Origin: Gelria sp. Kuro-4
GTDB taxonomy: Bacteria; Bacillota; DTU030; DUMP01
DNA length: 64,000 nucleotides
Direction: 5' to 3'
Assembly (NCBI RefSeq): GCF_019668485.1
Contig: NZ_AP024619.1
Span: 2,473,757 to 2,537,756 of the forward strand
Below the pieces are notes generated by a model that searched no databases, was not told the origin of the DNA, and saw only the letters and a list, made by a program, of their open reading frames with translations. The position numbers and the translations under genes are program-made. Below, in pieces: positions 1 through 64,000 of this stretch. Position 1 is the first letter of the stretch, and each line of letters starts with the position of its first letter.

Positions 1-2
1 TG

Positions 3-248
3 GAAGGCGGCAGCACAGTCAACCACGCCGCCTTGCAGGCGGGGTTGATTGACAAGATCTATTGCCTGATAGCCCCGAAGCTGGTAGGGGGCGCTTCTGC
101 CCCCACCCCGGTGGGAGGCCGGGGCCGCAGTCTGATGAACACGGCCTGGTTGGCCAGAATTCATGGGACCCGCTTCATCGGCGAAGATCTGCTTATTGAA
201 GCCTACCCCAAATCAGGTGAAGGAGAAGGAACATGTTCACTGGATTAG
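3..248 (+). CDS. ribD: RibD, C-terminal end (partial at window edge)
   Basis: This is the last ~81 residues of the bifunctional riboflavin enzyme RibD (deaminase plus 5-amino-6-(5-phosphoribosylamino)uracil reductase); only part of the reductase domain is present. The frame is open from base 3 and begins with EGGSTVNHAAL, the ligand-binding signature near the end of the RibD/DHFR-like reductase domain, followed by AGLIDKIYCLIAPKLVGG. The beginning of the gene lies outside the window. It overlaps ribE by 16 bases, so the two are very likely co-translated. Because the 5' end is absent, nothing can be said about an FMN riboswitch upstream. Confidence 0.88.
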   Translation, partial: EGGSTVNHAALQAGLIDKIYCLIAPKLVGGASAPTPVGGRGRSLMNTAWLARIHGTRFIGEDLLIEAYPKSGEGEGTCSLD

Positions 249-883
249 TTGAAACCATGGGTAAGGTTAAGGAGCTTCGGTTGCTCGGCCGGCGAAACCA
301 GCTTGTGATCGAGGAACCGGGAATCGCCCAGCAAGTTAAGTTGGGGGACAGCGTGGCCATCAACGGTGTATGTTTGACCGTCGTGCAATGCGAAGGCGAC
401 CGGTTGATCTTTGATGTGATGCCTGAGACATTAAGAAAGACAAATCTTCGCTCCCTAACAAGGGGAGACTACGTCAACATGGAGCGGGCACTGGCAATGG
501 GCGACCGTTTGGGCGGTCATCTGCTGACCGGCCATATCGACGGCGTAGGGCAGGTGTCGGCCCGGCGCACAGAGGGTAATGCCATCATCTTTACCATCCA
601 CGCTCCCGAAGAGGTGACCTCACTCCTGGTTGAGAAAGGGTCGGTGGCTGTAGACGGGATCAGCCTGACCGTTGGTGACCTCGAGCCAAAGGGATTTTGG
701 GTCTCGATCATTCCCCATACTCTGGAAAATACCGTGCTGCAGCATCGCCGGCCCGGCGACAAGGTCAACTTGGAGGCCGACCTGATCGGGAAATATGTGC
801 TCCGGTACCTGAAGCGGCCTGCTCCCGGCAGCCCCGGAGGAATCACCCTGGATTTTCTCGGTCAACATGGCTTTCTAAGCTGA
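233..883 (+). CDS. ribE: Riboflavin synthase, alpha subunit
   Basis: The 216-residue product is the normal length for riboflavin synthase, which dismutates two 6,7-dimethyl-8-ribityllumazine molecules into riboflavin. It starts with the family hallmark [10 protein letters not shown] and has two tandem lumazine-binding barrels (about residues 1-95 and 96-195). Each carries a repeat-type motif: [10 protein letters not shown] in the first and [10 protein letters not shown] in the second. [16 protein letters not shown] follows the first barrel. A GGAGAAGGAA ribosome binding site lies just before the ATG inside the end of ribD. Second gene of the ribD-ribE-ribBA-ribH operon. Confidence 0.95.
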
Positions 884-911
884 GAATCACGCTTTAAAGG
901 AGACAACGTGC

Positions 912-2120
912 ATGGAGACTTTCACCTTTGCGCCCATTGAAGAGGTTCTGGAAGAGTTGCGACAAGGGCGGCCGGTGGTGGTTGTGGATGACGAGAACCG
1001 GGAAAACGAAGGGGATCTGGTGGCTGCCGCTGAAAAAATCACCCCTGAGATTATAAATTTCATGATCAGTTATGGTCGTGGTCTGGTTTGCCTGCCCGTG
1101 ACTGAAGAAAGAGCGGATGAACTTGACCTGAAACCCATGGTAACAGATAACAAGGATCCTATGAAAACAGCCTTCACCGTCTCCATCGACGCCCGTGAAG
1201 GTACAACTACGGGAATCTCGGCCTACGAACGGGCATTGACAGTTAAAAAAGTCATTGATCCCAAGTCTACACCCGCCGACTTCAACCGGCCGGGGCATGT
1301 CTTTCCCCTGCGGGCAAAAAAGGGGGGGGTCTTGAGGCGCGCCGGACACACCGAAGCCGCGGTAGACCTCGCCCGTTCGGCCGGCCTCTACCCAGCCGGG
1401 GTTATCTGTGAAATCATCAAAGCCGACGGCACCATGGCCCGCCTGCCGGATCTCATGGAGTTCACCAGGAAACATGGGCTGAAACTTTGCACCATCGCCG
1501 ATCTCATTCGTTTTCGCCGTCGCACGGAGAAGCTGGTGCGCAAGGTCGCTGAGGCCCGACTGCCTACCAAGTACGGCGATTTCACGCTTAAAGCTTACAA
1601 GGATGAGATTAGCAGCCTGCTGCACTTGGCCATTGTCAAAGGGGAACCTGGAGGCGACGAACCGACGCTGGTCAGGGTGCACTCTGAGTGCCTGACCGGC
1701 GATATGCTGGGCTCTCTCCGCTGCGACTGTGGTGACCAGTTGGCGCAGGCGTTGCGCAGTATCGAAGCAGAAGGCCGGGGAGTTGTCTTATACCTGCGGC
1801 AGGAAGGGCGGGGAATCGGCCTGGAAGCCAAGCTCCATGCGTACGCTCTCCAGGACCAAGGCCTCGATACCGTAGAAGCCAACACGGCTCTGGGCTATCC
1901 GCCGGACCTGCGGGACTACGGAATTGGTGCTCAGATCCTGGCGGATTTGGGCCTAAAGAGGATCCGCTTGATGACCAATAACCCCCGCAAGATTCATGGT
2001 TTAAGCGGCTATGGTTTAGAGATAGTCGATCGTGTACCGTTGGTTATACCGCCCACCGCTGAAAACCGTCATTACCTGGCTACCAAGCGCACCAAACTAG
2101 GTCACTTATTAAATCTTTAA
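912..2120 (+). CDS. ribBA: Bifunctional DHBP synthase / GTP cyclohydrolase II
   Basis: RibBA supplies both precursors of the pathway. The N-terminal half (~1-200) makes 3,4-dihydroxy-2-butanone-4-phosphate from ribulose-5-phosphate, and the C-terminal half (~205-402) opens GTP. The first domain shows the acidic metal-binding stretch [11 protein letters not shown] (~26-36) and the [13 protein letters not shown] signature. The second shows [18 protein letters not shown] (~256-273), containing the zinc cysteines, then [11 protein letters not shown] and the GTP-binding [12 protein letters not shown] region. The length of 402 residues is normal for a fused RibBA. GGAGACAACGTGC precedes the ATG. 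It lies 28 bases after ribE and 16 bases before ribH. Confidence 0.95.
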
Positions 2121-2136
2121 GGAAAGGGGCAAGAAA

Positions 2137-2607
2137 ATGAAAACCATTGAGGGACAATTAAACGCATCTGGGAAACGTTTTGCCCTGGTGGCAGCAAGAT
2201 TTAATGAGTTTATAACGAACAGACTTTTGAGCGGTGCTGTCGACTGCTTAACGCGTCATGGGGCTGCCGGCGACGATCTTACCGTTGCTTGGGTACCCGG
2301 CGCCTTTGAAATTCCGCTGGTGGCCAAGCGGCTGGCCGGCAGCGGGCAGTATGATGCGGTGATCTGCCTAGGCGCAGTGATCCGTGGCTCCACTCCGCAT
2401 TTCGAATACGTCAGTGCTGAAGTCGCCAAAGGTATAGCCCAGGCGGCGCTGGAGACAGAGATTCCGGTGATCTTCGGTGTGCTGACCACGGACAGCATTG
2501 AACAGGCCATTGAGCGGGCAGGAACTAAGGCCGGCAACAAGGGATGGGAGGCCGCTCTTACGGCCGTCGAGATGAGTTCGCTCCTGCCTCAGATTAAAGG
2601 AGAATAA
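2137..2607 (+). CDS. ribH: 6,7-dimethyl-8-ribityllumazine synthase
   Basis: The 156-residue protein matches RibH, which condenses the RibBA and RibD products into the lumazine substrate of RibE and assembles as a capsid-like oligomer. Visible motifs are [12 protein letters not shown] near the N-terminus, [29 protein letters not shown] with the phosphate-binding region, and [23 protein letters not shown] near the end. GGAAAGGGG precedes the ATG. It is the last gene of the operon; the next promoter starts 27 bases downstream. Confidence 0.95.
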
Positions 2608-2634
2608 CTCAAATCGCCTGTTAAAGAAAAACTC

Positions 2635-2663
2635 TTGACAGGAGCAGCTTAAGGTGTTATTAT
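2635..2663 (+). promoter_or_regulatory. Sigma-A promoter of the aromatic operon
   Basis: A consensus -35 TTGACA (2635-2640) is followed, after exactly 17 bases, by -10 TATTAT (2658-2663). It reads into the T-box leader, with transcription expected to start near 2670. Confidence 0.8.
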
Positions 2664-2669
2664 CGTGAA

Positions 2670-2946
2670 CAAACCACAGCGCGAGCGCGATGACCGGGAA
2701 GAGTAGGTCGGCAGCGTGGAGTTTAGAGAGCCGGTGGGCGGTGCAAACCGGACTTCAGGCTCAGGCTGAATACGCCCGGGAGTGCGGACCGAAAGCCAGG
2801 CGCCGGCCGGTAGGCTCCGCCGGGAACTTCCGCCGTTAAAAGGAAGGGGGTATCGGGGCAGCCCTGTACCCTGAAGAGCGGCATGATGCAATTAGGGTGG
2901 TACCACGAAGTAAAGCCTTCGTCCCTTAGGGGAAGAAGGCTTTTTT
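2670..2946 (+). promoter_or_regulatory. T-box riboswitch, probable tyrosine specifier
   Basis: The leader contains a typical Stem I (AGTA and AGAGAG motifs about 2702-2740), the T-box sequence AGGGTGGTACCACG at 2894-2907 and an intrinsic terminator (GCCTTC 2915-2920 pairing with GAAGGC 2935-2940, then six Ts). In the specifier loop, GAA is followed by TAC at 2771-2773. The bases after this codon (GCCCGGGAG) are the same as those after the valine codon of the valS T-box in this window, which supports the alignment. TAC would read tRNA-Tyr, so uncharged tRNA-Tyr would turn on the whole aro operon. The T-box itself is certain; the specifier is inferred by eye. Confidence 0.9.
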
Positions 2947-3002
2947 GCTAGCATGAAAGAGCTGCCCGGGGCTCAAGCTGAGGGTTCAGAGGAGGCTGGA
3001 AC

Positions 3003-4046
3003 ATGGTCATCGTCATGCAGGCGGATGCCACACAAAAAGACATAGAGCAGGTGATTTCACGGCTGAAGGAGGCTGGCTTTGGCGTGCATCTCTCAGAAGG
3101 TACCGAGCGGACCATCATCGGCGCACTGGGCGGCAACCGCGAGGCCCTGGCCCAGCAGGCCCTGGAGGCCCTTGCCGGCGTGGAGCGGGTGGTGCCGGTG
3201 CTCCACCCGTACAAGCTGGTAAGCCGCGAGTTGAAGCCGGAGCCTACGGTAGTGAAGGTGGGCGGCGTGGCCATCGGCGGGCCCGAGGTGGTGGTTATCG
3301 CCGGTCCCTGCGCCGTGGAAAGCGAAGAGCAGATCCTGGCCACGGCACGGGCGGTAAAGGCGGCCGGGGCGCGCATCCTGCGCGGCGGCGCCTTCAAACC
3401 CCGCTCCTCGCCCTACAGCTTCCAGGGGCTCGGCGAAGAGGGGCTGCGCCTTCTCGCCCTGGCACGGGCCGAGACGGGCCTGCCCATCGTCACCGAGGTG
3501 CTGGACGTGCGCACCCTGGAGACGGTGGCCGCCCAGGCGGACATGATCCAGATCGGCGCCCGCAACATGCAGAACTTCGAGCTCCTCCGGGAGGTGGGCT
3601 TGCTCAAGCTCCCGGTGCTCTTAAAGCGCGGCCTTTCGGCCACCATCGAAGAGTGGCTGCTGGCGGCCGAGTACATCATGCGCGAGGGCAACAGCCAGAT
3701 CGTGCTGTGCGAGCGCGGCATCCGCAGCTTCGATACCGCCACCCGCAATACCCTGGATCTGGCGGCGGTGCCGCTGCTGCACCGCCTCTCCCATCTGCCG
3801 GTGATCGTTGATCCCTCCCACGCCACCGGCAAGTGGCGCCTGGTGGCGCCCATGTCGCTGGCGGCGGTGGCGGCCGGCGCCGACGGACTCATCATCGAGG
3901 TACACCCTGACCCCACCGCAGCGCTTTCCGACGGTCCGCAGTCCCTTACCCCGGAGCGCTTCCAGGGCCTGATGTTGAAGCTCCGCCCGGTGGTGGCGGC
4001 CATGGAGCGCAGCATCGCCGGCGCCGAGGGGGAAAGCGGCCGATGA
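3003..4046 (+). CDS. aroF: 3-deoxy-7-phosphoheptulonate (DAHP) synthase
   Basis: This enzyme condenses phosphoenolpyruvate and erythrose-4-phosphate, the first step of the shikimate pathway. The 347-residue protein has an N-terminal ferredoxin-like regulatory domain (~1-75), as in the Thermotoga/Bacillus type Ib enzymes. A TIM barrel follows with IAGPCAVESEEQI (~100-112), RGGAFKPRSSPYSFQGLG (~125-142), IGARNMQNFELL and VDPSHATGKW. The ATG has GAGGAGG upstream. It is the first gene after the T-box, so the committed step is under the leader's control; the regulatory domain suggests feedback control of the protein as well. It overlaps tyrA by four bases (ATGA). Confidence 0.95.
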   Translation: MVIVMQADATQKDIEQVISRLKEAGFGVHLSEGTERTIIGALGGNREALAQQALEALAGVERVVPVLHPYKLVSRELKPEPTVVKVGGVAIGGPEVVVIAGPCAVESEEQILATARAVKAAGARILRGGAFKPRSSPYSFQGLGEEGLRLLALARAETGLPIVTEVLDVRTLETVAAQADMIQIGARNMQNFELLREVGLLKLPVLLKRGLSATIEEWLLAAEYIMREGNSQIVLCERGIRSFDTATRNTLDLAAVPLLHRLSHLPVIVDPSHATGKWRLVAPMSLAAVAAGADGLIIEVHPDPTAALSDGPQSLTPERFQGLMLKLRPVVAAMERSIAGAEGESGR

Positions 4047-4954
4047 CCCTGGTGAAGCGGCTGGCGCTCCTCGGCACCGGCCTCATCGGCGGTTCCCTGG
4101 CGCTGGACTGGCAGGCGGCGGGGGCCGTGCGCGAGGTGGTGGGCTGGGATGTCGTACCGGCGGCCGTAGGGCTGGCCCTGGCCGAAGGTATTATCCAGGC
4201 GGCGGCCGCAAGCCCGGAGGAAGCTGTAGCCGGGGCGGACCTGGTGCTGGTGGCGGCGCCGGTCAAGGCCACCTGCGACCTGGCCGCCCGCCTCGGACCC
4301 CAGCTTAAAAGCGGCCAGATCGTAACCGATGTCGCCAGCGTGAAGGCACCCGTGCTGGCAGCCTGGGAACGAGCCTGCTCACCGGGGGTGGAGTTCGTCG
4401 GCGGGCACCCCCTGGCCGGCTCGGAAAAGGCCGGCCCCCAGGCGGCACGGCGCGGGCTCTTTCAGGGCGCGGCCTACGTCCTTGCGCCGGGCGGCAGCGC
4501 GAGTGCGCGCGCCACGGAGCTCGTAGCCGCCCTGGTGCGCCTGGCCGGGGCTGCGCCGGTGTTTCTCCCGGCGGAGCGGCATGACGCCCTGGTGGCCGCC
4601 ACCAGCCACCTGCCCCACCTCAGCGCCGTCGCTCTCGTGAGCGCCGCCGCCGAGCTCGCCGGCGGAGCCCTGGGCCTCAGCGCCGGCGGCTTCGCCGACA
4701 CCACCCGCATCGCCCTCAGCAGCCCGGTGATGTGGCGGGACATCTGCCTCACCAACCGCGACGCCATCCTGGCCGCCCTCGACTGCTTCAGCCGCCGCCT
4801 GGCCGCCGTGCGCGCCCTGGTGGCGGCAGGAAAGGCGGCACAGCTGGAAGAACTCTTCAACGTGGTCCGGGAGACCCGCTCCCAACTTACCAGTGCCAGG
4901 GAGGGAACAGCATGCGCTTTCTCACCGCCGGCGAATCCCACGGCCCGGCCCTGA
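4043..4954 (+). CDS. tyrA: Prephenate dehydrogenase
   Basis: TyrA oxidatively decarboxylates prephenate to 4-hydroxyphenylpyruvate, the tyrosine branch. The 303-residue protein has an N-terminal dinucleotide fold beginning LALLGTGLIGGSLAL, then DVASVK, GGHPLAGSEKAGPQAA and HDALVAATSHLPHL, all TyrA signatures. Bacillus TyrA carries a C-terminal ACT domain, but this one ends after the helical dimerisation domain, so feedback inhibition through ACT is not expected. It overlaps aroF by 4 bases and runs 43 bases into aroC. Its presence right after aroF fits a tyrosine-responsive operon. Confidence 0.93.
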   Translation: MTLVKRLALLGTGLIGGSLALDWQAAGAVREVVGWDVVPAAVGLALAEGIIQAAAASPEEAVAGADLVLVAAPVKATCDLAARLGPQLKSGQIVTDVASVKAPVLAAWERACSPGVEFVGGHPLAGSEKAGPQAARRGLFQGAAYVLAPGGSASARATELVAALVRLAGAAPVFLPAERHDALVAATSHLPHLSAVALVSAAAELAGGALGLSAGGFADTTRIALSSPVMWRDICLTNRDAILAALDCFSRRLAAVRALVAAGKAAQLEELFNVVRETRSQLTSAREGTACAFSPPANPTARP

Positions 4955-6087
4955 CGGCCATCGTCGAGGGTTTTCCCGCCGGCGTGCCCATCGCCAAGAA
5001 GGCTATCGACGGGGAACTGGCCCGCCGCCAGCGCGTCGCCGGGCGCGGCGCGCGCAGCACCCGGATTGAAGCGGACGAGGTGGAAATTTTAAGCGGCGTG
5101 CGCGGCGGCTTGAGCCTGGGCAGCCCCATCGCCCTTCAGATTAAAAACCGCGACTGGCCGCACTGGGAGCCCTACCTCTCCCCTGCCGGAGAAGTAAAGC
5201 GGGGACGCGAGCTGGTCTGCCCCCGCCCCGGGCACGCCGACCTGGCCGGCGGGCAAAAGTACGGCTTCGCCGACCTGCGCAACGTGCTGGAACGCGCCAG
5301 CGCCCGCTCCACCGCCGCCCGTACGGCGGTAGGAGCACTGGCGCGGCAGCTCCTGGCCCAGCTGGGGGTAAGGATCACCGGGTACGTGGCCAGTATCGGC
5401 ACAGTACGGCTGCCGGCGGAACGCGTGGCCGAAGCGGCGGTTGAAGAAATCGCCCGCCGCGCCGCTGCCTCCCCCGTGCTCACCCCCGACCCGGAGACGG
5501 AGACCGCCATGCTCCAGGTTATCGCCGCCGCTCAAGAAGCCGGTAACACTTTGGGGGGGACTTTCGTGGTGTTGGCTTCTGGCCTGCCGCCCGGGCTGGG
5601 CAGCCACGTGGAGTGGGACCGGCGCCTGGACGGGCGCCTCGGCCAGGCCCTCCTCTCCATCCCTGCGGTCAAAGGCATGGCCATCGGTGACGCCTTCGCC
5701 GTGGCGCAGGAGCCGGGTTCCGCTGCGCATGATGCCATTTTCTATGCGCCCAGGCGCGGCTACTGGCGCGCCAGCAACCGGGCCGGAGGCCTGGAGGGCG
5801 GTATAACGAACGGCGAGACCCTCGTGGTGACCGCCGCCGTTAAACCTATACCCACCCTCCTGAAGGACCCGCTTCCCAGCGTTAACATCCGCACGCGGGA
5901 ACCGGCGCGCGCCGCCGTAGAACGCTCCGACACCTGCGCCGTGCCCGCCGCCTGCGTGGTGGGAGAAGCGGCGGTGACCTGGGAACTGGCCCGGGCCGTG
6001 CTCGAAAAGTTCGGCGGCGACACCCTGGATGAGATCCGGGCGGCCTGGGAGCGCTACCAAGCCCGCCTCCAAGACTGGCCCCGGTGA
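4912..6087 (+). CDS. aroC: Chorismate synthase
   Basis: AroC converts EPSP to chorismate using reduced FMN. The start is the ATG at 4912, giving MRFLTAGESHGPAL, the universal N-terminus of the family; the frame is open further upstream but that extension is the tyrA overlap. The 391-residue product shows GRGARSTRIEADEVEILSG, the conserved RPGHADLAGGQKYG stretch and RSTAARTAVGALAR. It also has the later GIGDAFAVA-like region (MAIGDAFAVAQEPGS). GGAGGGAACAGC precedes the start. Confidence 0.95.
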   Translation: MRFLTAGESHGPALTAIVEGFPAGVPIAKKAIDGELARRQRVAGRGARSTRIEADEVEILSGVRGGLSLGSPIALQIKNRDWPHWEPYLSPAGEVKRGRELVCPRPGHADLAGGQKYGFADLRNVLERASARSTAARTAVGALARQLLAQLGVRITGYVASIGTVRLPAERVAEAAVEEIARRAAASPVLTPDPETETAMLQVIAAAQEAGNTLGGTFVVLASGLPPGLGSHVEWDRRLDGRLGQALLSIPAVKGMAIGDAFAVAQEPGSAAHDAIFYAPRRGYWRASNRAGGLEGGITNGETLVVTAAVKPIPTLLKDPLPSVNIRTREPARAAVERSDTCAVPAACVVGEAAVTWELARAVLEKFGGDTLDEIRAAWERYQARLQDWPR

Positions 6088-6159
6088 CCCGCCCGGCCTT
6101 CCCGTCCCGGCAGGGGGCCTTACCCGCCCCAATAAGCTACATAAGAAGGTGGAATCCCT

Positions 6160-7230
6160 ATGCTGGTCGAGCTTGGTGCACGCAGCTACGAAATCATCAT
6201 CCGTCCCGGCGCCTTGGTCGGCCTGGGCGCGGCTCTCGCCGGGCTCAACCCGGGCCGGCGCGCCCTCATCGTAAGCGATACCCACGTGGCCCCCCTCTGG
6301 GCAGAGAAGGTGCGTGAGAACCTTGCCACCGCCGGGTTCAACCCGGCCCTCGTCACCCTGCCGGCCGGGGAAGAAGCCAAGTCCCTGGGCTGGCTGGCCC
6401 ACCTCTACAGCGCCGCCGTGAGCGCCGGGTTGGAACGCTCCTCCCCCGTGCTGGCTCTGGGCGGCGGCGTGGTGGGGGATGCCGCCGGCTTCCTCGCCGC
6501 CACTTACCTGCGCGGCGTTCCCTTCATCCAGGTGCCCACCACCCTGCTGGCCCAGGTGGACAGCGCCGTCGGCGGCAAGGTGGCCGTGAACCTGCCCCAA
6601 GGCAAAAACCTGGTAGGCGCCTTCTACCAGCCCCGCCTGGTCCTGGTGGATCCCGAGGTGCTGACCACCCTCCCCGAGGACCAGTTCTGCACCGCCCTAG
6701 GCGAAGTTGTGAAGTACGGCGCTATCTTGGATGCGGCGTTCTTCGCCCACCTGGAGGAGCATCTCCCGGCCCTCCTGGCTCGGGATCCGGCCGAGCTCAG
6801 CACCGTCATCGAGCGCTGCCTTACCCTCAAGGCCCAGGTGGTGGAGGAAGACGAACGGGAGACCGGGCGCCGCGCCCTCCTCAACTTCGGTCACACGCTG
6901 GGCCACGTGCTCGAGGCCGCCAGCGGCTTCACCCTGCCGCACGGCGCAGCCGTGGCGCGCGGCATAGCGGTGGAGGCGGAGCTCGCCCGCCGGTTGGGGC
7001 TTTTGAGCAGTGAAGAGGTGCAGCGCCTGCAGGAGCTCATCGGCCGCGCCGGCCTTTCCACCGCTCTTTCCCCCGCCCTGTCCTGGGAAGAGGCCCGTCC
7101 CCTCCTCTACCGGGATAAAAAGGTGCGGGACGGCCGCCTCATCTTCGCCCTCCCGCAGGGCCTGGGCCGGGGCCGGGTGGTCCCGGTGCCGGAAGGCGCG
7201 GTAGAGCAGCTCTGGAGGGACCTGGTATGA
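6160..7230 (+). CDS. aroB: 3-dehydroquinate synthase
   Basis: AroB cyclises DAHP to 3-dehydroquinate with catalytic NAD and a metal ion. The 356-residue protein has the NAD-binding [38 protein letters not shown] and the metal-binding region [15 protein letters not shown] followed by [21 protein letters not shown] precedes the ATG. It sits 72 bases after aroC and overlaps aroA by four bases. The intermediate steps (aroD, aroE, aroK) are not in this operon and must be elsewhere. Confidence 0.95.
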
Positions 7231-8519
7231 ACGTAACCGTTTGTCCCGCCTCTTCCCCACTCCGGGGCACCATCACCGTGCCCGGCGACAAGTCCATCTC
7301 CCACCGCGCCCTCCTCCTGGGTGCGCTCGCCGAGGGCACAACCACCGTCCACAACTTGCTGCGCAGCGCCGACTGCCTGAGCACCGCCAGCTGCCTCAAG
7401 GCGCTGGGCGTTGGGATTGAGGGCCTGGAGGGAAGCGGCCCGGTTACCGTCGCCGGCCGGGGACTTCAGGGCCTGGCGGAGCCGGAAGATGTGCTGGACG
7501 CCGGCAACTCCGGCACCACCGCCCGCCTCCTCCTGGGCATCCTGGCCGGGCAGCCCTTCACCGCCCTTCTCACCGGCGATGCTTCGCTCCGCCGCCGGCC
7601 CATGGCGCGGGTGACGGCACCGCTCGCGCGCATGGGCGCGCAGATCCTGGGGCGCAGAGATGGTAGCCTGCTTCCTTTGGCCGTCCGGGGCGGTAGACTC
7701 CGGGGCGGCCACTTCGCCCTTCCCGTGGCCTCCGCCCAGCTGAAGTCGGCCCTGCTCCTGGCCGGCCTCAATGCCGAAGGCGAGACCAGCATCACCGAGC
7801 CCGCGCCCTCACGGGATCACACAGAGCGGATGCTCGCCGCCTGGGGCGTGCCGCTCCGGCGGGCAGGAAGCAGCGTTATTCTCCCAGCCGGCCCGCGCCT
7901 GCGGGCGCAAACCGTCTCCGTCCCCGGTGACATCTCCGCTGCGGCCTTCTTCCTCGTCGCCGCGGCCATCCTTCCCGGCAGCCAGGTCACCATCAAAGGG
8001 GTGGGCGTCAACTCCACCCGCACGGGCGTCCTCGATGTTCTGGCGCGCATGGGCGCCCCGGTCACCCTGACCGACCGGCACGAAGAAAGCGGCGAACCGC
8101 TGGCTGATATCACCGTTGCCGCCGCGCCGCTTCAGGGCGTCGAGATCGCCGGGCCGCTCATACCCCGCCTCATCGACGAGATCCCCGCCCTGGCCGTGGC
8201 CGCCTGCTACGCCCAGGGCGAGACCGTCATCCGCGACGCGGCCGAACTGCGCGTGAAAGAGAGCGACCGCCTGGCCGCCCTGGCCCGGGAACTGGGCGCT
8301 CTGGGCGCCGACATCCGCGAACTCCCCGACGGCCTCATCATCCGCGGCCGCCCCCTCCACGGCGGCGAAGTCAAGAGCCACGGCGATCACCGCCTGGCCA
8401 TGGCCCTGGCCGTCGCCGCCTTAGCCGCCCGCGGCCCCGTCACCATCGCCGGGGCCGACTGCGTCAGCATCTCGTTCCCTACCTTCTTCTCCCAGGTGCC
8501 GGGCACCCGGAGACACTAA
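7227..8519 (+). CDS. aroA: EPSP synthase
   Basis: AroA transfers the enolpyruvyl group of PEP to shikimate-3-phosphate. The 430-residue protein shows [20 protein letters not shown] near the N-terminus, [45 protein letters not shown] and [13 protein letters not shown], all diagnostic. Its normal ending ([11 protein letters not shown]) is followed by a short tail encoded by an 18-base palindromic sequence (8492-8509) that also occurs at 33257-33274. The stop codon overlaps that of the convergent amidohydrolase gene by four bases, leaving no room for a separate terminator. Confidence 0.95.
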
Positions 8520-10108
8520 TTTCTGCGCCGCAAGGCCCTGCCTGCCCGCACACCGGTTAGCTTGCCTTTCTCCAGTGCCACCCGGCCGGCCACCAAGACA
8601 TGAGCGATGCCTTCCGGGTACCGGTTCGGCTCGGCGAAGGTGCCCTTCTCACGGACGGCCTCTGCATCGAAGATGGTGATGTCGGCCACCATGCCTTCCC
8701 GGATCAGCCCCCGGTCCTGCAGGCCCAGCCGCCGTGCCGGCAAAGACGTCATGCGCTTCACTGCCTGGGGCAGGGAGAGAACTTTCTCCTCCCGCACGTA
8801 CTTGCCCAAGAAGCGGGCGCAGGTACCATAGACCCGCGGGTGCGGCTTGCCGCCGACGATCCCGTCGGAGCACAGGGTCATGTACTCGCTCTGCATGATC
8901 TCCTTCACGTCATCCTCAGAGCCGTAGAAGATCGTCATGGTTACCGCGTCGTCCTCTTCGATCAAGAGGTCGCAGACCGCATCCAACGGGGTCTTGCCGG
9001 TTTGCGCGGCAATCTCGGCCACGGATTTGCCCTCAGCAAAGCGGTTCTTTTCCGTTTGCACGGCATTGACCATCACGTTCTCCCAGCCACAGGTGTCCAC
9101 CCAGTTTTCCCAGCGCTCCGGTTTGATGTTCTCTTGCACCTGCCGGATCTCCTCCCGGAAGGCGGGGTCTTTGATGTTTTCCAGGAGCTTGGTCGTGCCC
9201 CCGGTGTGGAAGCGGGGTGGGATGACCGCATCCAGCATGGTGCTGCCGGCAATATAGGGGTACTGGTCGAAGGTGACCTCCAGGCCCTGGGCGCGCGCCT
9301 CGTCCAGGAGGGCCAACACCTCGCCCGCCCGGCCCCAGTTACGCCGTCCGGCGACTTTCAGGTGTGAGATGTGCAGCGGGCAGCCGGCCTCGAGACAAAT
9401 CCCCGTCACTTCGCGGATGGAGTCGAGCACGTAGTCGGCCTCATTGCGCATGTGGACCACAAAGAAACCACCGTAGCCGGCCGTCACCTTGCACAGTTCC
9501 ACAAGTTCAGTGCGGTCGGCATACATACCCGGTGGATAGATGAGCCCGGTGGAGAAACCGACTCCGCCCTCCTCCATGGCCTGAGCTAGGATAGCCTTCA
9601 TGCGCTCGAGTTCCACGGGCGTGGCGGGCCGGTTTTCCCAACCCAGGGCCATGGCCCGGACGGCACCGTGCGGCACCAGCATCAGGGAGTTCGTCGCCGG
9701 CTGCACGGCATTAATCGCAGCCAAGTATTCCGCCATAGAGTTCCAGGGCCACTCGGTAAGGTAGGTGCCCAAGAGGCCTGAAACACGCCGCATCATCGGC
9801 CCTTTGTTAGCGTCATCCAGCGGAGCCACGGACAGGCCGTCCTGGCCCAGGAGGGCCGTGGTGATGCCCTGCATCAGCTTGGCATCTTCTTCAGGGTGCT
9901 TAAACACCCTGAGGTCCGAGTGAGTGTGCATGTCGATGAAACCGGGAGCGACGATTAACCCACTGGCATCAATAACGCGGGCAGCCTCCACTTCGACGAC
10001 ATGGCCCACCCGAACAATCCTGTCCCCTTGAACTGCAACGTCCGCCTTAAACCCGGGGTTACCGCTGCCGTCGATGACCTGACCGTTCTTTACCAGGACA
10101 TCTAGCAA
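8516..10108 (-). CDS. D-aminoacylase-type amidohydrolase
   Basis: This amidohydrolase-superfamily protein resembles N-acyl-D-amino-acid deacylases. It begins [16 protein letters not shown] and has the metal-site motif [11 protein letters not shown] (~60-70), then [26 protein letters not shown] and [14 protein letters not shown], and a late [12 protein letters not shown] chose the TTG at 10108 (530 aa) because AAAGGAG lies 9 bases upstream; the frame is open further upstream. It is the last gene of the minus-strand block driven by the sigma-54 promoter, separated from the upstream amidase gene by a perfect stem-loop. The substrate is unknown; other members act on dihydropyrimidine-like or N-acyl compounds, which would fit its neighbours. 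Confidence 0.82.
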
Positions 10109-10129
10109 TCGTTGTTCTCCTTTCAAGAA

Positions 10130-10160
10130 GTCCCTGCTGGCCACAGCGGCCAGCAGGGAC
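10130..10160 (-). other. Intercistronic stem-loop
   Basis: A perfect 13-base-pair inverted repeat (10130-10142 with 10148-10160, five-base loop) lies between the amidase stop and the amidohydrolase start. No U-tract follows on the minus strand, so it is more likely an mRNA processing or stability element, or a weak attenuator, than a full terminator. Confidence 0.7.
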
Positions 10161-10170
10161 AACTAGGATA

Positions 10171-11100
10171 TCAGTACCGAACTGGTTTCACCAAATGCTC
10201 ATAGAAGTAAGGCTGCAGGTCATAGCCAGGACGCAGACCGGGGAATTGCGTTCTGGCATTATAGAGAGAGTTAATGTTTAACGTCCCGATAACCATGGCC
10301 TCTTCGTCGATTACACCACCAACAATTTCTTCGCCGTCAGGAGTTACGACACAGTTGCCACCAAAGAAGCTCGCCCCTCGGAAAGACCCGACCACATTGC
10401 AGTAGGCCTGGAACACGCGGTTTTCCATCGCCCGGGTCTTGAGAAGCAGCGGCCAGCCAGCCTTGAACTCCGTAGGACCAGCAGAGATAGTAAGAATGAT
10501 CTGCGCCCCCTGAAGCGCTTGAATGCGCGGAATCTCAGGTAGCCAAGCATCCTGACAGATATTAATAGCCATATCCCAACCCTTGATCTTGAAGATTGGA
10601 AACCTGGTTCCCGGGGACCAGTAGTTGCCCTCAGTAACCAGAAGATCACCGATACGGAAAGTCGGCAGTGTAATCTTGCTGTAAACACCCATTACGCCTT
10701 CTTGCGGTCCGACGACGACAGCAGAGTTCGTGATGAATCCTGGGAATTCGCGAACGGCTACCGGCATGCCCATGACGATATAAATGTCATTCTCTTTCGC
10801 AGCCTTTACCAGTTTGTCGGTAACAGGTCCCGGCACAGGCTCAGCTACGTATCGGCTCTCATACTGACCGGTGTAATTAGAAAGATACATTTCCGGAAAG
10901 GTTACCAGATCTGCGCCTTCAGCCGCCGCCTCTTTTATTAATTCTAAGGCCTTCTCCAGGTTTGCTGAAACATTACCGATTTCTGAGCTAAGTTGGCACA
11001 GTGCAAGAGTAAGGTTTTCTTGAAAACCCATGAGCTTGGCTGGGGTCTCAGGAATGCGGTCTTGAGCCAGACTCCCTCTAACCTTTTTTATGTTAGTCAT
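10171..11100 (-). CDS. Nitrilase-superfamily C-N hydrolase (1)
   Basis: The 309-residue protein is a carbon-nitrogen hydrolase with the full Glu-Lys-Cys triad: FPEMYLSNYTG (Glu), VYSKITLPTF (Lys) and NICQDAWLPE (Cys). Such enzymes hydrolyse amides, N-carbamoyl compounds or nitriles in the cytoplasm. The start at 11100 has AGGAGAGGGAG upstream and gives about 25 residues before the usual beginning of the fold (LTLALCQLS). It lies 34 bases after the permease gene. The second amidase of the block (12743-13663) is a paralogue with the same VCQDA/ICQDA pattern. Amidase or N-carbamoyl amidohydrolase is more likely than true nitrilase, but the substrate cannot be read from sequence. Confidence 0.85.
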   Translation of the reverse strand: MTNIKKVRGSLAQDRIPETPAKLMGFQENLTLALCQLSSEIGNVSANLEKALELIKEAAAEGADLVTFPEMYLSNYTGQYESRYVAEPVPGPVTDKLVKAAKENDIYIVMGMPVAVREFPGFITNSAVVVGPQEGVMGVYSKITLPTFRIGDLLVTEGNYWSPGTRFPIFKIKGWDMAINICQDAWLPEIPRIQALQGAQIILTISAGPTEFKAGWPLLLKTRAMENRVFQAYCNVVGSFRGASFFGGNCVVTPDGEEIVGGVIDEEAMVIGTLNINSLYNARTQFPGLRPGYDLQPYFYEHLVKPVRY

Positions 11101-11134
11101 GACTCCCTCTCCTTTCGTTTATTCTTATCTGCAC

Positions 11135-12676
11135 TTAGCTCTGTATTTGATCAAGCGGCGGAACCAAGGGTTTACTGATGATCATCACTAGCCCAAATAT
11201 AACGTAACTCAAAATCACCGGTATAGGTGCCGCCAGAAAAGTGATGTTTTGGGCATGCATCAAACCAATCAGGGACAAAGCAGCTCCAAGGAAACTCCAG
11301 AGTCCAGCCTTAACCGGTTGATGTTCTATAATTGAAACTAAAATCGAGCCCCAAACAATGCAGGTTAACGGGAAGCCCCAGGCCAAAGTGTTTACAGCGT
11401 CTACAAAGACTCCAGCTCCTGCCAGTTGTGTTCCAACCTTTGCCAGGTCAATATTCAAGGCGGTAAATACGGGATTGAATTGTGACTGAACCAGATAAGC
11501 CCCGGCAGGAATAAAGGTAAGGAATACCGCTGGCAGATGCCGTCTAGGACTTTCCGTAGCCGCTACTTCTGCGAGCAGGATGGCTAACCAGATGAAGATT
11601 CCAGCAATAACACCGCTAGGGATCAGATTCATACCGGCCCAGAGAAGGCCTGTTAATCCGGTAACGAGGTAGATTATGGCTGCCAGGGTAGTGTAGCCAC
11701 AACGCGCTCCAGCAGCTTTCCATCCCGGGTGCCCTGTCAAAACGAACGTCGGCATCCAGCTGCCTAGAAGGGCTCCGCCAATGGTGGTGAGCAGACTATC
11801 CGCTATAAGCACTTCGCGTAGAGAATACTTATCACCTACCGCTTCAGCAGCTTCAAGGTTACTTAGGGTCCACATCATCTGATATCCGACGGTAAGAGGT
11901 ATGATGAGTGGAGCAAACTTGACGAACGCATCTTTAAGATGGAACAACCCGATAGGGGTAAACCGGAAGAAGTAGAAACCCGGAAACCCTTCGCCGAACC
12001 CCGGTACGTAGCCCACCGCGTACCCAATGATCCCACCGAGGATCATGACGATGGCCAGGGGCGGGACGGGTGTCCGCAAACCACCGTACATAGCCAAAAG
12101 GACTATGGCCAGGGTTACGAAGGCCACGTACGGCTGCGTAAACAATGTTATGCCGTATGTCGTTCCGACGAAGACCAGAAGAATTCCGCCGATAAACCCT
12201 AGTAAAGCCGCCCGAGGCAAAAGACTGCGCAACTTTTCCACAAAAGGCAGCATGACGATCTTTATTATCCCGTAGAGAAGATTACAGGCGAGTCCAAGCC
12301 CCCAGGCTAAATTGGCATCTTTAGTTGACAGCCAAGTGGGAAGTACCACAGCGAAAGTAATGGTGAGACTACCTACCAAATCCACGCCTGTACCAGGGAG
12401 CGCAGTTACATCGGTACGGCCTTCTTTACGAGCCAGCCTCAATCCCATCCAGGTACAGTACAGCTCACAGGCTACCTGCTGCCAAACAAAAGCCGGGAGG
12501 AGATAGAACATGATAATCTTGGCTGGAAAGCCGGCCGCTAGCAGAGGAGCTGCGCAGACAATAGGTATCGCATACTGAGCGAAGAAGAGAAACATGGCAC
12601 CGTCCCAGTCTCCACGGGTGGCTTTCAACGTACCAAGAACATCTGCCAGGGTTACCTTTTGATGAGTGGTAGGCAC
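11135..12676 (-). CDS. NCS2-like membrane permease
   Basis: The 513-residue protein is almost wholly hydrophobic, with about 12-13 membrane segments. The stretch TTIGGALLGSWMPTFVLTGH followed by KAAGARCGYTTL matches, in position and character, the family motif of nucleobase/cation symporters (xanthine-uracil-vitamin C permeases), where a substrate-binding helix break precedes a G-A-R-T-G-type loop. LPGTGVDLVGS near residue 95 is also family-like. Its position between two amidase genes suggests it imports their substrate, possibly a nucleobase-derived or other cyclic amide. GGAGG precedes the ATG. Base composition is visibly lower in GC than the flanking aro genes. The family assignment is moderately sure; the substrate is unknown. 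Confidence 0.72.
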   Translation of the reverse strand: MPTTHQKVTLADVLGTLKATRGDWDGAMFLFFAQYAIPIVCAAPLLAAGFPAKIIMFYLLPAFVWQQVACELYCTWMGLRLARKEGRTDVTALPGTGVDLVGSLTITFAVVLPTWLSTKDANLAWGLGLACNLLYGIIKIVMLPFVEKLRSLLPRAALLGFIGGILLVFVGTTYGITLFTQPYVAFVTLAIVLLAMYGGLRTPVPPLAIVMILGGIIGYAVGYVPGFGEGFPGFYFFRFTPIGLFHLKDAFVKFAPLIIPLTVGYQMMWTLSNLEAAEAVGDKYSLREVLIADSLLTTIGGALLGSWMPTFVLTGHPGWKAAGARCGYTTLAAIIYLVTGLTGLLWAGMNLIPSGVIAGIFIWLAILLAEVAATESPRRHLPAVFLTFIPAGAYLVQSQFNPVFTALNIDLAKVGTQLAGAGVFVDAVNTLAWGFPLTCIVWGSILVSIIEHQPVKAGLWSFLGAALSLIGLMHAQNITFLAAPIPVILSYVIFGLVMIISKPLVPPLDQIQS

Positions 12677-12742
12677 ATACTAACCTCCTTTCCACTGTTA
12701 CGGAAGCTACTGCTACCTGGGGGGGCAACTAGGTGAGAGTAA

Positions 12743-13663
12743 TTAGCGTTTATCCCCGAGGCTTACACCCATTTTCGTTAACGGCGTCAGTAGTTCGGGG
12801 CGGAAGTCACGAATGAACTTAGCTCCCCACTGGGCTTGACGAACCAAATCAGTATCAATTTCTGCCACAACGAGATCAGGCTCCTGGATCTTCCCTATCG
12901 CGACCAACCGCCCGAATGGATCAGCAACGTGGGATTCGCCCTGGAAAGTTGCCTCCATCGGAATACCCCGGTACTCGAATCTTTCTGTACCACACTTGTT
13001 GGCAGCTATAACAAAAACGCCATTTTCCCAAGCATGGACCCTGGTTACATCTTTAAGAATATCGTGCTCGATGTCCGTGACAGGCGATGGGTGGTTAAAG
13101 ACCTGGACTACCAGCTGAGCACCCCGGAAAGCAAAAACCCGGATGAATTCAGCATAAACGGCGTCCTGGCAAACCTCTATGCCAATGTTCCCGATATCAG
13201 TCTTAAATACCGGGAGATCATCCCCGCGACGGAAGATCTCCGCTTCTTCGATTAAAATAGGATTTCCTGCAGGATCGGTCCAAGTATGAACATAGAGAGG
13301 CAGTACTGCCTTGGAATAGATCCCGGCCACCTCACCACGTCGGTTGATCAGAACGGCTGAATTGTAGACTACACCCGGCAGTTCTGAATCGCGGCGACAG
13401 ATCCCGGCGATCAGATTAAAACCGTAGCGCTGAGCAACAGCGCCCCATTTGTCCGTAACCGGCCCAGGTACAGGTTCAGCTAACTCTAGGTGCTTTTCGC
13501 CAGCAGCATATCCTGTTGTAATCAATTCCGGGAGAACAACTAGATCTGGCTTTTCCTTTCCGGCCCGTTCCAACCATTCCAAACTAAGTGAAACATTTTT
13601 CTCCTTGTCCCCCAGTTCCGTCGCATACTGGCAAAGTGCCAGCCTAACTTTCATTCGCTTCAC
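12743..13663 (-). CDS. Nitrilase-superfamily C-N hydrolase (2)
   Basis: This 306-residue C-N hydrolase has its triad in LPELITTGY (Glu), IYSKAVLPLY (Lys) and IEVCQDAVYAE (Cys), followed by NHPSPVTD and a typical RVHAWENGVFVIAANKCG segment. It is the first gene downstream of the sigma-54 promoter, about 240 bases from the predicted transcription start. Two starts are possible: GTG at 13663 and ATG at 13654. The only visible ribosome binding site (AAAGGA) is spaced better for the ATG. It is related to, but clearly diverged from, the amidase at 10171-11100, which suggests two steps on related amides rather than simple duplication. Confidence 0.85.
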   Translation of the reverse strand: MKRMKVRLALCQYATELGDKEKNVSLSLEWLERAGKEKPDLVVLPELITTGYAAGEKHLELAEPVPGPVTDKWGAVAQRYGFNLIAGICRRDSELPGVVYNSAVLINRRGEVAGIYSKAVLPLYVHTWTDPAGNPILIEEAEIFRRGDDLPVFKTDIGNIGIEVCQDAVYAEFIRVFAFRGAQLVVQVFNHPSPVTDIEHDILKDVTRVHAWENGVFVIAANKCGTERFEYRGIPMEATFQGESHVADPFGRLVAIGKIQEPDLVVAEIDTDLVRQAQWGAKFIRDFRPELLTPLTKMGVSLGDKR

Positions 13664-13910
13664 ATCCTTTCTATGTGTTTATGAACGTCTGATAGCGGGT
13701 TCCAAAACAGCTTCTCCTCCACCTCCAGTTCAAAAGTTGACCTAGTTGAGCTGCAGCGCTCACCCCCTTATGCCAAATGTTTTTTCATTCTTCTAGAGGA
13801 TTTCAGCCCAGGAACGACGAATTTGTGGGGTCAAAGTTGTAAAACAAATTTTAAGCCTGCTTTTTGTGCTACCTAACCTCTTCGCATTACTCACGTTTGA
13901 AAAACCTAGT

Positions 13911-13926
13911 TGCAATTACTGTGCCA
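13911..13926 (-). promoter_or_regulatory. Sigma-54 promoter
   Basis: Read on the minus strand the site is TGGCACAGTAATTGCA. It has the -24 TGGCAC and -12 TTGCA elements with exactly 10 bases between the invariant GG and GC, essentially the RpoN consensus. It points at the amidase-permease-amidase-amidohydrolase block, with a predicted start near 13900. A sigma-54 activator gene lies immediately on the other side. Confidence 0.85.
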
Positions 13927-13979
13927 AGCTAGCAGGCATCAACTTAGGCAGGGCCGCAAAATCCTATTAGGTGCTTTAG

Positions 13980-14014
13980 TGATGCAACCTGATTTGTGAT
14001 GCAGAAATGCATCA
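13980..14014. promoter_or_regulatory. Candidate enhancer (UAS) for the sigma-54 activator
   Basis: TGATGCA occurs at 13980-13986 and 13997-14003, and inverted (TGCATCA) at 14008-14014. The last two form a perfect 7-base dyad around GAAA. The sites lie roughly 80-110 bases upstream of the predicted sigma-54 start and just before the activator's own start codon. This is the classical position for an activator-binding element that could also allow autoregulation. Confidence 0.6.
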
Positions 14015-14040
14015 TTGTCGTGGAATAGTGAGGTGGTAGC

Positions 14041-15450
14041 ATGGTGATAAAGGAAGACATCCTTGGGAAAGACACCCTGATCCAAATACTGGATTACTTT
14101 CCTGATGGTATAGCTGTCACCGATGCCCAGGGAAATTATCTTCTAGTTAACCGTGCTTATGAGACACTTGCGGGAATCAAGGCCGAAGAGGTCATCGGAC
14201 GTAATGTTCAGTTCCTGTTAGACCAAGGCTATATTTCGCCTCCTTCGGTCAGCCAGCTCATTCAGAAAACCAAGAGAAGCATCAGCAGCATGCAGAAATT
14301 TAAACGTACAGGCAGGGAATTGTTGATAACTGGAAACCCCTTGTTTAATAAGCAAGGGGATTTGGTTCTGATTATCGCAACACTAAGGGATATGACCGAA
14401 CTCAACCACTTAAAGCAGGAACTGGAGAAGCGAAGTCGTGAGTCAGAGGTGTACCAAGCGGAACTCGATATTCTCCGCCGGCAGCAAAAGGTAGAAAAGG
14501 TTATTTACCGGAGCAAGGTCATGTCTCACGTAATCGAACTGGTCAAGCGGGTTGCCCCGTTTGATACCACCATCCTTCTCACCGGCGAATCCGGTGTCGG
14601 CAAAGAAGTCATGGCCCGGCTGATCCACGATCTCAGCCCGCGCGCTGCCGAACCCTTTGTTGAGGTCAACTGCGCTGCCATACCGCCGGAACTCATTGAA
14701 GCCGAGCTGTTCGGCTACGAGGAAGGCGCCTTCACTGGAGCCAGAAAGCAGGGTAAGCCAGGCCTGTTTGAGGTGGCGCACAAAGGAACCCTGTTTCTGG
14801 ACGAGGTGGCCGAACTCGCCCCGAAGACCCAAGCTGATCTCCTGCGGGTTCTGCAAGACAAAAAGGTGCGCCGCGTAGGCGGCACCAGCACTTTTGAAGT
14901 AAACACGCGGGTCATCGCCGCCACCAACAAGAACTTGGCCGACCAGGTGCAAAAAGGTGCCTTTCGCGAAGACCTTTATTATCGCCTGAACGTGGTCCCC
15001 ATCACCATCCCGCCGCTGCGCCAGCGCAAGGAGGACATAACGCCCCTCGTGGCCCACTTCGTGGCTAAATGCAACGCCAAGTACGGGCTGAACAAGTCCA
15101 TTTCTCCGGAGGTACTGCAGTCGTTTTTTCATTACGACTGGCCCGGCAACGTAAGAGAACTGGAACACACTGTGGAGCGCCTGCTCCTTACCTCCACCTC
15201 CTCGGAAGTCACATTGTCATCCCTGGCCCAGCAAAACCCCGGTGGGATTACGAGCTTCGAGTTTCTCTCGCTTCAGGGTTATCTCGACAGCATGGAAAGG
15301 CGGCTTCTGGAAAACCTCTACTCGTCGCTCGGCAGCACCCGCAAGCTGGCTCAAGTGCTGCAGGTGGACCAGTCCACAGTGGTGCGTAAACTCCAAAAGT
15401 ACGGCATCACTAAACAAGACCGGGCTAAACATAATCCGGCGAATGACTGA
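14041..15450 (+). CDS. PAS-domain sigma-54-dependent transcriptional activator
   Basis: The 469-residue protein has three parts. An N-terminal PAS sensor (~1-115, LDYFPDGIAVTDAQGNYLLVN) and a short coiled linker come first. A central AAA+ domain (~155-395) follows, with Walker A GESGVGKE, the sigma-54-contacting GAFTGA loop, Walker B GTLFLDEVAEL and an arginine-finger region after YYRLNVVPITIPPLRQRKEDI. A C-terminal Fis-type helix-turn-helix (~430-465, STRKLAQVLQVDQSTVVRK) ends it. All motifs needed for sigma-54 activation are intact. There is no phosphoreceiver domain, so the PAS domain probably senses the signal directly. It is divergent from the block with the sigma-54 promoter and is its obvious regulator. 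AGGTGG precedes the ATG. Confidence 0.93.
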   Translation: MVIKEDILGKDTLIQILDYFPDGIAVTDAQGNYLLVNRAYETLAGIKAEEVIGRNVQFLLDQGYISPPSVSQLIQKTKRSISSMQKFKRTGRELLITGNPLFNKQGDLVLIIATLRDMTELNHLKQELEKRSRESEVYQAELDILRRQQKVEKVIYRSKVMSHVIELVKRVAPFDTTILLTGESGVGKEVMARLIHDLSPRAAEPFVEVNCAAIPPELIEAELFGYEEGAFTGARKQGKPGLFEVAHKGTLFLDEVAELAPKTQADLLRVLQDKKVRRVGGTSTFEVNTRVIAATNKNLADQVQKGAFREDLYYRLNVVPITIPPLRQRKEDITPLVAHFVAKCNAKYGLNKSISPEVLQSFFHYDWPGNVRELEHTVERLLLTSTSSEVTLSSLAQQNPGGITSFEFLSLQGYLDSMERRLLENLYSSLGSTRKLAQVLQVDQSTVVRKLQKYGITKQDRAKHNPAND

Positions 15451-15592
15451 TCCACCGTTCCGGTTTGCACCCTGCAGATCGAAGCGAGATAACCTTCCGC
15501 AGAACGCTCGCGGGCTCGGGCAACGGCTCACCCCGCACCTCGGCCGCGAAGCGCAGGCAGAGGGCGCGGACCCAGGCGGGTCGCTTTATAAC

Positions 15593-15700
15593 TTAGCCGG
15601 CCATCCACTTCGCCGCCTTGACATCGGTCTTGCGCCCAGGTACGGCCTTGATCTGCGAGCATTAACAACGAGGGTTTCGATTTCCGCCAGGGCAGGCAGT
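15593..15700 (-). pseudogene. Remnant of an IS110-type transposase
   Basis: On the minus strand, conceptual translation gives ALAEIETLVVNAR and then, after a one-base frame change, IKAVPGRKTDVKAAKWMAG before a stop. This corresponds to the conserved block of IS110-family transposases (VVNA-x-x-IKAVPGRKTDVKDAEWIA). Both ends of the transposase and any IS ends are missing, and a frameshift lies inside the best-conserved part, so it is a decayed fragment. The rest of the interval 15451-15817 shows no gene that I can support. Confidence 0.7.
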
Positions 15701-15817
15701 TGGCAATCGCCTGACTAATCTTCTAAAAAGAAAGAATACGGGAAATGTGGAAAGGAATTACAAAAAGAGCATAGAATTATACAAGAGTCAATCACTTGCA
15801 GCGAGGGGGAAGTCTTT

Positions 15818-16978
15818 GTGATGGAGCCGGGGCAGAGCTTTACGTGGCAGCTGCCGACTAAAGTTGTGTTTGGCACCGGCGCGGTCCGTAAGATCGGGGA
15901 ACAGGCCAGGGCGTTAGGGGGAACACGGGTACTCGTGGTTACCGATCCTGTCCTGCGCCGGGTCGGACCGATAGAGGAAACGCGAAAGTACCTGGAGGAA
16001 GCCGGCCTGGCCGTGACCATCTACGATGGAGTAGAACCCAATCCCACCATTGAGGTGGTGGAACAGGGCCTTACTCTGGCCCGGGAATTCGCCTGTGACC
16101 TGCTGGTGGGTTTGGGCGGCGGCAGCTCTATCGACTCGGCTAAGGCGATCGGCCTTATGCTGAACAATGCCGGCTCCATCAGCGATTACTGGGGCAGGGC
16201 GCCGGCCAACCGGGCCGTACCCGTGATTGCCGTGCCGACTACCGCGGGTACGGCCAGCGAGGTCACCTGGGTTACAGTAATCAAGGATGCCAGGCGCAAG
16301 GTCAAGATGGGGATCGGCCACCCCAACCTGGCGGCGGCGGTCGCGTTGTGTGATCCGGCTCTCAGCACTACCATGCCTGCGAATGTTACCGCCTCTACCG
16401 GGCTCGACGCCCTGACGCACGCGGTTGAATCCTACACCAATACCAGCACGGAGCCGATTTCGGAGGCGCTGGCCTTGGAAGCGATCCGGCTCATCGGCGC
16501 CAATCTGCGGCCGGCGGTAGCCAAGGGTGATAACCTCTCGGCCCGCGAGCGGATGCTGCTCGCCAGCCTTATGGCCGGATTGGCTTTTGCCAACACCCGC
16601 TTGGGTATCGTGCACGCCATCACCTCGCCCCTGGGGGGGTATTTCCCTGTTCCGCACGGTGTTGTCAACGCCATCCTCCTGCCCTACGCCATGGAGTTTA
16701 ACCTGATCGGCCACCTGGAAAAACACGCCCGGATAGCGGCGGCCCTGGGTGAAAATGTGCAGGGTCTTTCGCCGGTGGAAGCGGCCGGGAGGTCGGTGGA
16801 AGCCGTGAAGAAGCTGGCGAAGGATGTGGGGCTGCCGGCGGGGCTCGGCGAAGTGGGAGTCAAGGAAGAAAGCCTGCCTGAGGTTTGCGCAGAGGCTATG
16901 AAAAACGTCAACATCCCTATCAACCCCCGCCGGCCTACGGTAGAGGATCTTATTACCATCTGCAAAAAAGCCATGTAG
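15818..16978 (+). CDS. Iron-containing alcohol dehydrogenase
   Basis: The 386-residue protein belongs to the group III (Fe-dependent) alcohol dehydrogenases, which interconvert alcohols and aldehydes with NAD(P)H. It shows TKVVFGTGAV at the start, the nucleotide-binding GLGGGSSIDSAKAIG (~97-111), AVPTTAGTASEVT, and the metal-binding region GLDALTHAVESY followed by GIVHAITSPLGGYFPVPHG with the histidine ligands. The start is GTG at 15818 or the adjacent ATG at 15821; CGAGGGGGAAG lies just upstream. It is a single gene between the regulator and the TctCBA operon, so its pathway is not fixed by context. Confidence 0.9.
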   Translation: MMEPGQSFTWQLPTKVVFGTGAVRKIGEQARALGGTRVLVVTDPVLRRVGPIEETRKYLEEAGLAVTIYDGVEPNPTIEVVEQGLTLAREFACDLLVGLGGGSSIDSAKAIGLMLNNAGSISDYWGRAPANRAVPVIAVPTTAGTASEVTWVTVIKDARRKVKMGIGHPNLAAAVALCDPALSTTMPANVTASTGLDALTHAVESYTNTSTEPISEALALEAIRLIGANLRPAVAKGDNLSARERMLLASLMAGLAFANTRLGIVHAITSPLGGYFPVPHGVVNAILLPYAMEFNLIGHLEKHARIAAALGENVQGLSPVEAAGRSVEAVKKLAKDVGLPAGLGEVGVKEESLPEVCAEAMKNVNIPINPRRPTVEDLITICKKAM

Positions 16979-16985
16979 AAATCTT

Positions 16986-17001
16986 GGGCTGGTTGTTTGC
17001 C
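16986..17001 (+). promoter_or_regulatory. Possible second sigma-54 promoter
   Basis: GGGCTGGTTGTTTGCC has GG and GC separated by exactly 10 bases and a good -12 TTTGC, but the -24 half is imperfect (GGGCTGG rather than TGGCACG). It lies about 110 bases before tctC. If real, it would place the transporter under the same type of control as the amidase block. Confidence 0.35.
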
Positions 17002-17113
17002 CGGCCTGAGATCGGTCATGGGTTCTGGAACGCCGCGCCGCTGAAAGGAGGTGAGCTGAGTTCCCGGCTTGGAACAGCGTACTGACGGTCAAAAGTGAAG
17101 GGGGGAGAAGGTT

Positions 17114-18100
17114 GTGTCAGGCAAAAAAAGAATCGTTTGGGTGTTGCCCTCTCTGGTCATGATTGTTGCCCTGGTTGCCGGGTGCTCCAGTTCGCCGCAG
17201 CCGGCTGAGACAAAATTTCCGGAGAAACCAGTGACCATTATTTGCCCCTGGGCTGCGGGCGGAGGAACCGACGCGGTGGCGCGCGGGTTGGCGAAGGCGG
17301 CGGAGGCCCACCTCGGCCAGCCGATCACGGTCGTGAATCAAACCGGTGGGGGCGGTGCCACCGGGCACGGCGCGGGCGTTTCGGCCAAGAACGACGGCTA
17401 CACGGCCACGATAATCACCTTTGAATTGTTGTCCCTCCCGCCACAGGGGCTGGTTCCCTTTACTTACAAGGACTTTGACCTGCTGATGCGCGTGAATATG
17501 GACCCGTCGGCGCTGACGGTAAAGGCGGACGCCCCCTGGAATTCGGTCCAGGAGTTTCTCGAAGCGGCCAAGGCTGAACCGGGCGAACTGAAGGTGGGCA
17601 ATTCGGGCCCGGGCTCGGTGTGGCATATTGCCGCCGGCCTCCTGGAACAAAAAGCAGGTGTCAAGTTCACCCATGTGCCCTACGATGGGGCGGCACCAGC
17701 CGTGGCGGCGCTGGTCGGCGGCCATATCGAAGCGGTTACTGTGAGCCCGGCCGAGGTTGCGGGGCAGGTTCAGGCTGGTAACCTGAAGATCCTGGGGATC
17801 ATGAGCGATGAGCGCATCGAACAATTCCCGGACGTCCCGACCTTAAAAGAGGCGGGATTGGACGTGGTCTTTGGGACCTGGCGCGGCCTAGCCGTTCCCA
17901 AGGGAACGCCCGCTGCCGTCAAGGACATCCTGGGGGCGGCCTTTAAGGCGGGTTACGAAGAACCGTCCTTTGAGGAGTTTGCCAAGAAGGCCGGTCTCGG
18001 GCTCGCCTATCAGCCGGCCGACGAATTCACCAAGTTCCTCGACGAACAGTCCGTGCGCGTGGCAGAGGTAATGGATGCGCTGGGTATGGTAAAGAAATAG
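17114..18100 (+). CDS. tctC: TctC-type solute-binding lipoprotein
   Basis: The 328-residue protein is the extracytoplasmic solute receptor of a tripartite tricarboxylate transporter. It starts with a lipoprotein signal peptide (hydrophobic core VLPSLVMIVALVA, lipobox VAGC at about residue 24). It continues with the Bug/TctC fold: KFPEKPVTIICPWAAGGGTDAVARGLA, VVNQTGGGGATG, HVPYDGAAPAVAALVGGHIEA and DVPTLKEAGLDV. The start is GTG at 17114 preceded by GGGGGGAGAAGG. The ligand is probably a carboxylic acid but cannot be named. A strong stem-loop follows the stop codon. Confidence 0.9.
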   Translation: MSGKKRIVWVLPSLVMIVALVAGCSSSPQPAETKFPEKPVTIICPWAAGGGTDAVARGLAKAAEAHLGQPITVVNQTGGGGATGHGAGVSAKNDGYTATIITFELLSLPPQGLVPFTYKDFDLLMRVNMDPSALTVKADAPWNSVQEFLEAAKAEPGELKVGNSGPGSVWHIAAGLLEQKAGVKFTHVPYDGAAPAVAALVGGHIEAVTVSPAEVAGQVQAGNLKILGIMSDERIEQFPDVPTLKEAGLDVVFGTWRGLAVPKGTPAAVKDILGAAFKAGYEEPSFEEFAKKAGLGLAYQPADEFTKFLDEQSVRVAEVMDALGMVKK

Positions 18101-18108
18101 TCAAAGGA

Positions 18109-18136
18109 GGTAGGGTGCCTGAACAGGCACCCTACC
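18109..18136 (+). other. Stem-loop between tctC and tctB
   Basis: A perfect 13-base-pair inverted repeat (18109-18121 with 18124-18136, GGTAGGGTGCCTG and its complement) directly follows tctC. There is no T-tract. Such hairpins after binding-protein genes commonly protect the upstream mRNA and raise the receptor-to-membrane-subunit ratio. An AAAGGAGG at 18104-18110 runs into the stem but has no gene to serve. Confidence 0.75.
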
Positions 18137-18158
18137 GGAATCAACATGAGGTGGTCAC

Positions 18159-18617
18159 ATGAAGAAGCCGGACATCGCGGCCGGATTCCTGGCCCTTGCG
18201 TTGGCAACCTACGTTTTTTTCGAGACCGCGCATTTTCCCCCGGACTCAGTGTTACTTCTGGGACCGGCTTTCTTTCCGCGCCTGCTGGCCGGCGGGCTGA
18301 GCATACTGGCCGCCGCACTGATCGGGATGGCGCTGGCCGGTAGATCCTCCTCCACAGGACCAGAGTTTGACTTCGCCGGCGGCGGCATGCGGCGGGCGCT
18401 CCTGGCGCTGGTGGGAGCCGGAGTTTATACGCTGCTCTTGCCCGGTTTGGGTTTTGTTCCGGCCAGCATCCTCTTCCTCATCTATCTGATGGTCTTGCTG
18501 CAGCTGAAAAATTACGTGAAGGTGCTCGGCGTTTCCATCGCGGTGACAGCGGCCGTGTTCTTCGTGTTCCATACAGTGCTTAAAATCGCGTTGCCCCTGG
18601 GGCTCCTGGCGCGCTAG
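18159..18617 (+). CDS. tctB: TctB-type small transporter subunit
   Basis: The 152-residue protein has four hydrophobic segments (about residues 5-25, 35-55, 78-100 and 118-145), typical of TctB, the small membrane subunit of tripartite tricarboxylate transporters. Its sequence is poorly conserved within the family. The assignment rests on size, topology and its position between the receptor gene and the large subunit gene. The ATG is preceded by GAGGTGG. Confidence 0.85.
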   Translation: MKKPDIAAGFLALALATYVFFETAHFPPDSVLLLGPAFFPRLLAGGLSILAAALIGMALAGRSSSTGPEFDFAGGGMRRALLALVGAGVYTLLLPGLGFVPASILFLIYLMVLLQLKNYVKVLGVSIAVTAAVFFVFHTVLKIALPLGLLAR

Positions 18618-18633
18618 TTGGGGGGAGGTAAAG

Positions 18634-20142
18634 ATGGACTTTGATCTTCTCTGCCGGGGCTTTCTTCAGGTCTTTCACGTGAGCAACCTCTTGGTGGTGC
18701 TTCTTGGGGTGGTCGGCGGGGTTGTCGTCGGGGCCTTGCCGGGTCTGACCGCAACCATGGGCGTGGCGCTCTTGGTGCCTTTTACCTTCGGCCGGCCGGT
18801 GTTACAGTCCATGGTGATGTTGCTGGGGATCTTCTGCGGCGCCATCTACGGCGGCTCCATCTCCGCCATTCTCATCCATACTCCCGGCACCCCGGCCGCC
18901 GCGGCGACGGTTCTCGACGGCTACCCGCTGGCTTTGCAGGGCAAAGCAGGGAAGGCGATACGCATGTCCACTGTGGCCTCCGGCATCGGAGGAATGTGCG
19001 GCGCCTTGATCATGACCTTCCTCTCACCCCCGATTTCCCGGGCGGCACTCGCTTTCAGCGCTCCGGAGTACTTCGCCCTGGCGGTTTTCGGGCTCAGTAT
19101 CATCATCTCGGTATCGGGCAGGTCCTTGGTGAAAGGACTCATCGCGGGCCTCTTCGGCCTGCTGCTTTCTACCGTTGGTCTGGATCCCACCTCCGGGTAC
19201 CCGCGTTTCACCTTCGGTTCGATGGATCTTTACGGCGGGCCTGCCTTTATCCCCACCCTGATCGGCCTTTTCGCGTTATCTGAGGTCTTTCTCAATATCG
19301 AGACGCTCTTCAAAGCGCAAGAGGTCGGCGGCAGGCTCACCGACATGTCGCTCAGCCTCAAGGAACTCTCCCCCTGCCTCAAGACGATCTTCCGCTCCAC
19401 TATTTTAGGCACCTTTATCGGCGCCGTCCCGGGAGCCGGGTCGGACATCGCCGCTTTTGTCGGTTACAGTGAGGCCAAGCGTGACTCCAAGCATCCGGAG
19501 CTTTTCGGCACCGGCACTCTCGAAGGGGTTGCCGCCGCAGAAGCGGCGAACAACGCCTGCACCGGCGGGGCCATGATTCCGATGCTCAGCCTGGGGGTGC
19601 CCGGGGACGCGGTAACGGCCGTCTTGCTGGGGGCACTCATTTTACAGGGGCTGCAGCCGGGGCCGATGCTGTTCCGCGAGCACCTGGATCTTGTGTACGG
19701 CATTTTCGCCGGCATGATACTGGCGAACCTGGTTATGTTTCTTGTCGGGATGTTCGGCGCCCGCTACGTGGCCCAGATCATCAACGTGGACAGAAGGATT
19801 TTACTGCCGGTTATATTCCTGCTTTCCCTCGTCGGCTCTTTTGCCATGCGCAACAGCTTGTTCGACGTTTGGCTGGCCTTGGGGTTTGGTATTCTGGGTT
19901 ACTTGATGTCCAAGTACAACTTCCCGGCTTCGCCCATCTTGCTTGCACTGATCCTTGGCCCCATGGCGGAAAGCAACCTGCGGCGAACCCTGATCATGTC
20001 CCAAGGCGATTGGCGGGTCTTTGGGACGCGCCCCATCAGTCTCGTCATGCTGGGGCTGGCCCTTGTTTCCGTTGTTACCACCCTCATTAAGGAACAGCGC
20101 GCCCGGGCAGCCCTGAAGCAGGCCGGACTCCGGCTTCAGTGA
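18634..20142 (+). CDS. tctA: TctA-type large transporter subunit
   Basis: The 502-residue integral membrane protein is the permease subunit. Family motifs are GALPGLTATMGVALLVPFTFG, GAIYGGSISAILIHTPGTPAAAATVLDGYPL and GAVPGAGSDIAAFVGYSEAKR, then GVAAAEAANNACTGGAMIPMLSLGVPGDAV. These are the two inverted-repeat signatures that line the substrate site. The length is normal. GGGGGGAGG precedes the ATG. It ends the operon and is convergent with the aldolase-like gene. Confidence 0.93.
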   Translation: MDFDLLCRGFLQVFHVSNLLVVLLGVVGGVVVGALPGLTATMGVALLVPFTFGRPVLQSMVMLLGIFCGAIYGGSISAILIHTPGTPAAAATVLDGYPLALQGKAGKAIRMSTVASGIGGMCGALIMTFLSPPISRAALAFSAPEYFALAVFGLSIIISVSGRSLVKGLIAGLFGLLLSTVGLDPTSGYPRFTFGSMDLYGGPAFIPTLIGLFALSEVFLNIETLFKAQEVGGRLTDMSLSLKELSPCLKTIFRSTILGTFIGAVPGAGSDIAAFVGYSEAKRDSKHPELFGTGTLEGVAAAEAANNACTGGAMIPMLSLGVPGDAVTAVLLGALILQGLQPGPMLFREHLDLVYGIFAGMILANLVMFLVGMFGARYVAQIINVDRRILLPVIFLLSLVGSFAMRNSLFDVWLALGFGILGYLMSKYNFPASPILLALILGPMAESNLRRTLIMSQGDWRVFGTRPISLVMLGLALVSVVTTLIKEQRARAALKQAGLRLQ

Positions 20143-20255
20143 CCGGGCATGTGGGCAATTATTCCAGCCGTCGCGTGCCCGCCGCCAAGAAAATACCGGG
20201 ACGACAGGCACCCACCACATGCCGCTGCACATAACAACGGATACGCCGCTACGCC

Positions 20256-21179
20256 TTATTGTCTGCTGACGGCCGTTGCTTCCTTGACCTTCTGCAAGAT
20301 CCTACTTACCTGCTTCTTCCTTTCTTCATTAAGCGAACCGGCGGACTGGCGGACAAACGATTCTATGCCAACGCCCCGCTGCTTACATGCTTCTTTAATG
20401 ACGCCAATGGGAGGATTATCCAAGGCATAGACCTCAAGCAGCGGAAGCAGGGTTCTGTGCCACTTCAGGCTCTCGGCCGGATTCCCCTTAACAAAGCTCT
20501 CATAGAGCCCTACGGTAACTTCTGGATAGAAGTTGGCTGTTCCTGGAATGGCTCCATCCCCGCCCATGGCCAGGGTATTGAACAGATGGTCATCGAAGCC
20601 GACCAACACCGAGAACTCCGGCTTAACGGCCTTAACCTCCAAGATTAACTGGCGGACATAGGTTATGCTGTCTACGCTCGCCTTTATGCCTACGATATTT
20701 GCGAAGTCGGTCGCCAGGCGCTTCACAAGTTGGGGCGACATTTGTTGGCCCGTCAGGGCGGGAAAATGATAGATAAGCACAGGAATGTCAACGGCTTGGG
20801 CAATGGCCGCAAAATAGTCGTACAGGTTCTCCTCGGTAAGGCCCCAGTAGTAAGGAGTTACAACCAGTACACCATCCGCTCCAACGTCCTTGGCATGCCG
20901 GGTCAGGTCGATCGCTTCGCGTGTGTTGCAGCTTCCCGTGCCGACCAGCAAAGGAACTCTCCCGTTGATGTACTTTGCGGCGAACTCGCTGAAGGATTTT
21001 CTTTCTTGGGCGTCGAGGCGGCTGAATTCACCCATGCTGCCGAGAATAAAGATGCCGTGTACCCTGCTGCCGATGAGGAAATCAATGAGCTTTTCATTGC
21101 CTTCCCAGTCAAAAGTTCCATCCTCTTTGAAAGCCGTCAGCATTGGCGGTATAACCCCATGGAATCTCGTGCCGGACAT
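20256..21179 (-). CDS. DapA/NAL-superfamily aldolase or dehydratase
   Basis: The 307-residue TIM-barrel protein belongs to the dihydrodipicolinate synthase / N-acetylneuraminate lyase superfamily. It has the substrate-carboxylate loop GSMGEFSRL (~47), the tyrosine of VLIYHFPALTG (~135) and the Schiff-base lysine in VGIKASVDS (~162). Members include KDG and other 2-keto-3-deoxy-acid aldolases, and the linked UxaA-type genes favour such a role over lysine synthesis. The ATG at 21179 has AAGGAG upstream; a TTG one codon earlier is possible. Last gene of the IclR-linked block, separated from uxaA-like by a strong stem-loop. Confidence 0.85.
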   Translation of the reverse strand: MSGTRFHGVIPPMLTAFKEDGTFDWEGNEKLIDFLIGSRVHGIFILGSMGEFSRLDAQERKSFSEFAAKYINGRVPLLVGTGSCNTREAIDLTRHAKDVGADGVLVVTPYYWGLTEENLYDYFAAIAQAVDIPVLIYHFPALTGQQMSPQLVKRLATDFANIVGIKASVDSITYVRQLILEVKAVKPEFSVLVGFDDHLFNTLAMGGDGAIPGTANFYPEVTVGLYESFVKGNPAESLKWHRTLLPLLEVYALDNPPIGVIKEACKQRGVGIESFVRQSAGSLNEERKKQVSRILQKVKEATAVSRQ

Positions 21180-21229
21180 CAATTCACGCTCCTTATCTTA
21201 ATGAAACACTTGTTTTATGGATAACCGAC

Positions 21230-21259
21230 CCCCTGCCCCTCTTAAAGGAGGGGCAGGGG
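21230..21259 (-). other. GC-rich intercistronic stem-loop
   Basis: CCCCTGCCCCTC (21230-21241) pairs perfectly with GAGGGGCAGGGG (21248-21259) around a six-base loop. It lies between the dehydratase and aldolase genes on the minus strand. A CTCTTTT tract follows only in the plus direction, where there is no upstream gene, so I read it as an mRNA element of the minus operon. Confidence 0.65.
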
Positions 21260-21280
21260 TGCTCTTTTGGCGGCCACTTT

Positions 21281-22438
21281 TTATTGGGTCGGTCCGATGC
21301 GATTGATGCCAAAATCGCCGAAACCCAATTGCTCAGCTTTGGTCAGTTTTCCCCGGCATACTTCTACAAGCTCGGCAAAGATCCTCTCCCCTACTTCGCG
21401 AACCGTGCTCGTCCCCTCGATAATCCCGGCAGCACTGATGTCGATGTTGTCCTCCATCGTCCGGCAGGTGTTGCCGTTGCCGCACACCTTAATTGTCGGT
21501 GCGATGGGGCAGGCCGTGGGCGTGCCGCGTCCAGTGGTGAACACAATTATCTGTGCCCCGCCCGCAGCCATGCCGGTGATGGATTCGATGTCGTTACCGG
21601 GTGTGTCCATAATGACAAGGCCTTTCTTCGTCGGCTTGTAGGCGTATTCAATGACCTCCTGGACCGGGGCCAAACCGGCTTTGTGGACGCAACCCAGGGA
21701 TTTTTCCTCCAGGGTGGAGAGCCCGCCTTTTTTGTTGCCTGGTGACGGATTCGCCAGGCGGATGTCTTCTCCCATGCGAAAGGCACTTTCTTCTGCCCGC
21801 TTGACGATCTCAATGACCCGCTTTGCCACTTCCGGGCTGACCGCCCGCTCCGCCAGCAAATGCTCGGCGCCTATCAATTCCTGGGTTTCAGAGAGTATGG
21901 CCGTACCGCCGTGTTCCACCAGCAGATCACTGGCCACACCGACCGCCGGATTCGCCGCAATGCCTGATGTTGTGTCCGACCCGCCACATTCCAAACCGAG
22001 GATAATCTCGGACAGGTCATGTTCTTCCTTTTCCTGCAGTGACAAGTCGGCCAGCATCTTGCGCCCGATCCTAACGCCTTCACTTACGGCGTTGATCGTT
22101 CCACCCGCCTCTTGTATGACAATGCAGGCCACCGGTTTACCTGACTTTGCGATGCCTGCGGCAACTTCCTGGGGCTGAACATTTTCGCACCCTAAACCGA
22201 CAACGATGCAGGCTCCGACGTTGGGGTTGGTACCAAAGCCGACCAACGTTCTCTTTGTTTGTTCGCCATCGATGGGAAACTGCGAGCAGCCGTGCTGGTG
22301 GGTGATACCCACCGCTCCCGGAAGTTGCTGGGCAATCCTTTGTACCGTGTTGTTTGCGCAGACGACCGACGGTATTATGAGTAAGTAATTCCTAATACCT
22401 ACCGTACCGTCCGGCCGGGTATAACCTTTAAATTTCAC
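21281..22438 (-). CDS. UxaA-family hydro-lyase, large subunit
   Basis: The 385-residue protein matches the C-terminal catalytic part of altronate/galactarate dehydratases. It has GYTRPDGTVGIRNYLLIIPSVVC at the start, THQHGCSQ, LGCENVQ, GLECGGSDTTSGIAANPAVG and the late FTTGRGTPTACPIAPTIKVCGN. In the split form of this family the large and small subunits are separate genes, as here. Altronate-type dehydratase is the default reading. Sulfolactate sulfo-lyase (SuyB) has the same architecture and cannot be excluded, but a KDG-type aldolase and a KdgT remnant next door favour sugar acids. It overlaps the small subunit gene by four bases. Confidence 0.85.
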   Translation of the reverse strand: MKFKGYTRPDGTVGIRNYLLIIPSVVCANNTVQRIAQQLPGAVGITHQHGCSQFPIDGEQTKRTLVGFGTNPNVGACIVVGLGCENVQPQEVAAGIAKSGKPVACIVIQEAGGTINAVSEGVRIGRKMLADLSLQEKEEHDLSEIILGLECGGSDTTSGIAANPAVGVASDLLVEHGGTAILSETQELIGAEHLLAERAVSPEVAKRVIEIVKRAEESAFRMGEDIRLANPSPGNKKGGLSTLEEKSLGCVHKAGLAPVQEVIEYAYKPTKKGLVIMDTPGNDIESITGMAAGGAQIIVFTTGRGTPTACPIAPTIKVCGNGNTCRTMEDNIDISAAGIIEGTSTVREVGERIFAELVEVCRGKLTKAEQLGFGDFGINRIGPTQ

Positions 22439-22752
22439 CTTACATCCTCCTTCGCCGCCGTGTCTCCTCTTCCCCGGATGCCTTCAATGTTGTGATCGTG
22501 AACATGGGCGCCCTTTCTTATCTTTCGACTTGCTTTACCGATCGTCTGGCCGTACTTGATAACCTTGTCCGCTGTCTCCAGGTCGCGTACGGCAAATTTA
22601 TGTCCGAACGGAATGTCCTCCAGTAGTTCTATTTCCTCCTCAAAACCCTCACCCTTAACCAGCGCCCGCTGCCCTTTTACGAGGTCTCTGATTGCCACCG
22701 CAACATTGTCCCGCTGGTTGATAAGCAAAGCATCGTGTTTTCTCTCGGCCAT
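22435..22752 (-). CDS. UxaA-family small subunit (SAF domain)
   Basis: The 105-residue protein is the SAF-domain partner of the large subunit. It shows LLINQRDNVAVAIRDLVKGQ, EDIPFGHKFAVRDLETADKVIKYGQTIGKA and GAHVHDHNIEG; the last is the conserved end of the altronate dehydratase N-terminal domain. I chose the ATG at 22752, which has GGAGG eight bases upstream, rather than the earlier TTG. It is translationally coupled to the large subunit through an ATGA overlap. Confidence 0.85.
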   Translation of the reverse strand: MAERKHDALLINQRDNVAVAIRDLVKGQRALVKGEGFEEEIELLEDIPFGHKFAVRDLETADKVIKYGQTIGKASRKIRKGAHVHDHNIEGIRGRGDTAAKEDVR

Positions 22753-22779
22753 CTCAGCCACCTCCAAGAACTAAGTCGG

Positions 22780-23136
22780 TTACGCCGTCGCCTGCCTGGG
22801 TTGTTCTTCGATGCGCGGCGAACCCCCCTTCGGTGTAAGGTCTTTTGCAGAGCCAAAATGTTTTGCGGCCCACGTGGTAAGGATCGGTACCAGAATAGCG
22901 GTTATGACAACCGAAGCACCTGCCGCAGCCGTCGCTTGGGCCACATAAGGCTGCCAGGAAGGATCGACCATCGCCACGGCTGCCGGCGTAGCCACCGAGT
23001 TGCCGGCGGAGCTGGCCACCGCTGCCCCGGCATAACCGGGACGTTTAAGGACCGTTCTGTCTGCCAGTATGCAGAAGAGACCCGATATCACCACTGTCAG
23101 CAACCCCAAGATTAGGCCGGAAATCCCGCCACTTAA
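22780..23136 (-). pseudogene. Truncated 2-keto-3-deoxygluconate permease (KdgT) remnant
   Basis: The translated fragment (SGGISGLILGLLTVVISGL..., then AGAAVASSAGNSVATPAAVA and VVITAILVPILTTWAAKHFG) matches roughly the last third of KdgT permeases, which are about 310-330 residues long. The first ~200 residues are absent, and the iclR-like gene ends 24 bases upstream. A good ribosome binding site (GGGAGGTG) sits at the junction. The start codon it serves (GTG 23132) is in a different frame and meets a stop after six codons. This looks like a deletion or rearrangement that removed most of the gene; a short functional product cannot be wholly excluded. Confidence 0.75.
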
Positions 23137-23159
23137 GCACCTCCCTTCTGCCGTTAGGC

Positions 23160-23960
23160 TTATACGCTTTGGGCACGATAGCCCAACGCGCTGGAGATTT
23201 GCAGGGCATAATCCACCACAACCTCGGCCAACTCCATCACCCTGGAATCCGTTAGTCGGAAGACAGGACCGGACACGCTGAGCGCTGCTATTATCTTGCC
23301 TTCATGATCCCGGATGGGCGCTGCGACGCAACGCAGGTTGTTCATTGACTCTTCGTTGTCGATGGCATAGCCCTGCTCCCGGACCCTGGCCAGCTCCTGT
23401 TCCAGTTTGTCTGGATCAGTTATTGTGTTTTTCGTCAGCCGAACTAAGCCCCTTTCGGAAATAAGCTGCCGCCGACTCTGAACCGGAAGTTCCGAGAGCA
23501 AGACTTTCCCCAATCCGCTGCAGTGCGGCGCCAAACGTGATCCAATCTTGGTCGCGATGTAAATGGATTGCTGAGATTCCTTCTTGTCGATGTAAAGAAC
23601 CTCTCCCTGATCCAAGATAGCCAGCTGCACTGTCTCCCCCACCTCGTTACCCAGCTTGATGAGATAGGGGGAGGCCACCGTTCTAACGTCGGCGATGGCG
23701 GTGACCTTGTTACCGATCTCAAACAAGCGTATTCCCAAGGTGTACTTTCCCGTATGCGAAGACTGCCTTACGTAGCCGTAATCCCTCAGGGTCGATAGAA
23801 TGCCATGCACGGTGCTTTTCGCCTGTTCCAGGTCTCGTGCGATTTCGCTCAAGGAAAGCTCCCTCCCCTTGGCGGCGAGGAGCTCCAGTATGTTTATTGC
23901 CTTGACCACCGACTGAATGTGATTCGCGCTTTCCAGTTCCTTTCTCGCAACTTCCCTCAT
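23160..23960 (-). CDS. IclR-family transcriptional regulator
   Basis: The 266-residue protein has an N-terminal winged helix (~15-75: VVKAINILELLAAKGRELSL, AKSTVHGILSTLRDYGYV) and the C-terminal IclR effector domain. The latter shows LILDQG-like LAILDQGEVLYIDK, RLAPHCSGLGKVLLS and RCVAAPIRDHEGKIIAALSVSGP. I chose the ATG at 23960, which has AAGGAG just upstream, instead of the ATG at 23975. It is the first gene of the sugar-acid-type block and has three palindromic operator-like boxes upstream. KdgR-like regulators of this family respond to 2-keto-3-deoxy acids; that is inference. Confidence 0.92.
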   Translation of the reverse strand: MREVARKELESANHIQSVVKAINILELLAAKGRELSLSEIARDLEQAKSTVHGILSTLRDYGYVRQSSHTGKYTLGIRLFEIGNKVTAIADVRTVASPYLIKLGNEVGETVQLAILDQGEVLYIDKKESQQSIYIATKIGSRLAPHCSGLGKVLLSELPVQSRRQLISERGLVRLTKNTITDPDKLEQELARVREQGYAIDNEESMNNLRCVAAPIRDHEGKIIAALSVSGPVFRLTDSRVMELAEVVVDYALQISSALGYRAQSV

Positions 23961-23987
23961 GGCAATCTCCTTCATAAGGGCGTTTTG

Positions 23988-24095
23988 TTCGGCAATGCCG
24001 AATACTATTCTGCATTACCGAAACACAGCAACTATTCTCCGGTCCACCGGGGTATTCCTGCCACTGGCGGGCAGGTTTTGTTCGGCTATAGCGAA
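23988..24095. promoter_or_regulatory. Three operator-like palindromes upstream of the IclR gene
   Basis: A perfect 15-base palindrome TTCGGCAATGCCGAA lies at 23988-24002, a related TTCTGCATTACCGAA at 24008-24022 (exactly 20 bases on) and TTCGGCTATAGCGAA at 24081-24095. Size and symmetry suit IclR-family dimers. The first two overlap the predicted promoter. Confidence 0.65.
24002..24031 (-). promoter_or_regulatory. Probable promoter of the IclR-linked block
   Basis: On the minus strand TTGCTG (24026-24031) and TAGTAT (24002-24007) are separated by 18 bases. The -10 element lies at the edge of the first palindrome and the spacer covers the second, as expected for repression. Confidence 0.5.
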
Positions 24096-24121
24096 ATTTG
24101 TTTTGAAACTCCAGGAACCAA

Positions 24122-24160
24122 GCAAAAAAGAGGCCCCGGGCGGCAAATCCCGCCGGGGCC
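24122..24160 (-). terminator. Intrinsic terminator after nrdG
   Basis: GGCCCCGG...CCGGGGCC-type stem (24132-24160) with a small AAAT-containing loop, followed on the minus strand by TCTTTTTTGC (24122-24131). It ends the nrdDG transcript. Confidence 0.85.
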
Positions 24161-24197
24161 AAAGCAACAAAAAGAAAACCTGGGTCTTTCACCCAGG

Positions 24198-24893
24198 TCA
24201 GCCGCGCACTTCCACTACTTTAATCTGTTCCCGGAGCTTGGCCGCTACTTCTTCCAGGAAGGAAGCCGCACAGGGCGGCGTCGCCTCCAGCTCCGGGCTG
24301 ATGAGCGGGTGCGTCGGCCGGAAGGGCTGCAGCACGTACTTCTCGCTGCCGGCGAGCTCTGCGCCGAGGGCGAGGAGGTCTTCCGCCGTCAGGAGCCCTG
24401 GCACCACCGTGGTGCGAAACTCGTAGGCCGGGGCCACCGACCGGATCAGTTCTATGCTCGCCCGGACAGCCTGGAGGTCCACCGGGCGGCCGGCCAGGAG
24501 GCCGTACTTCGCCCGCGGCGCCTTCACGTCCATGGCCACGTAATCGAGGAGCCGCTCGGCCAGGAGGGTGCGCAGCGCTTCCGGGCGAGTGCCGTTGGTG
24601 TCGAGCTTCACTTTCAGGCCGGCCCGTTTCAGGCGGCGGAGAAACGCGGGCAGCTCCGGCGCCAGGGTGGGCTCTCCTCCCGTGACGCAGACCGCCGGCA
24701 CCAGCCGACGCCGCCTCAGGATAAAGGCCAGAACTTCCTCCAAGCTCTCATCAGCGGTTGCGGCCGCCTCTAGCACCAGGCCGGCGTTGTGGCAAAACGG
24801 GCAGCGGAAGTTGCAGCCGCCGAAAAAGACGGTGCTGCAGATGTTCCCCGGGTAGTCCACCAGGCTTACGGGTACGAAGCCCTTGATCCCCAC
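24198..24893 (-). CDS. nrdG: Anaerobic RNR activating enzyme (radical SAM)
   Basis: NrdG uses S-adenosylmethionine and a [4Fe-4S] cluster to install the glycyl radical on NrdD. The 231-residue protein starts GFVPVSLVDYPGNICSTVFFGGCNFRCPFCHN, containing the cluster motif CNFRCPFC (CX3CX2C). It continues with CVTGGEPTL and LDTNGTRPEAL typical of this subfamily. It begins three bases after the nrdD stop, so the two are one transcription unit. The length (231) is that of the longer clostridial NrdG type. Confidence 0.93.
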   Translation of the reverse strand: MGIKGFVPVSLVDYPGNICSTVFFGGCNFRCPFCHNAGLVLEAAATADESLEEVLAFILRRRRLVPAVCVTGGEPTLAPELPAFLRRLKRAGLKVKLDTNGTRPEALRTLLAERLLDYVAMDVKAPRAKYGLLAGRPVDLQAVRASIELIRSVAPAYEFRTTVVPGLLTAEDLLALGAELAGSEKYVLQPFRPTHPLISPELEATPPCAASFLEEVAAKLREQIKVVEVRG

Positions 24894-24896
24894 GCC

Positions 24897-27011
24897 CTAC
24901 TCGCTCCCTGCCGCCGCCTGCGCGATGCCCGCCGGCTCCACCTGGAAGGTAGAGCGCTGGCGGAACTCTTCCTTCTTGCCCTTGTTCCAGTTCTTCACCG
25001 GCCGGTAGTAACCCACCACCCGGCTCCAGATCTCCGTTTCAGCGCCGCACTCCGGGCAGCTCGGCCGCTCGCCGGTGAGGTAGCCGTGCTCCGGGCAGAC
25101 GCTGAAGGTGGGAGTGAGCGAGAAGTACGGCAGGTGGAAGTGCTCGAACACAGTGCGGATTACCTGCTCACAGGTCTTGATGTCCGTGAGGCGCTCACCC
25201 AGGAAGGCGTGGAACACCGTACCGCCGGTGTAGCGCACCTGGAGCTCGTCTTGGTGCTCCAGCGCGGCGAAGAGGTCCAGCCCGTGGTTGACGGGCAGTT
25301 GCGTGGAGTTGGTGTAGTACGGTTCCCTTTCGCCCGCTGTGATGATATCCGGGTACAGCTGTTTATCCAGCCGGGCCAGCCGGTAGCTGGTGCCTTCCGC
25401 CGGGGTGGCCTCCAGGTTGAAGAGCTGCCCGGTTTCTTCCTGGAAGTCCCGGAGCTTTTCCCGCATGAACTCCAGCACGCGCAGGGCAAACTCCCGGCCC
25501 GCCGGCGTTTCGATCCCCGCGCCCAAGAGGTTCAACGCTGCCTCATGCAGGCCGACGATGCCGATGGTGTTGAAGTGATTCTCCCAGTAGTGGCCGAAGG
25601 TTTCCTTCACATGGCGCAGGTAGAAACGGGAGTAAGGGTAAAGCCCCTGCTCGGTGAACTTTTCCAGAGCCTTGCGCTTCAGAAGCAGGCTCTCTTTAGC
25701 CAGATTCATCTGCCGGGTTAGGAGGGAAAAGAATTTTTCCTCGCTCCGGGCGAGATACCCGAGGCGCGGCAGGTTGATCGTAACCACCCCGATGGAACCG
25801 GTTAAGGGGTTGGCGCCGAACAGGCCGCCGCCGCGCCGCCTGAGCTCGCGGTTATCGAGGCGGAGCCGGCAGCACATCGAGCGCACGTCCTCCGGCTTCA
25901 TCTCTGAGTTGATGAAGTTGGCGAAGTAGGGGATGCCGTATTTGGCGGTCATGGCCATGATCTTATCAGCCACCGGCGTCCCCCACGGAAAGTCACGCGT
26001 GATGTTGTAAGTGGGGATGGGGAAGGTGAAGATGCGGCCCTTGGCATCGCCTTCGGTCATGACCTCACAGAAGGCCATGTTCACCATGTCCATCTCTTTT
26101 TGGAAGTCGCCGTAGACGGCCTCTTGGCGCCTGCCGCCCACGATCACCGGCTCACCCTGCATGTGGCGCGGCACCCGCACGTCCATGGTGAGGTTGACAA
26201 AGGGGGTCTGGAAGCCCACGCGGGTCGGTACGTTGATGTTAAAGATGAATTCCTGCATGGCCTGCTTGACCTCTTTGTAGGAGAGGCCGTCGTAGCGGAT
26301 GAAGGGCGCGAGATAGGTGTCGAAGCCGGCCAGCGCCTGGGCACCGGCCGCCTCGCCCTGCAGGGTGTAGAAGAAGTTGGCGATCTGCCCCAGGGCCGTG
26401 CGGAAGTGCTTGGCGGGCGCGCTTTCCACTTTTTGCGCTGCGCCTTTGAAGCCCTGTTCCAGAAGGTCCCCCAAATCCCAGCCGCAGCAGTAGGGGGCAA
26501 GCAGGGAAAGATCATGCAGGTGCAGGTCGCCGCTGACGTGGGCATCGCGGATCGCCGGCGGGTAGACCTTTTCCAGCCAGTAGCGCGAGGTCACCGCACC
26601 GATGATGTGGTTATTGAGCCCCTGGAGCGAGTAATCCATGTTGCTGTTTTCGTTGACGCGCCAGCTCTCCCCCTCCAGGTAGCGGAGAACGGTTTTCTCC
26701 ACGTCCAGTACCAGGTGCTCCAAGCTGCGCCACTCGGCGTGCTGCTGCCGGTAGAGGATGTAGGCCTTGGCCGTGCGGGCATGCCCGCGCTCAATGAGGA
26801 CCTTCTCCACCAGGTCCTGGATGTCTTCCACCTCGGGGATCTCCGTTTGATAGCGGGCCTTAAGGAGTTCTTCCACCTCCAGCGCCAGTTTTTCCGCCCG
26901 CCCGCGGTCGCCGCCACCCACCGCCTGTGCGGCCTTGAAGATGGCCGTGGCTATCTTGGAACGGTCGTAGGGCACCAAACGGCCATCGCGTTTTCTGATT
27001 CTCTCCAGCAT
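24897..27011 (-). CDS. nrdD: Anaerobic ribonucleoside-triphosphate reductase
   Basis: NrdD reduces ribonucleoside triphosphates to deoxy forms under anaerobic conditions. From the ATG at 27011 (GGAAGGTGG upstream) it is 704 residues. An N-terminal ATP-cone (~1-95, starting MLERIRKRDGRLVPYDRSKI) gives allosteric control. A large glycyl-radical barrel follows, with cysteine-containing DLSLLAPYCCGWDL. The C-terminus has two CxxC-like zinc sites (CPEHG, CPECG) and the radical loop SRVVGYYRPVKNWNKGK. The frame is open upstream but that stretch contains the promoter. The presence of only the oxygen-sensitive class III enzyme here fits an anaerobe. Confidence 0.95.
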   Translation of the reverse strand: MLERIRKRDGRLVPYDRSKIATAIFKAAQAVGGGDRGRAEKLALEVEELLKARYQTEIPEVEDIQDLVEKVLIERGHARTAKAYILYRQQHAEWRSLEHLVLDVEKTVLRYLEGESWRVNENSNMDYSLQGLNNHIIGAVTSRYWLEKVYPPAIRDAHVSGDLHLHDLSLLAPYCCGWDLGDLLEQGFKGAAQKVESAPAKHFRTALGQIANFFYTLQGEAAGAQALAGFDTYLAPFIRYDGLSYKEVKQAMQEFIFNINVPTRVGFQTPFVNLTMDVRVPRHMQGEPVIVGGRRQEAVYGDFQKEMDMVNMAFCEVMTEGDAKGRIFTFPIPTYNITRDFPWGTPVADKIMAMTAKYGIPYFANFINSEMKPEDVRSMCCRLRLDNRELRRRGGGLFGANPLTGSIGVVTINLPRLGYLARSEEKFFSLLTRQMNLAKESLLLKRKALEKFTEQGLYPYSRFYLRHVKETFGHYWENHFNTIGIVGLHEAALNLLGAGIETPAGREFALRVLEFMREKLRDFQEETGQLFNLEATPAEGTSYRLARLDKQLYPDIITAGEREPYYTNSTQLPVNHGLDLFAALEHQDELQVRYTGGTVFHAFLGERLTDIKTCEQVIRTVFEHFHLPYFSLTPTFSVCPEHGYLTGERPSCPECGAETEIWSRVVGYYRPVKNWNKGKKEEFRQRSTFQVEPAGIAQAAAGSE

Positions 27012-27070
27012 CTTTCCACCTTCCCTTCCAGTGCTGCTGCCACCACCAGAGCCGGGATGTCGGGCCCAAC

Positions 27071-27118
27071 CCACAATATGTAGTGGCACCTTAATTATAG
27101 ACCCACAACATGGAGACG
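27071..27118 (-). promoter_or_regulatory. Pair of NrdR boxes
   Basis: The promoter-distal box (27071-27086; minus strand CCACTACATATTGTGG) closely matches the 16-base NrdR consensus. A weaker second copy with the same TTGTGG end lies at 27103-27118. They are offset by exactly 32 bases (three helical turns), the usual NrdR arrangement, and straddle the -10 element of nrdD. Confidence 0.72.
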
Positions 27119-27122
27119 TCCA
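27094..27122 (-). promoter_or_regulatory. Promoter of nrdDG
   Basis: The -10 is a perfect TATAAT (27094-27099) and the -35 is TGGACG (27117-27122), with a 17-base spacer. The element is enclosed by the NrdR boxes, so binding would block polymerase. Confidence 0.75.
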
Positions 27123-27292
27123 GGGGCGCCAAACGTCTTCTGCGGCCGTCAGGAGCACTTACCCGGCCCAGGCCACCCTGCTCGTCCAGGTTGTGGCCCT
27201 TTTGCAGACTTGCACCAGGAAGGATTATGGGGGGCCGTAGCGAATCTTTTGGGAGAAAGCCCGCGAGCCTAGCTGTCCGGAGGCGTACCAGC

Positions 27293-28387
27293 ATGAAAAG
27301 CCTGAACGTCGGTGTTTCGGCCGCCCTCGTTCTTTGCTTCTTCGTCCTGTCGCCGCTCGTGGCCGCGCCGCTGGCGCCGGCGCCGGCGCCGCCGCTTACG
27401 CCCGCTGCCGCGGAAAAAGAGCGGCTCGTCGCTGAGATCCTGGCGCTTGACACCCGGTTGGCGTTGCTCCAGCGCGAGCAAGCACAGGCCGAGGAGCGCA
27501 TCAAGCAGCTTACGGCTGACCTCAACGGCACCGCCCAGGAAAAAGAACGCCTGACCCGCCAGGCCGCCGGCGAGCAGGAGAACGTGGCCCTCTGGCTGCG
27601 CTTTCTGGCCGAAGACGGCACCCTAACCTACCTGGACGTTCTTCTGGGGGCGGCCGATTTCAGCGATTTCCTCACGCGCCTGGACCTGGTGCTTACCATT
27701 ATCGAAAGCAACGTGGACCGGCTGGAGCAGCTTAAGGCCCTGGCCGCCGCCGTAGCAGCCAAAGAGGAGGAGCTGGCTCAAAAGCAAGCCGAGCTGGCCC
27801 AGGCACACGCCGCCATCAGCCGAAACTTGGCAACAGCGCAGGAGCTCCGCCGGGCCAAAGCCGGCGCGCTGGCCGAGGCGGAGAAAAAGCTGGCCGACTT
27901 CGCCACTCTCCTCGCGGTAAGCCAGGCCTGGGAAACGGTGCTGCCGGACATCGACCGGCTGCTGTCCCGCCTGGAAGCCGTGCCCTGGGAGCGTGTCCAA
28001 CCGGACAGCTTGGAGGTGAACTACCTCTTCGGCCAGGCGCACCTGGCCTACCGGGAAGCCACGCTGGCCGGCCTGCTCCAGAGTCCCGAGGACGCGAGCG
28101 ACAGTTTGGAGCTTACCTGCCTGCCCGGCCGCTTAACCTTAACGCGGCCCGCCGCGGCCGGGCGCCCGGCCTACACCCTAAGCCTGGAGCTCGCCCCCGA
28201 CGGACGGCGTCTTATGCTTAAACCCGCAGGCATCCGCGTGGCGGGAGCCGACGTTCCCACCCCTACCCTGGCGCTGCTTTTCGCCGGACGGGACCTGGCG
28301 CTTACCCTCCCGCTTCCCGCCGGGTTAAAAATCTCCCGGGCCGAAGTGGAAACCGGCGCGCTCAAGGTCACTTTAACCCGGGCATAA
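27293..28387 (+). CDS. Secreted coiled-coil protein of unknown function
   Basis: The 364-residue product starts at the ATG with GGAGG ten bases upstream. It has a signal peptide (about residues 1-26, LVLCFFVLSPLVAA) and then an Ala/Pro-rich stretch. Long charged helical segments (~40-90 and ~150-215, ERLVAEILALDTRLALLQREQAQAEERI and similar) are predicted coiled coils. Between them LRFLAEDGTLTYLDVLLGAADFSDFLTRLDL resembles the N-terminal region of PcsB/CwlO-type peptidoglycan-hydrolase regulators. No catalytic domain follows; the C-terminal ~130 residues are beta-rich and unrecognised. It may be a cell-wall-hydrolase regulator without enzyme domain. It is divergent from nrdDG and no close functional link is visible. 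Confidence 0.8.
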   Translation: MKSLNVGVSAALVLCFFVLSPLVAAPLAPAPAPPLTPAAAEKERLVAEILALDTRLALLQREQAQAEERIKQLTADLNGTAQEKERLTRQAAGEQENVALWLRFLAEDGTLTYLDVLLGAADFSDFLTRLDLVLTIIESNVDRLEQLKALAAAVAAKEEELAQKQAELAQAHAAISRNLATAQELRRAKAGALAEAEKKLADFATLLAVSQAWETVLPDIDRLLSRLEAVPWERVQPDSLEVNYLFGQAHLAYREATLAGLLQSPEDASDSLELTCLPGRLTLTRPAAAGRPAYTLSLELAPDGRRLMLKPAGIRVAGADVPTPTLALLFAGRDLALTLPLPAGLKISRAEVETGALKVTLTRA

Positions 28388-28412
28388 AAAGCGGCAGGTG
28401 CAGCGCCTGCCG
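28386..28412 (-). terminator. Terminator of the valS-folC transcript
   Basis: CGGCAGG...CCTGCCG stem (28392-28412) followed on the minus strand by CTTTTTA. It lies about 75 bases past the folC stop and overlaps the stop codon of the convergent coiled-coil gene. Confidence 0.7.
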
Positions 28413-28488
28413 GGAGTGAAGAACACGCAATGAATTCGGTTGAAGGGCTGGTTGGACGGTTGTCGGCAATGTGAAGCCGCGTCCGCCT

Positions 28489-29805
28489 TTATCTGCATCG
28501 CCCTGGAAGAGGGGGGCAAGTAACCAGGTGCCGGCGGGCCGCGCCGGCCATGTAGAGCGAGCCGCACACCAGCACGGCGTCGCCGGGCGCGGCCAAGGCC
28601 AGGGCGCGGTCCACCGCGCGCGGGATCTCAGGCTCCACGTACACCGCCGGCACGCAGGCCTTAAGACCCGCCGCCACCTGCTCGGGCGCCGCGGCGCGCG
28701 GGCTCGCGGGCCGGGTAACCACCGCCGCCTGGGCCAGAGGGCCCAGGGTCTTTAACACCGCCGACACGTCTTTGTCGCCCAGCATGCCGAGCACGAGGAT
28801 GAGGCGCCGGCCGGGCAGGTAGGTCCGCACGGTGCGGGCCAGAGCCTGCGCCCCATCGGGGTTGTGGGCGCCGTCGATGATTGCCAAAGGCGCTGTGCGC
28901 ACCACCTCAAAGCGCGCCGGCCAGCGGGCGGCGGCCAGGCCCCGGCGTACAGCGTCCTCAGGTATAATCGCACCTTGGCTGCCGAGTACCGTCAGGGCCA
29001 GGGCGGCGGTGGCGGCGTTGTCCAGTTGGTGCGGGCCGAGAAGCCTGATCTCAAGATCCGGATGAGAGCGGCCGGCTGCCGTAAGGTCAAAGCGCTGGCC
29101 GCTTAAATCTTGCCGGCCGGGCACCACCGTGCAGTGGGCCCGCACGCTGAATAGCGGTGCGCCGCGCTCGGCAGCGCGGGCGGTAATGACCCGGGCGGCT
29201 TCGTCCTCTTGGGGCGCCAGCACCACCGGGCGCCCGGGCTTGATGATGCCGGCCTTTTCCCGGGCGATCTCCGTCAGGGTGCGGCCCAGCACGGCCACGT
29301 GGTCGTAGCTGATGTGGGTGATCACCGCCACCTGCGGCTCCACCACGTTGGTGGCGTCCAGCCGCCCGCCCAGGCCGACCTCGAGGACCAGGTAGTCCAC
29401 CCGCTCACGGGCGAAGTAGAGAAAGGCCGCCGCCGTCAGCACCTCGAATTCCGTCGCCTGCCCGCCCCCGGCGGCCGCCACCGCCTCGGCCGCCGCACGC
29501 ACACGCGTGAGGAGCGCCGCCAACTCGTCCGGGGCGACCTCCCTACCGTTCACCTGGAAGCGCTCGGTGTACTCCACCAGGTGGGGTGAGGTGTACAGGC
29601 CGGTGCGGTAGCCGGCCGCCGCCAGCACCGCGCTGATCAAGGCGCAGACAGAGCCTTTGCCGTTGGTGCCGGCCACGTGGATCACCTTAAGGCCCTGCTC
29701 AGGATGCCCCAAGAGCGCCAACAGCCGCTCAATGCGCTCCAGGCCCGGCCGGCTGCCGAAGCGCGCCAGCGACTCCAACCAGACCGTGGTTTCTTCCCAA
29801 TCCAT
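28489..29805 (-). CDS. folC: Folylpolyglutamate synthase / dihydrofolate synthase
   Basis: FolC adds glutamate to (dihydro)pteroate and extends the polyglutamate tail of folates. From the ATG at 29805 (GGAGGGTGGGG upstream) it is 438 residues. The Mur-ligase-like fold is clear: P-loop HVAGTNGKGSVCALI, RTGLYTSPHLVEYTERF, LVLEVGLGGRLDATNVV, ISYDHVAVLGRTLTEIAREKAGI and the C-terminal IDGAHNPDGAQALA. The valS-folC order is conserved in Bacillus and Clostridia. The gene follows valS by 46 bases. Confidence 0.94.
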   Translation of the reverse strand: MDWEETTVWLESLARFGSRPGLERIERLLALLGHPEQGLKVIHVAGTNGKGSVCALISAVLAAAGYRTGLYTSPHLVEYTERFQVNGREVAPDELAALLTRVRAAAEAVAAAGGGQATEFEVLTAAAFLYFARERVDYLVLEVGLGGRLDATNVVEPQVAVITHISYDHVAVLGRTLTEIAREKAGIIKPGRPVVLAPQEDEAARVITARAAERGAPLFSVRAHCTVVPGRQDLSGQRFDLTAAGRSHPDLEIRLLGPHQLDNAATAALALTVLGSQGAIIPEDAVRRGLAAARWPARFEVVRTAPLAIIDGAHNPDGAQALARTVRTYLPGRRLILVLGMLGDKDVSAVLKTLGPLAQAAVVTRPASPRAAAPEQVAAGLKACVPAVYVEPEIPRAVDRALALAAPGDAVLVCGSLYMAGAARRHLVTCPPLPGRCR

Positions 29806-29830
29806 CGCCCCACCCTCCATTCCTCAACAG

Positions 29831-29856
29831 CGGACGCGCTAAACCGCGCCCTTACG
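29831..29856 (-). repeat. REP-like GCGC hairpin, copy A
   Basis: On the minus strand the sequence CGTAAGGGCGCGGTTTAGCG continues with CGTCCG. It is one of three similar GGGCGCG-loop-CGCGCCC hairpins in the window (others at 36354 and 43012), all with the same strand orientation. It overlaps the stop codon of valS. Confidence 0.45.
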
Positions 29857-32497
29857 CCTCGAGCTGGCTGAGACGCAGCTTCAGGCGGGCCAGCTTGTCG
29901 CGGTAGCCGGCCTCCTTCTCGCGCTCCTTGGCCACCACCTCGGCCGGCGCCTTGTTCACAAAGCCAGGGTTGGAAAGCAGCCGCTCGCTGCGCGCCACCT
30001 CGGCCTCCATGGCGGCGATCTCCTTCGCCAGCCGCGCCTTCTCCTTCTCGATGTCCACCAGGTCGGCCAGGGGCAGGTAGGCCTCCACGCCGCTGGCGAT
30101 CACGCTCACCGCCCGGGCCGGTTTCTTCTCGCTCACAGGGCCGACGGCCACCTCGCCGGCGGCGGCCAGCGCCTCCAGGTAAGCCCGCCCGGCTTCCAAG
30201 GCGGCTGCGGCTTGGTCGTCCGCCTGGATGATAACCCGCGCCTTGCGGCTGGGCGGCACCTCCATCTCGGCGCGGGCGTTGCGGATGCCGCGGATGAGCT
30301 GCTGCAGCAGGCCGAAGTCCCGCTCGGCGGCCTCATCGCGCGCGGCGAGCGCCGCCGGCCAGGGCGCCACCACGATGCTCTCGCCCGCGTGCGGCAGGTG
30401 CTGCCAGATCTCCTCGCTGATGAAGGGCATAAAGGGATGCAGCAGCCGCAGCGTCCGCTCCAGGACCTCCCAGAGCACGTACTGGGCAGTCCGCCGCGCC
30501 CTTTTATCCTCACCGTAGAGGCGCAGCTTCGCCACCTCCACGTACCAGTCGCAGAACTCATCCCAGATGAAGTCGTAGAGGGTGCTGCCCGCCCCGCCCA
30601 GGTCGTAGGCCTGGATGAGCTCCGTCACCCGGTCCCGCGTGGCGCTGAAACGGCTCCGGATCCAGCGGTCGGCCAGGGTGTACGTAAGCTCCGCCGGGTT
30701 CACCGCGGCCGGATCGAAATCCTCCAGGTTGAGGAGGGCAAAGCGCGCCACGTTCCAGACCTTGTTGGCAAAGTTGCGGGTCGCCTCTACCTTGTCCCAG
30801 TGGAAGCGCAGGTCGTAGCCGGGAACGCTCGCGGTGATGAGCATAAAGCGCAGGGTGTCGGCGCCGTACTTCTCGATCACCTCCAGGGGGTCGATGCCGT
30901 TCCCGAGGGACTTGCTCATCTTGCGGCCCTCGGCGTCCAGCACCAGGCCGTGGATGAACACGTTGCGGAAGGGCACGTCGTCTTGAAAAGCCAGGGCCAT
31001 GAAGATCATACGGGCCACCCAGAAGAAGATGATGTCCCGCCCGGTGACGAGGACCGAGGTGGGGTAGAAGTACTTCAGGTCCGCCGTCTCCTCCGGCCAG
31101 CCCAGGGTCGAGAAGGGCCAGAGGGCGGAGGAGAACCAGGTGTCGAGGACGTCAGGGTCCTGCTCGATGCGGGTGCTGCCGCAGCGCGGGCACGCCGTGA
31201 GGTCCGTGCGGCTCGCCGCCTCCGCCCCGCACTCCCTGCAGTACCACACCGGAATGCGGTGGCCCCACCAGAGCTGGCGTGAGATGCACCAGTCGCGGAT
31301 GTTCTCCAGCCAGTTGATGTAGATCTTGGTGAAGCGCTCGGGGATGAAGCGGATGCGCCCGTCGCGCACCGCCGCCAGCGCCGGCTCGGCCAGGGGCTTC
31401 ATCTTGACGAACCACTGGCGGGAAAGGAGCGGCTCGATCACCGTACCGCAGCGCGAGCAGTGGCCCACGGCATGCGCCAGGTCTTCGATTTTGACCAGGT
31501 AGCCGCCCTCCTCCAGTTCCTTCACCAGCTGCTCGCGACACGCGTAACGGTCCAGCCCGGCGAACTTGCCTGCCGCCTCGGTCATTTTCCCGTCGAGACC
31601 GATGACCGTGATCTCCTCCAGGCGGTGGCGGCGCCCCATCTCGAAGTCGTTGGGATCGTGGCTGGGTGTCACCTTCACAGCACCGGTGCCGAAGGACGGG
31701 TCTACGTAATCGTCGGCGAAAATCGGCAGGCGCCGCCCAACGACCGGAAGAACGGCCTCCTTGCCCACCAGGTGCCGGTAGCGCTCATCCTCCGGGTGCA
31801 CCGCGATGCCTGTATCGCCCAGCATGGTCTCCGGGCGGGTGGTGGCCACGGTGATGTAGCCCTCGCCCTCCGCCAGCGGGTAGCGGATGTACCAGAGCTT
31901 GCCAGGCGTGTCCTCGTGCTCCACCTCGATGTCGGAGATGGCGGTGTGGCAGTGCGGGCACCAGTTGATAATGTAATTGCCGCGGTAGATCAGCCCGCGC
32001 TCGTAGAGGCTCACGAACACCTCCCGCACCGCCCGCGAGCAGCCCGCGTCCATGGTGAAGCGCTCGCGCGTGAAGTCGCAGGAAGCCCCCAGGCGCTGCA
32101 GCTGGCGGATGATCCGCCCGCCGTATTGCTCCTTCCACTGCCATACGCGCTCGAGAAACTTCTCCCGTCCCAGGTCCCAGCGGCTCAGGCCCTCTTTGGC
32201 CAGTTCCGCCTCCACGCGGGCCTGGGTGGCAATCCCGGCGTGGTCGGTGCCGGGCAGCCACAGGGTGGGGTCGCCCTGCATGCGATGGAAACGGATCAGG
32301 ACGTCCTGGATGGTGTTATCCAGGGCGTGCCCCATGTGGAGAGCCCCTGTGACGTTCGGTGGCGGGATAACAATGGTAAAGGGTTCCTTCTCCGGCTCAA
32401 TCCGCGGCGTAAAGTACCCGCCGTCCAGCCAGAATTTGAACCATTTTTCTTCCACCGCCTGCGGGTCGTAGACGGTGGGAATCTCCTGCGCCGGCAC
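29852..32497 (-). CDS. valS: Valyl-tRNA synthetase
   Basis: ValS charges tRNA-Val and edits threonine. Signatures are [17 protein letters not shown] (HIGH motif), the editing-domain [12 protein letters not shown] and [14 protein letters not shown] (KMSKS), plus a C-terminal arm of charged coiled coil. I chose the GTG at 32497 (881 residues, the family's usual size): AAGGAGG lies eight bases upstream and the protein then begins [18 protein letters not shown], like known ValS. The frame is open ~40 codons further upstream, but that part is non-conserved leader. It lies behind a T-box. Confidence 0.94.
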
Positions 32498-32669
32498 GTC
32501 ATCATCCTCCTTAAAGCTGTATATGCTCATGGTCCGCGCACCACCAAAGCTTCGCGCCGCTCTTGCTGCTTTGTCCGCCATACCTTGACTCATTCCAGCC
32601 AGCCCGCCGGAGCGTGCCGGCAACCTGCCGCAGCCGCACCGGCGGCACCGCCAGCCGTACCAGACGCAG

Positions 32670-32915
32670 AAAGGCCTCCGATCCGATAAGGACGGAGGCC
32701 CCGTGGTACCACCTTACTTCCCCGGCAAGGCACAGCCGTACCAGGCTCTGTGCCGTAACGCGGCGGTGCGGCCGGGGCTAACCCTCGCCCCGGCGGCTCC
32801 CGGGCGACCTTCGGTGCCTTCTCCGGAGAAGCCTTACAGCCGCGGGCTTCCCTCTCTGGCCGGTCCAGCCACCTACTCCTCCCGTTCGCAGCCTTTCCCA
32901 AAACTCGTTGCCTTT
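32670..32915 (-). promoter_or_regulatory. T-box riboswitch, valine specifier
   Basis: Minus-strand features: AGTA and AGAGAG motifs of Stem I near 32840-32880, the T-box AAGGTGGTACCACGG at 32701-32715 and a terminator stem (GGCCTCCG pairing with CGGAGGCC, 32673-32700) followed by TTT. The specifier loop reads GAAG then GTC at 32806-32808, a valine codon matching the gene. About 170 bases separate the terminator from the start codon. Confidence 0.9.
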
Positions 32916-32944
32916 ATGATACCCCAGTACCCCGGCACTGTCAA
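32916..32944 (-). promoter_or_regulatory. Promoter of valS
   Basis: TTGACA (32939-32944) and TATCAT (32916-32921) with a 17-base spacer lie directly upstream of the valine T-box. Confidence 0.8.
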
Positions 32945-33007
32945 GTGCGCGCCATCCGGTGTGTGCCCCTCATTTCCAGCGCCACAGCAGCCGAGGATAA
33001 CCCTCGT

Positions 33008-33241
33008 TCAGATCTTAGGTTTAACGCCGAGGACCCTCTCCGAAAGAGGCCCGAAGACGGCCGCGATGAGTTTGGTGGGATTGGGAAGCTTGACACCCAA
33101 GGCTAAAGGAAGGCTGATGGCGACGGCCAGGGCCATAAAGACGGAGAAGGCGATTAGATCCCGCCACTGCTTCTTCTTGATGAGGCGCGGCACTTCAAAG
33201 GCGATGATGGCGAGGTAAACCAAAAAGAGCAGAACGATCAT
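33008..33241 (-). CDS. Small two-helix membrane protein, unknown
   Basis: From the ATG at 33241 (AGGAGGTGG upstream) the product is 77 residues. A hydrophobic N-terminal segment (IVLLFLVYLAIIAF) is followed by a basic loop (PRLIKKKQWRD) and a second membrane segment (LIAFSVFMALAVAISLPLAL). I do not recognise a family. It lies downstream of gerAC on the same strand, 79 bases away across a repeat-like spacer. It may be expressed with the germination genes. Confidence 0.65.
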   Translation of the reverse strand: MIVLLFLVYLAIIAFEVPRLIKKKQWRDLIAFSVFMALAVAISLPLALGVKLPNPTKLIAAVFGPLSERVLGVKPKI

Positions 33242-33242
33242 G

Positions 33243-33320
33243 TCTTCCACCTCCTGCCAGGTGCCGGGCACCCGTGTGCAAATCTGCAAAGAACTTTGGA
33301 AAGTTGATACCTGACCCCGA
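33243..33320. repeat. Repeat-like spacer with GGTGCCGGGCACC palindrome
   Basis: The 18 bases CCAGGTGCCGGGCACCCG at 33257-33274 recur exactly at 8492-8509 (end of aroA). Here they are followed by small dyads around CAAAGAACTTTG. The composition resembles dispersed intergenic repeats of clostridial genomes; this is recognition by eye only. Confidence 0.4.
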
Positions 33321-34574
33321 TTAAGGGGCTTGGGTGGAAAGGGCGCTGCGGCGGATTTTGGCTGTGCTGTCTACTTTGACGGTCAGGTCCTTCAGGCCCT
33401 GGGGCCAGTCTTTTTCGAGCTGTTTCCAGAGCCTGGGCTGCCCGCGGTGGATGGCCTCGCCGAAGGCGAAGGGGTCCACCCCCAGGCTCTTGGCCCTGCC
33501 CACGGCCGCTTCGATTTCGTTGCGGATCACCGTGGCCGCCTGGCGCTCCAGCGAACGCCGGGGCTCGGGCTTGGTGAGGTCGCCCTGGCAGCCTTGGTCG
33601 GCCAGGGCCAGCTCTGTCTTAACTTTGACGGTGATTTCCGGGCGGCCCTCCCGGGCTTTGACTTCGAGCCTGCTGGCGACACGGAAAAGCTCCAGGCCCA
33701 CGCGGTCGTCTTCTTTGTCCGGGTGCTGGGGGCAGCGGACGTTGATGATGGTGCTGGCGAAGTCCCCCCGCACCCAGTTCAAGCCCCGGGCTTCCGCAGG
33801 CTCCAGGAAGCCGACCAGCTTGTCTTTGCGAAAGAGGGCCATGCTCTTAAGCCGCAGGATGCGAACCGGCCGGCCCCCGCCGCCTTCGCTTCCCCCGCCG
33901 CCGGCGGAGCCGGCCGTCCCCTGGCCGCCTCCGCCGCCCCCTTGAGCCAGTCCCGGCGGTTCAGGGACAGCCTTAAGCTCCAGGCCCCCGGTTATGGGGT
34001 CGGCGCCTGCGGCTGCCATGGCTACGAGGAATTCGTTGATGGAAGATACGCGGGAATGGGCGTTGGCCCGGACCACTTTCTTCAACCCGACCACTTCCAG
34101 CCCTACAGTTTTCTCCAGGCTCCCCTGGCTGTCCACAATCAGGTCCTCGGCCCGCCCCCGGCAAACCAGGATGTTTGCGCTGCGCCTTGCTTCCGGGTCG
34201 CGGTCCCAAAAATCCAGCACCTCGGTAATGCCGGCGCGAGCCGTCTCCTCGCCTACGATCACCACCGTGCAGTGCGCCCAGTACACACGCCGCGGCACCT
34301 TCGCGGCCATGTCACGGATCGCTTGAAATACGGTGTAGCCCTGTCCACGGGCCACCCAGACCTGGCGTATGGGGCCGCCGCCCCCGCCGCCGCCTTCACC
34401 GCCTCCGGCGGGTGGGCGAAAAATCTCCGCGGTGAGTCGCCAGAGGTCCTTCTCCTTGTCGACGCCCACCGAGGAGACCAGGGCCAGCTCGTTGATCTCG
34501 CGCCGGTCCCAGCAACCGGCGAGAAGAGTGGAGAGGAGAACAAAGGTTAAGCCGAGGGCCAGGGTACGCCTCAC
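33321..34574 (-). CDS. gerAC: GerAC-type germination lipoprotein
   Basis: The C subunit of a GerA-type nutrient receptor is a lipoprotein of the spore inner membrane. The 417-residue product has a lipoprotein signal (LTFVLLSTLLAGC, cysteine ~22) followed by WDRREINELALVSSVGVDK, the hallmark of the family. It continues with GYTVFQAIRDMAAKVPRRVYWAHC. Two glycine-rich low-complexity insertions (about residues 57-68 and 213-237) are unusual. The start codon overlaps the gerAA stop (ATGA), so translation is coupled. Confidence 0.92.
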   Translation of the reverse strand: MRRTLALGLTFVLLSTLLAGCWDRREINELALVSSVGVDKEKDLWRLTAEIFRPPAGGGEGGGGGGGPIRQVWVARGQGYTVFQAIRDMAAKVPRRVYWAHCTVVIVGEETARAGITEVLDFWDRDPEARRSANILVCRGRAEDLIVDSQGSLEKTVGLEVVGLKKVVRANAHSRVSSINEFLVAMAAAGADPITGGLELKAVPEPPGLAQGGGGGGQGTAGSAGGGGSEGGGGRPVRILRLKSMALFRKDKLVGFLEPAEARGLNWVRGDFASTIINVRCPQHPDKEDDRVGLELFRVASRLEVKAREGRPEITVKVKTELALADQGCQGDLTKPEPRRSLERQAATVIRNEIEAAVGRAKSLGVDPFAFGEAIHRGQPRLWKQLEKDWPQGLKDLTVKVDSTAKIRRSALSTQAP

Positions 34575-36325
34575 TGCCGCTTCCTCCTCACTCGCCGCAC
34601 ACGCCGCCGGGTCGCCTGCCCGGGGCTCGCCGCTTTCCCAGGTACTTTCTCGTTCTCGTCCCGCCGGCCGGCGGCCGCTTTCTGCTCCGTTCCCGTTCCG
34701 CCCTTGGCCTCAGCTTCGGCTTCTTCGGCAATGGCACGCCTGTCACCGGGAGCATGGGGTTTCAAGTCGTCCGCCTGGCGCTTCAGGTCTGTGAACCCGA
34801 CGAGCTCGGGACGGGTACGCATGGCCCACCAGGGCGAACGGAAGACGGTGTCCTTCTGGTCGCGGGGGATGAAGGGAGCGATCCCCGCCAGGTAAGGCAC
34901 CCCAAAAGAGCGCAGGGTGGTCAGGTGGATCAGAATAAGGAGGAGGCCGGTAAAGATGCCGAAGAGCCCCAGCACCGCTCCAAAGAGGATCATGGGCAGC
35001 CGCAGCATGCGCACGGCGATGGCCAGATCGAAAGACGGAATAGTGAAGGAGGAGATGGCCGTGGCTGAAATGACGATCACCATGGCCGCCGAGATCAACC
35101 CGGCGCGCACGGCCGCCTCGCCGATGACCAGCGCGCCCACAATACCGATGGCCTGCCCCAAAGGCCGCGGCAGGCGCACGCCCGCTTCCACCAGGAGCTC
35201 AAATGTGATCTGCATGAGGAAAGCCTCCACCACGGCCGGGTACGGCACCCGTTCGCGCTGGAGGGCCAGGCTTACGGCAAGCGCCGTCGGGAGCATCTCC
35301 TGGTGAAAGGTGGTAATGGCCACGTAGAGAGAGGGAAGGAGCAGGGAAACGAAAAGGCCCAGGTAGCGGAAGGTGCGGATGCCCAGCGCCACCGGCCAGC
35401 GCTCGTAGTAGTCCTCGGGAGACTGCATGAAGCCGTTGATGGTAGCGGGCACCGACAGGGCAAAGGGCGTGCCGTCCGTCAGGATGGTAACCTTCCCCTC
35501 CAGGAGAGCGGCCACCGAGCGGTCCGGCCGTTCCGTGTGTCCCACCGTTGGAAAGGGAGAAAAGGGTGCGTCCTCGATGAGCTCTTCCAGGTAGCCGCTT
35601 TCCAGCACCCCGTCTATCTTGATGCGTTTCAGACGCCGCCGGACCTCTTCTACTATCTTATCGTTGGCGATACCCTTGATGTAGATAATGACCACCTGGG
35701 TGTTGGTGAGATCGCCCAGCACCAAGTGTTCAATGCGCAGGTTGGGGTGACGCAGGCGGCGGCGGATGAGGGAAGTGTTGGTGCGCAGGTTTTCCACGTA
35801 GCCCTCGCGCGGGCCGCGCACCACAGCCTCGGTGTCGGGCTCGCTGATCTGCCGCTTCTCCCAGCCTTTGGTGTCCATGAGGAGCGCCTGACCCCACTCC
35901 TCACCCAGGAGGCAGGTCTCGCCGTTGAGAAGGGCCGTCACCACGTCACCCACAGTGCCGGCGGTGTGGATTTCTCCCACCGGGAGGCCGGCCTCCTGCC
36001 AGCGCTGGAGGCTGGTCCCCAGCTTAAGCCCTGCGCGCTCCGCCAAAGGCCGCTTCAGCAGGAGGCTGTCCAGGATCTTTTCCACTTCAGTTTTGTCGGC
36101 CAGCCCATCGACATAGAGGGCGACCAAAGTCCCGCCGTCAAGCTTCACTTCGCGGCTCACCACATCGGGACAATTGCCCAGGGCCTCTTTGACAAGCTGG
36201 ACGGCGGCGGCCAGGTCGGGCGGAACGGAGACTTTGGCGAGTGCTCCGAGCACGGCCTCGGGCTCCGGAAGGTCAAGTGTGCGCTCTGGCTGGCGCTTTG
36301 ACAGGCGGCGCAAGAAACCCAGCAC
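34571..36325 (-). CDS. gerAA: GerAA-type germinant receptor subunit A
   Basis: The 584-residue A subunit has a large soluble N-terminal domain (~1-290; REGYVENLRTNTSLIRRRLRHPNL and FPTVGHTERPD are typical). A membrane domain of about five helices follows (~310-500, including TFHQEMLPTALAVSLALQRERVPYPAVVEAFLMQITFELLVEAG). The C-terminal tail (~520-584) is rich in Ala, Glu, Lys and Arg and looks unstructured; it ends in a strongly basic run. The start is GTG at 36325 with GAGGAGGGGG upstream. It is expressed with gerAC from a sporulation-type promoter and needs a B subunit, supplied by the divergent gerAB genes. Confidence 0.93.
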   Translation of the reverse strand: MLGFLRRLSKRQPERTLDLPEPEAVLGALAKVSVPPDLAAAVQLVKEALGNCPDVVSREVKLDGGTLVALYVDGLADKTEVEKILDSLLLKRPLAERAGLKLGTSLQRWQEAGLPVGEIHTAGTVGDVVTALLNGETCLLGEEWGQALLMDTKGWEKRQISEPDTEAVVRGPREGYVENLRTNTSLIRRRLRHPNLRIEHLVLGDLTNTQVVIIYIKGIANDKIVEEVRRRLKRIKIDGVLESGYLEELIEDAPFSPFPTVGHTERPDRSVAALLEGKVTILTDGTPFALSVPATINGFMQSPEDYYERWPVALGIRTFRYLGLFVSLLLPSLYVAITTFHQEMLPTALAVSLALQRERVPYPAVVEAFLMQITFELLVEAGVRLPRPLGQAIGIVGALVIGEAAVRAGLISAAMVIVISATAISSFTIPSFDLAIAVRMLRLPMILFGAVLGLFGIFTGLLLILIHLTTLRSFGVPYLAGIAPFIPRDQKDTVFRSPWWAMRTRPELVGFTDLKRQADDLKPHAPGDRRAIAEEAEAEAKGGTGTEQKAAAGRRDENEKVPGKAASPGQATRRRVRRVRRKRQ

Positions 36326-36353
36326 CGGCCGGCCCCCTCCTCGCGTGAGCTCC

Positions 36354-36377
36354 GGGCGCGATGAATCGCGCCCCCAC
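36354..36377 (-). repeat. REP-like GCGC hairpin, copy B
   Basis: GGGCGCGAT (36354-36362) pairs perfectly with ATCGCGCCC (36365-36373). It is the most regular of three related hairpins and lies in the 5' leader of gerAA, between its promoter and start codon. Confidence 0.5.
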
Positions 36378-36386
36378 GTCGAACCC

Positions 36387-36416
36387 TAGTATCACCGTCA
36401 CCCCAGAGCTTCATGC
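36387..36416 (-). promoter_or_regulatory. Candidate sigma-G promoter of gerAA-gerAC
   Basis: On the minus strand GCATG (36412-36416) and GATACTA (36387-36393) are 18 bases apart, close to the forespore sigma-G pattern (G-N-ATR, 17-18, CATNNTA). GerA operons are sigma-G dependent in Bacillus. The leader would be about 55 bases. Confidence 0.5.
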
Positions 36417-36514
36417 GCCGGTGCTCATAACCCGCACGTCCAGGAGGCATGCTAGGGCCTAAGGCTGCGACGCAGCTTTGCCCATCCGGGGCGGAAAGCG
36501 CAGGGAGAGAACTC

Positions 36515-37639
36515 GTGCGCGAAGAAGGGCGGATTTCCCTTCAGCAGCTTGCCGTGCTCTTGGGTTCGTTTCTCATCGGCAGCTCCACTATCCTCCTTCC
36601 CACCGTCAAGGCGCGCCAGGATAGCTGGCTGGCAGTGCTGGCGGCGCTTGTCGCGGGCCTGGGGGTTACCTGGCTGTGGCTGGCCTTGGCCCGGCTGCTG
36701 GGAGTGCCCGCCGTAAGCGGTATCCTGGGCACCCTGGGCCCGTATCTAGGCACCCCCATGGCCCTGCTTTTCCTCTGGTATTACCTGCACCTGGGCGCTC
36801 TGGTGGTGCGCAACATCAGTGAGATCTATGTAACCGCCGTCATGCCGGAGACGCCGATAGTGGTGTTCATCGGTGTCATCGTGCTCCTGGCCGGCTTTGC
36901 GGTACGGGGCGGCGTGGAAGTACTGGGTCGTCTGGCCGAGTTCCTCTTCCCCCTCCTGTTCCTGGCCGTGCTCACCGGCCACATCCTGGTGATGGCCACG
37001 CCCGGGCTCGTGCACTGGGAATACCTGCGGCCGGTCCTGGAACGGGGACCGGTGCCGGTCCTGCAGGCGGCCTTCACCGTGTTCGCCTTTCCCTTTGGCG
37101 AAACAGTGCTGTTCATTAACCTCGTACCCTTTACGCTCGACAGAAACCGCGCAGGTCGGTCGCTTATTCTCATCACCACCGTCATCGGCCTGTTGCTCAC
37201 GGGAACCACCGCTCTGCACATCGCGACCTTGGGCGCCGACATTGCACGCGTCAACTTCCCTGGTCTGGCGGTACTACGCCAGGTAAACCTGGCCGAGTTC
37301 CTCACGCGGATGGAGGTCATCGGCATCTTCGTCTGGACCTTCGGTACTTTCCTCAAGATCTGCGTCTGCTACTGGGCGCTGGCCCTGGGCCTGGCTGAAC
37401 TCGGCGGGCTCGCCGACTACCGCCCGCTGGTGCTCCCCCTGGGCGTCATCATGGCGGCGCTCTCCATTCTCATTTATGATAATTTCGCCGGCATGGTGGT
37501 GACGGCCATAAGCCTCTACCCCGTTTACGCCTTCCCCTTCCAGGTGGTCTTACCGCTCCTCATGCTCATCTGCGCAAAGCTGCGGGGCGTGCAGACACCG
37601 CCGGCGGCGGCGCACGTCGAGGAGGAAAGACAACCGTGA
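36515..37639 (+). CDS. gerAB: GerAB-type germination permease (1)
   Basis: The B subunit of GerA receptors is an APC-superfamily-like protein that binds the germinant. From the GTG at 36515 (AGGGAGAG upstream) the product is 374 residues with ten membrane segments. It starts REEGRISLQQLAVLLGSFLIGSSTILLP and shows YLHLGALVVRNISEIYVTAVMPETP. The following gene is a paralogue of equal length with the same start, which supports this start over the longer open frame. It is divergent from gerAA-gerAC. Confidence 0.92.
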   Translation: MREEGRISLQQLAVLLGSFLIGSSTILLPTVKARQDSWLAVLAALVAGLGVTWLWLALARLLGVPAVSGILGTLGPYLGTPMALLFLWYYLHLGALVVRNISEIYVTAVMPETPIVVFIGVIVLLAGFAVRGGVEVLGRLAEFLFPLLFLAVLTGHILVMATPGLVHWEYLRPVLERGPVPVLQAAFTVFAFPFGETVLFINLVPFTLDRNRAGRSLILITTVIGLLLTGTTALHIATLGADIARVNFPGLAVLRQVNLAEFLTRMEVIGIFVWTFGTFLKICVCYWALALGLAELGGLADYRPLVLPLGVIMAALSILIYDNFAGMVVTAISLYPVYAFPFQVVLPLLMLICAKLRGVQTPPAAAHVEEERQP

Positions 37640-38760
37640 GGGAAGAAGGGCGCCTTTCGCTGGCGCAGTTTGCCACGCTCCTCACCGCTTACCTCATCGG
37701 CCGCTCCACCCTCATTATGCCCGTGGAGATCGCCCGCCAGGACGGCTGGCTCGCCATTCTCCTGGGCGGACTCTGCGCTGCAGGAGTTTTTCTTCTCTGG
37801 CTGGCCCTGGGGCTGCGGTTCCAGGGGCTCTCGCCGGTGGATTACACACGCCGCGTCCTGGGGGACTTCCTCGGGATCCCGGTGGTGGTCCTTTACCTCT
37901 GGTTTTTCCTTCACGTCGGCGCCGGAGTGACGCGCAACTTCGGTGAACTGTATGCAACAGCCATCATGCCCAAAACGCCGATTGTGGTGTTCATCGGTAT
38001 GCTGGCCTTCCTTACCGCCCTCACCGTGCGCAGCGGGCTGGAGGTGATCAGCCGCCTGGCCGAGCTCCTGCTTCCCTGGCTCGTCCTCTCTATTGTGGGG
38101 CTCAACATCCTCACCTTCGCCACGCCCGGCCTGATGCACTGGGAGTACCTGGAGCCCATCCTGGGGAGCGGCTGGCCGAACGTCCTCCGGGGCACCCTGC
38201 TCAGCTTCATCTTTCCCTACGGGGAAGCGGTGGTCTTCCTTATCATTCTGCCCTTCCTCACCCAGCCCGACCGCACCCGCCCCTACGCGCTGGGTTCGCT
38301 GGGCTTCGTCACCGTGCTTCTCGCCTTGACGCACCTGCGCAACCTGGCCGTCCTCGGGCCCGTCGAGATCGCTCGCCTGAACCTGCCCTCCCTGGCCGCC
38401 ATCAAGCTGATCAACCTGGGCGAGTTCCTCCAGCGCCTGGACGCCCTGGCCGTGTTCATCTGGACCTTCGGTACCTTCCTTAAGGCCGCCGTTCTGCAGT
38501 ACACCGTTTGCCTGGGCAGTGCCGAGCTCCTGGGGCTGAAGGACTACCGCCCTTTGGCCTTCCCCGTGACACTCCTGATGACCAGCTTGGCCGTCATCAT
38601 CTACGAGAACTTCGCCCAGATGAGAAGCTTTTACTTGACCATCTATCCTTTTTACGCCCTCCCCTTCACCCTGCTCCTCCCGGCGCTCACCTACCTGGCG
38701 GCGGCGGTGCGGGACCTTCGGGCCGAGCCCGACAGGGGTAAGAAAAACGCCCGGGAGTAA
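37636..38760 (+). CDS. gerAB: GerAB-type germination permease (2)
   Basis: This second 374-residue B subunit overlaps the first by four bases (GTGA). It is clearly paralogous: [58 protein letters not shown] and [17 protein letters not shown] parallel the first copy throughout. Two B subunits with a single A and C pair suggest a receptor that can be assembled with alternative ligand-binding subunits. It could also be an incomplete second locus. It is convergent with lonA. Confidence 0.92.
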
Positions 38761-38769
38761 CTCCGGACG
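38743..38769 (-). terminator. Probable terminator of lonA
   Basis: An imperfect CGTCCGGAG / CTCCCGGGCG stem (38748-38769) is followed on the minus strand by TTTTTC (38742-38747). It spans the stop codon of the convergent gerAB copy 2. Confidence 0.5.
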
Positions 38770-38776
38770 TCAGTAC

Positions 38777-41158
38777 CTATTTGTTGACCGCTGCCTTGGA
38801 AACGGTTTTGGGTTTTTCCCTGCCCGCCTCACTGCGGGCCGCCGGCAGCAGCGCCTCGGCCAGCACCTGGTCCATGTCCTTGACGAATACAAAGCGCAGG
38901 CGGCGCCGTACGTGGCGCGGTATTTCCTCCAGGTCCTTGCGGTTCTCCTCCGGCAAAATCACCGTCTTTACCCCGGCCCGGTGGGCCGCCAGGATCTTTT
39001 CTTTGATGCCGCCCACCGGGAGCACCCGCCCGCGCAGGGTAATCTCTCCCGTCATGGCCACCTCGCGCCGCACCGGCCGTCCCGAGAGGGCCGAGGCCAA
39101 GGCCGTGGCCATGGTGATGCCGGCGGAGGGACCGTCCTTGGGAATGGCCCCTTCCGGCACATGGATGTGCACATCCTCTTTCTCGTGGAAGTCATCGGGG
39201 ATGCCGACGGCCCGGGCGCGCGAACGGACGTAGGTGTACCCCGCCTGGGCCGACTCACGCATCACGTCACCCAGCTGACCGGTGAGGGTAAGGTTGCCTT
39301 TGCCGCGCATCACGCTGACCTCTATGCTCAGAACATCGCCCCCCACCTCGGTCCAGGCAAGGCCCGTGGCCACCCCCACCTCGTCCGACCTTTCCGCCAG
39401 GCCGAAGCGGTAGCGCGCCGGGCCCAGGTAGGTGTTGAGGTTTCGGGAGGTGATGCGCACCTCCTTCTGCCGTCCCTGCACGACCTGGCGCGCCGCCTTG
39501 CGGCACAGCGTGGCGAGGGAGCGTTCCAGGTTGCGGACGCCGGCCTCCCGGGTGTACTCGCGGATGACGGCCTTTAAGGTGTTGTCGGAAAGGACCAGCT
39601 GCCCAGGCTCCAGGCCGTGCTCGCGGATTTGCTTGGGAAGGAGGAACTTCCGGCCGATGTGTACCTTTTCCTCTTCCGTGTAGCCGGGCAGGTGGATGAC
39701 CTCCATGCGGTCCAGGAGCGCCCGCGGGATGGTGTGGGTACTGTTGGCCGTGGTGACAAAGAGGACACGCGAGAGGTCGAAGGGAAGCTCGATATAGTGA
39801 TCGCTGAAGGAGTTGTTCTGCTCCGGATCCAGCACCTCCAGGAGGGCCGCCGAAGGGTCGCCCCGGAAGTCCATGCTCATTTTGTCGATCTCGTCCAAGA
39901 GGAAGACGGGGTTTTTGGAACCCGCCTGGCGCATCCCCTGGATGATCCGGCCGGGCAGCGCCCCGACGTACGTGCGGCGGTGACCCCGAATCTCAGCCTC
40001 GTCCCGCACCCCGCCCAGGGAGACGCGCACGAAGCGGCGCTCCATGGCCCGGGCAATGGATTTGGCGAGCGAGGTTTTGCCCACCCCGGGCGGCCCCACC
40101 AGGCAGAGGATGGGACCCTTCATCTTTTCGGCCAGCTTGCGCACCGCCAGGTACTCGAGGATGCGTTCCTTCACCTTTTTCAGGCCGTAGTGATCCTCGT
40201 TCAGCACCTGCTCGGCGCGGTCCAGGTCCAGCCTGTCCTCCGTGAGCACCTCCCAGGGCAGGGCCAGGAGCCACTCCAGGTAGGTGCGCACCACCACAGC
40301 CTCGGCGGCCATGGGCGGCATTTTGCCCAGGCGCTCCGCCTCGCGCTCGGCCTTTTCCTGCACCTCGGCCGGGAGGGAGGCCGCCGCGATGCGCTCTTTA
40401 AACTCCTGGGCCTCGTTTTCCTCCTCGCCGCGTTCGCCGAGCTCCTTCTGGATGGCCTTGAGCTGCTCGCGCAGGTAGTATTCCTTTTGCGTTTTTTCCA
40501 TCTGCTTGCGCACCCGGGCCCCGATTTTGCGCTCCAGCTCCAGGATTTCGAGCTCCCGGCTGAGGATGCTGTAGAGGGTCTCCAGGCGCTCGACCAGGTC
40601 GACGGCTTCGAGCAGCCGCTGTTTGTCCTCCTGCTTGAGGTTGAGGTGCGCGCCGATGATGTCGGCCAGGCGCCCGGGATCCTCCACGGAAACGATGGAC
40701 ACCACCGTCTCGGCGGGGATTTTCTTGGAGAGTTTTACGTACTGTTCAAACTGAAAGATGACACTGCGGGTGAGCGCCTCAATCTCCGGGCTTGCCACTG
40801 CTTCTTCGGTGTACTCCTCGGCATCCACCAGATAAAACTTATCGTTATCCAGGTAGGTGAGGGTGCGCGCCCGGGAAATACCTTCGACCAGGACGCGAAT
40901 CGTGCCCCCCGGGATTTTTAGGAGTTGTTTTATTTCGGCTATCGTCCCCACCGGGTAGATGTCTTCCGGGTTGGGGTCGTCGATGCGCGGGTCTTTCTGG
41001 GTAGCCAGGAGGATCTGTTTATCCTGGACCATGGCCTCTTCCATGGCCGCGATGGACTTCTCCCGGCCCACGTCCAGGTGCACCACCATATAAGGGAAGA
41101 CCAGAATGCCCCTCAGCGGCAGAAGGGGTAACTGGCGCCGCACAGCTTTGACAGCCAT
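38777..41158 (-). CDS. lonA: ATP-dependent protease LonA
   Basis: Lon degrades misfolded and regulatory proteins in the cytoplasm. The 793-residue protein has the N-terminal substrate-binding domain ([23 protein letters not shown] at the start), a coiled linker and an AAA+ module with Walker [16 protein letters not shown]. The protease domain carries the Ser-Lys dyad in [15 protein letters not shown] and [13 protein letters not shown]. Size and domain order are standard for LonA. It is the last gene of the tig-clpP-clpX-lonB-lonA series, the order seen in Bacillus apart from clpP. Confidence 0.95.
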
Positions 41159-41245
41159 TCTCTCACCTCTTTTGCCTTAACGCTCCCCGGTTCTATTGTA
41201 CCATAGAGGGGCAGAAAAAAAGAAGTCTCCGCCGGCCGCGCGGCT

Positions 41246-42922
41246 CTAAAGGGCCCGGCGCAGCGTGGCGAGAGGCGCTTCGGGCCGGGTGCGGTCCTCA
41301 AGGTGCAGGGCGTGGTCCAGAACCTCAGCCAAGGTCTTGACCGGGACAACGGCAATATCGCTGCAGCCGGCGAACAGCTCCTGCCAGTTCTCGGCCGGTA
41401 TGATTACCTTGCGGGCGCCTGCCTGCCGGGCTGCTTCGATTTTGGCGGTGATGCCGCCCACGGGTTTGACAAAACCCCGGATGGAGATTTCGCCGGTGAG
41501 GGCCACCGTGTTGTCGATGGGAATGCCGGTGAGGGCCGAGTAAATGGCCGTGGCCATGCTGACGCCGGCCGAGGGACCGTCCATGGGAATGCCACCGGGG
41601 AAGTTCACGTGGATGTCGTAATCCGCCGGGTTGAAGCGCAGGTAGTGGCGCAGCACGGTGAGGACGTTTTCCACGGAGCCGCGGGCCATGCTCTTGCGCC
41701 GCACCACGTGGCCCGGGTTGCCCATTTCTTCCTCCTCGATCACACCGGTGACGGTGATGCGCCCGCTGCCGGGGGCCACCGGAAAGGCGGTCACCTCGAT
41801 CTCGAGCAGGGTGCCAAGGTTGGCTCCATAGACGGCAAGGCCGTTCGCGTAGCCCACCTGGGGAGTGGCCGGCACCTTTTTCTCCGGGCGGCGGCTGTAC
41901 TGCCCGCTGTTCACCACCCACTCCACGTCCTTTACCTGGATCTCCCGGCGGTTCTCTCCCAGGGCGATGCCCGCCGCGATCTGGATGATGTTCACCGCCT
42001 CGCGGCCGTTCTTGGCGTAGCCGGCGACTACATCCACCACGCCCTCCTTTAGGGGGTAGCCGATCTTTTGCGCGGCGTTGGCCGCTATCACCTTGATCTC
42101 GTCCGGCAGAAGGGCGCGGAAGAACACCTCCACGCAGCGCGAGCGGAGGGCGGGCGGCAGTTCCTCCGGGTTGCGCGTGGTGGCTCCCACCAGGCGGAAG
42201 TCGGCCGGCAGGCCGTTTTGAAAGATATCGTGGATGTGGCTGGGGATGTTCGGGTCCTCGGAGTTGTAGTAGGCGCTCTCCAGGAACACCCGGCGGTCTT
42301 CCAGCACCTTAAGGAGCTTGTTCATCTGAATGGGGTGCAGCTCGCCGATCTCGTCGATGAAGAGCACCCCGCCGTGGGCCTTGGTGACCGCACCGGGCTT
42401 GGGCTGGGGAATTCCGGCAATGCCCAGGGGACCGGCCCCCTGGTAGATAGGGTCGTGCACCGAGCCCAGTAAGGGGTCGGCAATGCCCCGCTCGTCGAAG
42501 CGGGCAGTGGTGGCGTCGATCTCGGTGAACTTGGCCGCACTCTTAAAAGGTGAGAGCGGGTTGCGCTTCGCCTCCTCCAATACCAGGCGGGCGGCGGCCG
42601 TCTTGCCGACGCCGGGCGGGCCGTAGATGAGAACGTGCTGCGGGTTGGGGCCGCAGAGGGCCGCCCGCAGCGCCTTGAGCCCCTCCTCCTGCCCCACGAT
42701 CTCCGCAAAGCTCGTCGGCCGGGTACGTTCGGCGAGCGGCTCACTCAGCGAAATCTCGCGCAGGCGCTGCAGCTTCTCCACTTCCTTGCGCGACTCCCGC
42801 TCCACCGCCACCTTGCTCCCCTGCTGCGAGCGCAAGAGGTTCCAGAAATAGACGCCGATGACGATGGCAAAAAAGATCTGGACAACCCCCAAGAAGCTGC
42901 CCAGACCGGGGCTGACAGCCAT
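41246..42922 (-). CDS. lonB: Membrane-anchored Lon-like protease LonB
   Basis: From the ATG at 42922 (GGGAGGACC upstream) the protein is 558 residues. It lacks the large LonA N-domain and instead has one N-terminal membrane segment (LGVVQIFFAIVIGVYFWNLL, ~8-28). An AAA+ domain follows ([15 protein letters not shown]), then a Lon protease domain with the Ser in PMDGPSAGVSMATAI and Lys in VGGITAKIEAARQAG. LonB of this type is made in the forespore of spore formers. The frame is open 40 codons upstream, but the RBS supports this start. Confidence 0.93.
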   Translation of the reverse strand: MAVSPGLGSFLGVVQIFFAIVIGVYFWNLLRSQQGSKVAVERESRKEVEKLQRLREISLSEPLAERTRPTSFAEIVGQEEGLKALRAALCGPNPQHVLIYGPPGVGKTAAARLVLEEAKRNPLSPFKSAAKFTEIDATTARFDERGIADPLLGSVHDPIYQGAGPLGIAGIPQPKPGAVTKAHGGVLFIDEIGELHPIQMNKLLKVLEDRRVFLESAYYNSEDPNIPSHIHDIFQNGLPADFRLVGATTRNPEELPPALRSRCVEVFFRALLPDEIKVIAANAAQKIGYPLKEGVVDVVAGYAKNGREAVNIIQIAAGIALGENRREIQVKDVEWVVNSGQYSRRPEKKVPATPQVGYANGLAVYGANLGTLLEIEVTAFPVAPGSGRITVTGVIEEEEMGNPGHVVRRKSMARGSVENVLTVLRHYLRFNPADYDIHVNFPGGIPMDGPSAGVSMATAIYSALTGIPIDNTVALTGEISIRGFVKPVGGITAKIEAARQAGARKVIIPAENWQELFAGCSDIAVVPVKTLAEVLDHALHLEDRTRPEAPLATLRRAL

Positions 42923-43011
42923 GGCCGGTCCTCCCTTCCGCATCCTGGCGTTAGTATTACCGCGGCCGCCGGGAAATATAAGAAGGGTGGCAAAAACCGG
43001 CCGAGAAGAAT

Positions 43012-43034
43012 AAGGCGCGATCAAACGCGCCCTT
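43012..43034 (-). terminator. REP-like GCGC hairpin, copy C; probable clpX terminator
   Basis: On the minus strand GGCGCG, TTTGAT, CGCGCC and then TTATTCTT form a hairpin with a moderately T-rich tail, 13 bases after the clpX stop. It belongs to the same sequence family as the hairpins at 29831 and 36354. Confidence 0.5.
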
Positions 43035-43046
43035 GTTCCCACCCTT

Positions 43047-44309
<1,263 letters not shown>

Positions 44310-44321
44310 GGTTTCCCCCCT

Positions 44322-44918
44322 TTACACCTTGACACCTCGCCGCACCATCACCTCATCGATAAGCCCGTATTCCTTGGCTTCCTCCACGGACATGAAGTAA
44401 TCGCGGTCGGTATCGCGCTGGATGCGCTCCAGCGGCTGCCCGGTGTGTTTGGCCAGGATACTGTTCAGCACTTCACGCATCCTGAGGATTTCCTTGGCGT
44501 GAATGGCGATGTCCGCCGCCTGGCCCTGTACGCCGCCTAGGGGCTGGTGAATCATGATGCGCGCGTTGGGCAGGGCGTAGCGTTTGCCCTTGGCGCCGGC
44601 CGCCAGGAGCACCGCCCCCATGCTGGCCGCCAGGCCCATGCAGATGGTGCTGATGCTCGGGCGAATGTACTGCATGGTATCGTAAATCGCCAGGCCGGCC
44701 GGCACCGACCCGCCAGGGGAATTAATATAAAGAAAAATGTCCTTATCCGGGTCCTCCGCCTCAAGGAAGAGAAGCTGAGCGATAACCGTGTTGGCCACCG
44801 CATCGTCAATGGCATCGCCCAAAAAAACGATACGATCCTTCAGCAACCGGGAATAAATGTCGTAGGCCCGCTCACCCCGATTGGACTGTTCCACCACCAT
44901 CGGTACCAAGGTTGTCAT
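44322..44918 (-). CDS. clpP: ClpP protease subunit
   Basis: ClpP is the serine peptidase barrel partner of ClpX. The 198-residue protein has [21 protein letters not shown], the nucleophile in [16 protein letters not shown], the histidine in [10 protein letters not shown] and the late aspartate in [10 protein letters not shown]. Propeptide and fold length are typical. It lies between tig and clpX, as in many Clostridia, though Bacillus has clpP elsewhere. Confidence 0.96.
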
Positions 44919-45002
44919 GTGTCCACCCCCCGGGAGTTCTTAACAAACCCTAAAGGCAAGCCTCTGCCGACATAACGCAAGTTTACCCGAAAGAAGCGGG
45001 GT

Positions 45003-46370
45003 TTAATCGCCGACCCCGGCTGCGCCGGCCTCCGCCGCCGCTTCCGGCGCGGCAGGCCCGCCCGGAGCCTCCTGGGGCGCCTCCACTTCCGTAACCTGAG
45101 CTTGGTCCACCAGGAAAGTCACTGCCTCTTCGCGCCGGAGGCTGCGCTCCAACGCCGCCCGCGTACCATCTCCCGCCCACCGGGCCTTGAGCTTCTCCGG
45201 CTCCTTCTGGCCGGCCGCCATGGCGTCCAGAGCCTCCTCCAGCTTTTCCGCTTTCACGGTCAGGTTCTCCGCCTTGGCGACGGCGTCGAGCACCAGCTCG
45301 GTTTTCACCTGCTCCAGCGCCGCCGGCCGGAAGTCTTCCTCCACCTTCTCGGGCGTGGTCGCTTTGATTTCGCAGTACTTCTCCAGGGTGAGGCCCCGGT
45401 GCTGCAGCTCGTGGGCGAAGTTGTGCAGCAGCGTGTGGGCGCGCCGGGCCACCAGGACATCCGGTACTTCCACCTCAGCAGCAGCGACTGCCGCACGCAC
45501 CGCCTGATTCTCCATATCTTCACGCACCCGGCGCTCGGCCACCTCGGTCAGGCGCTGGCGGATGCTGTCTTTTAACTCGGCCAGGGTGTTGAACTCGCTG
45601 ACGTCCTTGGCAAACTCATCGTCGAGCGCCGCCATCTTCTTCTTGTGCACCTCTTTAACGGTAACGCTAAAGGCGGCCTCTTTCCCGGCCGCTTCCGCCA
45701 CGCGGAAGTCGGACGGCAGGGCAACCTTCACCTCGCGGGTCTCCCCTTTGCGGGCACCCTCCAGGCCCTGGCTCAGGCCGGGGAAGTAGCCGGGCGTGCC
45801 CACCACCAGCGGCATGTTTTCAGCGTGGCTCCCCTCAAAGGGCTTCCCATCCACGGTGGCACTGAAGTCCACCATCACCAGGTCGCCCGGGGCGGCCGGC
45901 TCTTCGGAAGCGACAAAGGTGGCGTGTCGTTCCTGCAGGTCTTTAAGGACGGCCTCCACCTGCTCCTCGGTAACTTCCACCTTTTTCTTCTTTACCGGGA
46001 GTCCCTTGTACCCGCCCAGCTTAACTTCCGGCTTAACCGCCACGGTCGCCTTAAAGACCAGGGGCTGGTCTTCCTCTATTTTAACCACTTCCACCTCAGG
46101 CTTGTCAATGGGGTCCAATCCCTGCTCTTCCACGGCCTGGCTGTAGGCCTCCGGGACGAGCAGCTCCAAGGCTTCGTCGTAAATGGTCTCTTTGCCCAGC
46201 CGCGCTTCGAGAATGGGCCGCGGTACACGCCCCGGGCGGAAGCCAGGCACCTTCACCCGCCGGCTCAGGGAACGCGCCGCCGCTGCAATGGCGGCGTTCA
46301 CTTTGTCTTTTTCAACTTCAACTTCCAGGCGCACCTTGTTCTTCTCCAACTGCTCCAGCCTGACGTCCAA
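45003..46370 (-). CDS. tig: Trigger factor
   Basis: Trigger factor is the ribosome-bound chaperone with peptidyl-prolyl isomerase activity. The 455-residue protein has the ribosome-binding tail domain (~1-120; RVKVPGFRPGRVPRPILEARLG is the signature). An FKBP domain (~150-245; GDLVMVDFSATVDGKPFEG, GLSQGLEGARKGE) and the helical C-terminal arm follow. The start is TTG at 46370 with GAGGAGGTTT upstream. The tail (EAPQEAPGGPAAPEAAAEAGAAG) is Ala/Pro/Glu-rich and longer than usual. Confidence 0.95.
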   Translation of the reverse strand: MDVRLEQLEKNKVRLEVEVEKDKVNAAIAAAARSLSRRVKVPGFRPGRVPRPILEARLGKETIYDEALELLVPEAYSQAVEEQGLDPIDKPEVEVVKIEEDQPLVFKATVAVKPEVKLGGYKGLPVKKKKVEVTEEQVEAVLKDLQERHATFVASEEPAAPGDLVMVDFSATVDGKPFEGSHAENMPLVVGTPGYFPGLSQGLEGARKGETREVKVALPSDFRVAEAAGKEAAFSVTVKEVHKKKMAALDDEFAKDVSEFNTLAELKDSIRQRLTEVAERRVREDMENQAVRAAVAAAEVEVPDVLVARRAHTLLHNFAHELQHRGLTLEKYCEIKATTPEKVEEDFRPAALEQVKTELVLDAVAKAENLTVKAEKLEEALDAMAAGQKEPEKLKARWAGDGTRAALERSLRREEAVTFLVDQAQVTEVEAPQEAPGGPAAPEAAAEAGAAGVGD

Positions 46371-46853
46371 TGGGAAACCTCCTCACCAAATTTATATGTT
46401 CCTAGCCTGCAATTGTACTACAAGCGCCAGAGGCACCGGGACAAATTCTTAATTCACCTCACGTAGTATAACTTCTACGCGTAGGAAAATTCTCCTTCAG
46501 TTAGGCGCTTCAAGAAACACAGTACACACCACACCCGGCCCTTCCTTCTTCCGCGGCCGTCCCACCCGCGGGCCTTCCCCGGCGGGCCTGCCTTTTTCAT
46601 GCCAGAACAAAGCGAAGTCCCGGTGGGCACCGGGACTTAAAGGTCCGGAGAGATACGGCATTGAACGCTGTATCTAGCTAATTTTATCATTCTGCGCTCC
46701 AACCTGCAAGGGTTCCAAGACCAACCCTGTGTGAGATCTCTCTTTCTACATCTCACACACGATCTCCTGTTCGCCTACTAGAAGTTTACACTACCAGACC
46801 ATGAGATGGGCGCCCGGGTCTTTTCCGCTCAGCTTGGGCGGTTGCCGGGCGGA
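46371..46853. other. Intergenic region with several inverted repeats
   Basis: No gene is supported in this 483-base stretch. It holds a perfect CTACGCGTAG near 46478, an 11-base-pair hairpin at 46615-46638 (AAGTCCCGGTG, two bases, complement) and a near-perfect GATACGGC/GCTGTATC dyad near 46652-46674. A perfect 10-base inverted repeat, TGTGTGAGAT/ATCTCACACA, lies at 46728-46737 and 46750-46759. A possible minus-strand promoter (TTGCAG, 17 bases, TAAAAT) lies around 46683-46711. A small RNA is possible but unproven. Confidence 0.4.
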
Positions 46854-48509
<1,656 letters not shown>

Positions 48510-48539
48510 AATTTCCTCCTCCCATCGCCTGACGCAGAG

Positions 48540-49799
48540 TCACAGTTCCGCCGGGTGGGTGATCCGCCCGCGCACGGCGGTAGCCGCCGCCACCGCCGGG
48601 CTCGCCAGATACACCTGGCTCTGGGGGTGGCCCATGCGGCCGACGAAGTTGCGGTTGGTGGTGGCGAGACACCGCTCCCCGGCCGCCAGTATACCCATGT
48701 ACCCGCCCAGGCAGGGACCACAGGTGGGCGTGGAAACGGCCGCCCCTGCCGCCAGGAAGACCTCAAGCAGCCCTTCCTTGAGGGCGGCCAGGTAAACGGC
48801 CTGGGTGGCCGGGATGACGATGAGCCGCGTTTCCGGGTGAACGCGCCGGCCGGCCAGGAGCCGGGCCGCCACCCTAAGGTCTTCCAGACGGCCGTTGGTG
48901 CAGGAGCCGATGATTACCTGGTCGATGGTCACGTCGCTCAGCTCGCGCACGTTTTTACTATTGGAAGGGAGATGGGGTACAGCCACCTGGGGTTCCAGTT
49001 CCGTTACGTTCCATTCGTACACGCCGGCGTAACTGGCGTCCGGGTCGCTGGCGTAGACCTTAAACGGCCAGGCGGCCCGCGCGTTGACGTACGCCAAGGT
49101 GGTGGCATCGGGCGCCACGATGCCGTTTTTCGCCCCGGCCTCCACCGCCATGTTGCACAGGGTGAGCCGCCCTTCCACCGAAAGCTGTGCGACGGCCTCG
49201 CCGCTGAACTCCATGGCCCGGTAGAGGGCGCCGTCCACCCCGATCCGGCCGATGGTGTAAAGGATGAGGTCCTTGGCGCTCACAAAGGGAGGGAGCTGTC
49301 CGTAATAGATGAAGTGCAGGGTTTCCGGCACCTTGAACCAGGTCTCCCCCAACGCCCAGGCGGCCGCCAGGTCGGTGCTGCCGACCCCGGTGGCGAACGC
49401 CCCCAGGCCGCCGTAGGTACAGGTGTGGGAGTCCGCCCCGATGATCACCTGGCCGGGCAGCGCCAGGCCCCGCTCCGGCAACAGGGCGTGTTCGACCCCC
49501 ATCTCCCCCACCTCGAAGTAGTGAGTGAGGTGTTGGGCGCGGGCAAAGGTCCGGAGGGCTTTGGCTTGTTCGGCCGATTTGATGTCCTTGTTGGGAACAA
49601 AGTGATCGGGAACCAGCACCACCCGTTCGCGGTCAAAGACCGTCTCGGCCCCCATACCGTAGAACTCCTGGATGGCCACCGGCCCGGTGATGTCGTTGGC
49701 CAGGGCCAGGTCGATCTTGACGCTCACTATCTCCCCGGCCCTGACCTCCTCCCGCCCGGCGTGGGCGGCCAGGATCTTCTCTGTTATCGTCAGACCCAC
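48540..49799 (-). CDS. leuC: 3-isopropylmalate dehydratase large subunit
   Basis: LeuC carries the [4Fe-4S] cluster and, with LeuD, isomerises 2- to 3-isopropylmalate. The 419-residue protein is the shorter, archaeal/clostridial-type LeuC. It begins GLTITEKILAAHAGREEVRAGEIV and has VPDHFVPNKD, IGADSHTCTYGGLGAFATGVGSTD, VIIGSCTNGRLEDL and PTCGPCLGGYMG with the cluster cysteines. The start is GTG at 49799. It lies 30 bases from both leuA and leuDB. Confidence 0.95.
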   Translation of the reverse strand: MGLTITEKILAAHAGREEVRAGEIVSVKIDLALANDITGPVAIQEFYGMGAETVFDRERVVLVPDHFVPNKDIKSAEQAKALRTFARAQHLTHYFEVGEMGVEHALLPERGLALPGQVIIGADSHTCTYGGLGAFATGVGSTDLAAAWALGETWFKVPETLHFIYYGQLPPFVSAKDLILYTIGRIGVDGALYRAMEFSGEAVAQLSVEGRLTLCNMAVEAGAKNGIVAPDATTLAYVNARAAWPFKVYASDPDASYAGVYEWNVTELEPQVAVPHLPSNSKNVRELSDVTIDQVIIGSCTNGRLEDLRVAARLLAGRRVHPETRLIVIPATQAVYLAALKEGLLEVFLAAGAAVSTPTCGPCLGGYMGILAAGERCLATTNRNFVGRMGHPQSQVYLASPAVAAATAVRGRITHPAEL

Positions 49800-49829
49800 T
49801 TGGTTATCCCCTCTCCCCGTGTGTTTTGC

Positions 49830-51392
49830 TCAGCGGGCCCCTTCCGCCAGGGCGGCAGGTTTCCCGCCCGGCTTTCGGCGAGCGTTAAGGAGCTTGTTTA
49901 AAGCCGTGGCGTAGGCCCGGGCCGAAGCCTCAACCACATCGGGAGCGAGGCCTCTTCCGGTGTAGATACCTCCCTCCCACCCCAGCCGGACCGTGGCCTC
50001 CCCCAGCGCATCGCCGCCCGCCGTCACCGCTTTGAGCGCGTACTCCCGGAGTTCAGGGCTCAGCCCGACCGCGCGGTTAAGGGCCTGGTAAACGGCGTGT
50101 ACAGGGCCGTTGCCGGTGGCCGCCTCAGAGCGCGTTTCCCCGCGCAGCAAAACGCTTACGGTCGCCATGGGAACCGTCCGGTTGCCGCTCGTCACCTGGA
50201 ACGATTCCAGGACAAGCTCGCTTGTCTCGGCCGGAAGTTCGGCCTGTAAGATGGCCTCGAGATCACGCTCGCCGATCTCCTTCTTGCGGTCGGCCACCTC
50301 CTTGAAACGGGCGAAGGCGCGGTCCAGTTCGGCCTCGCTCAGGTTGTAGCCCAGCGCTGCCAGGCGCTCCCGGAAGGCGTGGCGACCCGAGTGCTTGCCC
50401 AGGACCAGGCGCCCGGCAGAAAGTCCGACATCCTCCGGGCGCATTATTTCATACGTGGTCCGCTCCTTGAGGACACCGTCCTGGTGGATCCCCGACTCAT
50501 GGGCGAAGGCATTGGCCCCCACGATGGCCTTGTTGGGCTGGATGGGCATGCCGGTGAGGCGTTCCACCAGCGCACTGGCACGGCAGATCTCCGGGGTGTG
50601 AACGCCGGCCGGACGCCCGTACTGATCCGCCCGCGTCCGGAGGGCCATGACCACCTCTTCGAGTGAAGCGTTGCCCGCCCGCTCGCCGATGCCATTCACC
50701 GTGCACTCGATTTGGTCCGCGCCGGCGGCGACGGCTGCCAGGGAATTGGCCACCGCCAGGCCCAGGTCGTTGTGACAGTGTACGCTGAAGGCCACCCGGT
50801 CGGCCCCGGCCACCTTTTGCCGCAGGTAGGTTATCAGGCGGTAAAATTCCTCTGGCGTGGTGTAGCCCACGGTGTCCGGGATATTGATGGTGGTGGCCCC
50901 GGCAGCGATTACCGCGCTGAAGATCTCGATCAGAAACTCCGGGTCCGAACGCGTAGCGTCTTCGGCAGAAAACTCCACATCCGGCGTGAAGGACCGGGCG
51001 AGCTCCACTGCCGCCACCGCAGCCTTCAACACCTCGCCCGGGCTTTTACGGAGCTTGTGCTTCATGTGAATAGGCGAGGTGGCGATAAAGGTGTGAATTC
51101 GCGGCTTCGCGGCCGCCGCAACGGCTTCCCAGGCCCGCTCGATGTCCGGCCGTACCGCCCGTGCCAGGGCGCAGATCACCGGCCCCCTCACCTCGGCGGC
51201 GATGGCCTGGACGGCCGCGAAATCCCCAGGTGAAGTGATGGGAAACCCGGCCTCGATCACGTCCACTTTCAGCCGCGCCAGCTGGCGGGCGATCTCCAGT
51301 TTCTCGGAGACAGTCAGGCTCACGCCGGGCGACTGCTCACCGTCGCGCAGCGTGGTGTCAAAGATAATGACGGGTTTACCGTTGTCCGCCAT
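49830..51392 (-). CDS. leuA: 2-isopropylmalate synthase
   Basis: LeuA condenses acetyl-CoA and 2-oxoisovalerate, the committed leucine step. The 520-residue protein has [17 protein letters not shown] at the N-terminus, [14 protein letters not shown], the metal-binding [39 protein letters not shown] and a C-terminal LeuA regulatory domain (~390-520). The ATG at 51392 has GGGAGG upstream. It is the first gene of the operon, downstream of two T-boxes in series. Confidence 0.95.
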
Positions 51393-51417
51393 CAAGAAGC
51401 ACCTCCCTCATGCAAGT

Positions 51418-51690
51418 AAAAAAGCCTCCTCGTCAAGAGGCGGAGGCTTTGCCGCGGTACCACTCTTTTTGCTCCGCGCGGGCTGAGCCGGGCACCGGGA
51501 AGGTGCTCACGCCCACCGCGCAGAACCACTCTGGCCGCTAACGGGGCTGCCGTCCGGACCTACTTCTTCAGCCCGGAAGTTCCAGGGCGAGCCACGGCTG
51601 GGGCGGGTGCCACCTTGCAGCAAAACGGCGGCTCTCTCTAAACCCGTACCCCTGGTCGTTACTCCCTGTCTTCACCTTTAACCGTAGTCT
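51418..51690 (-). promoter_or_regulatory. T-box riboswitch, proximal leucine leader
   Basis: Minus-strand T-box AGTGGTACCGCGGC at 51451-51464, terminator stem GCCTCC/GGAGGC (51424-51448) followed by a run of Ts (51418-51423), and Stem I with GGGAGTA and AGAGAGAGCCGCCG motifs (~51625-51675). In the specifier loop GAA is followed by CTT (51577-51579), a leucine codon. The alignment is less clean than for the distal copy. Confidence 0.85.
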
Positions 51691-51774
51691 ATTCCTGGGT
51701 GTGTCCTTGCTTTCCCACCGGACAAGACTCCCGGAAGCCGCCGGCGGCGGCACCGCACTCCCATCCTGCCGTAC

Positions 51775-52045
51775 AAAAAACCCTCCGCCTCCCAAGGAGA
51801 CGAAGGGTTTATCCTCCGCGGTACCACTCCGCTTGGCCGGCTGAGCCGGCCCGCTCATCACGGCCGGGCGTACCCGGGTACGCCCGGCCGGCTTCCGCTA
51901 ACGGGGAAGAAGCGCCCCAGCCTACGTATCGGTGGGGGGCTCCAGGGTGAGGTTCGGCGGAGTCTGGGGCCGCCTTCCACCAACCGGCGGCTCTCTTAGC
52001 CCTTTCCCGGCCTACTATCCCTGTCTTCGCCGATGGATTTGTGAG
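51775..52045 (-). promoter_or_regulatory. T-box riboswitch, distal leucine leader
   Basis: A complete second T-box precedes the proximal one: T-box GAGTGGTACCGCGGAGG at 51813-51829, terminator stem CCCT..AGGG with inner CTCC/GGAG (51781-51808) and six Ts (51775-51780). Stem I has AGTA and AAGAGAGCCGCCGG (~51985-52015). The specifier reads GAAC then CTC (51949-51951), leucine. Polymerase must pass both terminators to reach leuA. Confidence 0.9.
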
Positions 52046-52047
52046 TG

Positions 52048-52077
52048 ATTTTACCACATACCCGCGCCGCCGGTCAA
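52048..52077 (-). promoter_or_regulatory. Promoter of the leucine operon
   Basis: TTGACC (52072-52077) and TAAAAT (52048-52053) with an 18-base spacer lie just upstream of the distal T-box. I see no convincing promoter between the two T-boxes. Confidence 0.7.
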
Positions 52078-52241
52078 GGGGTTTTCAGGGGCTGCCCCAA
52101 AAGTTTCTCTGCGGCCCCAGCACGGTCGCCGTCCGACAACAACCCGAACCCCGCCCCCACCGCACAACGCTGCTTCCCTCCTCAAGCGTCTTCCAAGAGT
52201 ATGACGCGTTTCCCCGGCAAAAAGTTCCCCTCCCGCCGACC

Positions 52242-52266
52242 AAAAAAGCCCGCACGCCGGCGGGCT
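52242..52266 (-). terminator. Intrinsic terminator after the small peptide frame
   Basis: AGCCCGC/GCGGGCT stem (52247-52253 with 52260-52266) followed by TTTTTT on the minus strand. It is 24 bases past the stop of the 14-residue reading frame. Confidence 0.8.
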
Positions 52267-52289
52267 CAAGGATCGCGAAGCCTACCTGA

Positions 52290-52334
52290 TTACTTTCCCT
52301 TCGGTTTCGGTTTTGGCTTCTTTTCGCCAGGCAT
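52290..52334 (-). CDS. Possible 14-residue Lys/Pro-rich peptide
   Basis: The frame encodes MPGEKKPKPKPKGK. Its ATG is preceded by GGGAGGAGGCGAACTTG, among the strongest ribosome binding sites in the window, and the stop is followed by a clean terminator. The interval up to the leucine promoter contains nothing else on this strand. No family is recognised and no clear promoter was found upstream. It could be a real basic micropeptide or a leader-type peptide; the strong translation signals argue against chance. Confidence 0.4.
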   Translation of the reverse strand: MPGEKKPKPKPKGK

Positions 52335-52414
52335 CAAGTTCGCCTCCTCCCGCTCAAGCTCTCCCTCTGACTCCCTTTTGCTTTGATTCAGTATTCTATC
52401 CGTTTTCCGAAACT

Positions 52415-52451
52415 CCTGCCGCTGGGCGGCAGGGCCGGTAAAATTTTACCG
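52415..52451. promoter_or_regulatory. Two adjacent palindromes upstream of the aminotransferase gene
   Basis: CCTGCCGC-TGG-GCGGCAGG (52415-52433) is a perfect hairpin without T-tract. Directly beside it CGGTAAAATTTTACCG (52436-52451) is a perfect 16-base palindrome with an AT core, shaped like a repressor operator. It lies between the small peptide frame (-) and the aminotransferase gene (+). Confidence 0.45.
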
Positions 52452-52529
52452 CAAACGTTGCTACTCAAAGGAGGGACCGCCGCCCGCAGGAAAGAATTAT
52501 AACTGGAAGTGTCTGAGGAGGTGCTGGCA

Positions 52530-53678
52530 GTGCTGCCGAAAAACCGTCTCATCCTGACCCCCGGCCCCACGATGATTGAAGAAGAAGTGCGGCTCGCGCT
52601 GGCCCGACCGGCCACCAACCCGAACCTGGACCCGGCATTTGCCGCTTTTTACCGCGAGGTCTGCAGCAAAATCCAGCAGGTCTGGCACACCGCTTCCGAT
52701 GTGCTGGTGCTCTCCGGTGAAGGCATCCTGGGCCTGGAGGCCGCGGTGGCCTCCGTGGTCGAACCCGGCGACAAGGTGCTGTGCGTGACCAACGGCGTCT
52801 TCGGGGAGGGCTTCGCCGACTTTGTGCGCCGCTACGGCGGCGAGCCTGTGCTCGTGGGCGGCGATTACAGCCGGCCCGTCGACCCTGCAGCGGTGGAGGC
52901 CGCCCTCAGGCAAAACCCCGGCATCAAGGCCGCCACGGTGGTCCATTGCGACACCCCGGCCGGACTCCTTAATCCGGTGGCGGAGCTGGGGCCTATTTTT
53001 CACCGCTGCGGCGTCATCAGCATCGTGGATGCCGTGGCTTCCGCTCCCGGAGACCCCGTCTTTGCCGACGAGTGGAAGCTGGACATCGTCCTGGGTGGCT
53101 CGCAAAAGTGCCTCTCCGCCCCGCCCGGACTCACCTTGCTCTCCGTTTCCCCGGCCGCCTGGGCGGCCATGGAGCGCCGCACCAGCCCCATCCCCGGCTT
53201 TTATGTCAACCTCTTGGAATGGAAGAAGCAGTGGCTCGGTGAAGGCGTGTTCCCCTACACCCCACCGGAGTCCGACATCTATGGCCTGGGCGCCGCCTTG
53301 GATGCCGTGCTGGCCGAGGGGCCGGCCTTCAGCGAGCGGCACCGCCGCATAGCCGCCGCCACCCGCGCCGCCGTGCGCCAAGCCGGGTTGGAGGTATACC
53401 CGGTGGAAGGCGCGGAGGCCAATACCGTCACCGCCGTCGTCATCCCTGACGGGGCGGACGACGCTGCGTTGCGCCGGCACCTGTGGGAAAAGTATGGAGT
53501 CATGATTGCCGGTTCCTGGGGCCGCCTGGCCGGCCGCGTCTGGCGCATCGGCCACATGGGCGCCAACGCCCGCGTCGAGCGCGTCCTGACCTGCCTCCTC
53601 GCCCTCGACCAAGCCTGCCGGGATCTCGGCATCCCCGTCCGGGCATCCCTCGCCGCCGGCTTCCTCGCCGCCCTCTGA
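52530..53678 (+). CDS. Class-V aminotransferase (serine/alanine-glyoxylate type)
   Basis: The 382-residue PLP enzyme resembles alanine-glyoxylate / serine-pyruvate aminotransferases. It starts LPKNRLILTPGPTMIEEEV, with VLSGEGILGLEAAVASVVEPGDKVLCVTNGVFG, HCDTPAGLLNP, DAVASAPGDPV and the PLP lysine in GGSQKCLSAPPGL. I chose the GTG at 52530 (AGGAGG eight bases upstream) over the GTG at 52509. It diverges from the leucine operon and stands alone, so whether it serves serine/glycine metabolism is unknown. Confidence 0.88.
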   Translation: MLPKNRLILTPGPTMIEEEVRLALARPATNPNLDPAFAAFYREVCSKIQQVWHTASDVLVLSGEGILGLEAAVASVVEPGDKVLCVTNGVFGEGFADFVRRYGGEPVLVGGDYSRPVDPAAVEAALRQNPGIKAATVVHCDTPAGLLNPVAELGPIFHRCGVISIVDAVASAPGDPVFADEWKLDIVLGGSQKCLSAPPGLTLLSVSPAAWAAMERRTSPIPGFYVNLLEWKKQWLGEGVFPYTPPESDIYGLGAALDAVLAEGPAFSERHRRIAAATRAAVRQAGLEVYPVEGAEANTVTAVVIPDGADDAALRRHLWEKYGVMIAGSWGRLAGRVWRIGHMGANARVERVLTCLLALDQACRDLGIPVRASLAAGFLAAL

Positions 53679-53922
53679 GCCCGTTCGAACGGCGCCCCCC
53701 AAATCAAGTAGGAAGGGGCGGAGCGCACCAAAAGGCCCGCCTGCGACGGGCACGGTGCGAAAGGCTGCACATTCCCGCCGGGAGCGGGCCGCTGGCAAGC
53801 GCCCGGCCTATCGCGGCCGCTGCGGCCGCTCCCGGCCCTGCCGGGGCGGCGCCGGGCCGCAGATCAGGAGCTGAGGGGCGTGGGGCGACGGCAGAAAGCC
53901 GGATGCACCTTTGGTGCAAAAG
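53679..53922. other. GC-rich spacer, no gene seen
   Basis: Between the aminotransferase and the tRNA terminator lie GC-rich inverted repeats, including CCGTTCGAACGG just after the stop codon and GCACC-TTT-GGTGC near 53904-53917. No T-tract terminator for the plus strand and no supported gene were found. Confidence 0.4.
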
Positions 53923-53945
53923 AAAAACCCTCCACCAAGGGAGGG
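53923..53945 (-). terminator. Terminator of the tRNA cluster
   Basis: CCCTCC/GGAGGG stem (53928-53945) with a six-base loop, followed on the minus strand by TTTTTC. Confidence 0.85.
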
Positions 53946-53960
53946 AACCTGGTCACGCTG

Positions 53961-54047
53961 TGGTGCGGATGGGGGGACTCGAACCCCCAAGGGTGCTCAC
54001 CCACCAGATCCTAAGTCTGGCGCGTCTGCCAGTTCCGCCACATCCGC
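53961..54047 (-). tRNA. tRNA-Leu (UAG)
   Basis: An 87-base cloverleaf with encoded CCA. The acceptor stem is GCGGATG/CATCCGC, the anticodon loop CTTAGGA carries UAG, and the long variable arm is of leucine type. The T-arm contains GGTTCGAGTCC. Last gene of the cluster. Confidence 0.95.
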
Positions 54048-54063
54048 TCAAAGATATAAAAAT

Positions 54064-54138
54064 TGGCTGGGGCGGCTGGATTCGAACCAACGAATGCAGG
54101 ATCCAAAGTCCCGTGCCTTACCGCTTGGCTACGCCCCA
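54064..54138 (-). tRNA. tRNA-Gln (UUG)
   Basis: A 75-base cloverleaf ending GCCA with acceptor stem TGGGGCG/CGCCCCA and anticodon loop CTTTGGA (anticodon UUG). The U1-A72 pair is typical of tRNA-Gln. Confidence 0.95.
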
Positions 54139-54189
54139 GTATAAGACCAAGAAAGAAACCGCGCCAGCGATTTCTTGGCCAACTTTGTT

Positions 54190-54267
54190 TGGGGTGAATG
54201 GTGGGATTCGAACCCACGACCCCCAGAGCCACAATCTGGTGCTCTAACCAGCTGAGCTACATTCACC
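54190..54267 (-). tRNA. tRNA-His (GUG)
   Basis: The anticodon loop contains GTG (GATTGTGGCTC). The acceptor GTGAATG/CATTCAC has the extra 5' G opposite discriminator C that is specific to tRNA-His; CCA is encoded. Confidence 0.95.
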
Positions 54268-54324
54268 ATGTAAGCTTGTTACCGGAGTAAGTATAGCAAA
54301 GAAGCGCTTTATCGTCAAGGGTAA

Positions 54325-54400
54325 TGGCGTCCTGGGAGGGACTCGAACCCCCAACCGACAGCTTAGAAGGCTGCTGCTCTATCCGTTGAGCTACCAGGAC
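54325..54400 (-). tRNA. tRNA-Arg (UCU)
   Basis: Acceptor GTCCTGG/CCAGGAC, anticodon loop CTTCTAA with anticodon UCU, T-arm GGTTCGAGTCC, discriminator G and encoded CCA. Confidence 0.94.
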
Positions 54401-54415
54401 CCCTGAAAAAGCAAA

Positions 54416-54491
54416 TGGAGCGGGAAACGGGACTCGAACCCGCGACACCCAGCTTGGAAGGCTGGTGCTCTACCAACTGAGCTACTCCCGC
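54416..54491 (-). tRNA. tRNA-Gly (UCC)
   Basis: Acceptor GCGGGAG/TTCCCGC, anticodon loop CTTCCAA with anticodon UCC, discriminator U and encoded CCA. Confidence 0.95.
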
Positions 54492-54607
54492 CTGTATGGC
54501 TCATTCCCAAAGTGCTCAACCCAACGGCAGCACCGCGCTCTCCTCGTTCACCGCGGCGAGAAGCGGCCTTTTCCCCTTCCCACCGCTCTCACTTCTCACA
54601 TCCCAAA

Positions 54608-54684
54608 TGGTCGGGGCGATAGGATTCGAACCTACGACCCCATGGTCCCAAACCATGTGCGCTACCAAACTGCGCCACGCCCCG
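54608..54684 (-). tRNA. tRNA-Pro (UGG)
   Basis: Acceptor CGGGGCG/CGCCCCG, anticodon loop TTTGGGA with anticodon UGG, discriminator A and encoded CCA. First gene of the cluster; a 116-base spacer without visible features separates it from tRNA-Gly. Confidence 0.95.
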
Positions 54685-54691
54685 GCCTGCG

Positions 54692-55249
54692 TTATATATT
54701 ATAGCTCATTTCGTCGCGGTCGTCAAAGTGGATTTTTGCCGCGCTCTGTCCCGCCCGGCGGGCTTTAAGCTCGTCGATTTTGTACAGGCGGGGAGTGATA
54801 AGGCCGCGCTCCACCTCGAGCAGCCCGATGCTGCCCCCGTTCCCGCCGCGCGGATGGCTGGGGCTGCCTGGGTTAAAAAGCAGCAGGCCGCCCTCGCCGT
54901 ACGTGGCCACAGGGACGTGGGTGTGGCCGAAAACCACGGCTTTCACCCCCGCCTCCAGCCCGCGGAAAAGGAGGCGCTCCAATCCCCACTTGGCCCCGTA
55001 CCGGTGGCCATGGGTAAGGAGGATGCGCGTCCCGCCGAGCTCCAGGAGCTCTTCTTCCGGGCCGCGCGCTCCCCAGTCGCAATTTCCTATGACGGCCGCC
55101 ACCCTTACCTTTTCCCGCTGCGCCCAGCGCCAGGGGTCCCGGTAGTAGTCGCCGGCAAAAAGCAAGAGGTCGAGCGGTTTCAGCGCTGCCAGCGCCTGTT
55201 CGGCCTCCCGCCAAGAGCCGTGGCTGTCGCTGACGACGGCAATGCGCAT
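54692..55249 (-). CDS. YfcE/MJ0936-type metallophosphoesterase
   Basis: The 185-residue protein is a calcineurin-like phosphodiesterase of the YfcE family. It has all five metal-site motifs: VSDSHG (~6-11), FAGDYYRD, IGNCDWGA, LTHGHRYG and FGHTHVPV, followed by NPGSPSHPRGG. It corresponds by position to B. subtilis ysnB, downstream of the rdgB homologue ysnA. The natural substrate is unknown. Its ATG follows the rdgB stop without any gap. Confidence 0.9.
   Translation of the reverse strand: MRIAVVSDSHGSWREAEQALAALKPLDLLLFAGDYYRDPWRWAQREKVRVAAVIGNCDWGARGPEEELLELGGTRILLTHGHRYGAKWGLERLLFRGLEAGVKAVVFGHTHVPVATYGEGGLLLFNPGSPSHPRGGNGGSIGLLEVERGLITPRLYKIDELKARRAGQSAAKIHFDDRDEMSYNI
54698..54726 (-). 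promoter_or_regulatory. Promoter of the tRNA cluster
   Basis: TTGACG (54721-54726) and a perfect TATAAT (54698-54703) with a 17-base spacer. It lies inside the last codons of the upstream phosphoesterase gene, so the tRNAs have their own strong start within the operon. Confidence 0.85.
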
Positions 55250-55867
55250 TCAGCCGAGTTCTCCTTTCCGTACCAGGTCGGCCAGCAGCGGGCGCAGGCG
55301 CCGGACGGCCGCCCCGCGGTGGCTCACCGCATTCTTTTCCGCCACCGGCAGCTCCGCCAGGGTAAGGCCGCGCTCCGGCAGGTAAAAGAGCGGGTCGTAC
55401 CCGAAACCGCCCGCTCCCCGGGCCGCCGTGAGGATGCGGCCTGGGCAGGTTCCCTCCACGGTGATCTCGCGCCCCGGGCCCCACACCAGGGCCAGCACCG
55501 CCCGGAAGCGGGCCGTGCGCTGCTCTTCCGGCACGGCGGCAAGCAGTGCGAGCAGCTTGGCATTGTTGGCGGCATCGTCCTCAGCCGGGCTGGCGAAGCG
55601 GTGGGAGTGGACCCCCGGTGCACCGCCCAGGGCGTCCACCTCCAAGCCCGAATCATCGGCCAGGCTGGGAAGGCCGGTGCACGTGAAGGCTGCCCGCGCC
55701 TTTATCAAGGCGTTGGCCGCAAAGGTATCGCCGTCTTCCGCCGCATCTGGACACGCAGGGAAGTCCTTAAGCGAGAGGATGGTAAGGCCCAGGTCGTCAA
55801 GCGCCGTCTGAAACTCTGCCACTTTGCCCGCATTGCGCGTGGCCAGTACCAGGCGTACTCCGGCCAT
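55250..55867 (-). CDS. rdgB: XTP/dITP pyrophosphatase (RdgB/HAM1)
   Basis: This house-cleaning enzyme removes deaminated purine nucleotides (XTP, dITP). The 205-residue protein has LVLATRNAGKVAEF at the N-terminus, LADDSGLEVDALGGAPGVHSHRFA with the substrate loop, GFGYDPLFYLPERGLTLAEL and a closing SHRGAAVRRL. The ATG at 55867 has GGAGAGGG upstream and overlaps the rph stop (ATGA). Same order as ysnA in Bacillus. Confidence 0.94.
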   Translation of the reverse strand: MAGVRLVLATRNAGKVAEFQTALDDLGLTILSLKDFPACPDAAEDGDTFAANALIKARAAFTCTGLPSLADDSGLEVDALGGAPGVHSHRFASPAEDDAANNAKLLALLAAVPEEQRTARFRAVLALVWGPGREITVEGTCPGRILTAARGAGGFGYDPLFYLPERGLTLAELPVAEKNAVSHRGAAVRRLRPLLADLVRKGELG

Positions 55868-56610
55868 CAACCCTCTCCTCCCACCAGCGCCGCGTCCTCG
55901 CCCAGGACGCTTTTTTGCACCGCAATCAGCTGGCGAATACCGCTTGCCGCCAGGTCCAGCAGCCGGTCGAGCTGTTCCCGGGTAAAGGGAACCGCCTCAG
56001 CCGTGCCCTGCAGCTCCACAATGGTACCGCTCGCGGTCATAACGCAGTTCATGTCCACATCGGCCTGGGAATCTTCGGCAAAAGAAAGATCGAGCAGCAG
56101 TTCGCCCTCCAGCACTCCCACGCTGGTGGCGGCCACGTAGTCCACCAGGGGTGAGGCGGTAAGCTGTCCCTGGCCCAAGAGGTACTTGACAGCGTCCACC
56201 AGCGCCACGAAGCTGCCCGTAACCGCCGCCGTACGGGTGCCGCCGTCCGCCTGGATGACATCGCAGTCCAGCCAGATGGTGCGCTCGCCCAGGGCGTGCA
56301 GGTTCAGCGCCGGCCGCAAAGAGCGGCCGATCAGGCGCTGGATTTCCAGGCTGCGGCCGCTTACCCTGCCGCGGACGGCATCCCGGACGGTGCGGACAGG
56401 AGTGGCCCGGGGCAGCATGGCATACTCGGCGGTAATCCAGCCCTGGCCGCTGCCGCGCAAGAAAGGCGGAACCTTGTCTTCTACCGTGGCTGTGCAAATC
56501 ACCTTGGTGTCACCGGCGGTGATGAGCACCGACCCTTCCGCGTGCCGCGTAAAGTGCCGCACAATCTCCACCGGCCGGATTTCGTCAACCCTTCTGCCGT
56601 CTGCCCGCAT
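55867..56610 (-). CDS. rph: Ribonuclease PH
   Basis: RNase PH trims the 3' ends of tRNA precursors by phosphorolysis. From the ATG at 56610 the product is 247 residues, the family length. It shows [71 protein letters not shown] and [33 protein letters not shown] precedes the start. It lies near a tRNA cluster but is transcribed with rdgB and the phosphoesterase. It overlaps the upstream P-loop gene by 26 bases. Confidence 0.95.
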
Positions 56611-57508
56611 CGCTCGCTGCCTCCATTCTTCCTTTTTCCGCGCCGCCCACCATACCCACCAACAGGTAAAGCCGGCTGAGCGGATCCAAGTACAACCGGG
56701 GAACGAGGGAAAAGCCCTGCACGTCACCGGTGCGCGCCACATGGATGCGCGGCCCCGTGCAGGGGAAAAGGCGCTCGCCGATCTTGATGTGCTGCTCATC
56801 GTGGTAGGCCACCGGCAGATCGGCGGCGATGTACTGGTGCACCTTCTGCTCCACCTGAGCCAGGTCTACCTCCAATTTGTCCACATACTCCAGGATAAAG
56901 CCGTGGGAGATGTCGCTGTGAAAGTTGGCCGGCGGCACCCCCATATCCGCCAGGACCAGAGCGGTCAAGTCCTCCGCCGTGTGCACCATCTTGCGGTAGC
57001 GGGTGGAGGCGAAGACGCGCCCGGCGATCTCGCCGGCCCGGGGGCCGAAAATGGTCGGCCGGGTGACGATGACCTCTTCTCCTACGCCGACGAGGAGCTC
57101 GGCATTCATCGGCAAGGCGGCGGCGATGATGTCAAAGTGCTCCACCACCACCCGCCGCCCGGCCAGAACCGCCGTCGCGACGGCCTCCACCAGCTCGGTG
57201 AGCGAAACGAAGGCCAGCTCAAAGTGGGCATCCACGTGGTAGGTGTGGCTGCGGAAAGACCCCTCGCGCACATCGCGCACCAAAGGGAGGGGACGAACGT
57301 TCACGTTCTCGTCATCGTTGGTGAGCTCCAGGCCGGGGAACATGCCCCGGATGAGGAGCGACTTGCCCGTGCCGGCCAGACCGATAAAGCCCACCAGCCG
57401 GTCCTTGGGGTTTAGATAATGCTGCGCCAGGTGGTTTCCCAGGGTGAGCAGCCGCTCCTTGCCCCGGGGGGCGAAATAGACCGCTTCCTTAAGGTTTTGC
57501 GAAAGCAT
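56585..57508 (-). CDS. P-loop protein of unknown function
   Basis: The 307-residue protein has an N-terminal Walker A-type loop, [19 protein letters not shown] (~38-56), preceded by a conserved-looking [23 protein letters not shown]. Later features are [47 protein letters not shown] and a C-terminal [29 protein letters not shown] recall similar proteins being labelled as carrying an additional alanyl-tRNA-synthetase domain, but I cannot confirm this. No clear Walker B is evident. The start ATG at 57508 has GAGGTGAGG upstream. It sits between the GlmE-like gene and rph. Confidence 0.75.
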
Positions 57509-57556
57509 CAGCCTCACCTCTAGCCTTTACCGCCGCCGCCTGCGGCATGCGCCCGT

Positions 57557-58861
57557 TTACTCCGGCCGCCCCACCAGGAAGCCTTTGTTTAAGGCATAAA
57601 TGTCGTCGATAACCATGGAAACGCCCGGCTCGCGCCCTTCTGCCTGCGCCCGCCGCTCCAGCTGCGCGCGGTGGTACTCCTTGGCCGCGGGCGGGAGCGG
57701 CAGGTGACCTGTGTCCAGGAAACGCACCGCGCCCTCCTGGTCACGCGCCGCCAGGACCTGGCCCCGGCAGACCCCGGAAGGCGCCAGCGGCACGTCCAGG
57801 CTGCCTTCGGCCAGGGCCGGCATAACCCCTGCCCTCAAATCGCCTGCGCCCAGTTCCTCAATCCGACTCACGATGGCGCCGGCCTCAGCCGCAATAAGTT
57901 CCTCCTCCCTTTGCACGGCCGTAAGGAAGGCCCGGCGCTGGTCGCCGGCCAGCCGGGCGAGCGCGGCCATCTGGGCCAGAAGGTTCTGCGGCTCGCCCGG
58001 GTTGCGCTGACCATCGAGCGCAGCAATCTCGGCGCGCTCGGCTCCGCCGAGCACGGCCGTAAGGCCGGTCCAGGCCGCGGCCGCCGCCGCGCCGCCGTGA
58101 CCGGTGAGGGCCCCGCCCGACCACAAGAGGCAGGTGACATCAACCGTAAGCCCGGGAGGCGCGAGGCGCGCCAGGGCGTTCATGGCCGCCACGTCCTGCA
58201 GCAGGTGGCCACAGGGAGCGTAGGCCAGGCTCAGCTCCCGGGTGCCGGCCGCAACGGCCAGGCCGGCCTCGATCAGGACGAGCGCCACGGCGAGGCCCGG
58301 CGGGACCAGCGCCGTGCCGCGCAGTCCCCGTACCTCACGCCGCACCTTGGCACCGGCTCCGCCGTAAAACTGGGCCAGGCCTTCCACGTACGACCAGTGC
58401 TCCACCAGCTGGGGAAAGGTTCCCGTACGACCCAGGACCAGGTAGCTCTCCAGCGGCCCGCCCCGCCAGGTTAAGAGCCCCGCGGCCGCCGCGACCTCTG
58501 CGGGAAGGCGCGGGTCCGCACCCGTAAGCTCCAGCCCCCACTCCACGGGGAAGGCGGCGACGCCGCCGCGCAGCCCCTTAATCCTCTCGTGCAGCAGGTC
58601 TGCGCTGAGCCCTGTCCCGCTGGCCGGGCTGTCCACCCAGGGAGCGGCCAGGACAACAAAAGCACACCCCGGCCGCCACCCCTCGGCGAGGCTGATCCCG
58701 CCGGGCACGCCGCCGGCGTTCACCCTGACGCCCCAGGCCGGCCGCGCCCCGCTCCCCTGCCGCGGCCGGTGCGCCTTCAGCCATTCCAGGACTTCGTCCT
58801 TTTCCGGCAGGGGAAAAGAACGCGCCAGTTTCCGGCGCTCTGCGCAGAAGTCCTCAAGCAT
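57557..58861 (-). CDS. Divergent glutamate-mutase epsilon (GlmE)-like protein
   Basis: The 434-residue protein resembles methylaspartate (glutamate) mutase E chains in its middle and end. Relevant stretches are LRGTALVPPGLAVALVLIEAGL, LSLAYAPCGHLLQDVAAMNALARL and the C-terminal FLDTGHLPLPPAAKEYHRAQL, then VSMVIDDIYALNKGFLVGRP. These mirror the GlmE pattern (GTLVPPSI, YGQCGNLIQDVAA, VDDIYA-x-x-KG-x-LVGRP). The N-terminal third is short and lacks the usual substrate motifs (TIDSYTR-type and NHG/RHGTPD-type). No GlmS cobalamin-binding gene or GlmL is nearby. It is probably not an active mutase. It overlaps the GntR gene by eight bases. Confidence 0.72.
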   Translation of the reverse strand: MLEDFCAERRKLARSFPLPEKDEVLEWLKAHRPRQGSGARPAWGVRVNAGGVPGGISLAEGWRPGCAFVVLAAPWVDSPASGTGLSADLLHERIKGLRGGVAAFPVEWGLELTGADPRLPAEVAAAAGLLTWRGGPLESYLVLGRTGTFPQLVEHWSYVEGLAQFYGGAGAKVRREVRGLRGTALVPPGLAVALVLIEAGLAVAAGTRELSLAYAPCGHLLQDVAAMNALARLAPPGLTVDVTCLLWSGGALTGHGGAAAAAAWTGLTAVLGGAERAEIAALDGQRNPGEPQNLLAQMAALARLAGDQRRAFLTAVQREEELIAAEAGAIVSRIEELGAGDLRAGVMPALAEGSLDVPLAPSGVCRGQVLAARDQEGAVRFLDTGHLPLPPAAKEYHRAQLERRAQAEGREPGVSMVIDDIYALNKGFLVGRPE

Positions 58862-59864
58862 TTCTCTGCACCGCCGTCGGGGCCGCCGACGCGCCGCCGG
58901 CGCTGAGGAGCGCCGCTTTCAGCATGGTGATGGATCCGGCGTCGGGATGAAACACAAACTCGACGATCTCGGTCCCCGCCGGCACCACCGCCTCCACGTC
59001 TTTCTTGCGCCCCGGCGAAACGACCACCGTCCCGACGTCGCTCAGGGCCGGCAGCAGCTCCTCACTGCTGCGCGTGGTAATGACCGGCATGGCTGCAAAG
59101 CTGAGGCCGGCAGCGGCCAGGGCCTCGGTGATGCTGCGGCCGAAACTCGGCGACAGGCAGACCACCGGCAAAGTACTGGTCCGCGGGACGCGGGCGATGC
59201 GCACAATGCTGGACACGTCCGGCTCCAGGGCGATGCCGAGGATCTTGTCCGCCGGTACCCCCAGTTCGCGTACCTCATCCTGGTGATAAAAGGTAGTAAC
59301 CACCAGGTCCATCCGGCCCAGGCGCTCGCGGGCCTCCTCCGGTGCCGCACGCAGGTCGGCCAGAAGCAGCGGGTGGATGTACACACCCGACCCCAGCTCC
59401 AGCTCCCGGGTAAAGTAATCCAGCTGTTCGCGGTTGCATTCGATAAAGGCCACCTGCAGACGCCCCAGTACCTCCTTGCGCTCCCGCACCCTGAGAAGCA
59501 TGATGGCGGTAAAATCGTCGATGGAAAACCCCATGTGCGACGCCTCTTCGATGGCCAGGTCGATAATCTTGAGCAGGCGTTCCCGGCGGCCGGTCGAGCC
59601 CACGCTGCCCTCTCCCGCCAGGACATAGGTCCCCGAACCCTGCCGGCGGGCAAGGATACCCTCCGTCTCGAGCTCGGCGTAGGCCAGGCTCACAGTATTA
59701 CGGCTTACGCCCAGCTGGCCGGCCAGCTCCCTTTCGGTGGGCAGCCGGTGCCCCGCTGCCCAGACGCCGCGCTGGATCAGGTCCTTGATTTGGTTTTTCA
59801 GCTGTACGTAAATGGGGATACCGTTCTTGCGTGCGATGACGAAGGTCACCCTTCCCACCCCCAC
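58854..59864 (-). CDS. GntR-family regulator with unusual C-terminal domain
   Basis: Residues ~10-80 form a GntR winged helix (GIPIYVQLKNQIKDLIQRGVW, LPTERELAGQLGVSRNTVSLAYAELETEGILARRQGSGTYV). The remaining ~250 residues are not an aminotransferase or an obvious UTRA domain. They contain segments such as MDLVVTTFYHQDEVRELGVPADKILGIALEPD that look like a periplasmic-binding-protein-type fold. The start is GTG at 59864, sharing one base with the preceding stop; GTG at 59849 is possible. It is co-transcribed with the GlmE-like and P-loop genes, suggesting that its ligand relates to them. Confidence 0.85.
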   Translation of the reverse strand: MGVGRVTFVIARKNGIPIYVQLKNQIKDLIQRGVWAAGHRLPTERELAGQLGVSRNTVSLAYAELETEGILARRQGSGTYVLAGEGSVGSTGRRERLLKIIDLAIEEASHMGFSIDDFTAIMLLRVRERKEVLGRLQVAFIECNREQLDYFTRELELGSGVYIHPLLLADLRAAPEEARERLGRMDLVVTTFYHQDEVRELGVPADKILGIALEPDVSSIVRIARVPRTSTLPVVCLSPSFGRSITEALAAAGLSFAAMPVITTRSSEELLPALSDVGTVVVSPGRKKDVEAVVPAGTEIVEFVFHPDAGSITMLKAALLSAGGASAAPTAVQRNA

Positions 59865-60388
59865 TACTTCCCTTGTCGTCCGAAGAACCCGCCGTGAATT
59901 GAACGCGCGTCCATGATCGAATAAAACGCCTTTTCATCCTGGTGCATCAACGTATCCAAAAGATGGGGCAGCCGTTTGCGCTTGAGCAATACGTGCAGCA
60001 CCAGCCGCTCCCCCTCCTTGCCTTCGGCGGGAAAGCAGGTGACACCGAAGCCCTCTTCCCGCAGCAGCTGTGGCAGCCTGGAATCCGGGCGCGTCGGGAT
60101 AATCTCCACGGTAACAAACCCCAGGGCAACGCGCTCCTCAATCACGCTGCCCACATAGTTACCGGTGGCAAAACCCAGCGCGTAAAACAAGAGATTGAGC
60201 GGGTTGTTGAGCCTCCCCACCACCTGGTTGAGGGCCAGGATGTAAACCGAGACTTCAAAGAAACCGATCACTGCAGCGATCAGGCGTTGTCCCCGTACCA
60301 ACAGGATGGTACGCACGGTTGTACAGGACATGTCGACGACCCGCGCGCAGAAGATGAAGAGATAGCCCACGATGCCCTCCAGCGCCAC
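59864..60388 (-). CDS. DUF2179 / UPF0316-type membrane protein
   Basis: From the GTG at 60388 (AAGGAGGGG seven bases upstream) the product is 174 residues. About three membrane segments (GYLFIFCARVVDMSCTTVRTILLV, LIAAVIGFFEVSVYILAL, LLFYALGFATGNYVGSVIEERVALG) are followed by a cytoplasmic domain (~90-174) with VTVEIIPTRPD and LLKRKRLPHLLDTLMHQDEKAFYSIMDAR. This matches the UPF0316/DUF2179 layout; its C-terminal domain is thought to bind a small ligand. The frame is open 45 codons upstream, but that includes a structured leader. First gene of the transcript that runs to the phosphoesterase. Confidence 0.85.
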   Translation of the reverse strand: MALEGIVGYLFIFCARVVDMSCTTVRTILLVRGQRLIAAVIGFFEVSVYILALNQVVGRLNNPLNLLFYALGFATGNYVGSVIEERVALGFVTVEIIPTRPDSRLPQLLREEGFGVTCFPAEGKEGERLVLHVLLKRKRLPHLLDTLMHQDEKAFYSIMDARSIHGGFFGRQGK

Positions 60389-60445
60389 CGACGTGCCCCT
60401 CCTTGCCTTAATTTCTGCCTGGTCTGCCGGGTTTTCATAATACTT

Positions 60446-60487
60446 CGGGGTCCGGGGCAGGAGTTCCTTCCTGCGCTCCGGACCCCG
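60446..60487 (-). promoter_or_regulatory. Strong stem-loop in the leader of the DUF2179 gene
   Basis: CGGGGTCCGG (60446-60455) pairs perfectly with CCGGACCCCG (60478-60487), and an inner GCAGGA/TCCTGC extends the stem. It lies between the predicted transcription start (~60488) and the ribosome binding site. There is no U-tract, so it is not a simple terminator. Confidence 0.6.
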
Positions 60488-60494
60488 CCCTCTT

Positions 60495-60523
60495 ATTCTA
60501 GCGTGAAAGAGGGCGCACGACAA
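60495..60523 (-). promoter_or_regulatory. Promoter upstream of the DUF2179-GntR-GlmE-like transcript
   Basis: TTGTCG (60518-60523) and TAGAAT (60495-60500) with a 17-base spacer, in the gap after the amidase gene. Confidence 0.6.
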
Positions 60524-60558
60524 GTCGCCTGAGAGTTCACTCCGCCCACGGCCGGTTT

Positions 60559-62475
60559 TTACTTACCGCGGAAGTACGCCAGGATACCGGCAAAAATGCC
60601 TTGGGCCGCCTTTTCGCGAAAGGCCGGGTCAGCGAGGAGCTTTTCTTCTGTGGGGTTGGAGATGTAGGCCACTTCCACCAGGGCAGCCGGCATGGCCGTG
60701 TAGCGCAGCACGTTGTAATTCGCCGTGCGCACGCCGCGATCCGGTAGGCCGAGGATCGGTATCAGTGCCGCATGGATGGCCTCCGCCAGCTCTTGCCCGG
60801 CCCGGCCGTCCTGGTAATAATACACTTCGGTGCCGCGCTTGCTGGTATCGGTAAAGGAGTTGCTGTGAATGCTGATGAAGGCCTCCACGCCGGCCTTGTT
60901 AGCCATATCCGGGCGCACGCGGAAATCGACGGTGGTGTCGCCGTCGCGGATCATGTACACCTTCGCCCCCGCCGTCCGAAGCAGCGCCGCCACCCGCCGG
61001 GCGATGTCCAGGTTGACGTCTTTTTCCATGAGCCCGCCGGCCCCGATGGCCCCCGGCTCGGCGCCGCCATGCCCGGCATCCACGGCGATGTAACGGCCGG
61101 CCACCGGGCTGGAGACTATCTGAAGGACCAGTTCGCCCGGATTCGCGCCGGTCACCACCTCGTGGCGGACGTAAGCAGCCAGCTCTACCACCACGCGGGC
61201 TACATCGGGATCCACGGCAAACTGGCCGGCCCGCACCTCCCGCACCGTGGCATCGCCTACTTTGACCGTAGGGTTGTCCACCGCCAAAACAGCGCCGCTA
61301 AAGTCCAAAACCAGCCGCTCGGGGTTGACCAGGCGCGTTTCGTGATACGCCAAGGGTCCCGTCGCCTGGATGTGCACCTCGCCACCGCCCGGCCCCCGGT
61401 TGTACGAGAGAGCGGTGATCTGCGCCGCCAGGCGCACCTCCACACCTTCGGGAGTGGCGCTGACCTTGAACTTGGTCACCCTGTTCTGGTCGAGCACGAT
61501 CCTGGTTCCCCCCGCGCCCTCCCCCAGGCGCACGCGCGCTGTGAGCGCCGTGTCCGCCGGCACTTCCCGCGGCGCAGCCGCCGCCGGCACCGTCCCGGGA
61601 AGGTCCAGCACCAGGCGGTCGGGGCTCCCCAGCTGCTGTACGGTATAGGCCACCGGCCCGCTGGTGTGCACCTTGAGCACCTCCGCGCCCGGCACCTGTA
61701 CATATTCCAGCGCCGTCACGCGGTGGGGAAGGCCCACCGTAAGCTCCCCCGGGCCCGAACTTAAGGTAAAGGGCCCTGCCTCCTTAAGCTCGATCACCAC
61801 CTGGGCCGCCGGCTCCTTCTCCGTCCCGGCGGCCGCCACGGCGATGCTCTTTACCAAGGGATCGTCGCCCACGGGCACGGGGCCGGGGGCCATCTTCAGG
61901 AGCGTCCCCGGCAACTTGAGGGTAATCGTAGCCCCCAGCTGAATCGCGCTCCCTTTGAGCGGCCCGCTGCCGGCAATGGCCACCACCTCGCGGCCTACCT
62001 CCCGGCGCACGCGGACGGCAGTGATCTCAGCCTGCCGGGAGCTGACAAAAACCGTCCTGGTCTTTTCCTGCCAGCCGACTTCAGCCCCCAAGGCCTCGCC
62101 GATGAAGCGCAGCGGCACAAACGTGCGGTTGCTGATAATAACCGCGGGGGCATCGAGTTTCTGGGCCTTGCCATTTACCAAGGCCTCACTCCGGCCGATA
62201 ACCAGCCGGATCTCACGGCCGGGCCCTGCCACAGTAACCGTACGCGTCCTGTTATCCCAGCCCACCTGAGCACCCAGGTTTTCAGAGATTACCCGCAGCG
62301 GCACCAGGGTCCGATTGTTTCTTAGAACGGGCGGTGCGTCCGGCTGTACCAACCGGTCGTTGATGACGAGCTTAATGGCGCTCCCCGCCGCCCGGGCGGG
62401 GACGCCGCTTATCACGACGGCCGACACGCTAAGCCACAGCAGGCAACAAAAAAACGCCAGGCATCTCCTGAGCAC
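60559..62475 (-). CDS. N-acetylmuramoyl-L-alanine amidase with AMIN and stalk domains
   Basis: This exported cell-wall hydrolase cleaves the amide bond between MurNAc and the peptide. From the GTG at 62475 (GGGGGAAGG upstream) it is about 638 residues. There is a signal peptide (~1-30), then a copper-amine-oxidase-like stalk repeat (LVPLRVISENLGAQVGWDN and FVPLRFIGEALGAEVGWQE) and beta-rich AMIN-type modules. The C-terminal Amidase_3 domain (~465-638) has VDAGHGGAEPGA, EKDVNL, FISIHSNSF and VEVAYISNPTEE, giving the zinc ligands and catalytic Glu. It sits next to the GerM-like gene; a role in spore or cortex remodelling is possible. Confidence 0.92.
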   Translation of the reverse strand: MLRRCLAFFCCLLWLSVSAVVISGVPARAAGSAIKLVINDRLVQPDAPPVLRNNRTLVPLRVISENLGAQVGWDNRTRTVTVAGPGREIRLVIGRSEALVNGKAQKLDAPAVIISNRTFVPLRFIGEALGAEVGWQEKTRTVFVSSRQAEITAVRVRREVGREVVAIAGSGPLKGSAIQLGATITLKLPGTLLKMAPGPVPVGDDPLVKSIAVAAAGTEKEPAAQVVIELKEAGPFTLSSGPGELTVGLPHRVTALEYVQVPGAEVLKVHTSGPVAYTVQQLGSPDRLVLDLPGTVPAAAAPREVPADTALTARVRLGEGAGGTRIVLDQNRVTKFKVSATPEGVEVRLAAQITALSYNRGPGGGEVHIQATGPLAYHETRLVNPERLVLDFSGAVLAVDNPTVKVGDATVREVRAGQFAVDPDVARVVVELAAYVRHEVVTGANPGELVLQIVSSPVAGRYIAVDAGHGGAEPGAIGAGGLMEKDVNLDIARRVAALLRTAGAKVYMIRDGDTTVDFRVRPDMANKAGVEAFISIHSNSFTDTSKRGTEVYYYQDGRAGQELAEAIHAALIPILGLPDRGVRTANYNVLRYTAMPAALVEVAYISNPTEEKLLADPAFREKAAQGIFAGILAYFRGK

Positions 62476-62570
62476 CAAACCTTCCCCCTGCACGGATGAT
62501 TCAACCACACACTATAGAGTTCGTCACCTAACTTCTACTTTTTTCCCCATAATCCTGCAGAAAATGAAAG

Positions 62571-62603
62571 AAAAGGCTCCTAGCCAGATATCGCCAGGAG
62601 CCT
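62571..62603 (-). terminator. Terminator overlapping the gerM-like stop codon
   Basis: AGGCTCCT (minus strand) pairs with AGGAGCCT across 62574-62603, followed by TTTTCTTTC. The stop codon of the gerM-like gene lies within the stem. Confidence 0.75.
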
Positions 62604-63599
62604 CAGCAGGCCGCGCGATGCGTCGGCGCCAAACCAATCGCGGTAGTTGCCTGGAATGGCGATTGGTTGCTTAAGCCGAGGAACTTCCAGCGGCTTCCCG
62701 CTCACGCGGACCTCAAACTTTTTGATCTGGGGAAATTGGCGCAGGGTGTAAGCTAGAGCCCCCAGGGTTATACTCTGCTCAGACCGGATATTGCCTTTGG
62801 TGTCGCGCAGAACCGCCTCCGGCGAAAAATCGAGGCGCACCAGCTCGCCCACTCTTTCACAGTTGAGGAGGCGTGTCCCCTCCGGGAAGACGGCAGACAA
62901 ACCCGGAAGCCCCTGCGGACCCGCTATCAGCTGCTCCACCGTAGAGCGGATCGGGTCTTTCGTCTCGGGCCCCAGGCGCACCGTGACGGGCACCAGGTAG
63001 GCATCGTGGTAGCTGAAGTAGAGGCGGACCTCCGGCCCGGCCGGGTCGCCGCCGGCTATGAAGTTGATCCGGTCCGGCCGCTTCAGCGGCGTCTTGAGCA
63101 CCAACGCACCGACTTTCTCCACTATCTGCCCGTCGAGCAGAATCTGCACGGCCTCAATCTCCGGCAGCTCCGTCAGCGTAAGCACGACGCTGTCCACTGC
63201 GCGCTCCCAGGCGGCATCGCCGGCCAGCTTGCCGGCCACTCCGCCCAGGTCAAGGCAGGCGATGCCGTTTTTAATGTAGAGATCCCGCACCATGGCACCC
63301 TCAGGGAACGGACCCGTAAGCAGCTCCCTGTCCAAAGGACCGCTCAAGAGCTTCTCCACAGCGTGGCGCGGCAGATCCTCATCCGCCGTTACCGTGGCGT
63401 TCACCGGCACCAGGTAATCTTCGGCCCGCGTTTCATAATACACCGTCACCAGCTGCTGCCTGCCGGGTGGCGCTGCCTGCTCCGGCGGTGCCGCCTCTCT
63501 TTGTACAGCAATGTTCTCGGCACAACCAGGTAGGGCCCACAGGGAAAGTGCGAGCAGGGTGAACAGAACGAACGAGGCTCTGCGACGTCCTCGTCCCAT
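62580..63599 (-). CDS. gerM: GerM-like lipoprotein with two GerMN domains
   Basis: The 339-residue protein has a lipoprotein-type signal (FVLFTLLALSLWALPGC, cysteine ~26), an Ala/Pro-rich linker and two GerMN repeats (~50-165 and ~190-305). Each carries the same pattern: YLVPVNATV with AVEKLLSGP and FPEGAMVRDL, and YLVPVTVRL with TVEQLIAGP and FPEGTRLLNC. In Bacillus, GerM functions in sporulation and germination and is followed by rph. The gene order here keeps that link at a distance. The upstream region 63600-63700 is AT-rich and could hold a sporulation promoter, but I could not fit one cleanly. Confidence 0.88.
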   Translation of the reverse strand: MGRGRRRASFVLFTLLALSLWALPGCAENIAVQREAAPPEQAAPPGRQQLVTVYYETRAEDYLVPVNATVTADEDLPRHAVEKLLSGPLDRELLTGPFPEGAMVRDLYIKNGIACLDLGGVAGKLAGDAAWERAVDSVVLTLTELPEIEAVQILLDGQIVEKVGALVLKTPLKRPDRINFIAGGDPAGPEVRLYFSYHDAYLVPVTVRLGPETKDPIRSTVEQLIAGPQGLPGLSAVFPEGTRLLNCERVGELVRLDFSPEAVLRDTKGNIRSEQSITLGALAYTLRQFPQIKKFEVRVSGKPLEVPRLKQPIAIPGNYRDWFGADASRGLLRLLAISG

Positions 63600-63835
63600 G
63601 CATGGGGCACCCCCTTAGGTTATATGCCTTTGAACCTCCCCGTATAAATATATTCGACGTCCCTCCCATTTTCCCTGGTGCCTAAGCCGGTTTTTCCAAC
63701 TGTAATCCAATTGTGATCTTCGCCGGGTGAATCTAACGCCTGCAGCTCCCAGGATACAGCCTTTTTCTCGCCGGCCAGAAGGAAAACGGCGCCCGCTCGC
63801 GAATCTTAACCCAGAAGAAGGAGGTGCTTCCGTCT

Positions 63836-64000
63836 TTGTCTGCAGAAATCCGGGAGCAGGTCCCGTTGAAGGATTATACTTCCTACAAGATCGGGGGCCC
63901 CGCCCGCTATTTTTGTGAACCGCACTCCATCGCCCAGCTCAAAGACGCCCTCTACTTCGCCGAAGAGCATACTCTTCCCGTTTACATCCTGGGCTGCGGC
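63836..64000 (+). CDS. murB: UDP-N-acetylenolpyruvoylglucosamine reductase (partial)
   Basis: The first 55 residues of MurB are present before the window ends. MurB reduces the enolpyruvyl group during UDP-MurNAc synthesis. The translation contains PLKDYTSYKIGGPARYF (FAD-binding region of MurB) and LPVYILGCG, the start of the GxGSN loop. The likely start is TTG at 63836 with AAGGAGG about ten bases upstream; an in-frame GTG at 63824 overlaps the ribosome binding site. It is divergent from the gerM-like gene. Confidence 0.92.
   Translation, partial: MSAEIREQVPLKDYTSYKIGGPARYFCEPHSIAQLKDALYFAEEHTLPVYILGCG

Follow-up and report, generated by a model that had tools for sequence, protein, structure and literature searches.

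A predicted one-component sigma-54 circuit beside a D-aminoacylase-like amidohydrolase operon in Gelria sp. Kuro-4

The window analyzed here, a stretch of 64,000 nucleotides from the genome of Gelria sp. Kuro-4, contains a regulatory gene and a collinear block of four genes that diverge from a short intergenic region. The regulatory gene (14041–15450, plus strand) encodes a one-component sigma-54 enhancer-binding protein of 469 aa. The block is read leftward on the minus strand and consists of a carbon-nitrogen hydrolase resembling N-carbamoylputrescine amidases and D-carbamoylases (CN1, 12743–13663), a polytopic permease (11135–12676), a second carbon-nitrogen hydrolase resembling Nit2 and archaeal nitrilases (CN2, 10171–11100), and a D-aminoacylase-like amidohydrolase of the Amidohydro_3 family (8516–10108). 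A predicted sigma-54 promoter and predicted activator binding sites occupy the intergenic region. Further to the right, a tripartite tricarboxylate transporter and an iron alcohol dehydrogenase (15818–20142) adjoin a sugar-acid-like module (20256–23975) with a DHDPS-family aldolase, split altronate/galactarate dehydratase genes and an IclR-type regulator.

The predicted -24/-12 promoter, TGGCACAGTAATTGCA, lies on the minus strand at 13911–13926 and fits the pattern TGGCAY-N5-TTGCW exactly, including the GG and GC cores. It had been called near-perfect in the original prediction; it is in fact perfect, and the only site in the window that matches TGGCACN5TTGCA with 0 mismatches. A scan anchored on the GG/GC cores with 1 mismatch allowed again returned this site alone. 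When up to 2 mismatches to TGGCACN5TTGCA were accepted, 17 sites were found in the window against 19.4 expected, which is chance level, and weight was therefore placed on the perfect match only. Across the genome, a single contig of 2.88 Mb, TGGCACN5TTGCW was matched 11 times and a reversed control pattern once. Six of these 11 sites, including 13911–13926, are situated outside but less than about 900 bp from a gene for an enhancer-binding protein, at least 15 of which are encoded in the genome at E ≤ 1e-60. A genome search also revealed rpoN, as one PF00309 match above the cut-off located 25.5 kb past the end of the window. The promoter, the binding sites and the activator thus do fall within about 1.5 kb, as had been claimed for the whole circuit, but rpoN does not. 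The excess over the control pattern, the proximity of 6 of the 11 sites to activator genes and the presence of rpoN together indicate that perfect -24/-12 sites are usually real in this genome. The assignment of 13911–13926 as a sigma-54-dependent promoter, with a predicted start near 13900, is supported by these scans. Elsewhere in the genome, two identical -24/-12 sites, TGGCACCGGTTTTGCT, were observed 4.6 kb apart at 879765 and 884351 (minus strand), and a C-N hydrolase homologue with 27% identity to CN1 is found near one of them. The interval of about 235 nt between the predicted start and CN1 (13664–13899, minus strand) would form an untranslated leader and shows no special structure. It has no Rfam match and folds no better than its shuffles (z-score 0.21), and a riboswitch or other structured leader was ruled out on these grounds.

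Pfam analysis of the activator identified PAS, Sigma54_activat, AAA lid and HTH_50 domains, with PAS at the N-terminus, the HTH at the C-terminus and no receiver domain. Both the Walker A motif (GESGVGKE) and the GAFTGA loop are intact. The PAS/AAA+ architecture and GAFTGA loop expected for this protein were accordingly recovered; its DNA-binding domain had been taken for a Fis-type HTH (HTH_8), and Pfam places it instead in the TyrR-like HTH_50 family. By domain layout, the best NCBIfam match of the activator is PrdR (NF041552), with 413.7 bits. This score is far under the equivalog cut-off of 795 bits, which rules out PrdR as its identity, and the prd genes are absent at the locus. Activator orthologues were found in two related genomes, in the congener G001 with 71–72% identity and in G007 with 61%. 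The recognition-helix region QSTVVRKL is the same in the window and G001, and the helices are near-identical.

Two predicted binding elements precede the activator gene: a TGATGCA half-site on the plus strand (13980–13986) and a perfect 18-nt dyad, TGATGCA-GAAA-TGCATCA (13997–14014), which we regard as the putative enhancer (UAS). The form of the dyad in the window is TGATGCAGAAATGCATCA, and it begins 17 nt from the start of the half-site. The TGATGCA repeats and perfect dyad had been placed 80–110 bases upstream, and read from the predicted start near 13900 they stand at about -81 to -115, in good agreement. As a single word, TGATGCA is weakly enriched in the window (9 occurrences against 4.7 expected), and the exact dyad TGATGCN5TGCATCA occurs once in the genome. 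An additional TGATGC half-site was observed on the minus strand at 13936–13941, about 10 bp upstream of the -24 element and between the promoter and the enhancer sites.

The same arrangement was recognized in G001. Aligned globally, the two intergenic regions gave a near-random result with the sites misplaced, so pattern and spacing served as the basis of comparison. In G001, CGATGCA is followed by the dyad TGATGCTTGGGTGCATCA, 17 nt from its start, and then by the promoter TGGCATGAGACTTGCT on the opposite strand, so that the order of half-site, dyad and -24/-12 element and the 17-nt register are the same as in the window. The distance from half-site to promoter differs between the two by 9 bp, or about one helical turn. 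Across 8 genomes of the order, TGATGCN5TGCATCA was found in two places only, each upstream of the orthologous activator (the window and G001). Dinucleotide shuffling of the G001 region, repeated 20,000 times, did not once yield the exact dyad and produced the promoter pattern on at most 19 occasions. The search of related genomes for promoter, dyad and activator together, which had been suggested as a check, thus returned the trio in G001 in the same register. G001 is the one other genome with the full promoter architecture. In G007, no dyad was found at up to 1 mismatch, and the contig stops at the symporter start, ahead of its promoter. With these comparisons, the predicted binding sites and promoter are established by conservation, at the level of sequence. 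The original prediction of sigma-54 control is likewise backed by rpoN, by the enrichment of promoters beside activators and above all by the congener, which retains all three elements in the same order and register.

The dyad could also be read as mainly an autoregulatory operator, or as the site of another regulator, with the activator serving the promoter from elsewhere. It lies directly upstream of the activator start codon in both species (26 bp in the window, about 33 bp in G001), and the activator gene itself showed no consensus sigma-70 promoter. However, an enhancer fits the location of the dyad, about -81 to -115, as well as the extra half-site at a fixed register and the co-conservation with the -24/-12 element in G001, and we consider the operator reading rather unlikely as the main role of the site. 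Use of the dyad as both enhancer and operator is possible and would be compatible with the sigma-54 circuit.

Both CN1 and CN2 contain a CN_hydrolase domain and the E-K-C triad (with C165 and C182 as the respective cysteines), in line with the two C-N hydrolases expected here, and neither matched a specific curated NCBIfam family above its cut-off. A search for CN1 in the 12 other genomes of its class gave nothing at E ≤ 1e-30, and among about 400 genomes from the phylum just one good relative (46%) was seen; a pattern scan for its close relatives returned none. The permease had been described as NCS2-like. This label follows the annotation of homologues of 28–33% identity as xanthine/NCS2 permeases; the protein matches no Pfam or NCBIfam family. 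A profile search of the PDB gave no relative, a single-sequence structure model was uninformative (mean pLDDT 41.8), and only two relatives were found at E ≤ 1e-60 (33–34%). Some permease homologues cluster with genes for a cysteine hydrolase, FdrA, a DUF1116 protein and carbamate kinase.

The amidohydrolase probably starts at the TTG codon at 10108, giving a protein of 530 aa. When aligned to D-aminoacylase (1M7J), it keeps the metal/catalytic residues H, H, H, H and D, and the bridging Cys is replaced by Asp in the sequence GQDGLS. The metal ligands of D-aminoacylase, which we take to be H67, H69, C96, H220, H250 and D366 (1M7J numbering), are thus all kept except the Cys. The description of this protein as D-aminoacylase-like therefore holds for its Amidohydro_3 family and its His/Asp ligands, but not for the metal-bridging residue. 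The substitution is common, as 64 of 108 homologues have Asp at the bridging position and 42 have Cys. With Asp at this position, the chemistry of the amidohydrolase could differ from that of D-aminoacylase. Phylogenetically, the protein belongs to a fully supported clade of nine that contains Bacillota, Synergistota and deltaproteobacterial MAGs. The transporter genes beside clade members vary: a PanF-like symporter in G001 and G007, TRAP components in L053, L054, L057 and L091 (DctP by Pfam in L053, read from sequence in the other three), and the NCS2-like permease in Gelria sp. Kuro-4. In the stretches examined, the deltaproteobacterial and Synergistota relatives showed no sigma-54 promoter beside the TRAP genes and no activator homologue; not every member of the amidohydrolase clade therefore has the circuit. 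Genes adjacent to amidohydrolase homologues encode an alanine racemase, a protein with Ala_racemase_N and D-ser_dehydrat domains, diaminopropionate ammonia-lyase and YgeY.

In G001, the genes facing the promoter encode a DUF997 protein, a PanF-like sodium symporter and an amidohydrolase 84% identical to that in the window. In G007, the activator gene is convergent with a 77%-identical amidohydrolase and the same type of symporter, so that the linkage of activator and amidohydrolase is kept in both genomes. Since the 84%-identical amidohydrolase is found behind the G001 promoter together with other genes, the conserved core on sequence evidence is the activator, the amidohydrolase and some transporter, with CN1, the permease and CN2 specific to Gelria sp. 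Kuro-4. The PanF-like symporter beside the amidohydrolase appears as two ORFs in both relatives (L024, 9629–11037; L025, 3383–4864), with overlapping frames in G001 and an apparent in-frame stop in G007 at the position of a Gly in G001. The split may reflect either an assembly error or decay.

A perfect 13-bp hairpin with a 5-nt loop (GTCCCTGCTGGCC / GGCCAGCAGGGAC; 10130–10160, minus strand) lies between the CN2 stop codon and the ribosome-binding site of the amidohydrolase gene. It has no T-run and was not called as a terminator, and it may tune or split the operon, parting the amidohydrolase from the upstream genes. Taken with the lack of CN1 and the permease in close relatives, where the amidohydrolase follows the symporter, this hairpin could point to a reading in which the amidohydrolase forms a separate transcription unit and the sigma-54 promoter drives only a recent insertion of CN1, permease and CN2. 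Such a division appears improbable to us, as no T-run terminator and no minus-strand sigma-70 promoter were found at this position, the genes are collinear with short gaps, and the G001 amidohydrolase is itself located downstream of the sigma-54 promoter.

A function for a single operon of four genes can be proposed from its enzymes and their relatives. UacY, a PF07969 D-aminoacylase homologue, strips the 2-ureido (N-carbamoyl) group in the reductive uric-acid pathway (PMC12507026). Because of this ureido removal, the racemase, ammonia-lyase and YgeY neighbors of the amidohydrolase homologues and the E-K-C triads of CN1 and CN2, N-carbamoyl- or N-acyl-amino acids are suggested as substrates. 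The PAS domain of the activator would sense a small ligand, probably the substrate of the operon or an intermediate, and the activator would bind the TGATGCA half-site and dyad at 13980–14014. Its AAA+ domain is predicted to open sigma-54 RNA polymerase bound at 13911–13926, and transcription would then proceed leftward from about 13900 through CN1, the permease, CN2 and the amidohydrolase. Most likely, the operon would import an amino acid with an N-carbamoyl or N-acyl substituent, or else a related ureide or amide; removal of the N-substituent would yield the amino acid together with ammonia and CO2 or an acid.

Could the operon be a variant of the reductive uric-acid pathway, with UacY-type cleavage of 2,3-diureidopropionate? 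UacY provides a demonstrated case of ureido hydrolysis by a PF07969 D-aminoacylase homologue (PMC12507026), the permease homologues are annotated as xanthine permeases, and the FdrA/DUF1116/carbamate kinase clusters suggest ureide metabolism. On the other hand, SsnA and DpaL (YgeX) are without a match above the family cut-offs in the genome, and XdhD, YgfK and YgeY are all absent at the locus. With SsnA and DpaL missing above cut-off in the genome, the reductive uric-acid pathway as such was rejected, and we regard a variant of it as very unlikely.

We consider it quite probable that the locus comprises a local one-component sigma-54 induction circuit that drives an operon by which N-carbamoyl- or N-acyl-amino acids would be taken up and hydrolyzed. 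The ancestral core would be the activator, a transporter and the amidohydrolase, with Gelria sp. Kuro-4 carrying an NCS2-like permease in place of the PanF-type symporter and two additional C-N hydrolases. A wider proposal, which we offer tentatively and rate at somewhat below an even chance, is that an undescribed sigma-54-induced catabolic route for N-carbamoyl- and N-acyl-amino acids has formed around a mobile Asp-type amidohydrolase spread over Bacillota, Synergistota and deltaproteobacteria. Its activator would be kept within the family of Gelria sp. Kuro-4, and the transporter (NCS2-like, PanF-type or TRAP) and accessory amidases would be exchanged. The locus adds one well-supported regulator, its motif and its operon to the sigma-54 map of anaerobic Bacillota, and provides a case in which the switch and one enzyme are constant and the transporter and accessory hydrolases change.

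Related operons are found in Bacillales and Rhodovastum (L060–L074, L171), where dpaL, ygeY, a D-aminoacylase gene and a transporter gene occur together and the amidohydrolase is about 43–45% identical to the one described here. They adjoin an activator gene, and the intervening DNA contains a -24/-12 site, perfect or with 1 mismatch, in nearly every case examined. These operons thus resemble the locus in the adjacent activator, the -24/-12 site, an amidohydrolase of the same broad family and a transporter (a symporter). They differ in the presence of DpaL and YgeY and the lack of a TGATGC dyad, and the one activator whose length was examined is longer (586 aa). The dpaL-ygeY-D-aminoacylase-transporter operons are apparently a general sigma-54 target that lacks the TGATGC dyad. 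D-aminoacylase-like operons therefore stand recurrently behind sigma-54 promoters, in the family of Gelria sp. Kuro-4, in Bacillales and in an alphaproteobacterium. This recurrence suggests that amino acids in modified form, possibly D-configured ones, commonly serve as nutrients whose use is induced through sigma-54. At the enzyme level, D-aminoacylase (1M7J) and UacY (PMC12507026) share with the amidohydrolase the Amidohydro_3 fold, as judged by sequence, and the conserved H, H, H, H and D, but have Cys where the clade of the locus has Asp.

The closest regulatory parallels are found in Clostridiales, where PMC6615313 reconstructed 39 sigma-54 activator groups; most of these activators are one-component PAS proteins that have a single target operon next to them. 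The activators described there share with ours the PAS-AAA+-HTH layout, the GAFTGA loop and a target operon beside the activator gene; their targets likewise have multiple sites upstream of a TTGGCATN5TTGCT-type promoter, and a single target operon is the commonest case. The motif TGATGCA-N4-TGCATCA differs from the common TGT-N10-12-ACA among the motifs given in the paper's text, and the sites at our locus stand about 55–90 bp from the promoter, compared with the usual 100–250 bp in the Clostridiales groups. The gene content of the locus occurs in none of the 39 listed target operons. The original statement that the controlled genes correspond to no known pathway agrees with this absence from the 39 groups and with the lack of DpaL and SsnA matches above cut-off in the genome. 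The circuit is accordingly of a known kind, a one-component PAS activator with one adjacent operon, and the content of the operon is new among these 39 groups.
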